A stretch of 32,581 nucleotides of DNA from positions 1 to 32,581 of IMG/VR virus record IMGVR_UViG_3300035698_005200; one strand, given 5' to 3'. Position 1 is the stretch's first letter. The number at the start of each line of letters is the position of its first letter. Below, in pieces: positions 1-32,581 of this stretch. The stretch is from a virus. The translations under genes and the position numbers were made by a program. Below the pieces are notes generated by a model. It was not told where the DNA came from. It made no database searches and saw nothing but the letters and a program-made list of their open reading frames with translations.

Positions 1-127
1 ATAATTATATTCTACTCTCTTATTCGGTCTTGTCAACTAGTTTTATAGTCCAGCCTAAAACGTCTATTATATCTTGCATAACTTCAAAGTTAGGAGACCT
101 ATAACCGTTTTCTATCTGGCAATAATA
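1..127. repeat. 127-bp terminal direct repeat, left copy
   Basis: Bases 1-127 are identical to 32455-32581. A perfect overlap of exactly 127 bp is what a de Bruijn assembler running k=127 leaves when it closes a circle, so I read it as an assembly overlap rather than a physical terminal repeat. The unique genome would be about 32,454 bp, and genes read leftward across the junction. Confidence 0.95.
9..36 (-). promoter_or_regulatory. sigma70-like promoter firing across the circle junction
   Basis: On the minus strand a consensus -35 TTGACA (31-36) is followed, after 16 bases, by TAGAAT (9-14); a TATAAT also overlaps at 4-9. It lies over the 3' end of the XRE gene. On the closed circle it fires toward the winged-helix gene at 32002-32346, so it could give that gene and the iteron region their own transcript. 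A duplicate sits in the terminal repeat at 32463-32490. Confidence 0.5.
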
Positions 128-211
128 AGCCCTGCTTATACCTACACTCTGTGCTATGTCCGCTTGCGTTAATCCTAAGTTCTTACGGATTTGCTTTATC
201 TTACGTCTCAC
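20..211 (-). CDS. XRE/Cro-family helix-turn-helix regulator
   Basis: A 63-residue protein that is almost wholly one HTH_3 domain. It contains the typical LGLTQADIAQSVGISRAYYC run followed by IENGYRSP, in which the recognition helix and the conserved IE-G-R-P turn are clear. I chose the GTG at 211 because an AGGAGG ribosome site sits just upstream; a TTG at 253 is also in frame but lacks one. At this size it resembles phage Cro-type repressors that bind operators as dimers. It is the last gene before the circle junction, downstream of the methyltransferase. Its operators are not identified; the divergent promoter region near 3.75 kb and the promoter overlapping its own 3' end are candidates. 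The family call is firm and the regulatory target is inferred. Confidence 0.85.
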   Translation of the reverse strand: MRRKIKQIRKNLGLTQADIAQSVGISRAYYCQIENGYRSPNFEVMQDIIDVLGWTIKLVDKTE

Positions 212-246
212 GCTTCCTCCTGTTTTCTGTCTCTCCGCAAGGGTTA

Positions 247-1200
247 TTAACAATTAAATAACTGGCTCTGTGCCGTCTCGTTCTCTATACGATCTTTCGC
301 TATATTAAAATACTTTTCGTCTTTCTCTATGCCTATGAATTTACGCCCTGTGTTCTTACAGGCAACTCCTGTAGTTCCACTACCCATCGTTAGGTCAACA
401 ACAAGATCACCGTCATTACTGAATGTTTTAATTAAGTCTTCTAATAGTAAGACAGGCTTTTGAGTTGGATGATGTCCATCGTAGTCTTTTTTGTATTTAA
501 TAATATTAGATTTATATTTTCCACCTTCCCATAAATTAAAAGTGCTTGCGAACTTACTTTTAAACTGGTTGTCTATTTCTTTAAGTTCTTCAAATTCTTT
601 AAAGCCTTGCATTTTGTTAATTTTATAAACTTCAATTAATTTATCATAAATAACTTTAGTACATAAACTAAATTGAGCATATTTTTTAGTACCTCCTAAA
701 AAGTGGTGCGCCCCATTAGTTCCAAGTTCTTTATAAAATCTATTCCTAGAGTAATTTGTAAATGATTTAACATTTAAAGAATAATTTCTTAAAGGGTGCA
801 ACCCTTCAAATTCGTGATTTTTCTTGAAGATAAGTATGTCTTCTATATAGCTAACAGGTGCTTTATTGACTCCTAAACAATTAGCAAAGTGCATTTTATC
901 CCAATACATATTGTAACAATGTGGCAAATTCGGCAATGCTTTAGAAATTAGCTCTGTGGTAAAAGGTTGATTTGCTGTCAATATCATTTTGCCGTTTTTT
1001 CGTAATATTCTATTCGCTATTTTCATTATCCAACCAGTATCAATAACATTATCCCAGCCTGAATCACTTAACTTTTTATATTTTTCTATATCACCTCCAA
1101 GTCCTTTAATTGTACCGTACGGCAAATCTGTCAGAATGAGATCTACACTTCCACTTACTATCTTATCGCTTTCTTCTAAACAATCGCCATTATACAACAT
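247..1200 (-). CDS. Beta-class DNA adenine/cytosine-N4 methyltransferase
   Basis: 317 residues. The catalytic motif IV comes first (TDLPYGT, residues about 24-30, a DPPY variant). A HPTQKP motif lies near residue 245, and the SAM-binding motif I (DLTMGSGTTG) near 269. This order, catalytic motif before SAM motif, defines beta-class amino-methyltransferases. It should transfer a methyl group from S-adenosylmethionine to adenine N6 or cytosine N4 of DNA. No partner restriction gene is seen, so it is probably an orphan phage methylase that protects phage DNA or marks it. The middle region (about 110-230), with many aromatic and basic residues, is the likely target-recognition domain; the recognised sequence cannot be read from it. 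The start overlaps the upstream small gene by 11 bases. Enzyme class is confident, specificity unknown. Confidence 0.93.
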   Translation of the reverse strand: MLYNGDCLEESDKIVSGSVDLILTDLPYGTIKGLGGDIEKYKKLSDSGWDNVIDTGWIMKIANRILRKNGKMILTANQPFTTELISKALPNLPHCYNMYWDKMHFANCLGVNKAPVSYIEDILIFKKNHEFEGLHPLRNYSLNVKSFTNYSRNRFYKELGTNGAHHFLGGTKKYAQFSLCTKVIYDKLIEVYKINKMQGFKEFEELKEIDNQFKSKFASTFNLWEGGKYKSNIIKYKKDYDGHHPTQKPVLLLEDLIKTFSNDGDLVVDLTMGSGTTGVACKNTGRKFIGIEKDEKYFNIAKDRIENETAQSQLFNC

Positions 1201-1360
1201 ACAAATTGCGCTCCTCTATTTCTAAGCCATTTTCATTTTTTAGGTGGCTCGCAATAGGGGCTTCCCCACGTTTTAAACAGTCGGACATACATTCCCGTGC
1301 ATATTTCACGTTTGCCTCTATATCACCCGCATAAGGACTTTCTATTACTACCAACTTCAT
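1190..1360 (-). CDS. Short DUF7768-like protein (N-terminal part only)
   Basis: 56 residues starting MKLVVIESPYAGDIEANVKY and continuing with a RGEAPIASHL motif. The ESPYAG...N..YAR...D...RGEAP.ASHL pattern is, from memory, that of a phage protein family listed as DUF7768, related in look to nucleoside deoxyribosyltransferase-like folds. Family members are usually about twice this length. Here the reading frame ends soon after the ASHL motif and the methyltransferase start codon overlaps its tail, so the C-terminal half is missing. A GGGGGAGA ribosome site lies well placed before the ATG, and it follows the previous stop by one base. It may be a functional minimal version or a decayed gene. 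Family recognition is moderate and no activity is claimed. Confidence 0.65.
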   Translation of the reverse strand: MKLVVIESPYAGDIEANVKYARECMSDCLKRGEAPIASHLKNENGLEIEERNLYVV

Positions 1361-1361
1361 A

Positions 1362-1481
1362 CTATCTCCCCCAACTATTATAGCCTTTTGAACTCTGCCA
1401 CGCTGCTGTATTGTTAAAGTCGTTCGCTTCCCTTGATCGTTTCAATAGCCCTGCGCTTTTCTTGTTCAGTAGCTCGTGCAT
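1362..1481 (-). CDS. Hypothetical basic microprotein
   Basis: 39 residues (MHELLNKKSAGLLKRSREAN...), too short to classify. It starts inside the end of the Cys-pair gene (ATG at 1481, 16-base overlap) and stops one base before the next start at 1360, so it fits the continuous chain of overlapping reading frames. The N-terminal half could form a positively charged amphipathic helix; the tail is rich in Asn, Ser, Trp and Gly. I recognise no family. The case for it being a gene rests on its snug position between neighbours. Confidence 0.45.
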   Translation of the reverse strand: MHELLNKKSAGLLKRSREANDFNNTAAWQSSKGYNSWGR

Positions 1482-1618
1482 GCGTCACCGTGGCATGGCT
1501 CTATGCTCATCGGATTAAGCGAGCTTACTACTTGTGCGCCTACTAGTCCCCCGCACTTCGGACATGCTCCGTACTCTTCCACGCTTGTTAGCGTCGTGCA
1601 TCTGCTGCATTTGTTCAT
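1466..1618 (-). CDS. Zinc-ribbon-like microprotein
   Basis: 50 residues with two CxxC pairs, CSRC at about 4-7 and CPKCGG at about 19-24, the spacing of a short zinc knuckle or ribbon; two more cysteines lie near the C-terminus. Such microproteins usually bind zinc and often mediate protein or nucleic-acid contacts. The start codon overlaps the stop of the HTH-like gene as ATGA, with GGGGGAG upstream as ribosome site, so translation is probably coupled. Specific function unknown. Confidence 0.6.
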   Translation of the reverse strand: MNKCSRCTTLTSVEEYGACPKCGGLVGAQVVSSLNPMSIEPCHGDACTSY

Positions 1619-1839
1619 TTCTCCCCCACGGTTATATTATATTCTAATTGTGATCCTTTCCCTTCCATTTTCACCCGTCGTTGTGAATGTCCCTCGTCGC
1701 CAAAGTTGGTCGCCAACGCTTTCACTCTGCACCAGTCCGCTAGTGTCATGCTGACGATTCCTAGCGCTTCGCATATCTCTAGCTTAGTTCGCATCTTGTG
1801 CGTCTTGAGGTACTCGTATATGTGGTATATTTTATTCAC
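1615..1839 (-). CDS. Small HTH-like DNA-binding protein
   Basis: 74 residues beginning at a GTG (1839) preceded by AGAGG. The first half reads YEYLKTHKMRTKLEICEALG followed by IVSMTLADWCRVKALA. This has the helix-turn-helix look of sigma-like or winged-helix domains, where a first helix, a turn (EALGIVSMT) and a recognition helix are evident. The second half is polar and probably flexible. It is the first of a series of ATGA-coupled small genes leading to the methyltransferase. I infer a DNA-binding regulator or accessory factor; no operator is apparent and the family is not identified with certainty. Confidence 0.6.
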   Translation of the reverse strand: MNKIYHIYEYLKTHKMRTKLEICEALGIVSMTLADWCRVKALATNFGDEGHSQRRVKMEGKGSQLEYNITVGEK

Positions 1840-1885
1840 TTTGTGCCTCTAGTTATGTAACTGTCTGTTATCTTTTGTACTATCA

Positions 1886-2284
1886 TCAATATCCTCTTCC
1901 TTCTGGTGGTGCCACATCGTACTGGTGAACGTCAAACATGTATTGTTTAACCGCTGCAATAAAATCCGCAAGTTCCACCGTTGACATTTTCCTTGTCTCT
2001 CTTGGCACATAGTAACTGCTTTTAGTGTCGCTCACTACATCGAACCGCCCTGTTGCTATTTTAAGGAACATTTTCGCTACCTCAAAGGGCATGTCCAGAA
2101 CTGGCGCACACTCTTCCAGTACAACGTGCAAATATGCGTTTCCTTTCAATGTTCGTGGCTTCTTATACTTGTCTATGTTTATAGTGAGTTTGTCGCCTGC
2201 CTCGAAGTTTACAAGCCATCTTAGCAACGCCTCAAGGTTGTCTATTGAAAACCATTTAGATGTGCGTGTCGCTGTGAATTTCAC
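1886..2284 (-). CDS. NinB-like recombination accessory protein
   Basis: 132 residues from the GTG at 2284, which overlaps the YqaJ stop as GTGA and has an AGAGGAG ribosome site; a longer frame exists upstream but lacks one. The pattern of a basic segment with KKPRTLKGNAYLHVVLEE, then a central helical part, then MSTVELADFIAAVKQYMFD near the end resembles lambda NinB/Orf. NinB binds single-stranded DNA and SSB and loads recombination proteins. In NinB the corresponding motifs are R.-..QN....W..L and ST..L....M......WA. The match is at pattern level only. Position directly after the exonuclease and annealing genes supports a recombination role. Confidence 0.55.
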   Translation of the reverse strand: MKFTATRTSKWFSIDNLEALLRWLVNFEAGDKLTINIDKYKKPRTLKGNAYLHVVLEECAPVLDMPFEVAKMFLKIATGRFDVVSDTKSSYYVPRETRKMSTVELADFIAAVKQYMFDVHQYDVAPPEGRGY

Positions 2285-2889
2285 TTTATCTCCTCTATTA
2301 CCTTTTCTAGTTCTACGCAAAATAACAAAAGATGCGCTTCTAGTTTCAGCTGATACTTCTGATCCGCTTCAATTCTTATAATCAACGGTTTCATACCTTG
2401 GTAGTAACTCATAAAGTCGCACCATTTACGCCCTGTTACGAACATCTGACCTTGTACTTGTTGCACGTATGCTGACGGTAAAGTTCCCTTTAGCAAATAA
2501 CCGACGTGTGTTTGTATCTGCGGACACTTAATCTCTAGCATACCGTCTTCGCCTACTAGTCCATCTGGGGAGGCTCCGTATTTTCCGCAATCGCTTGTGC
2601 AAAAACCGACCTCTGTCACTTCATTGTCTGTTATGAACTCGTACGTCCGTCTGGCTTCGTCTTCGGTAACTACTCCGTGTTCCATTGCTGCGTTAGTGTA
2701 GCTCATTGCTTTAACGCCTGTTATAGCTTCCCCTGCTAGTTGGTGCATGTAACACGTAGCCGATTTAGACGATTCGCCTTTACCTGTGATTATCTTTGAA
2801 AAGTTAGAAGCCGTTGGAACGCCTGCACGTAATGTAAACCATTCCTCCGACTGTTGGGCGCAAGTATGCTCTATCATTTGTTCCCACAT
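2281..2889 (-). CDS. YqaJ-family viral recombinase / exonuclease
   Basis: 202 residues. The N-terminal SEEWFTLRAGVPTASNFSKI is the conserved RxGxxTAS entry of the YqaJ/lambda-exonuclease fold. MEHGVVTEDEARRTYEF follows at about 69-85, and the catalytic PD-(D/E)XK core is GASPDGL...LEIKCP with Asp109, Glu119 and Lys121. The family degrades one strand of double-stranded DNA ends to give single strands for an annealing partner. The partner is the ERF protein directly upstream, whose end overlaps this start by 16 bases. A second in-frame ATG four codons downstream could be the real start. Product class is confident. Confidence 0.92.
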   Translation of the reverse strand: MWEQMIEHTCAQQSEEWFTLRAGVPTASNFSKIITGKGESSKSATCYMHQLAGEAITGVKAMSYTNAAMEHGVVTEDEARRTYEFITDNEVTEVGFCTSDCGKYGASPDGLVGEDGMLEIKCPQIQTHVGYLLKGTLPSAYVQQVQGQMFVTGRKWCDFMSYYQGMKPLIIRIEADQKYQLKLEAHLLLFCVELEKVIEEIK

Positions 2890-3503
2890 TTTGCGTTGAG
2901 TGCTGACGTTGCCCTGCTGTACTGTTCTTTATTAATAGTTTTGAAGTTCGCAATGCCTAGCTTTTTACACACGATAGCTTCTGTTGTTCCCACTGCATCG
3001 ACAAGGCCCAAGAGAACTTTTAGCTCAGTAGCGTTTATTTTGGGTCCAACTATAGGTATTTTTTTGCCTTCCTGTTCACCTGTTACTATATGTTCCCCGT
3101 CTGGGTCTATGTCGTTCTTAGTCGATGCGTGGAAAAGCTTCATTTCAAAACGCTTCATGCCCTCTGTCTGCGCTTTGGCAATCTCTTTACCACTTTCACA
3201 GCGTCCTTGTGCTACCCATGGCAATAGTTTCTCTTCACCCTCACACGATACAGTAAAGCCCATTTTAATAACGACACCGTATATATTTGATCCGCTTTTT
3301 GTCTTACCTATAGGATCATGGCTTATTACGTCGGTAGTCGCTGGAAAAATAGCAAGCCCATATTTTTTAAGCAATGGCTTTAGCTGTGCGTTAAACTCGT
3401 CATACGATGTATACTTAAAGTTTTGAAAGGTGTTTTTCCCGTCTTGTTTAGATGCTCCCAGTTCGCCTAGTATTCCCGATATTGCTTTTGTAACCTTACT
3501 CAT
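2874..3503 (-). CDS. ERF-family single-strand annealing recombinase
   Basis: 209 residues. KNTFQNFKYTSYDEFNAQLK near the N-terminus followed by a hydrophobic beta-rich core is the signature of ERF-superfamily single-strand annealing proteins (P22 Erf-like). These form rings that anneal complementary single strands during phage recombination and genome circularisation. The C-terminal third is polar and separate, as in other ERF proteins. The start overlaps the preceding stop as ATGA with AAGGAG upstream. Pairing with the YqaJ exonuclease makes a complete two-component recombination system comparable to lambda Exo/Beta. The presence of ERF suits a phage that circularises linear, possibly terminally redundant DNA. 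Confidence 0.9.
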   Translation of the reverse strand: MSKVTKAISGILGELGASKQDGKNTFQNFKYTSYDEFNAQLKPLLKKYGLAIFPATTDVISHDPIGKTKSGSNIYGVVIKMGFTVSCEGEEKLLPWVAQGRCESGKEIAKAQTEGMKRFEMKLFHASTKNDIDPDGEHIVTGEQEGKKIPIVGPKINATELKVLLGLVDAVGTTEAIVCKKLGIANFKTINKEQYSRATSALNAKCGNK

Positions 3504-3694
3504 TTTTTCTCCTTAAATATTTTGCTTGTTATCTCTAAACTTGACAGGTGATCGAATATAGCCTTTTCAGCTAGTCCGTATCTAGTTACTTTAGGTTCCC
3601 CCGTCTTACGTCTTCGTTTGTTCTCGCTTCTTATAAAGGAAGCTAGCCTTTTTCTTGTGTCTTCTGTTAGCATAAAAGTCATTGGTTTAAGCAT
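3500..3694 (-). CDS. Small basic DNA-binding-like protein, first gene of leftward operon
   Basis: 64 residues, strongly basic. TFMLTEDTRKRLASFIRSEN resembles the strand-plus-helix opening of ribbon-helix-helix proteins. A loop with KRRRKTGEPKVTRYGLAEKA then leads to a second helix. The pattern fits an Arc/CopG-like regulator with an extended loop, but I cannot confirm the family. It is the promoter-proximal gene of the leftward early operon, with a strong AAGGAGAAAAG leader, and its stop overlaps the ERF start (ATGA). It could autoregulate the divergent promoters just upstream. Confidence 0.65.
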   Translation of the reverse strand: MLKPMTFMLTEDTRKRLASFIRSENKRRRKTGEPKVTRYGLAEKAIFDHLSSLEITSKIFKEKK

Positions 3695-3731
3695 CTTTTC
3701 TCCTTGTTTGAAATGCGGTAATCATATTAAT

Positions 3732-3760
3732 AGTATAGCATTATTGAAATACCATTGCAA
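3732..3760 (-). promoter_or_regulatory. Leftward early promoter (sigma70-like)
   Basis: Minus-strand TTGCAA (3755-3760), a 17-base spacer and TATACT (3732-3737) lie 38 bases upstream of the first leftward gene. It is back to back with the rightward promoter, separated by an AT-rich stretch with dyad symmetry around 3770-3790, a natural place for regulator binding. Confidence 0.75.
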
Positions 3761-3797
3761 GCATTAAAACTATTTTAAATTTAATTTTAAAAAGGTG

Positions 3798-3827
3798 TTG
3801 ACTTCGACTTTCTTGTCGTGGTATAAT
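3798..3827 (+). promoter_or_regulatory. Rightward early promoter with internal inverted repeat
   Basis: TTGACT (3798-3803), an 18-base spacer and a perfect TATAAT (3822-3827) precede the rightward operon. Inside the spacer, CGAC and GTCG form an inverted repeat separated by six bases (about 3805-3818), a possible operator between the -35 and -10 elements. The first start codon is 40 bases downstream with an AAGGAG ribosome site. Confidence 0.8.
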
Positions 3828-3866
3828 TTCTTAGTGGCAGTTAAACGTATCTAAAAAGGAGTCGAG

Positions 3867-4028
3867 ATGAAAGCAAGAAGATGGAGAGTACAGGATCAAG
3901 AAACGGAGAACGAAATTGACACGTTCGATACATATAGCGAAGCGGAAGACGGGCTAGAAGGGGCGATACAAGACGATATAGAATGCGATGTTTTTACTAA
4001 CAATTCATACGAAATAATCGAGGTATAA
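3867..4028 (+). CDS. Acidic hypothetical microprotein, first gene of rightward operon
   Basis: 53 residues with a short basic start (MKARRWRVQDQ) followed by a very acidic body rich in Glu and Asp. An AAGGAG site sits ideally before the ATG, and the gene is the first behind the rightward early promoter. The next gene starts one base after its stop. No family recognised. Its position as first early gene and its acidity are typical of phage host-interaction or anti-host proteins, but that is inference only. Confidence 0.7.
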   Translation: MKARRWRVQDQETENEIDTFDTYSEAEDGLEGAIQDDIECDVFTNNSYEIIEV

Positions 4029-4029
4029 C

Positions 4030-4248
4030 ATGGAACAATGTTACCAAGCGTTAAACGCTAAGTATAAAGGAGACGAAGACGGGGACAAGTACGAACTGGA
4101 GAACGTGGGGTTACAGTGTCCTAACTGTGACGACGGCGACAATTCAGTTCTACCCAACGAAATGGGATCAGTTGACGGTGCGGAAATATGCAAGTGTTGT
4201 GGTAGCAAGTTTCAACCTTACGACTTCAAAGCGGATGTCTGGGTTTAA
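4030..4248 (+). CDS. Two-CxxC zinc-binding-like protein
   Basis: 72 residues with CPNCDDGDNS around residue 30 and CKCCGSKF around 57, a four-cysteine arrangement expected to bind one zinc ion as a ribbon. The sequence between is acidic. It begins one base after the preceding stop and its stop TAA shares its last A with the next start (TAATG), so it is part of a tightly coupled operon. Function unknown; small zinc proteins of this kind are frequent among phage early genes. Confidence 0.75.
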   Translation: MEQCYQALNAKYKGDEDGDKYELENVGLQCPNCDDGDNSVLPNEMGSVDGAEICKCCGSKFQPYDFKADVWV

Positions 4249-4553
4249 TGCGTAGTAATATTATCATGCAACAGAATCGCATGGCTGAGTGGAAACTAAA
4301 AAAGGAAGTAACTGTGAAAGTAACTAAAATATTCGACCCTGCAAGAGCTTACTGCTCAACTTGCAAGAAATGGTTTACGATTGATACAAACATGCACGAC
4401 GACGGTGTCGTATTCTGTCCTTACTGTATAAGCGATAAGAACGACATACAAGCGGGGATTGTTGACGGTAGCGGGTACTGTCACAACTGCTCAGAAAAGG
4501 GTGATCCGTTTAGTATTTGTCGAGAATGCACGCCAAAACTTGAGGTTAAATAA
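4248..4553 (+). CDS. Multi-CxxC zinc-finger-like protein
   Basis: 101 residues containing four cysteine pairs: CSTC, CPYC, CHNC and CREC, with the first two separated by about 19 residues and the last two by about 11. This suggests two zinc-binding modules. The C-terminal pair with GYCHNCSEKGDPFSICREC looks like a treble-clef or RING-like half. The start used overlaps the preceding stop (TAATG); an internal ATG at 4272 is an alternative. No specific family recognised. Clustered with another Cys-pair gene upstream, it may be an adaptor for host proteins or nucleic acid. Confidence 0.75.
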   Translation: MRSNIIMQQNRMAEWKLKKEVTVKVTKIFDPARAYCSTCKKWFTIDTNMHDDGVVFCPYCISDKNDIQAGIVDGSGYCHNCSEKGDPFSICRECTPKLEVK

Positions 4554-4627
4554 TGATGTTCCAAGTATTCGTAATATTATTTCTACTAACAGTAACGCTT
4601 TTACCAAATAGTATATGGGAGTCATAA
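4553..4627 (+). CDS. Predicted membrane micropeptide
   Basis: 24 residues (MMFQVFVILFLLTVTLLPNS...), a single hydrophobic helix with almost no polar part. It starts at the TAATG junction with the upstream gene and ends at another TAATG junction with the next, so it fills the gap exactly. Such micropeptides insert in the inner membrane in other phages. Function is not predictable. The evidence is the hydrophobic run and the coupled boundaries. Confidence 0.5.
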   Translation: MMFQVFVILFLLTVTLLPNSIWES

Positions 4628-4845
4628 TGAGTATCGCTAACCAAATGAGAACGTATTTAGCAGAAGTCAAAGAAGCGGATATGTTGATAGACGAGAAAAC
4701 TCACAAGATGCTAGGTTGCGTGGAGAACGACGACGACGTAATGTTAAATAATCATAAATACATGAAGGATATACTTATCAGTTTTCGTAATGAACGCATG
4801 AACATGTTAAGTAAGCTGTCACATGAGGCGTGGGATGAGCTGTAA
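4627..4845 (+). CDS. Hypothetical helical protein
   Basis: 72 residues from the ATG at 4627, preferred over an in-frame ATG at 4615 because GGGAG (4617-4621) then sits at proper distance and the start overlaps the previous stop (TAATG). The sequence (MSIANQMRTYLAEVKEADML...) is predicted to be mostly alpha-helical and acidic, with several Met residues. No family recognised. It overlaps the next membrane micropeptide by 11 bases. Confidence 0.65.
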   Translation: MSIANQMRTYLAEVKEADMLIDEKTHKMLGCVENDDDVMLNNHKYMKDILISFRNERMNMLSKLSHEAWDEL

Positions 4846-4936
4846 GGGCAGGAATGCCGCCGTAGTGGCTATAATCGTGTTAAGTGTGACGTTGGGCTGT
4901 GTAATCTTTGTGAACGTGTTTAAATGGGGTTTTTAA
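4835..4936 (+). CDS. Single-pass membrane micropeptide
   Basis: 33 residues: a short positively charged start (MSCKGRN) followed by one clear transmembrane helix (AAVVAIIVLSVTLGCVIFV) and a short tail. The charge pattern predicts an N-in orientation. It overlaps the end of the preceding gene by 11 bases. It is the last gene before the gene-free structured block. A role in membrane perturbation or host interaction is possible but unsupported beyond topology. Confidence 0.5.
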   Translation: MSCKGRNAAVVAIIVLSVTLGCVIFVNVFKWGF

Positions 4937-4955
4937 TAGTTAGTAAAAAAGTTCT

Positions 4956-5395
4956 TTGAAAAATCTGGTTTGGGTGTATAATTATCTTGCTTACGATTTG
5001 TTATGTTTCAATCGAATAAACAAAATCCAATGTGTGATTATTTTCTTATATAGTAACTAATCGTAAGCAACACTTGGATTTTTTTATTGTCCGCAAGGTA
5101 AAATCACCCAAGCCATTTTTTCAGTCTCTATAGACAAAAAGACTTCCAAGCGTTATACGTCATGCTGATTCGATTCGTTAGGAGTAGCGATCAACTACAG
5201 AGTGATACACTGGCAAGCGGTATAACACGAACTTGGACGATAGGCAAAACGAAAGTCTTAGTGGGATGTAATCAACAAGGCATAGTCTGACTACGAAAGT
5301 ACAAGGCTCCACATAATCGTAAGCTAAGATATAAGTTTGAAGTAACAAAAACAAGTATGCTAATAAGTATGCCTTATGATATCGTAGTAAATAGG
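4956..5395 (+). ncRNA. Candidate large structured RNA in a gene-free block
   Basis: Between 4937 and 5402 I find no credible coding frame, but there are many long complementary arms. GGTTTGGGTG (4967-4976) pairs with CACCCAAGCC (5105-5114), and the helix extends outward through an A/T run to about 4958 and 5122. TTGCTTACGATT (4987-4998) pairs perfectly with 5059-5070. AAATCCAA (5023-5030) pairs with TTGGATTT (5074-5081), crossing the previous helix as a pseudoknot. A second domain nests three helices: 5139-5145 with 5253-5259, 5145-5150 with 5232-5237, and GTTATAC (5152-5158) with 5220-5226. A third is closed by AAGGCATA (5277-5284) with 5368-5375. GNRA-like loops (GCAA near 5093, GAAA near 5296) appear. 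AATCGTAAGC recurs at 5315-5324 and could compete for the 4987 arm. A TATAAT at 4977-4982 with a weak -35 could give a separate transcript; otherwise it is part of the early operon mRNA. The T-run after 5081 could also act as a terminator. Class unknown. Confidence 0.5.
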
Positions 5396-5402
5396 AGTGG
5401 AG

Positions 5403-5678
5403 ATGAAGAAACCAGAATATAAAGGAACCGAAGAAGATTGCAACGAAGAATGTTCCGAGTGTAAACATAGCGTGTGCGGTCTAAAAGTTATAGGCGAGCA
5501 TGATGCAAAATGGAATTTATATTTAATTCAAGAACTAGCCAAAGCAGAAGCTAGGCGCGTGAAAGACCTTGACGAAATAAGCGAGTGGATGGTCGGAAAC
5601 AACTTTGACAGCGGGGAAATATGTATTATGGAAGTCGACCAGAAGATTGACGAACTAAAAACCAAGACACAAGGCTAA
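5403..5678 (+). CDS. Hypothetical protein with N-terminal cysteine cluster
   Basis: 91 residues from the ATG at 5403, chosen because GGAG sits correctly upstream; a GTG two codons earlier is the alternative. The N-terminal part has CNEECSECKHSVCG, a cluster of four cysteines that could bind metal. The rest is predicted as two charged helices. It is the first gene after the structured RNA block, so its translation could depend on the fold of that leader. No family recognised. Confidence 0.65.
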   Translation: MKKPEYKGTEEDCNEECSECKHSVCGLKVIGEHDAKWNLYLIQELAKAEARRVKDLDEISEWMVGNNFDSGEICIMEVDQKIDELKTKTQG

Positions 5679-5690
5679 TAAAGGATGAAT

Positions 5691-6350
5691 ATGAGTAAAA
5701 CATTTAAGCTAAGAACAGATCTAGCAATAGACGTAATGGGAAAAAAACTATTCCGAATTGAAGCAATAGTTGATATCAAAAAACAAAATGTAAAAAAAGG
5801 TGATTTAGGTGGATATGTAGAAACCGAGAATTGTGTCTATGGTGATGCTTGGGTCTTTGGTAATGCTTGGGTCTCTGGTGATGCTAGGGTCTATGGTGAT
5901 GCTTGGGTCTCTGGTGATGCTTGTGTCTATGGTGATGCTTGTGTCTATGGTGATGCTTGTGTCTTTGGTAATGCTAAGGTCTTTGGTGATGCTAAGGTCT
6001 CTGGTGATGCTAGGGTCTTTGGTAATGCTTGTGTCTCTGGTGATGCTAGGGTCTATGGTGATGCTTGGGTCTCTGATGATGCTTGTGTCTTTGGTAATGC
6101 TAGGGTCTTTGGTAATGCTTGGGTCTCTGATGATGTAATACAGAAACGCCATCAATACGCCACTATAACGAACCAGAAATATAATATTACAATAACCACA
6201 TTGAATATTCAAATAGGGTGCGAGGTACGTGCTAAAAAAGAATGGTTCAAAATGGTAGATAAGCGAATCGCTTTAATGGACGATGGAGCCGTTGAGTGGT
6301 GGAAAGTATGGAAGCCTATATTGCAGGCAATCAGTAAGACCCAAGATTAA
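5691..6350 (+). CDS. Hexapeptide-repeat left-handed beta-helix protein, copy 1
   Basis: 219 residues. A conserved N-terminal cap (FRIEAIVDIKKQNVKKGDLG GYVE) leads into 16 consecutive six-residue repeats of the form (Y/F/S)-G-(D/N)-A-(W/C/R/K)-V. A C-terminal cap then has QIGCEVRAKKEWF and WKPILQAI. The repeat is that of left-handed parallel beta-helices, and the same cap-repeat-cap arrangement occurs in many phage and prophage proteins of unknown function. Each six-residue rung is coded by an 18-bp unit with nearly fixed wobble bases. I prefer the ATG at 5691 (AAGGA at suitable distance) over 5685. It is a near-duplicate of the gene at 6800-7423. Family appearance is confident, biological role unknown. 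Confidence 0.85.
   Translation: MSKTFKLRTDLAIDVMGKKLFRIEAIVDIKKQNVKKGDLGGYVETENCVYGDAWVFGNAWVSGDARVYGDAWVSGDACVYGDACVYGDACVFGNAKVFGDAKVSGDARVFGNACVSGDARVYGDAWVSDDACVFGNARVFGNAWVSDDVIQKRHQYATITNQKYNITITTLNIQIGCEVRAKKEWFKMVDKRIALMDDGAVEWWKVWKPILQAISKTQD
5838..6125 (+). repeat. 18-bp tandem repeat array, 16 units
   Basis: Sixteen head-to-tail 18-bp units of the form TNT-GGT-RAT-GCT-NNN-GTC. Variation is almost limited to three codons: TAT/TTT/TCT, GAT/AAT and TGG/TGT/AGG/AAG. Because the period is a multiple of three and the units avoid stops, several frames on both strands stay open, producing long spurious frames. The array is a clear substrate for unequal recombination with the second array at 6947-7198. 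Confidence 0.95.
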
Positions 6351-6365
6351 CCAAAGGGGAACAAA

Positions 6366-6803
6366 ATGAGTAAACCAAAGATAACAATTACAATGGACGG
6401 CGTGGAATTTGAGATTGGGGAAGTGTGTGAGTTTAGTGACTCTGAAACGTTCAGGAGAAGAACGCACGAAGGAGAATTGAGCGCAATATGCAAAGATAAA
6501 AAAAACACTTTATTTATTGCAGATGGTGGTGAAGGATTTAATTACATTCGCAAACGCCCCAAGCCAGAACCTTTGACGGCTGAAGAAATGTATAGGGCGT
6601 GTGGCAATAAGGGGCTTGAGGTACTGACAGAAGAAAAGGTCTATGGAGTAATAACTGGTGTTAATTTCTCGTCTTCTGCACGTCGAACTGGTTATGTAAC
6701 TGTCAATACAGTTTGGAACAATGTGAGTTCAATCACCCACTTCCGCAAAGCCTACTCTCGAGACCCTTGGCAACCGATCAGCGAACTCGGGGGCGAAGCA
6801 TGA
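6366..6803 (+). CDS. Hypothetical protein between the two beta-helix paralogues
   Basis: 145 residues. It begins with a short beta-rich region (ITITMDGVEFEIGEVCEF), has a basic central stretch (YIRKRPKPEPLTAEEMY) and a second half with several small and aromatic residues. TYPE-like motifs were not found and I recognise no family. The stop overlaps the start of the second beta-helix gene as ATGA. It has AAAGGGG before its start. It lies within the duplicated unit, whose other parts occur twice while this gene occurs once, so the duplication arose around it or it was inserted between copies. Confidence 0.75.
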   Translation: MSKPKITITMDGVEFEIGEVCEFSDSETFRRRTHEGELSAICKDKKNTLFIADGGEGFNYIRKRPKPEPLTAEEMYRACGNKGLEVLTEEKVYGVITGVNFSSSARRTGYVTVNTVWNNVSSITHFRKAYSRDPWQPISELGGEA

Positions 6804-7423
6804 GGAAAACATTTAAACTACGAACAGATCTAGCAATAGACGTAATGGGGAAAAAACTATTCAGAATTGAAGCAATAGTTGATATCAAAAAACAAAATGT
6901 AAAAAAAGGTGATTTAGGTGGATATGTAGAAACCGAGAATTGTGTCTATGGTAATGCTTGGGTCTTTGGTAATGCTTGGGTCTATGGTGATGCTAAGGTC
7001 TATGGTGATGCTTGTGTCTATGGTGATGCTTGGGTCTTTGGTGATGCTTGTGTCTTTGGTGATGCTTGGGTCTTTGGTAATGCTAGGGTCTATGGTGATG
7101 CTTGTGTCTTTGGTGATGCTTGTGTCTCTGGTAATGCTAAGGTCTTTGGTAATGCTAGGGTCTCTGGTGATGCTAGGGTCTCTGGTGATGCTTGGGTCTT
7201 TGATGATGTAATACAGAAACGCCATCAATACGTCACTATAACGAACCAGAAATATAATATTATAATAACCACATTGAATATTCAAATAGGGTGCGAGTTA
7301 CGTACTAAAAAAGAATGGTTCAAAATGTCAGATAAGCAAATCGCTTTAATGGACGATGGAGCCGTTGAGTGGTGGAAAGTATGGAAGCCTATATTGCAGG
7401 CAATCAGTAAGACCCAAGATTAA
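6800..7423 (+). CDS. Hexapeptide-repeat left-handed beta-helix protein, copy 2
   Basis: 207 residues. Both caps are almost identical to copy 1 at DNA and protein level, but there are 14 repeats instead of 16 and the order of residues within the rungs differs. The ATG at 6800 overlaps the preceding stop (ATGA); a longer frame upstream is not supported. The flanking conservation, with synonymous differences few, indicates a recent duplication, while the repeat tract has rearranged. Such proteins are expected to be stable solenoids with one face exposed, here offering variable W/R/C/K and Y/F/S positions. Function unknown; a binding or decoy role is speculation. Confidence 0.85.
   Translation: MRKTFKLRTDLAIDVMGKKLFRIEAIVDIKKQNVKKGDLGGYVETENCVYGNAWVFGNAWVYGDAKVYGDACVYGDAWVFGDACVFGDAWVFGNARVYGDACVFGDACVSGNAKVFGNARVSGDARVSGDAWVFDDVIQKRHQYVTITNQKYNIIITTLNIQIGCELRTKKEWFKMSDKQIALMDDGAVEWWKVWKPILQAISKTQD
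6947..7198 (+). repeat. 18-bp tandem repeat array, 14 units
   Basis: Fourteen units of the same 18-bp module as at 5838-6125, in a different order and number, between almost identical flanks. Homologous recombination between the arrays, or slippage within one, would change rung number without frameshift. Confidence 0.95.
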
Positions 7424-7434
7424 CCAAAGGGGAT

Positions 7435-7638
7435 ATGATGCACTGTTTACACGATAAAACACCAGCATGCGATTGTAACCCTATGTTTCAAGCATGTTCT
7501 CTCTGTGGTTATTCTAAAAGGGAAGTGCAGAGACGAGATAGAGGAGCAACATTAAAGGAACTATGTGCTGATAGATATATATTTAAGACACAAGGTCGAC
7601 CTCGCTCGCATGTCGGTAAATTAAGAAATATTAGATAA
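7435..7638 (+). CDS. Cys/His-rich small protein
   Basis: 67 residues. The N-terminal half has CLHDKTPACDCNPMFQACSL CGYS, with six cysteines and a histidine that could hold a zinc ion. The second half is basic (SKREVQRRDRG and GRPRSHVGKLRNIR), suggesting nucleic-acid contact. The ribosome site is AAAGGGG; ATG codons at 7435 and 7438 are both possible. It follows the second beta-helix gene closely in the same operon. Not assignable to a family. Confidence 0.65.
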   Translation: MMHCLHDKTPACDCNPMFQACSLCGYSKREVQRRDRGATLKELCADRYIFKTQGRPRSHVGKLRNIR

Positions 7639-7651
7639 CCCAAGGAACAAC

Positions 7652-7900
7652 ATGAGCAATAAACCAATAAGCGGAGATGGGTGGGTAAGTGTTGAGGATA
7701 GATTGCCAAGTGGCACAGTTAGTTCGAGTGTAGACGTATTGGCTTATGTACCAGACGAAAAAGACCATGTAGAAAACAGGGTAGAAGTGCTAAATTATTG
7801 GGGCGAAAATGGTTGGTGGGGACTAAACTTCCATTCAAGGAGAGTTAACGGAGTTACCCACTGGCAACCACTACCAGAACCACCAAAGGATAACTTATGA
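7652..7900 (+). CDS. DUF551 domain protein
   Basis: 82 residues carrying the two hallmarks of DUF551: WVSVEDRLPSG near the N-terminus and VTHWQPLPEPP at the C-terminus, with aromatic-rich strands between (NYWGENGWWGLNFHS). DUF551 is a frequent small phage and prophage domain of unknown function. The length is typical of the family, and the stop overlaps the next start as ATGA. CAAGGAACA before the start is a usable ribosome site. Confidence 0.9.
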   Translation: MSNKPISGDGWVSVEDRLPSGTVSSSVDVLAYVPDEKDHVENRVEVLNYWGENGWWGLNFHSRRVNGVTHWQPLPEPPKDNL

Positions 7901-8028
7901 GTAAACCAAAATCCACCCCTGAAAAAGACAAAACTTTTGATCTGATAGTAAAAGAACTTAAAGACGCTGCTGGTTATATAAGTGACGACGACAGCGAAAG
8001 CGATAAGCATTATCGAACTGGCTTTTAG
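7897..8028 (+). CDS. Hypothetical acidic microprotein
   Basis: 43 residues (MSKPKSTPEKDKTFDLIVKE...), with a Lys/Pro-rich start, a short helix and an acidic Asp/Ser stretch (SDDDSESD). The start codon overlaps the DUF551 stop (ATGA) with AAAGGA upstream, so coupled translation is likely. No family recognised. Confidence 0.6.
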   Translation: MSKPKSTPEKDKTFDLIVKELKDAAGYISDDDSESDKHYRTGF

Positions 8029-8039
8029 TCGGGCTTACG

Positions 8040-8186
8040 ATGTGGTCACGCTGGCTTTTTGTAGGCTGCCACTGGTCAATATTTATTTTAATATTAATCA
8101 ACGCATTAGCGATAATATATCAAAGTGAAAAGTTGGACCAAGTAGATAATGAGGAATTTATGCGTGGCTTTATGATGATTGTTTAG
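8040..8186 (+). CDS. Single-pass membrane microprotein
   Basis: 48 residues: MWSRWLFVGCHWSIFILILI followed by NALAIIY gives one transmembrane helix at about residues 5-27. A charged segment (QSEKLDQVDNEEF) and a short hydrophobic end follow. There is little ribosome site upstream, which lowers confidence. It sits just before the holin-like gene with its own promoter, so it could take part in lysis or membrane protection. Function not known. Confidence 0.45.
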   Translation: MWSRWLFVGCHWSIFILILINALAIIYQSEKLDQVDNEEFMRGFMMIV

Positions 8187-8191
8187 GGATG

Positions 8192-8200
8192 TGATATAAT
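8192..8200 (+). promoter_or_regulatory. Extended -10 promoter before holin-like gene
   Basis: TGATATAAT (8192-8200) is a perfect extended -10 (TGnTATAAT). The -35 region about 17 bases upstream is poor, as is usual for extended -10 promoters. Transcription would start near 8207, about 34 bases before the gene at 8241. This would allow separate expression of that gene from the rest of the rightward operon. Confidence 0.55.
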
Positions 8201-8240
8201 AGTAAAGTCGTGAATTGATGCGGCATAAAAAGGAGAATTT

Positions 8241-8573
8241 ATGAAGGAAATGTTAATGGGACTAATTATGTCGCCATCGGTATGGGGTGCGCTTATCTTG
8301 GTAATCGGCTATCTAGCTCAGTTGTTTCTAAAGGGTAACTCTAAGCAGAAAGTTCGGGGCGTTATGGCTATTGCTAAACAGGTGTTTGTTGCTATTGAGA
8401 ATCTTATTCCAGACGATACAGACAACAAGACCGCAAAGAAATGCGATCAAGCGGCTGAAATGTTTATAAAGATTTACGGTGACACGTTCGGCAAAGACCC
8501 AAGCATGGGAATGTTAGAACTTGCTCAAATAGTATGGAAAGATTTAGCGGCAGAACATAAAATACTAAAGTAG
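8241..8573 (+). CDS. Putative holin-like membrane protein
   Basis: 110 residues. One N-terminal transmembrane helix (SVWGALILVIGYLAQLFL, about 13-30) is followed by a basic GNSKQKVRG stretch and a soluble helical C-terminal domain ending in KDLAAEHKILK. The size, single N-terminal helix, positive inner flank and helical tail resemble phage holins of the LL-H type, but the match is architectural only. AAGGAG precedes the start, and it has an apparent dedicated promoter. No endolysin gene lies next to it. Confidence 0.5.
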   Translation: MKEMLMGLIMSPSVWGALILVIGYLAQLFLKGNSKQKVRGVMAIAKQVFVAIENLIPDDTDNKTAKKCDQAAEMFIKIYGDTFGKDPSMGMLELAQIVWKDLAAEHKILK

Positions 8574-8626
8574 CAAAGGTCGCATGGTGGACTTACAAAC
8601 ATGTTAAAGTTGGCAGTTTAAAGTTA

Positions 8627-8659
8627 CCGTGTGGCGAACCTTACACGGGATTTAAGGTT
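8627..8659 (+). ncRNA. Compact H-type RNA pseudoknot in the 3' untranslated region
   Basis: CCGTGT (8627-8632) pairs with ACACGG (8643-8648). The loop sequence AACCTT (8637-8642) pairs with AAGGTT (8654-8659). Loop lengths are 4, 0 and 5 bases, a standard geometry for H-type pseudoknots. It lies after the stop of the holin-like gene and before the terminator at 8678. Confidence 0.5.
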
Positions 8660-8677
8660 AGTTTTAAGTGGTGAATC

Positions 8678-8707
8678 GGGTCGGGGTTAATTCCTCGACT
8701 CTTTTTT
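8678..8707 (+). terminator. Rho-independent terminator of rightward operon
   Basis: GGGTCGGGG (8678-8686), six-base loop, CCTCGACTC (8693-8701), then six T. The nine-pair stem includes two G-U pairs. It ends the rightward operon and faces the leftward terminator a few bases away. Confidence 0.85.
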
Positions 8708-8724
8708 ATTGCCGATAATTAAAA

Positions 8725-8753
8725 GAGCCGACTCCAAGGACGAGAGCCGACTC
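8725..8753 (-). terminator. Rho-independent terminator of leftward late operon
   Basis: On the minus strand GAGTCGGCTC occurs twice (8744-8753 and 8725-8734). The two copies pair along all ten positions with two G-U pairs around a nine-base loop, followed by TTTTAATT. The plus-strand copies would have A-C mismatches, so it works only leftward. It ends the long leftward virion operon. Confidence 0.75.
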
Positions 8754-8756
8754 TAA

Positions 8757-8915
8757 TTATGTATTTTTTGATTTGTCGATATGTCTAAATATATCCGTAA
8801 ACAACACTAGCCACTCATCGTCAGCAAAATCTGCATCGTCCAAAACTAGTCCTTTAAGTTTCGACTCTTGCTTGACTACTCTACCAATAAGGGCAAGTGC
8901 TTCTGTGTACTTCAT
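8757..8915 (-). CDS. Hypothetical acidic small protein, last gene of leftward operon
   Basis: 52 residues (MKYTEALALIGRVVKQESKL...), with two predicted helices and an acidic centre (LDDADFADDEW). The start overlaps the preceding stop as ATGA, and its own stop lies four bases before the leftward terminator stem, so it is the final gene of the transcript. No family recognised. Translation coupling and the snug fit against the terminator support it. Confidence 0.6.
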   Translation of the reverse strand: MKYTEALALIGRVVKQESKLKGLVLDDADFADDEWLVLFTDIFRHIDKSKNT

Positions 8916-9262
8916 TTTGTCATGTGTACCACTATCTCACGCATAACGTTAGCAAACAGAATCCCAATAGCCCACACGCCTACAATTCTAAACGACGTGT
9001 TTTTATCGTATTCTTTGATACGGTCTTCGCTTTTGTCTAAGTGATTTTTAACTTTTCCTTTTTCTTCAGATATTTCGTTCTCCATATAATCTATTTTAAC
9101 TTTTAGCATCGTCTTAATTTCTGTAATATCAACTTGCAAGGTTCCTATTTTATCGTTAGTCTTCTCAACATACATTAGATGTCTGGTGTTCTGCTCTGCA
9201 AGAAGTTGAGTTAATGCGTGAATAGAATCAGAATTATGTTTACCTTGCAGGCAATCACTCAT
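8912..9262 (-). CDS. Coiled-coil protein with C-terminal membrane anchor
   Basis: 116 residues. Residues about 20-85 form a charged coiled coil (for example TNDKIGTLQVDITEIKTMLK), followed by a hydrophobic helix (FRIVGVWAIGILFANVM) near the C-terminus. This layout, helical stalk plus tail anchor, is seen in phage membrane or lysis accessory proteins and in haemolysin XhlA-like proteins, which also carry a coiled coil before a C-terminal membrane helix. The start overlaps the previous stop (GCATGA) and its stop overlaps the next start. XhlA-like identity is a suggestion from architecture only. Confidence 0.65.
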   Translation of the reverse strand: MSDCLQGKHNSDSIHALTQLLAEQNTRHLMYVEKTNDKIGTLQVDITEIKTMLKVKIDYMENEISEEKGKVKNHLDKSEDRIKEYDKNTSFRIVGVWAIGILFANVMREIVVHMTK

Positions 9263-9369
9263 GCCATCTTTCCTTTCCGCTTTCTTGTTCCTTTATTCTT
9301 TTTTGTCATACTTTTTTTCAAGTCTACAACTCTTTGTGCAGTCGTTTTCTTTTTAATTCTTGGCAACAT
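9259..9369 (-). CDS. Lysine-rich basic micropeptide
   Basis: 36 residues, about 40 percent Lys plus Arg (MLPRIKKKTTAQRVVDLKKS...). It overlaps the end of the secreted coiled-coil gene by 17 bases and its stop overlaps the next start as ATGA. The strong charge may reflect nucleic-acid or membrane binding. There is no homology I can name. Existence is supported by position and uninterrupted coupling. Confidence 0.45.
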   Translation of the reverse strand: MLPRIKKKTTAQRVVDLKKSMTKKNKGTRKRKGKMA

Positions 9370-9724
9370 CTATTACTCCTTCTGTTGGCAACGGTGCGAT
9401 TAGCAAATCAAATGCTAGATTTAACTCGTCCATCTTAGCAATCTTTTCTTCTTTGGATACAATCTCTTGTCTAATGGCCTTAATAGCCTCACTATTCTTA
9501 GATGTTACACGAACTATACGTTTATTAAGTATGACTAGTTCACGCTGTAATTCACGCTTTAGATTGTCTATCTCAATCAATACTGACTCTCTACTGTTCT
9601 GGAATGTCACAACGCTTGTTTCGGTACAAACCATTTCACCGTTTAGAACCTCGCACGTTTCATCTGCGAACGCTAACCCTGAAAACGACCCAATCAATAT
9701 ACTTAGTAATAATAACTTTTTCAT
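9353..9724 (-). CDS. Secreted periplasmic coiled-coil protein
   Basis: 123 residues with a textbook Sec signal peptide (MKKLLLLSILIGSFSGLAFA, cleavage before DETC). A short region with two cysteines (CEVLNGEMVC), which may form a disulfide, follows, and then a long coiled coil (about 45-105). It is directed to the periplasm of a Gram-negative host. The helical periplasmic form recalls spanin subunits, but there is no lipobox and no obvious inner-membrane partner with matching length. A lysis role is possible through its neighbours. AGGAG precedes the start. Confidence 0.75.
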   Translation of the reverse strand: MKKLLLLSILIGSFSGLAFADETCEVLNGEMVCTETSVVTFQNSRESVLIEIDNLKRELQRELVILNKRIVRVTSKNSEAIKAIRQEIVSKEEKIAKMDELNLAFDLLIAPLPTEGVIDVAKN

Positions 9725-9753
9725 AATATCTCCTGTTTAAAATTGCTGTTTTA

Positions 9754-9987
9754 TTAATCTGGTAAATTATAGCCTTTTGTGGCCCTTAAATCGACGTATG
9801 CGTTTCCATCTCCATCATCTTCTAATTCTCCATTTCTCTTGCAAATGTAAGCGTAGAGAAATGTAGTTTCAGCAGAAGGTAATCCACATAAGCAGATCGC
9901 TGTAAGTTCGTCCCTTAATCCAGCCCTAGCGGATGCCCTATTCGAGTAAGTTTTTTGCCCTATTATTTTCTTTAAACTTAGCCGCAA
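9754..9987 (-). CDS. Hypothetical small protein with unclear start
   Basis: 77 residues if a TTG at 9987 is the start, which puts 50 bases of overlap with the coiled-coil gene upstream. No ATG or GTG exists in the frame. Sequence after the overlap (TAICLCGLPSAETTFLYAYICKR and an acidic DDGDG turn) looks protein-like rather than random. It could be a gene with a rare start or an extension of the upstream protein reached by +1 shift; a -1 shift at the A AAA AAC heptamer there leads to an early stop. Treat as tentative. Confidence 0.4.
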   Translation of the reverse strand: MRLSLKKIIGQKTYSNRASARAGLRDELTAICLCGLPSAETTFLYAYICKRNGELEDDGDGNAYVDLRATKGYNLPD

Positions 9988-10639
9988 GATTAGCCTTTTC
10001 TTTTGCGTTTTCTAATGATTGATTCTCTTTATCTAGTTTAATACCCGCAGATTTCTCTAGCAACTGTTTTTCTAGCAAAGATATTTGTTCATCACGCTTA
10101 GAAAGTTTTATCTCCAGCTTACCTAAACGCTCACCCTCAACATTCAAGAATATTTCTTTACTGTTCAGTTCTTCTTTAATTTCTGCAAGCTCGTTATCTT
10201 TCTTGTCAAGATTAGTCTTTAATCGTTTAAGATTAGGTCTTTCGGTCTTTAAGATAGAATTAAGCTCTACTTGTCCTTGTTCAAGCTCTGCTTTCTGCTT
10301 GTTCACTTCGCTTCTAAGCCCCAGAACCTTGCCATTCTCCGCTTTTGCGCTATCCAGTAATACGTTTGCTTGTTTGTCTAGTTCGGCGACCTCTAAACGT
10401 TTGTTTTCTAGTTCACCCAAAGATGCGTTAATCTCTACTTTTTTCAATTCTAGCGACTCGCTAGCTTTCAATTCAATATCTTTTAACTCTTTTTTCTTAG
10501 CTGTAATCAGTTTCTTAATCTCGGCTAGTTCAATTCTGGTCTTTGCAACATCTTTAGCATAAGCCTTTTTAGCGACCTCAAGCTTTTTTATCTCTTCTTG
10601 TGGCATGATAACCTGTGGCTGCTTGTTTCCGTATCCCAT
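9938..10639 (-). CDS. Long coiled-coil protein
   Basis: 233 residues, nearly all coiled coil: repeated heptads rich in Lys, Glu and Leu (for example EIKKLEVAKKAYAKDVAKTR) from about residue 15 to 215. No transmembrane or signal sequence. The N-terminus MGYGNKQPQVIMPQEE is unstructured. A good AAGGGG site precedes the ATG, which directly abuts the stop of the membrane protein upstream. It might be structural or a scaffold in the tail or lysis region; coiled coil alone does not define function. Confidence 0.8.
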   Translation of the reverse strand: MGYGNKQPQVIMPQEEIKKLEVAKKAYAKDVAKTRIELAEIKKLITAKKKELKDIELKASESLELKKVEINASLGELENKRLEVAELDKQANVLLDSAKAENGKVLGLRSEVNKQKAELEQGQVELNSILKTERPNLKRLKTNLDKKDNELAEIKEELNSKEIFLNVEGERLGKLEIKLSKRDEQISLLEKQLLEKSAGIKLDKENQSLENAKEKANLAAKFKENNRAKNLLE

Positions 10640-11074
10640 TTAATCCCCTTTGTAAGCAATTTGCAATAGTGGTAAAGTGTAAATAAATCCTATAGTCATC
10701 TCTTCTAATCGTGCGGGTAACGGGTTAAACACGCCCAATACTGTTATTATTCCTATTGGTAATAAAGCCCAAAGCTGTTTATATCCAAAGGACAATGAGC
10801 AAATACCGCTTGTGTATACCCTCTTGACAACCTTTAACCATGTAGCATCTGCGCCATAACCTAGAGATAATCCCAATACTGAAAATGGTAATCCTATTAA
10901 AGAACGCTTGTCTTTAGTATAAAGATAAACACTAACAAAGTAAATAACAGGCATTAAATATCTGCGTAGTGCTTTACCGCCCATATCTGTAACCCCACCT
11001 TGGGAGTACAGAATAGAGCATACTGCTATAATTAAAATTGCTATTGATATTCTTATTTGTTGTTGTTTTTCCAT
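10640..11074 (-). CDS. Multi-spanning membrane protein
   Basis: 144 residues with about four or five hydrophobic helices: near 8-25 (ISIAILIIAVCSILYS), 38-52 (YLMPVIYFVSVYLY), 60-72, 100-115 (LWALLPIGIITVLGVF) and 128-140. A conserved-looking GGVTDMGGKALRRYLMP loop lies between the first two. Position after the fibre gene and before secreted and coiled-coil proteins fits a lysis cassette, so it is a possible holin, although with more spans than most. TAGGTAGGAT is the ribosome site. Confidence 0.7.
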   Translation of the reverse strand: MEKQQQIRISIAILIIAVCSILYSQGGVTDMGGKALRRYLMPVIYFVSVYLYTKDKRSLIGLPFSVLGLSLGYGADATWLKVVKRVYTSGICSLSFGYKQLWALLPIGIITVLGVFNPLPARLEEMTIGFIYTLPLLQIAYKGD

Positions 11075-11149
11075 ATCCTACCTATTTCTTAAATTATGTC
11101 TATTATTGGGATTGCCTTTACACTCGTGCCATCAAACATCCTATGCCCT

Positions 11150-11316
11150 TTATTTTACTTTAGATTCAAGACGTTCACGTTCGTCTCTGGCTAGATTTTC
11201 AAGCGTTTAGCCGTATCATTTTCTTTACTTTCAAGAGCACCAATCTGACCCTTGATTGCTAGTATCTTACCGTTCAGTTCTTTGATTTCTTTTTGTCTTA
11301 CTTCTGCTACTGTCAT
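11150..11316 (-). pseudogene. Short coiled-coil gene with apparent one-base frameshift
   Basis: As read, the frame from the ATG at 11316 stops at 11191 after 41 residues (MTVAEVRQKEIKELNGKI... AKRLKI). A shift of -1 at the TTG AAA site lets it continue as ENLARDERERLESKVK to a stop at 11150, completing the same heptad pattern. Restoring a G (TTGGAAAA) would repair the frame. This is either a real deletion, a sequence error or a recoding site. A 41-residue product is also possible. A GGAGAAG precedes the start. Confidence 0.5.
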
Positions 11317-11330
11317 ATCTTCTTCTCCGT

Positions 11331-11513
11331 TTATGTTTCTAATTCTGATATGCGATCATCAATATCTTGTTCTGGAAGGCCATCAAAGTCCCCATTAGCT
11401 TTTGCTTGTTTTAAAGCATTTATGATGTGCAACCTTTCAAACTCTTCTTTTGTCAGACTCTTATCTTGGTAATACTGTTTCGTAATTAAAGCGTGTTCTT
11501 CCTTTAAATTCAT
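11331..11513 (-). CDS. Hypothetical helical small protein
   Basis: 60 residues from the ATG at 11513, which overlaps the fibre stop as ATGA; an in-frame ATG four codons upstream is an alternative. The sequence (MNLKEEHALITKQYYQDKSL and ending DIDDRISELET) is acidic and helical, of the kind found as fibre-associated chaperones or short-helix hypothetical proteins. No family recognised. The location directly after the fibre gene suggests a fibre-assembly role, without direct evidence. Confidence 0.65.
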   Translation of the reverse strand: MNLKEEHALITKQYYQDKSLTKEEFERLHIINALKQAKANGDFDGLPEQDIDDRISELET

Positions 11514-12490
11514 GCTATCCACCATCCCCTAACAACAAGACTCAGCGTTGAGGTCGTCCCTCCAGCGCCCGCCTTGTATTCTATTATTCGGTTACTGTCT
11601 AGTTCTATCCTGCCACCAGCGTACAGATTAATATCGGCCACTTGCGTCCCTATCCTCAGTTGATTATATTCGTTCGTGTCCCCATTCCTTCGGAGTCGAA
11701 CCACGGTTCCGGCTATAGTAGTTTTATACAAGACAAAGATTTTCACCGCTACCGCTCCCGCTGGCACTATTGCGCTTAAATCTAAATCGTAGTACAAATT
11801 GTCGATGGTAAAATCTGTAACATCAAAGTCCCAGCCTGTAGCCACGTCTCCGCGACTGACATAGTTTACGACGCTCGCTGCACTTGCAGCTGCTTCATCC
11901 GCAGAATCACTTGCCTCTCCTGCCTTAGTCGTCGAGATACCTGCCTGTGTGGTTGCGATAACCGCTTGTGCTGTTGCATCTGCTGTCTGTTCATCTGGGT
12001 CATTCGTTGAGTTCTTAAACCCTGTACCGTCGTCATTCCACATTACCGCTCGGCTAGCCTGTGCTGGTGCTAGTAATGTGTCAACCGATGCCGACACGAA
12101 ACGGCTTATATGTACAGCTAAGTCGCTATCGTTGGCAGCCTCTTGAGCCATAGCAACGGTTTTATCAAGTTGAGATTCTAAGCTCTCCGCTTGGAAATCA
12201 TCGTTACTAGTCAAGTCAACAGTCTGCGCTCTTCCTGTATCACGCTCTATTAATAGCTTGTAGCCACTCGCATAAGTTACGTTCGTTGTAACATTGCCTA
12301 ATGCGCCTGTAACACCGCCACCGTCTAAAGTGTAGTCCGTATCTAAGACCAAGTCCGTAACGTTCCCTGTAGCGACTTCTTTCAAACTCACTATTATATC
12401 TGTATCAGCCCAGAACTTAAACGTTGTGGGGAAAACTGTAGTCGCCCCGTTTGTATCGTATGATTTAAAACTATCATCTGTCGTTAACAT
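11510..12490 (-). CDS. Tail fibre with T7-like N-terminal attachment domain
   Basis: 326 residues. Residues about 1-120 match the T7 gp17 N-terminal domain pattern: MLTTDDSFKSYDTNGATTVF at the start, then strands with TDYTLDGGGV, and LLIERDTGRAQTVDL near 85-100. This domain attaches the fibre to the tail. An Ala/Ser-rich helical linker (about 160-205, GEASDSADEAAASAASVV) likely forms a trimeric coiled coil. The C-terminal 110 residues are beta-rich with hydrophobic ends (SLVVRGWWIA) and should be the receptor-binding tip. It is short compared with T7 gp17, so it probably makes a stub fibre. The host receptor is unknown. Confidence 0.88.
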   Translation of the reverse strand: MLTTDDSFKSYDTNGATTVFPTTFKFWADTDIIVSLKEVATGNVTDLVLDTDYTLDGGGVTGALGNVTTNVTYASGYKLLIERDTGRAQTVDLTSNDDFQAESLESQLDKTVAMAQEAANDSDLAVHISRFVSASVDTLLAPAQASRAVMWNDDGTGFKNSTNDPDEQTADATAQAVIATTQAGISTTKAGEASDSADEAAASAASVVNYVSRGDVATGWDFDVTDFTIDNLYYDLDLSAIVPAGAVAVKIFVLYKTTIAGTVVRLRRNGDTNEYNQLRIGTQVADINLYAGGRIELDSNRIIEYKAGAGGTTSTLSLVVRGWWIA

Positions 12491-12501
12491 GTTTACCTCG
12501 T

Positions 12502-15500
12502 TTAAAATTTGTTAGATTGTTTCTTTTTGCCTGTCAAAGTCTTATACCAAAATTCTACATTCTTAACTGGAACACCATAACCACCCATCCCTACGGATGT
12601 TAGCACTTCTTTAACTCCGTTATTTAAACTATGTGACCATTTCTTTTCGCCCGCATTTCTACCGCCTACATAACGCTCACCTGTTATATATTGTCCTGCA
12701 CTTCCTAGTATGTCACCAATTCCACCAAGTAACTCGTTACCCCAATCTAAGAATGGATTGCTTATGTCATAGCTGTATTTTCCCATTGCTTTACTCATTA
12801 CTAACTCAAACGCTGGACCAACTCCGTATACGTTACCCAAAATAGAAGATATAAACTGCATCGGTGCGCCTTGTAGAATTTCACCTATACTTTTACCTTT
12901 GATAAGTTTACGCATATTGTCAACAAACCCAACCCCTAAAGAGTTGTATATCGCTATTATAACGACTTTGTTAAACACTTCTTTCATGTCATCTTTTGTC
13001 TTGGCAGATCTATTATAAGTGTTAATTGCCCTATTCATCATTATATAGTTCTTATTTCTCTGTGAACCAAAACGTGTTATTATTCTAGTGAATGTATTAA
13101 TATTAGATGCCAAAGGTGAACGATCCTTTAAGTTAAACGTCGGCTGTGTCAACCTAACTATACGTTCAGCTTCTTCCGTAACCTTTTGCCAATACTTTTC
13201 GCCCTCTAGTTTAGTAGTTTCGTTTATCTTTTGCTTTGTAGCGTTCCAGATAATAGTAATCGCTTTTGTATCTGCAAGACTAATAGCTTTCATTAGTTTA
13301 GCGTCATGTACTTTCTTACCTGTCATTAAGTGTAAAGCCTCACCAACAGAACCTAATTCTCCCATTTCGCGAGATATGTTACCTTCAACCCTATTTCTTA
13401 ACTGTGGAGAGTTGGCTGTCATTTCGTCAACGGCTAGCTTAAAATCTGAGTTCAAGTTAGCTCTTAGATACTTACCGTCTATTTCCGTTGCTGCTGCCAT
13501 AACCGAAATCGGCTGTTTAGCTACTACGAAAAGATTAAGGCTTAGTATTGCCTTGTCTAATTTGTTTATCACGCTTAAAACTAGTTTTACGATGTTGTGA
13601 CGGTCTAAAGAATTACCCTCTATTCTATCAAGATACCCTTCAATCTCTTTTAGCGTTGGCTCTTGATTCAGTTCTCTTGCTCTACGCTGAAACTTGTTGT
13701 CGTTAAGTAATGCCCTTGCGTACTTCATCGGTTCAGCAAACCCAACGTATGCGCCTATATTCTTAACACTCTTAGTTAAGACAACCGCTGCATCTTCAAG
13801 GACAATAGCATTAGATGAACTTTGTCTTTCTTTTAAAACACCCATACCCTCTAGTGACTTCTTAACAAAACTCTTTGAGTCTGATTTTAATAGCGATTCA
13901 TTGACTCTATCAAGAAAGCTTGTCCTTATAGCAAAGTAGTCTTTTTCTCTTGCTAAGTCTACGCCTAACAACTTTCGGGATACTTCATTGATCTTCTTGT
14001 TCTGTACTGTGTTGAAATAATCGTAAATAGTTTCTGCTACTGTCATTTCATCAGCACTCAGTAAGTTATCTTGTATTCCTGCAATATCCTCACGAGTAAA
14101 CTTGAAAGCCTTAGCTTCTGGACGATTAGCAAAGACAATACCACCATTCATCAAATGTTTACGATTCTTCTTATTTAAAGAATGTAAATATAAAGCAATC
14201 TTTTCATGTGGTGTTAGTTTTACTTTACCGTTACTAAACTCAATCTCTTCTTGTATAACATTCTTAGCTTTAGTTTCAAATGCAATACTCCATCCAGTTT
14301 GATCGATTCCTTTTAAGCGATTATCAAGAAAGTCTCTCGCTTCTTGTTCAAACCTCAGTTGATTAGTCACACCTTTGTCTATACCATCATAAAACACTTT
14401 CTTAGTTGTATCACCTAAACGCTCCGACATAAATTCAAGATTCCAACTCTGGACACCAAAGAACTCTTTAGGTAAGTTTGTCTTACTTGCCAAAGTTGAG
14501 TCTAAACTATTCATATCAATGTCGCCCTCTTTCTTGTAAAGATTAACGTTCATTTCGTTTAAAGTGTCATTTACGGCTACTTTATGCTGTTTAAGAATAC
14601 CGCCAACTCTAACAAGTTCCTGCTCTTGTGATATATGAACAATATGATCCAGTATATCTTGCAAGCTTTGTAACTCGTCACCAGTTAGTTCATTAATAGA
14701 TTTAGCATTTAATCGCTTAACGGCATTGTCTATCTGGCTATCTGGTATAATATTTAACGGGTTAAGTTTTGCAGCCTGAACAAGACTCTGTAATTGCCCT
14801 GCTTTATTATCGCTTAACTTTTGCGTATCTATCTTATCAAGAATAAATTCTAGTTCGTCCCTGATTTCTTCGTTTAACTTAGCTTTCTTTAACTTGTTTA
14901 TAGTCTTCTTGACTTTGCTTTCTGCTTTAGCTCTACGCCTATCTTCACGCATTTGCTGTCTAACTGTAGATCTCCCTTCCTTAACGCCTTTCTTCACACC
15001 ACGAACCTCGGCTTTTTCTTTAGCCGTTTTGATACGTTGCTCTACTTTCACTTTGTCTTTAGCGATAGTAGTATCACGTCTGGTTTTCATCTCTGGTTTT
15101 AAATCAATAATCTGTTTTTTAGATAAATCAATAGCATTATCCAGATCTGCAAAGAACTCAAAAACATCTGTTGAAGTTTCAAGATAATAACCGTATTGCT
15201 CTAGTTCTGACGCTATCTGGTCAAAAGTCTGTCCTTGTTCTGACTTATACTTATTAGGTAAACTTTCATACTCTACTGTGCTACCCTCATCAGCTTTAAT
15301 AGTTCCTTTGAACTCTTTGCGTATCTCTACAAAGTCACGCAATGATTCTTGTATACCTTTACGCTGTGCGTCTCTACTCTCTAATCTCATATACTTTTCT
15401 ACTGTCTTACTTGGCTTAGATTCTGCATATACTGGTACGTCGTTAAAATCTTCAAAGTAAGTATCTTCTGTTTCATCAAGAAAAAAGTCATCATCTATTT

Positions 15501-16743
15501 GCTCTGCTTCTGCAATAATCTCTGGCGTAGTGCCTAGTTCTTGTGCCAAGTCTTCATCTGCTACTAAGTCTGGTAATTCGCCTTCAATAGCAAGGTTCTC
15601 TTTCTTCTGCACCGCTTGTCTTTCGTCTAAGCTACCGACAATAGCCATGTCTATCTCATCAGCGTTCTGTTCCATATTACGCCCGACCTCAGCCATAGTA
15701 TTAGCAACGTCAACCATATCATAGCCTTTAAACTGTTCTTGTGCTGGAACGAAAGAAGATATAACCCCTCCGCTTCCTGCCCCTGCTATGATACTTTCAA
15801 CAACGCCCTCCATTAAACTCTGCGCTCTATCTATACCGTACTTCACAATAGTGTTCTGGTAAACCTGTTGTAAACCCTCAGTAGCACCCTCTTTACCTGC
15901 ACCTAAAGCAATACCCATAACTTTACCCATAAGACCAGTACGACTTATAGTCCCTAATGATATAGTCTCTAATGCTGATATACCTACGCCAGCAACGGCT
16001 AAAAGGTTTCTAGCTTCTTCGTGTGTCTTTCCTGCTTCTATAGCCTTTTCATAAACGTCTGCACCCTCAGTAAAACCTAAGAAAACACCACCGATACCAG
16101 GGTTTCCAGTTGCTAAGGTCACTGCTGTTGCTGCTGCAAGTGACGGTATAGCCCCTGCAACCACGCTAAAAGTACGGGTAGCACTAGGGTTTTCCATAAA
16201 AGAACCACGATATATTTCAGCATCACGAAATTTATTAAGGTATTCGCCATTATCTTTAAAGTAAGTCTTGATATTCTCGCCTTGTTTCTCCAAGAACGAA
16301 CCTAAACTATTAGCACCAGTGATACTATTGACTCTGCCTTTCAGTTCTTCATAGCCCTCAGTGCCAAAGCGTTCAGATATTTCATTAGCTGCAAACTTGC
16401 CAACTTTGATAGAAGTTCCAAATATAGCCAAGTTAGGGATCATATCCCAAGCGGGGTTCTCAAACAATGCGTCACCTGTCGGCATATCCTTACCCACGAC
16501 CTTCGTTAGCGTTCCAACGCCTTTTCCTATACCTTGCACCCCCATAGTAGTAGTAAGTCCAATATTGCGCAGTGAGTTGCCTATCCTATCGAAAAAACTA
16601 GAGTCTGGTGGTCTAAGATAAGACTCATCAACATTAGATATCGTTGGTTGCGCTATATCGTTGTTACCTTCTTTATTCGGTAAATTTGTGAAATCTAATA
16701 ACGGTTTTTCTTTATTCGGTAAATTTGTGAAATCTAAAGCCAT
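12502..16743 (-). CDS. Large internal virion protein (T7 gp16-like position and size)
   Basis: 1413 residues, the largest gene. I use the second of two adjacent ATGs, which gives a proper distance to AGGAG. It lies at the end of the tail/internal protein series, the place of T7 gp16, and matches its size. Near the N-terminus is an 11-residue duplicated motif (LDFTNLPNKE) coded by 28-bp direct repeats. Residues about 180-340 contain Gly/Ala-rich hydrophobic helices (SVVAGAIPSLAAATAV, LAVAGVGISALETIS), expected to insert in membranes. A Lys/Glu-rich coiled coil covers about 560-650, and a second hydrophobic stretch (LNLFVVAKQPISVMAAATE) lies near 1085. I see no lysozyme-like catalytic motif. 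It is expected to be ejected with DNA and form the channel through the envelope. Confidence 0.8.
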   Translation of the reverse strand: MALDFTNLPNKEKPLLDFTNLPNKEGNNDIAQPTISNVDESYLRPPDSSFFDRIGNSLRNIGLTTTMGVQGIGKGVGTLTKVVGKDMPTGDALFENPAWDMIPNLAIFGTSIKVGKFAANEISERFGTEGYEELKGRVNSITGANSLGSFLEKQGENIKTYFKDNGEYLNKFRDAEIYRGSFMENPSATRTFSVVAGAIPSLAAATAVTLATGNPGIGGVFLGFTEGADVYEKAIEAGKTHEEARNLLAVAGVGISALETISLGTISRTGLMGKVMGIALGAGKEGATEGLQQVYQNTIVKYGIDRAQSLMEGVVESIIAGAGSGGVISSFVPAQEQFKGYDMVDVANTMAEVGRNMEQNADEIDMAIVGSLDERQAVQKKENLAIEGELPDLVADEDLAQELGTTPEIIAEAEQIDDDFFLDETEDTYFEDFNDVPVYAESKPSKTVEKYMRLESRDAQRKGIQESLRDFVEIRKEFKGTIKADEGSTVEYESLPNKYKSEQGQTFDQIASELEQYGYYLETSTDVFEFFADLDNAIDLSKKQIIDLKPEMKTRRDTTIAKDKVKVEQRIKTAKEKAEVRGVKKGVKEGRSTVRQQMREDRRRAKAESKVKKTINKLKKAKLNEEIRDELEFILDKIDTQKLSDNKAGQLQSLVQAAKLNPLNIIPDSQIDNAVKRLNAKSINELTGDELQSLQDILDHIVHISQEQELVRVGGILKQHKVAVNDTLNEMNVNLYKKEGDIDMNSLDSTLASKTNLPKEFFGVQSWNLEFMSERLGDTTKKVFYDGIDKGVTNQLRFEQEARDFLDNRLKGIDQTGWSIAFETKAKNVIQEEIEFSNGKVKLTPHEKIALYLHSLNKKNRKHLMNGGIVFANRPEAKAFKFTREDIAGIQDNLLSADEMTVAETIYDYFNTVQNKKINEVSRKLLGVDLAREKDYFAIRTSFLDRVNESLLKSDSKSFVKKSLEGMGVLKERQSSSNAIVLEDAAVVLTKSVKNIGAYVGFAEPMKYARALLNDNKFQRRARELNQEPTLKEIEGYLDRIEGNSLDRHNIVKLVLSVINKLDKAILSLNLFVVAKQPISVMAAATEIDGKYLRANLNSDFKLAVDEMTANSPQLRNRVEGNISREMGELGSVGEALHLMTGKKVHDAKLMKAISLADTKAITIIWNATKQKINETTKLEGEKYWQKVTEEAERIVRLTQPTFNLKDRSPLASNINTFTRIITRFGSQRNKNYIMMNRAINTYNRSAKTKDDMKEVFNKVVIIAIYNSLGVGFVDNMRKLIKGKSIGEILQGAPMQFISSILGNVYGVGPAFELVMSKAMGKYSYDISNPFLDWGNELLGGIGDILGSAGQYITGERYVGGRNAGEKKWSHSLNNGVKEVLTSVGMGGYGVPVKNVEFWYKTLTGKKKQSNKF
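16671..16737. repeat. 28-bp perfect direct repeat in internal virion gene
   Basis: The segments 16671-16698 and 16710-16737 are identical and 39 bp apart. They code for the duplicated LDFTNLPNKE motif at the N-terminus of the large internal virion protein. In-frame duplication of a short linear motif suggests a tandem binding peptide, for example for packing in the capsid core. Confidence 0.9.
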
Positions 16744-18200
16744 CATTCTCCTAGTTGAGCCAGTCCAAACTTAATATTATCTTCTGTGGTTGCATAACCA
16801 GCTTTCTTTAATTCTGCTATAACAGTATCACGTTTTGAAACGCCACCTGTTAAAACCTTGTTTGTATAATCAGATACAGCTTGCTTTGCCATTTGTTTAT
16901 AATCTGGTTTTTCTTCCGCATCTGTTGCGTAGAAATAATCAATAACCGCACTATATAGAGGTTCACCTGATAACTCTTTAGATAAATAGTCTACCCCGTC
17001 GTTAAACTGATACCCCCACGATTTAGACAAATCTAGCTTGCTCAGGCCTGCTGATTTAGTTTTCTCAAGACTGTTGATTAGCTTATCGCCCTTATCAGCA
17101 CTTATATCACCTTTAGCGATTGCTTTGTTTATATCTACCTTTAGTTTTTTAGATCCTCGTAGATAGTCCTGTCCTGACATGCCGCCACTTTTACGAACTC
17201 CATAAGCTAACGACCCTTGGCGCTGGACAAAGCCACTCATAACGTCTTGCCTAGTCTCTGGCGTGATGCCCTTAGAGCTAAGTATTCTGGCTTCCATACT
17301 CTTAGCCCAATCTTTATCGTAGTCGCCTAAGTCGGAGCCACTCTTTAGTTCTGATAGCTGTTGTCCAACTGTTAATTGACCGTAGTTTTCTCCGAACTTG
17401 GAACTATTATCATCTTGTTCATTAAGAATTGCCATTTGTTCCTGCGACTTCTTCAATCCCTGCATCTGACGAACTTGCCCCTCTGCGTTTTTCTTGTCTT
17501 CTGGACTGTCAAAGCTCAAGTCTCCGCTTTCTATCATTTCCAAAGCCAGGGTAGGATCAGCGTCCGCTATATGAATAGCTCTTGATATGTCCCAATCTTC
17601 TAAACTCTGGTCATATTTATATTTCTCCCCCTCATCAATGAAACCTTTCGCAAGGTTGCTCTGAAGTTGGTCAGAATAAGCCTGTTTAGCCTCTTTGTTA
17701 CCACTAAGATATGATTGTTTCATTAAGTCACCACTTCGCACTAGCTCTACTTTCTGGTGGTCTACGAGCTTCTGGCGGAAAACAGTATCTAGTTTAACCT
17801 TGGCGCTCATTTCTGCCATATCTGCAATTTGCGTATACTGTGCTTTTGCACCTGTGCTAGTTATCTGGCTACCATTGGCACGAATAGAAGATAGTTTATT
17901 CTGGAAATACTGTTTTTTTTCATTAAGAACTTTATAAAAGTCACCGTCTTCACCTGCTGAAATATTAACATTAGCAAGTTCTGATTCAAAGCCCATTTGC
18001 TGCGATGCTAAATTATTAGTAGCTGTTGTCAACTGTGCCAAGTCTTCGGCTTCTTGCCAAGCGTTAGCAATATGGTCGACTGTTTCAAGTGCTTGTTGTC
18101 CTGACTGAACTGCTTGTTGAACACCTTCAAATCCCATTTGTTGGGCTGGAACCGTGTTCTCAGGGCCGACTCTACGTTGTCTTATTTCAAACTGTGGCAT
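16743..18200 (-). CDS. Internal virion protein (T7 gp15-like)
   Basis: 485 residues, mostly helical, Gln- and Lys-rich, without membrane segments. The N-terminal FEIRQRRVGPENTVPAQQMG followed by long helices (QSGQQALETVDHIANAWQEA) and its place between the small and large internal proteins match T7 gp15-type core proteins, which form a tube in the periplasm during DNA ejection. It is shorter than T7 gp15 (about 750 residues). The start overlaps the previous stop (TAATG) and its end overlaps the next start. Identification rests on synteny, size and composition rather than motifs. Confidence 0.7.
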   Translation of the reverse strand: MPQFEIRQRRVGPENTVPAQQMGFEGVQQAVQSGQQALETVDHIANAWQEAEDLAQLTTATNNLASQQMGFESELANVNISAGEDGDFYKVLNEKKQYFQNKLSSIRANGSQITSTGAKAQYTQIADMAEMSAKVKLDTVFRQKLVDHQKVELVRSGDLMKQSYLSGNKEAKQAYSDQLQSNLAKGFIDEGEKYKYDQSLEDWDISRAIHIADADPTLALEMIESGDLSFDSPEDKKNAEGQVRQMQGLKKSQEQMAILNEQDDNSSKFGENYGQLTVGQQLSELKSGSDLGDYDKDWAKSMEARILSSKGITPETRQDVMSGFVQRQGSLAYGVRKSGGMSGQDYLRGSKKLKVDINKAIAKGDISADKGDKLINSLEKTKSAGLSKLDLSKSWGYQFNDGVDYLSKELSGEPLYSAVIDYFYATDAEEKPDYKQMAKQAVSDYTNKVLTGGVSKRDTVIAELKKAGYATTEDNIKFGLAQLGE

Positions 18201-18661
18201 TATTTAGCCCCCTGTTTCTTTTGCTTTATAGCGAAGTTGGCTATTCCCTGCGATGCTGTATTAGCTGCTCCTGATATATAAGATGCTGACCTAGCTTTGC
18301 CTTGTGCCATTGCTTGAACTCCACCGCTTCTAGCTTGTAATGCTGACATTTTAGCGTTATAGTCACTAAAAGCTTCGTCAATATACAAGTTTTCCATTGA
18401 TTTATTTAATAATGATAGTGAAGTTCTGCCTACACCAACATTCTGAGCCGTTAAAGTTGCTATTCCTGTACCCATAGTTCTCTTTCTTTCCTCTGCGAAT
18501 AGTTTTTTTTGGTATTTATTGTTAGCCTCTATTACTCCTGCACTTATATTATACAGCGATTGGTTGTATTTTCCAATCTCTTTCGCTGCATTTGCTGCAT
18601 AAAGTTGACTCGCACTGCTAGCCATTGAAGTGACTAATGAAGCATAATCCATTCCTGCCAT
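18200..18661 (-). CDS. Small internal virion protein (T7 gp14-like)
   Basis: 153 residues, Ala/Ser/Gly-rich: MAGMDYASLVTSMASSASQL at the start, a basic middle (KKLFAEERKRTMGTG), and ASYISGAANTASQGIANFAI at the end. This is the usual look of the gp14 family in podoviruses, which is ejected first and inserts in the outer membrane. It follows tail tube B and precedes the gp15-like gene, the T7 order. AAAGGAG precedes the start. Assignment is by synteny and composition. Confidence 0.75.
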   Translation of the reverse strand: MAGMDYASLVTSMASSASQLYAANAAKEIGKYNQSLYNISAGVIEANNKYQKKLFAEERKRTMGTGIATLTAQNVGVGRTSLSLLNKSMENLYIDEAFSDYNAKMSALQARSGGVQAMAQGKARSASYISGAANTASQGIANFAIKQKKQGAK

Positions 18662-18662
18662 A

Positions 18663-20867
18663 TTATAACTCCTTTATGTTGCTATATTGTATCACTGCTA
18701 ACACATTCATCGGCAATGGTTTATTCTGTTTAATCGTAACCGTTAAGGCGTCTGTCCACTCTATGTCAACGGGTATTCTAAAAGTACCTGTTTTTAATGG
18801 TTCTGGTTCACCTAGTAAAGTCGATGCTGACCTTGAAAAGACCTCTGTTTGGTCTGTTCCATCACCGATTGTTATACCTTGGGTGTTATTAACTACAATT
18901 CCAACGGCAGGAACTCGAGACTTTTTAGATATAACTGTTCCCATTTGTGAACCTTGTGATAATGGTAATAACACTATTTCACTTTCGTATAGTTTCCCTA
19001 CTGTAATATAGACAGCATTTACTGGCAAGGTCACTGATCCACTTGCTACCGTTAAAGCTGTGTCTTTAAAAGAACCATCAGCCAATGTATAAACACTTTC
19101 TGCTTCTAAATGGTCAAACCCTGACAGGACTAGAACCCCAACGCCCCACAAAGCACCGTCAATGTCTGTATCTAACAGTGTGCCTTTTATAGTAACATCG
19201 ACCTCTGTTGCTGATGTATAAGCAGTTATAACCGCTTTGCCTATGATATTATAATCTGAGTCTATAACCTTAATATATCTACCGACTTGTCCGCTTGTGA
19301 AAGATGATGCGCTTGCTGTTGCTGTACCATTACCACTTGATGTGCTGAATGTCAAGCTAATGCCGTCTGTGGCTGCAAAACCATCGTAAACAAGCGAACT
19401 GTCGAGATAGTTACCTCTTATTATATCGCCTTTGAATGTTTGTGATAGCCTTTCTATATAACGCTTAGAACTGCCGTCTATTTCCCTTTCTACTAGAAAG
19501 TGAACGTCATCATCGCCTGTTGGTCTAGGGATGCTACAAACGCTTTTAAATAGCCCTTCTGTTCCCTGTTGAGTCCATGCAATAACTTGCTGGTCTGGTT
19601 CTCTAGTAAACGTCGCTAGTTTTCCGTTTCCTAACACGCAATAGATTATCTGGTCTTGGCTCTTTTGAAAAGCTATATCAACTACACCACTTTCTGTAAT
19701 GTGTTCACTAAGAACTGTCATATCAGGGGCTTTATATTGATCTGATTCCCAGTTAAATGCGTATTCTCTAATCTTACGCCCTGAACGCTGCACAAAGTAA
19801 GTATATGCTCCAAAGACTTCGGCTTGTATATCTGAGCTACCGTAAGCTGTCTGTTGTTTAGCGTTCCTATTAATTGGTGTAAGAACTGTACCATTACCAC
19901 TTGATAGAATAAACTCACCGCCACTTGTTCCGATTGCTAAGTTTTCGCTAGATGATAACCACAATATTTTGTTATATTCTTTAGTAGGTACATCAAAGTC
20001 GAATCCGTCATCGTCATCTGTACCACCTATAGAAAATTGATCGTATACCCCAATGTCAGAAGCCCAACCTCTTAATGGTTCTGCAGTTGTTCCACTCAAT
20101 ACCAGTCTATTCTGATGAAAAGTTATAGCTGTTGGATATCCCCGAATGCTTGACCATGCTGCTTCACTCCATTTAGTGGATGCACTATCGACAACAGTTT
20201 CAACAACAGTAGCTGTTACTGTAGTGGAATTAGTATACGCTGTTATCTTAAAGCTACCTGTAGTTGATCCGCTTAAATGTTGCCAAGTTGTACCAACGTG
20301 ACCAGCTTGGAACACTCCTGAACTAGCTGTAACCGTTATACTTCCACTTGTTCCAGAAGGTGTTAGTTTTGTACTAGTAACATTCTGGTCTAGGTATGGT
20401 GCTTGAATAAAGTTTATATCGCTTAACGTCCACGATGTAGCTGAGCTTCTTACTAACTTAGCGGGTGGATGATTAGGTTGTACAAGATAAAGATTATCCC
20501 CTGCTTGAGCGTACTTTATAGTTCCAACCTCTGACTCTAAGTAAGCAGTCGGAGTATCTAAAATAGATGTACCGTCAAATACTTGACCGTCATCTGTAAA
20601 GTATCTAATGTATAAGTCCCCAAACTCCAGGGTGTAAGCCTGAGTAACTGAGAATACAAAAGGTACGAGTGTAGCGTCTTTGTCGTGATACTTAGCATCA
20701 GCCATATAAACAAGCCCTGTTCTGTTTCTACTATTACCGTAAGGTCGGACTATGCAATTCTTTAAACTTCTTGCTGCCCTAGAGTATTGTTCTATCTCGA
20801 CACGACCTAGCAATTCAGGAGAATATTCCCCATTACCAAAAGATGTTGTTATTGGAGTTACTTTCAT
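18663..20867 (-). CDS. Tail tubular protein B / nozzle (T7 gp12-like)
   Basis: 734 residues from the ATG at 20867, which overlaps the tail tube A stop (ATGA); a longer frame upstream is an artefact. The beginning SFGNGEYSPELLGRVEIEQY and RSLKNCIVRPYGNSRNRTG is the well-known opening of the nozzle/stabilisation-protein family (S.n.GE.SP.l.GR.D...Y...l...N....p.GG...R.G). The rest is beta-rich with Ser/Thr/Gly loops, as expected of a beta-propeller plus tip domains. Six copies would form the nozzle of the short tail. Size matches T7 gp12 (about 794). Confidence 0.88.
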   Translation of the reverse strand: MKVTPITTSFGNGEYSPELLGRVEIEQYSRAARSLKNCIVRPYGNSRNRTGLVYMADAKYHDKDATLVPFVFSVTQAYTLEFGDLYIRYFTDDGQVFDGTSILDTPTAYLESEVGTIKYAQAGDNLYLVQPNHPPAKLVRSSATSWTLSDINFIQAPYLDQNVTSTKLTPSGTSGSITVTASSGVFQAGHVGTTWQHLSGSTTGSFKITAYTNSTTVTATVVETVVDSASTKWSEAAWSSIRGYPTAITFHQNRLVLSGTTAEPLRGWASDIGVYDQFSIGGTDDDDGFDFDVPTKEYNKILWLSSSENLAIGTSGGEFILSSGNGTVLTPINRNAKQQTAYGSSDIQAEVFGAYTYFVQRSGRKIREYAFNWESDQYKAPDMTVLSEHITESGVVDIAFQKSQDQIIYCVLGNGKLATFTREPDQQVIAWTQQGTEGLFKSVCSIPRPTGDDDVHFLVEREIDGSSKRYIERLSQTFKGDIIRGNYLDSSLVYDGFAATDGISLTFSTSSGNGTATASASSFTSGQVGRYIKVIDSDYNIIGKAVITAYTSATEVDVTIKGTLLDTDIDGALWGVGVLVLSGFDHLEAESVYTLADGSFKDTALTVASGSVTLPVNAVYITVGKLYESEIVLLPLSQGSQMGTVISKKSRVPAVGIVVNNTQGITIGDGTDQTEVFSRSASTLLGEPEPLKTGTFRIPVDIEWTDALTVTIKQNKPLPMNVLAVIQYSNIKEL

Positions 20868-21451
20868 ACTATGCTTGACCCTCCATACTTGGCAAGTAGC
20901 CACTCGTCAGCTTGTATAATAGGCGTGTCGCCCTGTGTGCTGTCCGCAGACTTAGCCCTTGGCAAATAGATACTTTCGTATAGTTGCATCAAGTCAGATG
21001 CTCTTTTATCGTCATTACTAAGATTATACGCCATGTCCGCAGCTAATTTCATTGCAAAAGCCTCAACGAAAGCAGGAAAGAACAAACTAGTATCTCTAAC
21101 TTTCCATACTACTCGACCTTTTAAAGCTTCTTGATCTGAATAAATCCCAGCACGTTCAACTTTAGTTCTCACATTATTAGGATAAAAGTCAACTACTCGC
21201 AAGCTTTCAGTAGGATGTTGGTATAAATAGCTCATACCGTCTTCTTCAAACTCTAAATCATCCGATTGTAGTGCATACGTTATCCGTTCAATGGAGAATG
21301 AAAACAATCCCGCAGATAATACACTGTCTAAGCTTATATCATAACTTACGTTTAAAGCTCTAGCCTGTGGTGTATCGTCATCAAAGGACGTAATACGTTT
21401 CATACCTATTAAATTAAGAGCCTTGTTACCTATTTCAACTTGATTTGCCAT
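20864..21451 (-). CDS. Tail tubular protein A / adaptor (T7 gp11-like)
   Basis: 195 residues, the typical size of gp11. The start MANQVEIGNKALNLIGMKRI with the following DDDTPQARALNVSYD and the C-terminal ALKGRVVWKVRD...FVEAFAMKLAADMAYNLS are characteristic. In T7 it forms the twelve-fold adaptor between portal and nozzle. GGGGGT upstream is the ribosome site. The gene overlaps the transferase-like gene upstream by 17 bases. Confident by motif pattern and gene order. Confidence 0.9.
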   Translation of the reverse strand: MANQVEIGNKALNLIGMKRITSFDDDTPQARALNVSYDISLDSVLSAGLFSFSIERITYALQSDDLEFEEDGMSYLYQHPTESLRVVDFYPNNVRTKVERAGIYSDQEALKGRVVWKVRDTSLFFPAFVEAFAMKLAADMAYNLSNDDKRASDLMQLYESIYLPRAKSADSTQGDTPIIQADEWLLAKYGGSSIV

Positions 21452-22004
21452 TATATACCCCCAATAAGGTAGTCAAAACGCCTGTTGTAGCCTTGACACA
21501 TTGTTTATATTCTTTTAATTCATGTTCAAACTTATTAGTCCAGCCTATTATTTCACGACTGCGCCCAAAATCAAACACTGTACTGTCGATATTTATATTA
21601 TCCTCGTAGTAATGAGGCTTATTATCTAAGGTTATGCCACACGTTACAACGTCTCTAAGCCCCAAAGCGAGAGCTATCTCAACGGCAAATAGCGAACTTG
21701 TACCGCCTATGTTGTTTATCTTGCCATACCATGACATGTCAACGCCTTCATGGTTCTTATATCCATGAGTGGTAGCGTCATAACTGTTTCTTATTTTATG
21801 TATATTACGAAAGTTTCCTACTAGGTCACTATGTAGGCTAACTATATGATTTATTGATTGGTGATTGAAATGAAGACAGATATCATTTATAGCGAAGATT
21901 ACAAGGTCTTGAGGGTTTCTATGCTCTAATACCATGCGGTAATCGTCCCATACTGTGTTGGAACATCCTAGGATTACCGCTGTTCGTTTGCTATTAGTAT
22001 ACAT
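21435..22004 (-). CDS. Rossmann-like putative glycosyltransferase in the virion module
   Basis: 189 residues. Motifs in order: AVILGCSNTVWDDYR (about 9-23), DLVIFAINDICLHF (33-46), INHIVSLHSDLVGNF (51-65), and NIGGTSSLFAVEIALALGLRD followed by VVTCGITLDN (98-128), with PHYYED next. From memory, a GTS.LFAV..AL.LG..-.V..G....-..H pattern occurs in a widespread phage family without settled function. It recalls DUF115/MptE-like and sialyltransferase-like folds, which transfer sugar or pyrophosphate groups. Position between decoration-like and tail genes is unusual for an enzyme. It may modify capsid, tail or host-derived sugars. Fold class is moderately sure, activity not known. Confidence 0.6.
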   Translation of the reverse strand: MYTNSKRTAVILGCSNTVWDDYRMVLEHRNPQDLVIFAINDICLHFNHQSINHIVSLHSDLVGNFRNIHKIRNSYDATTHGYKNHEGVDMSWYGKINNIGGTSSLFAVEIALALGLRDVVTCGITLDNKPHYYEDNINIDSTVFDFGRSREIIGWTNKFEHELKEYKQCVKATTGVLTTLLGVYNGKSS

Positions 22005-22022
22005 TTTATCCCATGTTTAGAG

Positions 22023-22049
22023 GAGGGCGAGAGTAGACCCCCCGCCCCC
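22023..22049 (-). promoter_or_regulatory. GC-rich hairpin after decoration-like gene
   Basis: On the minus strand GGGGGCG (22043-22049) pairs with CGCCCTC (22023-22029) around a 13-base loop. It follows the 22055 stop by six bases. No T run follows, so it is a partial terminator, RNA-processing or mRNA-stabilising hairpin rather than a true terminator. It is notably GC-rich for this genome. Confidence 0.45.
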
Positions 22050-22054
22050 TGATT

Positions 22055-22465
22055 TTATAGTGTGTAGAAAACAGTAAACTGTAGTGGTGTAGCACTATTA
22101 AAGATGCCTGCTGTAGTAATCATTAGTTCTTGGTCTAACGCTGTAGATCCAATAACATAGTTACCACAAGGAACTGCAATAGTTCCAGCCGTTGCAACTG
22201 ATGTAGCTGCTAAGAACTCATCATTATTAGCTGCTGTACCTACTAGAATGGTTCTAGCTGTTGCCAATGCTGGATGTTTTATCAGAATAAGCTGTACCTT
22301 AGCATTATCTGGTAAATCGCCACATACTTTTATAGTAGACGCATCGTCCAAAGCTGTCGCTGTATAGCTATCATAAGAAGAAAGCAACTCGCCTCGCATA
22401 GTACCGACTTCTGCAATCGTACCAGCGTCATATTTTGTTTTTTGCACTCCCAATACTGCTGACAT
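22055..22465 (-). CDS. Putative capsid decoration / head protein
   Basis: 136 residues, Ala/Thr/Val-rich and beta-strand-rich without charged clusters. It opens SAVLGVQKTKYDAGTIAEVG, has TIKVCGDLPDNAKVQLILIKH in the middle and ends ATPLQFTVFYTL. It directly follows the capsid gene, a usual place for decoration or head-stabilising proteins, and has an AGGAGG ribosome site implying high expression. Hairpins flank it on both sides. I do not recognise a family, so the call comes from composition and context. Confidence 0.6.
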   Translation of the reverse strand: MSAVLGVQKTKYDAGTIAEVGTMRGELLSSYDSYTATALDDASTIKVCGDLPDNAKVQLILIKHPALATARTILVGTAANNDEFLAATSVATAGTIAVPCGNYVIGSTALDQELMITTAGIFNSATPLQFTVFYTL

Positions 22466-22487
22466 ATCAGCCTCCTAGTGTTTAAAT

Positions 22488-22505
22488 GGGGAGACTAAGC
22501 TCCCC
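22488..22505 (-). promoter_or_regulatory. Perfect hairpin between capsid and decoration-like genes
   Basis: GGGGAG and CTCCCC form six perfect pairs around a six-base loop, six bases after the capsid stop. ATTTAAAC rather than a T run follows, so it is probably an mRNA 3'-end stabiliser or partial terminator setting the ratio of capsid to the next gene. Confidence 0.55.
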
Positions 22506-22510
22506 AAAGA

Positions 22511-23377
22511 TTATTTAGTTTCGTCTACTGCAATCTGTACAACGCCTTCTTCTTCTAGTCTTCCACCTTTCAATGAAATAGCATAGTAGATTTGTTTATC
22601 GTAAGATTGGTCGATTAGTTCGTCAAAACGTACAACTGGTGATGCGTTCATACCTAAACAAACTGAATCACGTTGAAAAGCGTAACACATTCTAACATCA
22701 CCAGACTTGACCAACTGAGTTGATTTGAGAACTGTAAAACCATAGAAAGTGTTTATAGTTCCAGCTATCAATGATTTAACATTCATGTAGTCAGCAGATG
22801 AAGCTTTAGAGTCAGACAACAAAGCGTGTAAAGCACTTGGAGAAACAGCAAGGAATCTACCTTCTTGATCTACATCGTTGTTATCAAGAATAACTGCTGC
22901 TGCTTGAATCTTAGCTACTGTCAAGTTTGATGTTCCTACTGCAATTTTCTGAGTAGAAGGTAGAAGAACCTCTGTTCCTCCTGACTCGCCTGCAAAAGAA
23001 CTACCGCCTAATGCTTCGATACACATTGCGTCAATCTGACGACCTAGAGAAGATGAAGCAGATTTCATAGCTGGACCTTTAATGTCAGCTAGTGATTTCC
23101 ATTCGTCTTCAGCAGTCCATACTCGTGAATCTTCTTTAGACTCTAAAGTAATGAATCGATTTGACATAACAACGTCATTCTGTGCGTTCTTTTGTCCACG
23201 TGCGCCTTTAGCTGCCATTGACCATTTACCCATTCTTGGTTGAGTAAATGCTTTTCCTACGATATTAGTTTTTACATATACGGCTGGTAACAAAACTGAC
23301 CTATCTTGTTGTGCAACGTGCATCATGTCTGTGCCAAATTTTATTGCGTATACGCTTGGGTGTGTTGAGTCTGCCAT
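22511..23377 (-). CDS. Major capsid protein
   Basis: 288 residues from the ATG at 23377, with GGAGG ideally placed; a longer frame (23401) is unsupported. It lies directly after the scaffold gene and has the strongest ribosome site of the operon. Features fit an HK97-fold coat protein of podovirus type: a short N-arm (MADSTHPSVYAIKFGTDMMH), a charged region with ESKEDSRVWTAEDEWKSL, a central helix with GRQIDAMCIEALGG, and a domain with NDVDQEGRFLAVSPSALHAL. QDRSVLLPAVYVKTN near the N-terminus is a common opening in this coat-protein group. Identification relies on gene order plus these patterns. Confidence 0.88.
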   Translation of the reverse strand: MADSTHPSVYAIKFGTDMMHVAQQDRSVLLPAVYVKTNIVGKAFTQPRMGKWSMAAKGARGQKNAQNDVVMSNRFITLESKEDSRVWTAEDEWKSLADIKGPAMKSASSSLGRQIDAMCIEALGGSSFAGESGGTEVLLPSTQKIAVGTSNLTVAKIQAAAVILDNNDVDQEGRFLAVSPSALHALLSDSKASSADYMNVKSLIAGTINTFYGFTVLKSTQLVKSGDVRMCYAFQRDSVCLGMNASPVVRFDELIDQSYDKQIYYAISLKGGRLEEEGVVQIAVDETK

Positions 23378-23388
23378 TGCAAAACCTC

Positions 23389-23451
23389 CGTTTGGTAACA
23401 ATTAATTAATTCACATACTTTACTGTGCATTAGGTTCATTGTCTCCAAACG
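23389..23451 (-). promoter_or_regulatory. Capsid gene leader with long-range stem next to the ribosome site
   Basis: On the minus strand CGTTTGG (23445-23451) is complementary to CCAAACG (23389-23395), whose last bases adjoin the GGAGG of the capsid gene. Smaller stems lie in the 50-base loop, including GTTCA/TGAAC. The leader (23401-23499) carries no gene. The fold could tune capsid translation. Confidence 0.4.
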
Positions 23452-23499
23452 AAGGTGAACAGTCTGCGGATTCTTTTAGCGGGTCAAAAGATTATCCAC

Positions 23500-24342
23500 T
23501 TATTTTATCTGGTTAAACTTCTTAAACAACTTCATGTGTTTGGCGTTAGCTGCGTCGTACTCTGGATGTCCTGCCTTATTCAATGGATTGTCTTTGTCGT
23601 CTAACATTCTGAAATACTCGGCTTTTGCGTCCTCTTGAGATTGTATACTTACGTCTCCAATTCCCTCAAGACTGCTTTCGGTAAATTGTGCCGTCATGTT
23701 AGCCATCAATTTAAACATAGCTGGGTTGCTTTGTATCTCTGATTTTAATATAACACTTTCTTCTTTGTTTGTAAAGCTCTCCAATGCTGTATCTATCGCA
23801 TTGTCTACTTGGTCGTACTTTGCACCGAACTCAGACTTCAAGGCTGTTAGCGTCGCTTCGTTGGCTTCTGCTCGTTGTTCTGCTAGACTTCCATGCGCTG
23901 CCGTCTGTCTGTTAAAATCAAATTCTGCTAACTTGTTCGCCTGTTCTGGTGTCAAGTTTAGTTCTTTAGCCACGTCTTTAAAATCAGCATAAGCTGCGTC
24001 GTCGAACTTTAGACCGTTGTATTCTCTCTCTTCAAACGAATATTTATCCGCTGTATCTGGTACGCCTAGCTTAGAATAGAACTTATCCCATCCTTCTTTA
24101 TCTTCTGCCTCTGGAATCTTAACACTTGATCCTTTCATTTTCTCTAGCTCTACATAACTCTTAGCAAGTTTGCTATTGTCTAAACCGCCGTCTTCGCCTT
24201 TAAACTTGTCTAGCGTTGGATAATCTCCGACGTTAAACACATCCACTACAGGATCTGTTACTGTTGGTTCTGCGAATCCTGTTACTGGTGCTTCTGCTAC
24301 TTGTCCGTCCGAATTGTCTACTGCTGTTATAGGTTCTTCCAC
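23500..24342 (-). CDS. Capsid assembly scaffolding protein
   Basis: 280 residues starting at a GTG with GGGGAG before it. The protein is acidic. It opens with a disordered Pro/Val/Glu-rich part (MEEPITAVDNSDGQVAEAPV), continues with PTLDKFKG, LAKSYVELEKMKGSSVKIPE and a helical region with TPEQANKLAEFDFNRQTAAH, and ends in a basic helix (AKHMKLFKKFNQIK). A negatively charged helical body with a positively charged C-terminal coat-binding helix is standard for scaffolds of T7 and P22 type. It sits directly upstream of the capsid gene. Confident by layout and pattern. Confidence 0.88.
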   Translation of the reverse strand: MEEPITAVDNSDGQVAEAPVTGFAEPTVTDPVVDVFNVGDYPTLDKFKGEDGGLDNSKLAKSYVELEKMKGSSVKIPEAEDKEGWDKFYSKLGVPDTADKYSFEEREYNGLKFDDAAYADFKDVAKELNLTPEQANKLAEFDFNRQTAAHGSLAEQRAEANEATLTALKSEFGAKYDQVDNAIDTALESFTNKEESVILKSEIQSNPAMFKLMANMTAQFTESSLEGIGDVSIQSQEDAKAEYFRMLDDKDNPLNKAGHPEYDAANAKHMKLFKKFNQIK

Positions 24343-24350
24343 TCTCTCCC

Positions 24351-24584
24351 CTAGTCTTGATAAAAATGTTTAAGAATCTCATCGATTGGTTCTTCGACAA
24401 GTGTTTTTATAGTTAGAGCAACCTCTCTTTTACCCTCGTTCATCATCATTATATCTTTATCACCCGAATACGTCCCTTTATTTATAAACCCTACTTGTTC
24501 TATAAAAGCTATCATCTTGGGATTCTTAAAAGCTGCCTTAAACATGTTCGATACTTCAATTATATCTTCTTGGCTACCTATCAT
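24351..24584 (-). CDS. Bbp19-like small protein
   Basis: 77 residues. The pattern MFKAAFKNPKMIAFIEQVGF, then DKDIMMMNEGKREVALTIKT, resembles Bordetella phage Bbp19-family proteins, where F...F..P and a NEG.R.V.L.I motif recur. In those phages the gene likewise lies just after the portal. The start overlaps the portal stop as ATGA. Family members are structural or assembly-related but not well characterised. Similarity is from recalled motif pattern, so moderate confidence. Confidence 0.6.
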   Translation of the reverse strand: MIGSQEDIIEVSNMFKAAFKNPKMIAFIEQVGFINKGTYSGDKDIMMMNEGKREVALTIKTLVEEPIDEILKHFYQD

Positions 24585-26221
24585 TGTATAGCTGCTCCCG
24601 CTTGCGCAAGGTCTTTCGCTGTCCCTGCTTGTTGTTGTTGCGTGTCTATCTCTGTCCGTGCTTGTTCTGCTTCTGCTCTTGCCTGTCTAACCTGTGCGAC
24701 CTGAACGATATCGCGAGATATGCCTGCTGGTAACTGTAGTTCTTCTGTTGTCAAGTTCCACGCTTCATCTGCATTAAGATTATCAATAACCGCAGGGTCA
24801 AACGCTGCCAACTGTTGCAAGACTCCAAGACCTTCATAAATAGTTTTAACGCCACCTGCTTTCTGCAACTTAGCAAGGTAACTAGTATATTCAATCTCAT
24901 AGCCAACACTACCTATTAATTCCTCTGGTGCTTCTGGTAAGAACTGATAACGTCCTAATATAGCCACTGTTCGAGTAATGATAGTATCAAGTATCTCTGA
25001 TTGATAACGTCCGATTGCTGGACCGATTTGAGTTAATGCCTCTTGTATCAACTGGTTAACCTCTGGCACGGTCATTTGTTTGGTAACTCCACCTAATGCC
25101 TTAAATACGTCATTAAATAGGAACCGTCTAAGTCTAGCGTCAAGTCTATCTTCATACTCTACGCCAAATGGTACACCTCTACCACCAGGGATTTCAAAGA
25201 TTGAGTCTTTGCTAATATCCTTCTGATAAAAGTTTATAGCGTTAGGATTAGCGTTCAACTTAGTTAAGAACCCTTTTAACGGCATTGCAAGTGCAGGATC
25301 AACGAGCTTAGCACCACCGCGAAGGTTAGTCTGTGCTACTTTATTCAGTGTTCTACCACTCGGTAGGCACATGTAACAAGGCGAGTACCCATTAGCTGAC
25401 GTACTACGCTTATAAAATCTATGTGATGCTGTTGGGTTCTCTAGGAAACCGCCTTCTTCAATCTTGTATTTATTGGTAACGTCTATCCATGCTACATATA
25501 TCGGCATATTAAGAACGTCATTCTTGCTAGCATCTCGAACCTTTCGCTCTTTAATACAGTAAACAAACTCGTACGTTCGTTGCATATTATCAGCGTTCAT
25601 GTATTCTGTTCGCATTTCAGGAGATAAATTCTCTTCTCCCCACTTTTCAGCTGCTTGTTCTAACGTAAAATACTCTGCGATAAACGTCTTTCCAACTTTT
25701 CCCCTTGAATCGTCTTTAATACAAACATTCTTAATAGGTACAGTCTTAAAGCGTACTTTATCCTCAGGATCATAATCTATCATCATCGTAGCCGTTCCAT
25801 AAAGAACCGATTGAGTAAACAATTCAGCTATAGCTGCATAAAAGTTACTGTTAGCTAATGTAAACATAACCCGCTCTTCTACATCTTCAAGGAATTGTTT
25901 CACGGCTCCGCTGTTTTCTAGAGCTTTGTCTGTCATGCGTAACTGGATCCACTTGGTATTGATTGGCACAAGATACGTCTGTAGTCCCGATACAAAGACT
26001 CTAACGGCTTCAATAGGGCTATCTGTCCATATATCGCTAAAATCAAGCTCTCCACCGTCTGTCTCATCACCAGTTATTGATTCTTGGTAAGGTGCAAACA
26101 GTTTCCGTATACTTTCATACGTGCTTTCAAAGTTCGCCTTGTCACCCTTAGCGTGCGTATAATCTTTCAATATGTCCTCGACACTCTCATTTTTAGGCAG
26201 TCTGTCAGTCAGTTTCTTCAT
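24581..26221 (-). CDS. Portal / head-to-tail connector protein
   Basis: 546 residues, the typical size of T7-like portals (gp8). The start KKLTDRLPKNESVEDILKDY followed by ESTYESIRKLFAPYQESITG, then SPIEAVRVFVSGLQTYLVP, are recognisable portal motifs: the last corresponds to the conserved A...L..gl.s.ltpp..-WF region. QIGPAIGRYQSEILDTIITR near 395 is the helical barrel region. The C-terminal 45 residues are Gln/Ala-rich coiled coil (QVRQARAEAEQARTEIDTQQ), usual for the crown or barrel. Twelve copies should form the DNA channel. The start overlaps the preceding gene by 17 bases. Confidence 0.92.
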   Translation of the reverse strand: MKKLTDRLPKNESVEDILKDYTHAKGDKANFESTYESIRKLFAPYQESITGDETDGGELDFSDIWTDSPIEAVRVFVSGLQTYLVPINTKWIQLRMTDKALENSGAVKQFLEDVEERVMFTLANSNFYAAIAELFTQSVLYGTATMMIDYDPEDKVRFKTVPIKNVCIKDDSRGKVGKTFIAEYFTLEQAAEKWGEENLSPEMRTEYMNADNMQRTYEFVYCIKERKVRDASKNDVLNMPIYVAWIDVTNKYKIEEGGFLENPTASHRFYKRSTSANGYSPCYMCLPSGRTLNKVAQTNLRGGAKLVDPALAMPLKGFLTKLNANPNAINFYQKDISKDSIFEIPGGRGVPFGVEYEDRLDARLRRFLFNDVFKALGGVTKQMTVPEVNQLIQEALTQIGPAIGRYQSEILDTIITRTVAILGRYQFLPEAPEELIGSVGYEIEYTSYLAKLQKAGGVKTIYEGLGVLQQLAAFDPAVIDNLNADEAWNLTTEELQLPAGISRDIVQVAQVRQARAEAEQARTEIDTQQQQAGTAKDLAQAGAAIQ

Positions 26222-26594
26222 GTGTCTCCCTTAGGTATAAATACCATCCCTCTATTTCCTGTTTAAGTTCAACGCCGAATCTTTTATATATATTGGTTAG
26301 GTTAACCCTCTTCACTTCTCGCATTATCATCAAAGGACGGTCAAAAACCTCATCCCAAAACTTTAACGTGTGCTTCATTGCTTTAATGAACCCTATAGCA
26401 GACTGTTCAGCGTAGTTATAACCGTCTAATGTTATAAAACCACCTCTGTTTATTATTACAATACAGCCGACAAGTTCATCTTTCTCGAATACATCATAGC
26501 CAAACATGATGTAACAGACACCACCTTCTTGATAAAGTGGGTCTTTCTTTCTGCACTTGTCGATATTCTCTTGCGTGTAAGGCTTAAATATCAT
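26205..26594 (-). CDS. GNAT-like or structural accessory protein
   Basis: 129 residues. VGCIVIINRGGFITLDGYNY in the middle and VNLTNIYKRFGVELKQEIEGWYLYLR near the end resemble the last parts of a GNAT fold (..N..a..lY.r.GF....g...y.R). The acetyl-CoA loop is not convincing, and phages often carry such GNAT-like proteins between terminase and portal without known substrate. The start overlaps the previous stop (ATGA). Could also be a degenerate GNAT domain with a structural role. Confidence 0.5.
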   Translation of the reverse strand: MIFKPYTQENIDKCRKKDPLYQEGGVCYIMFGYDVFEKDELVGCIVIINRGGFITLDGYNYAEQSAIGFIKAMKHTLKFWDEVFDRPLMIMREVKRVNLTNIYKRFGVELKQEIEGWYLYLRETHEETD

Positions 26595-26893
26595 TGACCA
26601 AGTACTGCTTTCTTCTTCTGGCCACCAGCTTCTACACCTAAGGGCCCTGTTTCAACTGTTTTATTTCTAGCCAAAGCTCTTCTTCTATCTTCAATCTGTG
26701 ATGCTGCAAGTTCTGTAGCTGCTAGCTTATCAGATGCTAGTTTGGCTTTAGCCTCTCTTGCGTCACGTTCAGCTTGTTCACGCTGACCTTTCGCTGTCTT
26801 TGCTGCTTTGTTCGATTGGCTTGCGCTGTAAACTGCAGCAGCTGCCCCAGCTGCTGCTCCGCCGTATATTAATAGTGGTACTACTATTGGCAT
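26591..26893 (-). CDS. Small Ala-rich virion-associated protein
   Basis: 100 residues. A hydrophobic Gly/Ala segment (VPLLIYGGAAAGAAAAVYSA, 4-23) is followed by a charged coiled coil (QREQAERDAREAKAKLASDK) and a tail with RRRALARNKTVETGPLGV and KKKAVLG. The motif R..l...v.T.PLG....-....LG recurs in small phage proteins located near terminase and portal genes, thought to be minor head or ejected proteins. A GGAGG site precedes the start. Role inferred from context. Confidence 0.6.
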   Translation of the reverse strand: MPIVVPLLIYGGAAAGAAAAVYSASQSNKAAKTAKGQREQAERDAREAKAKLASDKLAATELAASQIEDRRRALARNKTVETGPLGVEAGGQKKKAVLGQ

Positions 26894-28228
26894 CTATAGC
26901 CTCCATGTTGACGTATCTGTATAAACCTCTCTACCGGCAAACCTATCATACTCTTTTGACGCTTGTAAGTCAATTAGTCTTGCTATACCAAAAGCACCCA
27001 TCGCTAGTGAATCTCCCCTGTCTGGTGACTGAACACCCTTTTTCATCATGTCTCGCTTGCTAACTAGATACACTCTGCCTTTCTTGCCAAAGTTACGTCT
27101 AACAGTCTCTAGTTCTTTAAGTGTATATCTATCTTCTTCCCTTAATAGTCCTGAATCAATTAATTCTTTTAAATCAAGATATCCCTGCGCTCTGTGGTTT
27201 CCTGCGTTATCGTCACATAAGTCATTACATTGCCCCTTGAAACCGTAACACTCTGGAACTACTTTCTGGATAGATACATACATCGGATAGCCTAAACCGT
27301 TGGCATCTACTATCATAACATCTGGCTGGAACTCGTTGTATAATGAAATACATCTACCTATTGTGTAATCTGTGTCTGGGTTATTCCATACTATTGTGTG
27401 TTCTGTCCACCATACACGGCCATTACGCCTTCTTAGAAGCTTGGCTACGTTGTGGTCACCACCGTCACCAGATAAATCTATAGACAATACTGACCCTGCA
27501 TAACTATGAGATAAATCCTCTGGTGCTATAAATGGGACAGCATCAAGTGCCTTTGCTCCAAATAAATAGTCGTCTCCTGTATCGTGTGGTATGCCTAACC
27601 ATATATGATTGTAGTCTTTTTCATTCTTAGCCTTGCAAGCTTCTGCCTCAATGATTAAAGTTTCAGGGCAAAATGGATTGTCATAGTAATTTATCTTTAT
27701 AGTTAAACAGTCTGGGCGTGTTGATAATGCCTCGTACACGGGATCATTACGGACAAAGCGATTCATAGTTAAGAATATCTTAGCCTTTTCTTTCCTTATA
27801 GTAGGTAGGATGATATCCAATGTTAGCTTCGTTATACTCTGTGCTTCTTCTATCCATAGAATGTCAACACCCTCTAAACCTTTAATATTTACAGCACCCT
27901 GTTCTCTAAAGCCTTTAAACTTTATCTCTGTGCCTGTATCGTTATGAGTCAATACAGCTTTCTGTATAGCCCAGTTTAAATCATACTGTCTAATCAGATC
28001 ACACAGAACCGTATATACTGAATCTTCAATAGATGACTGTGTTTCCCTAGCGCAAACAATCCTTAAATGGCTTTGATCTCCTAGATATAATAAAATCCTA
28101 GCGATAGATTGTGTCTTGGCTGAACCTCGACCACCTTCTGCTAGGAAATATTTATAGTTATTTATGTTTATTACGAAAGGTAATAGTTTCTTTGGTATGT
28201 TTAATATAGAAGGAACCTCTATCTCCAT
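26894..28228 (-). CDS. terL: Terminase large subunit
   Basis: 444 residues. Walker A is EGGRGSAKTQ (31-40), Walker B is VDILWIEEAQ (121-130) and the coupling motif TMN follows near 154. The RNase H-like nuclease domain begins with SIDLSGDGGDHN (Asp251), then MIVDANGLG near 305 and SPDRGDSLAMG near 412, giving the three acidic catalytic positions. The ATPase pumps DNA into the prohead through the portal and the nuclease cuts concatemers. The architecture is that of PBSX/terminase_3-type enzymes. The start overlaps the small subunit stop (TAATG). Very confident. Confidence 0.96.
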   Translation of the reverse strand: MEIEVPSILNIPKKLLPFVININNYKYFLAEGGRGSAKTQSIARILLYLGDQSHLRIVCARETQSSIEDSVYTVLCDLIRQYDLNWAIQKAVLTHNDTGTEIKFKGFREQGAVNIKGLEGVDILWIEEAQSITKLTLDIILPTIRKEKAKIFLTMNRFVRNDPVYEALSTRPDCLTIKINYYDNPFCPETLIIEAEACKAKNEKDYNHIWLGIPHDTGDDYLFGAKALDAVPFIAPEDLSHSYAGSVLSIDLSGDGGDHNVAKLLRRRNGRVWWTEHTIVWNNPDTDYTIGRCISLYNEFQPDVMIVDANGLGYPMYVSIQKVVPECYGFKGQCNDLCDDNAGNHRAQGYLDLKELIDSGLLREEDRYTLKELETVRRNFGKKGRVYLVSKRDMMKKGVQSPDRGDSLAMGAFGIARLIDLQASKEYDRFAGREVYTDTSTWRL

Positions 28229-28626
28229 TAAGTATCCAGCGTTAAATCTTTACCGTTGATTTTCACCTTGTCCATCTTGACGGTGGCTGTTACGTTGGTA
28301 TCTATTATCTGCTTCTCGCTATACTTTAATACTCTGTTATATAAGTGTGCGCCTTGTTTTCCGTTTCCGTCTAAGTTATCCTTACAAGCGAATATTCCTA
28401 GGTAGTTGTAAAACTTATCCGCTGCTGGCTTATATGGGTAAGAACTTTCGTCCTCTTTTGCCATCCTATAACGGCTTATAGCCTGCTTAGACAAACTAGT
28501 ATGTTGATATAATTGTTCAGGGCATGGCTGGTAATCATCTTCGGAGTCTTTACACTTGTCTATACACTCATTAATTAGTGCCTCAAACTCTTCTGGTGTG
28601 TATTTAAATGTTGATGGTATTGGCAT
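28228..28626 (-). CDS. terS: Terminase small subunit
   Basis: 132 residues. An N-terminal acidic helix (YTPEEFEALINECIDKCKDS) is followed by an HTH-like segment (PEQLYQHTSLSKQAISRYRM), a middle region, and a beta-rich C-terminus (IIDTNVTATVKMDKVKINGK). The layout of DNA-binding helices, oligomerisation part and C-terminal beta strands is common in small terminases of the terS group. Its stop shares bases with the large subunit start. It should recognise the packaging site, possibly in the gene-free block upstream. Confidence 0.88.
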   Translation of the reverse strand: MPIPSTFKYTPEEFEALINECIDKCKDSEDDYQPCPEQLYQHTSLSKQAISRYRMAKEDESSYPYKPAADKFYNYLGIFACKDNLDGNGKQGAHLYNRVLKYSEKQIIDTNVTATVKMDKVKINGKDLTLDT

Positions 28627-28645
28627 TTTGTCCCGTATAGATTAT

Positions 28646-28810
28646 TTATATATTATTTATAAGTATCTCTGCTCTCTTGGCTCTGTTGTATTCTCTCTCT
28701 GTCATTCCGTTGACTTCTATTGTCTCGCCCTCTTGTACTATGTGGTATGAGTCTACTAGTCTTTCAAGGGCTTTAATATTTACATCTTCGCCTGTTATGA
28801 TGATTGTCAC
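28646..28810 (-). CDS. Hypothetical small protein upstream of terminase
   Basis: 54 residues beginning at a GTG (28810): MTIIITGEDVNIKALERLVD and NGMTEREYNRAKRAEILINN. A strand, two helices and a short turn are predicted. The internal TIEVNGMTEREYNRAK shape recalls small phage proteins with no assigned function. The start overlaps the end of an open stretch upstream as GTGA. AAGGA lies upstream of the start. No family recognised. Confidence 0.6.
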   Translation of the reverse strand: MTIIITGEDVNIKALERLVDSYHIVQEGETIEVNGMTEREYNRAKRAEILINNI

Positions 28811-28907
28811 TTACTGTCCTTATCTACTACTACGAACTCTTCTTTAGGCTTTAAGATTGCCTTCTTTCCTGTCTCGTTTTCGATTGCTTGCTCACTCGTG
28901 GTTTCAT
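28807..28907 (-). pseudogene. Short gene broken just after its start codon
   Basis: A frame coding ETTSEQAIENETGKKAILKP followed by KEEFVVVDKDSK ends as GTGA on the start of the next gene, as real genes here do, but it has no start codon. An ATG at 28905-28907 lies one base out of frame; adding one G (ATGGAAACC) would fuse it to the frame and give a 33-residue protein. So either one base is missing here, or it is a decayed gene. Confidence 0.3.
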
Positions 28908-28919
28908 TCCTTGTTTATG

Positions 28920-29390
28920 TTGCCCCTTATGGGGATTGTTTACTTGCAGGACTAACAGTGAGCTTGTTCCGATCTCCTCTGCGTCCTGCTTAAAAGGGTT
29001 TAGAAGTGCTTACTTGTAGCCTATAGGCTCGTTTAGGCACTGGGTTTTAGATAACCCCAACTTGTTAAACAGAGGTTACGGTCGTATATTGGTTGATAGG
29101 CTACTTTATTGGCAGCTCTCGACGACCCAAAATCGCCCGTGCTTTTATATACGCCACTATCAATCTTATTTTAAAAGAACGCAAGCCCTGTCAGAATTGA
29201 ACTGGCATTATGCAGTATCGCCATCCAGCGTATTGAGCCTAGATAATACGCTTTAAAACTAAGGGCTTATATATAAAAACATTATAAACGGGCATTTATA
29301 CTCAGCCCGGAAAGAGCAGATCATCGCAAGGATGTAGTTAGTGTTAGTGTTTTGTGTATCTAAAAGTATTGAAGTTAATGATCTAGTTAT
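28920..29390 (-). ncRNA. Candidate structured RNA block upstream of terminase
   Basis: The 480 bases between the broken gene (28907) and the HNH-like gene (29392) have no credible frame but many complementary arms, listed in plus coordinates. CCCC/GGGG hairpin 28923-28934. GCAGGAC (28946-28952) with GTCCTGC (28983-28989). CCTCTG (28976-28981) with CAGAGG (29070-29075), enclosing an eight-pair arm at 29005-29012/29034-29041 around an AGCC/GGCT hairpin and a GGGTT/AACCC hairpin (29042-29056). CGTATAT (29083-29089) with ATATACG (29147-29153), crossed by GGTTGATAG (29091-29099) with CTATCAATC (29157-29165), a pseudoknot layout. The tRNA-like element (29182-29268). CGGGC/GCCCG hairpin near 29290-29310. 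Flanking genes read leftward and the tRNA-like signal is on the minus strand, so I place it there. It could instead serve as packaging site DNA. Confidence 0.4.
29182..29268 (-). ncRNA. tRNA-like element, 87 nt
   Basis: On the minus strand AAGCCCT (29268-29262) and AGGGCTT (29189-29183) make a perfect seven-pair acceptor stem with a G discriminator. T8 and A9 are in place. A T-arm with the consensus loop GTTCAATTC (29194-29202 on the plus map) and a five-base stem with one C-A mismatch directly precedes the 3' acceptor strand. In place of D and anticodon arms there is a seven-pair hairpin (GCGTATT/AATACGC, ten-base loop) and a CTGG/CCAG-closed segment. No standard D-arm or seven-base anticodon loop and no encoded CCA. 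It may be a tRNA mimic (as in tmRNA, which also lacks a D stem) or a decayed class II tRNA. Confidence 0.45.
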
Positions 29391-29391
29391 A

Positions 29392-29748
29392 TTATATACT
29401 GTTTAGCTGTTCTGTCAAATAGTCTTTTATCACTTCATAGTCCACTCTTATACACGGTTTCTTTGCCAACCTTGCTAACTCGTCATATCTCTCCTGTCCC
29501 CACTCATCAGCAAATATTGCTTCACACATTTCGTGCATTTCTACTGTGTGGTCATGATTGAACCTTTCTATCCCTTGTCCGTTCTCGACTAACCACCGCA
29601 CGTTGAACGCTCTACCGAATACATGATGCCTGTCTGTAGCAGGAATGTTATTCTTGCCTAGCTTTGCTATTATACACATTGGATTGCGTTTCAAAGTTAT
29701 CTCTGCGTGTAAGTCGTCAAGTTTTTTCTTCTGCGTTCTGCTAATCAT
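29392..29748 (-). CDS. HNH-like / NinG-like endonuclease candidate
   Basis: 118 residues. ATDRHHVFGRAFNVRWLVENG (37-57) followed by FNHDHTVEMHEMCE (63-76) gives the HH...N...H.-.H pattern of HNH-type nucleases, where His41/His42 and the later His65, His67 and His72 could bind metal. Only one cysteine (Cys25) is present, so the zinc-binding version is unlikely. The basic N-terminus (ISRTQKKKLDDL) suits DNA binding. The start overlaps the preceding stop (ATGA). Could be a resolvase-like or HNH nuclease helping packaging or recombination. Moderate confidence on class. Confidence 0.65.
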   Translation of the reverse strand: MISRTQKKKLDDLHAEITLKRNPMCIIAKLGKNNIPATDRHHVFGRAFNVRWLVENGQGIERFNHDHTVEMHEMCEAIFADEWGQERYDELARLAKKPCIRVDYEVIKDYLTEQLNSI

Positions 29749-30179
29749 GCAAACTTCACCTTCCTTATGTTGTGTCCTATTCTGTCAATATATACGCCTA
29801 GCTCTTCCTGCCGTATGCTCTTTCTTGGGTGAGCTGTTCGTATATCTCCAAAGGTATCAATGTCAATCAAGTATGCTACCTTGGGAGTTCGTGGCACATA
29901 GAACCATAAAACAATGTAAGCATCGGCTCTAATGTATATGCAGTCAAAGGGCTTCTTAATGTGGAACCGTGTCTTTTTCCCTGCATAGATTGGGTTGTCT
30001 GCTATCTTGTGGTACAAACCGCCATACTTAGCTTCCAGTAAAGCGTCAATCTGGTGATCCTTTACTTTATTGAACGCAAACGCTTTGCCTTTTTCTATTT
30101 TCAACTCGTAAGCTGTCGTGCATGGCTTTTGTTCCTTAAGCCACTTACCGAACATTGTTTGCATTTGTGATTCTTTCAC
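29745..30179 (-). CDS. PD-(D/E)XK-type phage nuclease
   Basis: 144 residues from a GTG directly after the preceding stop. MQTMFGKWLKEQKPCTTAYE and LKIEKGKAFAFNKVKDHQID, then GGLYHKIADNP (54-63), KKPFDCIYI (75-83) and AYIVLWFYVPR, follow a pattern I recall in many phage proteins annotated as resolvase- or restriction-like. Glu25, Asp61 and the PFD Asp79 with neighbouring Lys are candidate catalytic residues. Holliday junction resolution or branch cleavage before packaging is the likely job, given ERF and YqaJ in the same phage. Activity is inferred. Confidence 0.65.
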   Translation of the reverse strand: MKESQMQTMFGKWLKEQKPCTTAYELKIEKGKAFAFNKVKDHQIDALLEAKYGGLYHKIADNPIYAGKKTRFHIKKPFDCIYIRADAYIVLWFYVPRTPKVAYLIDIDTFGDIRTAHPRKSIRQEELGVYIDRIGHNIRKVKFA

Positions 30180-30482
30180 CTAGAACATCTCGTTTTCAGA
30201 AGGAATTACAAATGCATCTTGATTGCCTACCGGGAAAGGTTCTGCCGCTTGTTGCGATGCGCCTTGCTGCTGCGGCTTCCATGTGTCTACTGCTATGCTG
30301 TGCGTTGCGTAGTCTGTTGGCTCTCTGCGTGTTGATACTTTCAAATTGATGTACCCTTTAGCGTTTACGTTATCAACCATATACTGGCAGTCTTCCCTGT
30401 TGAAGCTCACTTTTAACATCGTTCCCCCGTCTTGAAACGTTATTTCTTTCGCATTTCCTAGAAATTTCTTTGGCTCGTTCAT
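30180..30482 (-). CDS. Hypothetical protein, possible single-strand DNA or recombination partner
   Basis: 100 residues. The first two thirds are beta-rich (FLGNAKEITFQDGGTMLKVS, then YINLKVSTRREPTDYATHS). A Gln/Ala-rich linker (PQQQGASQQAAEPFP) and a short acidic end (IPSENEMF) follow. A compact beta domain, disordered linker and acidic tip is the layout of SSB proteins, but the size is small and no OB-fold motif is convincing. AGGAG lies nine bases before the start. It precedes the nuclease gene without gap. Confidence 0.6.
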   Translation of the reverse strand: MNEPKKFLGNAKEITFQDGGTMLKVSFNREDCQYMVDNVNAKGYINLKVSTRREPTDYATHSIAVDTWKPQQQGASQQAAEPFPVGNQDAFVIPSENEMF

Positions 30483-30579
30483 CTTGTCTCGTCTCCTGTT
30501 TATACTTTGTTTTTCTCCGACTGCTATTACCTTTCTTGCCGTACCTTGTGTCTGTTCTAGTTACTGGTGGTATCTTCAC
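30373..30579 (-). CDS. Doubtful basic protein overlapping the next gene
   Basis: 68 residues from a GTG at 30579 with AAAGG upstream. The first half (MKIPPVTRTDTRYGKKGNSS RRKTK) is very basic and protein-like. The last 110 bases overlap the better-supported gene at 30180-30482 in another frame, far more than the usual few bases in this genome. If real, it may be a nucleic-acid-binding peptide whose functional part is the non-overlapping N-terminus. Confidence 0.3.
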   Translation of the reverse strand: MKIPPVTRTDTRYGKKGNSSRRKTKYKQETRQDERAKEISRKCERNNVSRRGNDVKSELQQGRLPVYG

Positions 30580-30598
30580 TCTTGCCTTTGTTCAAATA

Positions 30599-30619
30599 AT
30601 CTCCTTGCCGAAGGGAGAT
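30599..30619 (-). promoter_or_regulatory. Hairpin sequestering an AAGGAG ribosome site
   Basis: On the minus strand ATCTCC (30619-30614), a bulged C, TT, a CGGC loop, AA and GGAGAT (30604-30599) form eight pairs. The 3' strand contains AAGGAG, the ribosome site for frames starting just downstream. Closing of this helix would block translation, so it could be a thermosensor or an autoregulatory site. It lies in the 170-base spacer (30600-30767) in which I see no gene; a second small hairpin GTGTT/AACAC lies near 30690. Confidence 0.4.
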
Positions 30620-30767
30620 AAATTTTATACGGGCATCTTTTGCTCCACTAGCGAGAGCTTCAACTAATCATCTAACTAGCTATGCGTGTTAGGAACACGA
30701 CTTTCCTTTTGATCAGAATTGTTTGTGTAATAACCACTTTAAAGATTATTTGATTCCGTTGATTCTT

Positions 30768-30944
30768 TTAGCCATCGCCAGAGCCATCGCCAGAGCCAGA
30801 GCCATCGCCATAGCCAGAGCCATCGCCAGAGCCATAGCTAGAGCCATAGCCATAGCCATAGCCATAACCAGAGCCAGAGCCATAGCCATAGCCATCGCCA
30901 TCGCCAGAGCCATAGCCGTCGCCATAGGTGTTTATTTCTTCCAT
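30768..30944 (-). CDS. Glycine-rich YG/DG/SG dipeptide-repeat microprotein
   Basis: 58 residues. After MEEINT the protein is an almost unbroken run of X-Gly dipeptides with X being Tyr, Ser or Asp (YGDGYGSGDGDGYGYGSGSG and so on), broken once by Ser-Ser-Tyr. It ends with a stop. The start overlaps the stop of the DUF6948-like gene by 13 bases. The codon pattern is uniform (TAT, TCT or GAT followed by GGC), so the DNA is a six-base repeat with a single variable position. Such a chain has no hydrophobic core; it should be disordered or phase-separating, similar in look to silk-like or FG/YG-rich sequences. Function unknown. The opposite strand reads as an Ala/Ile/Arg repeat, which is a shadow. 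Confidence 0.6.
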   Translation of the reverse strand: MEEINTYGDGYGSGDGDGYGYGSGSGYGYGYGYGSSYGSGDGSGYGDGSGSGDGSGDG

Positions 30945-31312
30945 ATTTCAACACCTCGTAGCGATTCCTCTGCCTTTTCTGATACTGGAATTATTTCAAT
31001 AACTCCGAATATTTCTTGTTCTTCTACAACAACAGAAAATTTACATCCTTGAGCATTAACAGTACCGTCCACGGCTAGTTGGCTTATACTGCAAGCCCCT
31101 GACCACGCCCATAATCTTTGGGTTTTCAAAAGTCTAATATTTACTCCATTAAGTTCTGATTTCTTTTCTTTTACGTAGCCTAAAAAAACTCCAGCCGAAT
31201 ACGTTCGCACTATACACAACGCTAATCCATCAAAATCGTCTGCTTTTTGGCTAACATAATCCTCTCGTACATACCTTATATCGTTTATCCTCATCGTTTC
31301 TGGTTTGTTCAT
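30932..31312 (-). CDS. DUF6948-like protein
   Basis: 126 residues. CIVRTYSAGVFLGYVKEKKS (33-52), then RLLKTQRLWAWSGACSISQL and a C-terminal EIFGVIEIIPVS, match the phage family with RtysaGvf.G.l......v.L..arrlW.WsGa..l..la..G, from memory DUF6948. The function of the family is unknown; members occur widely among tailed phages. AGGGAG is the ribosome site. The C-terminus overlaps the start of the glycine-rich gene. Confidence 0.75.
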   Translation of the reverse strand: MNKPETMRINDIRYVREDYVSQKADDFDGLALCIVRTYSAGVFLGYVKEKKSELNGVNIRLLKTQRLWAWSGACSISQLAVDGTVNAQGCKFSVVVEEQEIFGVIEIIPVSEKAEESLRGVEIWKK

Positions 31313-31329
31313 ATTATCTCCCTTTTAAT

Positions 31330-31427
31330 TTAATTAGTGACGGACACGACCCCGTCTACGTGTACATGCCACGATCCACCCGTGGACTTGCCTATTGTCA
31401 ACCGCCTACTTCTATTCTATCGCTCAT
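31330..31427 (-). pseudogene. Short gene with apparent one-base frameshift
   Basis: The ATG at 31427 overlaps the upstream stop as ATGA, the usual sign of a real gene here, but the frame stops after nine residues (MSDRIEVGG). Shifting -1 at GGT TGA continues as LTIGKSTGGSWHVHVDGVVS to a stop at 31330, 18 bases before the start of the next gene. One added base would restore a 32-residue protein. It may be a true mutation, an assembly error, or recoding. Confidence 0.35.
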
Positions 31428-31840
31428 AATACCCTCACTTTTTTAGCGTCGTTAAACATGTCTTTCTGCGGTGTCTCAAAACTTGGTTCTGGTTTATCGT
31501 TTGCTGCCGCCTTTGCATGATCTTTCGGTTCCGCTATTTTACCGCTTGACCTAGCCACCACACCGTCAAAGTTAATCCCCATTAACTTACATTCTTTACG
31601 TGCCATTGCATCAAACACGCTTCTTTGTGCCTCGGTGCCACGGTAAGACCTGTCGTACTCTCTAATCTTTAAGCACAAGTTATTAAATTCGTCCTGCCTT
31701 GTCTTGTCACCGCTTGTCTTTATTATCTTTAGTAAATAGAACCCGTTATAAAATCCTTCGTTGTTAAGCATCTGCGCTTGTGCTCTATCGCTTGCGCTGT
31801 CCATGTTGGGTTTTGCAGGTTTTGCTAGTGTGTATTTCAT
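31424..31840 (-). CDS. Hypothetical helical protein next to the iteron array
   Basis: 138 residues. It opens MKYTLAKPAKPNMDSASDRA, has a helical core (LNNEGFYNGFYLLKIIKTSG, DEFNNLCLKIREYDRSYRGT), then a Lys/Ala/Pro-rich linker and the end TPQKDMFNDAKKVRVL. No motif identifies it. Being the first gene after the iterons on the leftward transcript, it may take part in replication, for example as a helicase or polymerase-recruiting factor, but this is only inferred from position. GGGATT lies before its start. Confidence 0.6.
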   Translation of the reverse strand: MKYTLAKPAKPNMDSASDRAQAQMLNNEGFYNGFYLLKIIKTSGDKTRQDEFNNLCLKIREYDRSYRGTEAQRSVFDAMARKECKLMGINFDGVVARSSGKIAEPKDHAKAAANDKPEPSFETPQKDMFNDAKKVRVL

Positions 31841-31853
31841 TTAATCCCTATGC

Positions 31854-31984
31854 CCTATTTTTGACCCTCTCAGTACCCATTTTTGACCATTCAATCTTTT
31901 AATCATAAGCTTTTCCCCCCTTTCAGTACCTATTTTTGACCCTATAGCCTTATTTTTTGCCATTCTCAGTACCCATTTTTGACC
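31854..31984. repeat. Iteron-like array, candidate replication origin
   Basis: Three copies of YTCAGTACCYATTTTTGACC lie at 31869-31888, 31922-31941 and 31965-31984, the outer two identical. Partial copies with the (C)CTATTTTTGACC half lie at 31854-31866 and a weaker one near 31948-31961. Half-site spacing is about 20-23 bp, two helical turns, with one larger gap. AT-rich sequence flanks the array. Such direct repeats beside an HTH gene are typical of iteron origins. Confidence 0.7.
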
Positions 31985-32001
31985 ACATTTATATATAGCC
32001 A

Positions 32002-32346
32002 TTACTTACTGCTTTTCTTAGCTTTAGTTTTGTCTGTGAAACAAAGATCATGTTCTCTAGTTAAACGATACTTGTTAGCCTGTTTCATAAGACCACCACT
32101 AACAGTCTTTTCTATCCAACCCTTAGTTATCAAACCATTGATTGCCTTGTAAAGAGAATTTTTAGCCATAATGCCATTCATCTCATCTTTAGTTAAATGT
32201 ATATCGCCATTGTTCTCACCAGTAAAACCAGCCTTGATATGCAAATAAACAACCCTTTCCTTATTGTCTAATTGTTTCCAAGCATCAGATTTTAACATCT
32301 TACGGCTTATCATAATAAAGTCATTTTGTTTGTTTTTCTTAGCCAT
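32002..32346 (-). CDS. Winged-helix protein, candidate replication initiator or regulator
   Basis: 114 residues from the ATG at 32346 (MAKKNKQNDFIMISRKMLKS); a TTG four codons upstream is possible. SDAWKQLDNKERVVYLHIKA is a first helical pair. An LTKDEMNGIMAKNSLYKAIN HTH and a wing (LITKGWIEKTVSGGLMKQANKYRLT) follow. This is the winged-helix form seen in phage replisome-organiser and Rep-like N-terminal domains. It has no ribosome site, and a promoter at the circle junction lies about 100 bases upstream. The iteron array begins 18 bases after its stop. It could bind those repeats to start replication or to control the downstream genes. Confidence 0.6.
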   Translation of the reverse strand: MAKKNKQNDFIMISRKMLKSDAWKQLDNKERVVYLHIKAGFTGENNGDIHLTKDEMNGIMAKNSLYKAINGLITKGWIEKTVSGGLMKQANKYRLTREHDLCFTDKTKAKKSSK

Positions 32347-32454
32347 GATAAAAAGCAACTAACAACAATAGAGATGCGATCCCCATAAGGTTACGAGGCA
32401 ACTATTGTGTTAGCTACTATTAAATATTTATGTGTGTTGATATGCTCGCATTGC

Positions 32455-32581
32455 ATAATTATATTCTACTCTCTTATTCGGTCTTGTCAACTAGTTTTAT
32501 AGTCCAGCCTAAAACGTCTATTATATCTTGCATAACTTCAAAGTTAGGAGACCTATAACCGTTTTCTATCTGGCAATAATA
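32455..32581. repeat. 127-bp terminal direct repeat, right copy
   Basis: Identical to 1-127. It contains the promoter (TTGACA at 32485-32490, TAGAAT at 32463-32468) and the 3' part of the XRE gene read leftward, which is truncated here and complete at the left end. The 100 bases before it (32347-32454) hold the leader of the winged-helix gene and nothing else that I can see. Confidence 0.95.

What the first reader, a model, noticed from the sequence alone, without database searches (positions are those of the whole stretch)
4956..5395. Undescribed large structured RNA in the rightward early operon
A 466-base gene-free block holds at least seven helices. They include an 11-pair closing stem (4967-4976 with 5105-5114, extendable), a perfect 12-pair stem (4987-4998 with 5059-5070), a crossing stem (5023-5030 with 5074-5081) and three nested helices (5139-5158 with 5220-5259). 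There are also GNRA-like loops and a spare copy of one arm (5315-5324) that could switch partners. In a genome where genes overlap by single bases, keeping this block implies function: phage ncRNA, riboregulator or attenuator.
Basis: partly seen in the sequence, partly recalled or inferred. Interest (0 to 1): 0.82.

Follow-up and report, generated by a model that had tools for sequence, protein, structure and literature searches.

The report
Long switch-like hairpin between phage genes
Between two genes of an uncultured phage lies a 170-base stretch whose RNA would fold into an unusually stable, nearly end-to-end hairpin with a second competing fold; it probably controls or cuts the phage's messenger RNA, but no relatives could be found to prove it, and the rest of the 'large RNA' first reported is ordinary sequence.

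Summary
The block (4937-5402) is free of recognisable genes, and the named helices exist at the stated places. They do not form one large 440-base RNA. All excess folding stability lies in 4956-5125: a 170-nt rod, MFE -51.2 kcal/mol, z -6.2, lower after GC correction than any of 4401 same-length viral windows. The rest, 5126-5402, which holds the 'three nested helices', GNRA-like loops and spare arm, folds no better than shuffled sequence (z 0.00). The 12-pair stem and its crossing stem are real but belong to an alternative state. That state dominates nascent transcripts up to about 5108, then loses to the rod by 2.9 kcal/mol before pseudoknot energy. The outer stem is followed by six U. All three wobble pairs are U·G on the + strand, weakly favouring a rightward RNA. 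Nothing matches Rfam, including group I introns. No DNA, neighbour-protein or covariance-model search found a homologue, so covariation is untested. Best reading: an intercistronic, cis-acting hairpin in the rightward operon (RNase III site, attenuator or terminator). Rivals: a discrete sRNA, a DNA palindrome, or a functionless palindrome. Mechanism and conservation are unproven.

The parts
4956..5125 (+). Core element: 170-nt rod-like hairpin, the only part of the block with excess folding stability
   Evidence: MFE -51.2, z -6.20, 0 of 200 shuffles as low; minus strand -43.2, z -4.99; lowest GC-corrected MFE versus 4401 170-nt viral windows
4967..4976 (+). 5' arm A of closing stem (GGUUUGGGUG); pairs with 5105-5114, or weakly with 5071-5081 in the nascent RNA
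5105..5114 (+). 3' arm A' of closing stem (CACCCAAGCC), followed by A and U6 (5116-5121), terminator-like
4956..4963 (+). Outer extension arm UUGAAAAA, pairs with 5117-5124 UUUUUCAG
4982..4990 (+). 5' arm of second stem of the rod (UUAUCUUGC)
   Evidence: MFE and mean pair probability 0.97
5093..5101 (+). 3' arm of second stem (GCAAGGUAA)
4987..4998 (+). 5' arm of alternative 12-bp stem (TTGCTTACGATT)
   Evidence: perfect complement of 5059-5070; pair probability 1.0 in nascent RNA ending 5070-5104, 0.08 in the finished element
5059..5070 (+). 3' arm of alternative 12-bp stem (AATCGTAAGCAA); lies in the apical region of the rod
5019..5036 (+). 5' arm C of the rod's upper stem (contains AAAUCCAA); crosses the 12-bp stem if both form (H-type pseudoknot)
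5071..5085 (+). 3' arm C' of the upper stem (ACACUUGGAUUUUUU), ending in a U run
5126..5402 (+).
   Evidence: z 0.00; 5122-5330 z +0.30; no Rfam match
5315..5324 (+). Spare copy AATCGTAAGC of the 12-bp stem's 3' arm
   Evidence: exact 11-nt direct repeat with 5058-5068; 10 sites with at most 1 mismatch genome-wide versus 2.4 expected
4835..4936 (+). Upstream neighbour: small membrane-protein-like ORF (33 aa)
   Evidence: translation
5403..5678 (+). Downstream neighbour: 91-aa protein of unknown function with AGGAG-like ribosome site; no relative found

Best explanation
It is an intercistronic, cis-acting RNA hairpin in the phage's rightward operon transcript. As the operon is transcribed, a 12-bp local stem (4987-4998/5059-5070) forms first, possibly with the crossing 8-bp stem as a pseudoknot. 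Once the 3' arm (5105-5125) emerges, the RNA closes into a 170-nt rod whose basal stem is followed by six U. The rod then acts on its own message: it is cut as a double-stranded RNA (RNase III type), or it partly ends transcription at the U tract, so that genes before and after it are expressed at different levels. Shown here: the predicted stability, the two competing folds and the arrangement of arms. Inferred: that it is transcribed, that it acts in cis, and which of processing or attenuation occurs.
For: z -6.20 for 4956-5125 and first in rank against 4401 viral windows. It lies between two same-direction genes of a compact rightward operon downstream of a strong promoter-like site at 3798-3827 (11 of 12, extended -10). 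All three wobble pairs are U·G on the + strand and the + strand folds 8 kcal/mol better than the - strand, as expected for a rightward RNA. The nascent-chain calculation shows an abrupt change of fold between 3' ends 5108 and 5110. The closing stem is followed by AUUUUUU. Precedent: the T7 R1.1 RNase III site is a hairpin with an asymmetric internal loop between genes 1.0 and 1.1 (PMC6121014).
Against: No homologue, so no covariation. No transcription data. The - strand also folds well (z -4.99), so a DNA-level palindrome is not excluded. Three wobble pairs are too few to prove strand. The terminator scan did not report the element (the arms are too far apart for its rule). The host and its RNase III specificity are unknown. 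Folding at 37 C with no pseudoknot model is approximate.
Confidence: 0.4

Rival explanations
1. A discrete small non-coding RNA of about 100-170 nt with its own promoter (TTGAAA at 4956-4961 and TATAAT at 4977-4982, or the 18-nt-spaced variant) ending at one of the U runs, acting in trans.
For: Self-closing rod with 5' and 3' ends paired and a U6 tail resembles many sRNAs; exact TATAAT in the 5' arm; promoter-like site at 4956-4985.
Against: Promoter-like sites are at chance frequency (14 versus 14.1 expected). The TTGAAA-TATAAT spacing is 15 bases, outside the scan rule. If transcription began near 4989 the closing stem could not form. No antisense match to other phage genes longer than 12 nt. 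No Rfam sRNA match above chance.
Confidence: 0.22
2. A DNA-level palindrome: operator, replication origin or recombination site. The inverted repeat TTGCTTACGATTWGTTA and its third partial copy are binding sites; the RNA fold is incidental.
For: Low-GC stretch (GC 0.285 at 4900-5099); inverted 17-mer plus a third partial copy 250 bp away; both strands fold well; the phage encodes an HTH_3 regulator.
Against: Wobble pairs all favour the + strand RNA. Three copies only, in mixed orientation and irregular spacing; not iteron-like. The 17-mer occurs nowhere else in the genome with up to 3 mismatches, including the divergent promoter region 3694-3867 where an operator would be expected.
Confidence: 0.18
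3. A palindromic insertion (MITE-like) or decayed sequence without function in the phage.
For: Concentric inverted repeats with terminal arms of about 20 bp; sits in a gap with no evident gene; no relatives found.
Against: No direct target-site duplication seen by eye at 4956/5125. Single copy. No similar element in 50,697 phage records, and neither the stem patterns in viral contigs nor the model in 664 bacterial genomes gave a homologue. The phage is compact, so junk is not expected to last.
Confidence: 0.13
4. An RNA anti-CRISPR or repeat mimic: the stretch GUUUCAAUC (5005-5013), whose reverse complement contains AUUGAAAC, resembles CRISPR repeat ends.
For: Best, though not significant, Rfam matches are CRISPR-DR5 (20.4 bits) and CRISPR-DR2 (15.8 bits). 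Phage solitary repeat units exist and act as RNA anti-CRISPRs (PMC10651486).
Against: E 0.58 and 2.2, far below gathering scores 40 and 37. The DR5 match spans 53 nt against a 37-nt model. The main fold is not a repeat hairpin.
Confidence: 0.03

Closest known systems
RNase III processing hairpins of phage early mRNA (T7 R1.1; PMC6121014)
   Same: Imperfect hairpin with asymmetric internal loop in a gap between early genes
   Different: R1.1 is 60 nt with a 4/5 loop; this is 170 nt with a large 24/4 internal loop and an alternative fold; cleavage untested
Transcription attenuators with mutually exclusive hairpins (general class, own knowledge)
   Same: Overlapping arms that can pair two ways; basal stem followed by a U run; fold order depends on transcription
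   Different: No leader peptide or known ligand; sits inside an operon; both modelled states keep the closing stem, so a clean terminator/antiterminator pair is not shown
Large ornate RNAs GOLLD, ROOL, OLE (PMC12286853)
   Same: Gene-free structured RNA, in phages for some (own knowledge)
   Different: No Rfam match; the structured part is only 170 nt and rod-like, not multi-domain
Group I introns
   Same: The S-like stretch AUAGUCUGAC (5282-5291) and helices crossing it recall a P3/P7 layout when read by eye
   Different: No RF00028 match at E 10; the P7-like helix would lack the G-C guanosine-site pair; flanking genes are complete
RNA anti-CRISPRs / solitary repeat units (PMC10651486)
   Same: Intergenic phage RNA with a short CRISPR-repeat-end-like motif
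   Different: Repeat similarity at chance level; wrong length

Membership tests
RNase III-processed intercistronic hairpin | Long imperfect double-stranded stem between co-directional genes | tested here: met
   Rod of 62 predicted base pairs between genes ending 4936 and starting 5403
RNase III-processed intercistronic hairpin | Cleavage by RNase III and discrete processed ends | not testable with these tools
   Needs RNA and enzyme assay
Intrinsic terminator or attenuator | G+C-rich stem directly followed by a U run | tested here: inconclusive
   10-bp closing stem then AUUUUUU, but arms 128 nt apart; not reported by the scan
Intrinsic terminator or attenuator | Two mutually exclusive folds of similar energy, one blocking the terminator | tested here: inconclusive
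   Two folds, -51.2 and -48.3, with a nascent-chain change at 5108-5110, but both keep the closing stem
Conserved structured RNA family | Compensatory changes in homologues | not tested
   No homologue found
GOLLD / ROOL / OLE / any Rfam family | Match at or above gathering score | tested here: not met
   No match at gathering; best in the core 20.4 bits, E 0.58; none in 5115-5405
Group I intron | RF00028 core (P3-P8, P7 with guanosine site) | tested here: not met
   0 matches at E 10 in this genome; 8 of 14 control genomes rang
RNA anti-CRISPR (SRU) | Strong match to a CRISPR repeat (published cut-off 41.1 bits) in an intergenic region | tested here: inconclusive
   Best Rfam repeat match 20.4 bits (a covariance-model score, not the same scale) over 53 nt, E 0.58; SRUFinder and its repeat database were not available

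The most novel reading that the evidence does not exclude
A new phage RNA switch: a 170-nt element in a rightward (probably early) operon that folds first into a 12-bp stem with H-type pseudoknot and then refolds into a rod, using the timing of transcription (or a bound protein or ligand) to set expression of downstream genes, with no relative in known RNA families.
Probability: 0.12. Interest if true: 0.65.

Novelty: new member of a known kind. Interest (0 to 1): 0.36.

Why it matters
If it works as proposed, it adds a clearly delimited, testable RNA control element to a phage lineage with no close sequenced relatives in reach, and it narrows a 440-base claim to a 170-base element that bench work can test. 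If it is a DNA palindrome or inert, it matters little.

Tried and rejected
Large single RNA over 4956-5395: rejected, since 5126-5402 has z 0.00 and 5122-5330 z +0.30. Group I intron: looked for by eye (R- and S-like strings at 5192-5199 and 5282-5291) and with RF00028; no match at E 10. Other Rfam families: none significant. Coding sequence: only a 42-aa ORF without PHROG hit on the + strand; the antisense 96-aa ORF overlaps the downstream gene and was taken as spurious without a profile search. tRNA/tmRNA: none. Homologues by DNA in phages and plasmids: none (the plasmid hit is 37 bases, E 0.07). Stem patterns in viral contigs: none. Stem pattern in genome contigs: 28 hits, chance-level by a rough count; only L166 scored (20.4 bits), and its two arms were required by the pattern, so it was judged chance. 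Model R1 on phages sharing the exonuclease or portal gene: none convincing (one 11-bit match at E 0.9). Model R1 in 369 + 295 bacterial genomes: one 63-nt simple hairpin, judged a chance match. Closer kin via exonuclease, portal, terminase, ERF and operon proteins: best about 55% for the exonuclease, 30-43% for structural proteins, none for the genes beside the element. A genome-wide folding scan at finer step timed out and was replaced by a coarser one.

Full report
SETTING. The window is a complete-looking phage record of 32,581 bases with an exact 127-base direct repeat at its ends. IMG/VR holds it as a virus record. Structural genes (terminase, head-tail connector, tail proteins) and a recombination set (YqaJ exonuclease, ERF-like annealing protein, NinB/Orf-like mediator, DNA methylase) lie on the minus strand. 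A rightward operon of small genes runs from 3867 to 8573, behind an 11-of-12 promoter-like site with extended -10 at 3798-3827. The finding lies inside this operon, between a small membrane-protein-like ORF ending at 4936 and a 91-aa gene starting at 5403. Calling the operon 'early' is an inference from position and gene type.

WHAT IS IN THE SEQUENCE. No protein-coding sequence is evident: one 42-aa + strand ORF without a PHROG match, and an antisense 96-aa ORF that runs into the downstream gene and was not profiled.

IS IT MORE THAN CHANCE? The whole block gives z -2.73. Splitting it is decisive. 4960-5121 gives z -5.92 and 4956-5125 gives MFE -51.2, z -6.20, with none of 200 shuffles as low. 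The rest gives z +0.30 (5122-5330) and 0.00 (5126-5402). The core's boundaries were chosen after seeing the folds, but the margin is large. As a background from real genomes, 4401 windows of 170 nt and GC 0.24-0.36 from 143 phage loci were folded; none had a lower GC-corrected energy than this element. In the coarser scan of this genome the window at 4976 ranked fifth of 240 (z -4.5); the four above it lie at 4001, 5951, 7001 and 8576, which are one gene start, two coding-repeat regions and one terminator region. So the core is exceptional and the 3' part of the claim is not.

ANATOMY. The minimum-energy fold is a rod: outer stem 4956-4963/5117-5124, closing stem 4966-4976/5105-5115, second stem 4982-4990/5093-5101, a lopsided internal loop (24 nt on the 5' side, 4 on the 3' side), then the upper stem from 5015 with arms around 5015-5036 and 5071-5088, and an apical region. 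Of 62 pairs, three are wobble and all are U·G on the + strand. On the minus strand these would be A·C mismatches, and that strand folds 8 kcal/mol less well. This leans towards a rightward RNA, but three pairs are few.

TWO STATES. In transcripts ending between 5070 and 5104 it is 1.0, and between 5108 and 5110 the ensemble flips to the rod. Forcing the 12-bp stem in the full element costs only 2.9 kcal/mol (-48.3 against -51.2), and the crossing 8-bp stem, not scored by this program, could pay that back. Either state may persist in a growing transcript. Both keep the closing stem, which is followed by AUUUUUU. A classical terminator/antiterminator pair is therefore not demonstrated, but the order of folding is the kind of thing attenuators use.

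WHAT IT IS NOT. No Rfam family reaches its threshold in the window. Permissive scans of the core give only chance-level hits, the best a CRISPR repeat model at E 0.58, and none in 5115-5405. Group I intron RF00028 gives nothing at E 10 while control genomes ring. It is not a tRNA or tmRNA.

RELATIVES. No DNA match in 50,697 phage records and only a 37-base chance match in plasmids. Patterns built on the stems find nothing in viral contigs. In bacterial genomes the 28 pattern hits are about the number expected by a rough count; the one that scores with the model has only the arms that the pattern required. A covariance model from the single sequence finds nothing convincing in phages that share the exonuclease or portal gene. 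In 664 bacterial genomes of two classes it finds only a simple 63-nt hairpin, judged chance. A model built from one sequence is weak, so these blanks have limited force. The phage has no close kin in reach: its nearest exonuclease is 55% identical, portals about 30%, terminase 43%, and the genes beside the element have no detectable relatives. The tools state that records near the window's own genome may be left out, so this is absence within reach, not proof of uniqueness. Covariation is therefore untested.

MECHANISM. The best-supported reading is an intercistronic RNA hairpin acting in cis on the operon message, by RNase III-type cutting or by partial termination or attenuation. Phage precedent exists for RNase III hairpins between early genes (T7 R1.1, PMC6121014). 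The predicted stability, anatomy and the two folds are shown; transcription, cis action and the choice between cutting and termination are inferred. A discrete sRNA is the main RNA rival; its promoter evidence is no better than chance, and a start near 4989 would leave out the closing stem. A DNA palindrome remains possible because both strands fold well and TTGCTTACGATTWGTTA is an inverted pair with a third partial copy. An RNA anti-CRISPR is a weak lead only; the published search for such repeats uses a cut-off of 41.1 bits to known repeats (PMC10651486), and the match here is at chance level.

VERDICT. Observation partly confirmed; interpretation partly supported. A real, unusually stable 170-nt element with a plausible folding switch, in a phage without close kin in reach. 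It is most likely a new example of a known kind of phage mRNA control hairpin, with function unproven.

Noticed in passing
window 5685-6350 and 6800-7423: Two 82%-identical proteins flank a 145-aa gene; the first matches the YdcK beta-solenoid repeat. Their middle parts are 18-bp tandem repeats with about 17 and 15 copies, so repeat number differs between the copies.
   Followed up: partly
window 1-127 and 32455-32581: Exact 127-base direct repeat at the record ends, so the genome is likely complete and circular as assembled.
   Followed up: yes
window 8678-8754: Convergent, G+C-rich terminator-like hairpins where the rightward operon meets the leftward genes; the region also folds strongly (z -4.96 at 8576).
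   Followed up: no
window 4001-4150: Lowest folding z (-5.0) of the coarse scan falls at the start of the small zinc-ribbon-like gene 4030-4248.
   Followed up: no
window, 10 sites: GCTTACGATT with at most one mismatch occurs 10 times versus 2.4 expected, with 3 exact copies all inside this block.
   Followed up: partly
window 30769-30927: A 6-bp tandem repeat (TAGCCA, 26 copies).
   Followed up: no
window 20-253: HTH_3 (Cro/CI-like) regulator beside a DNA methylase gene, a possible repressor.
   Followed up: no
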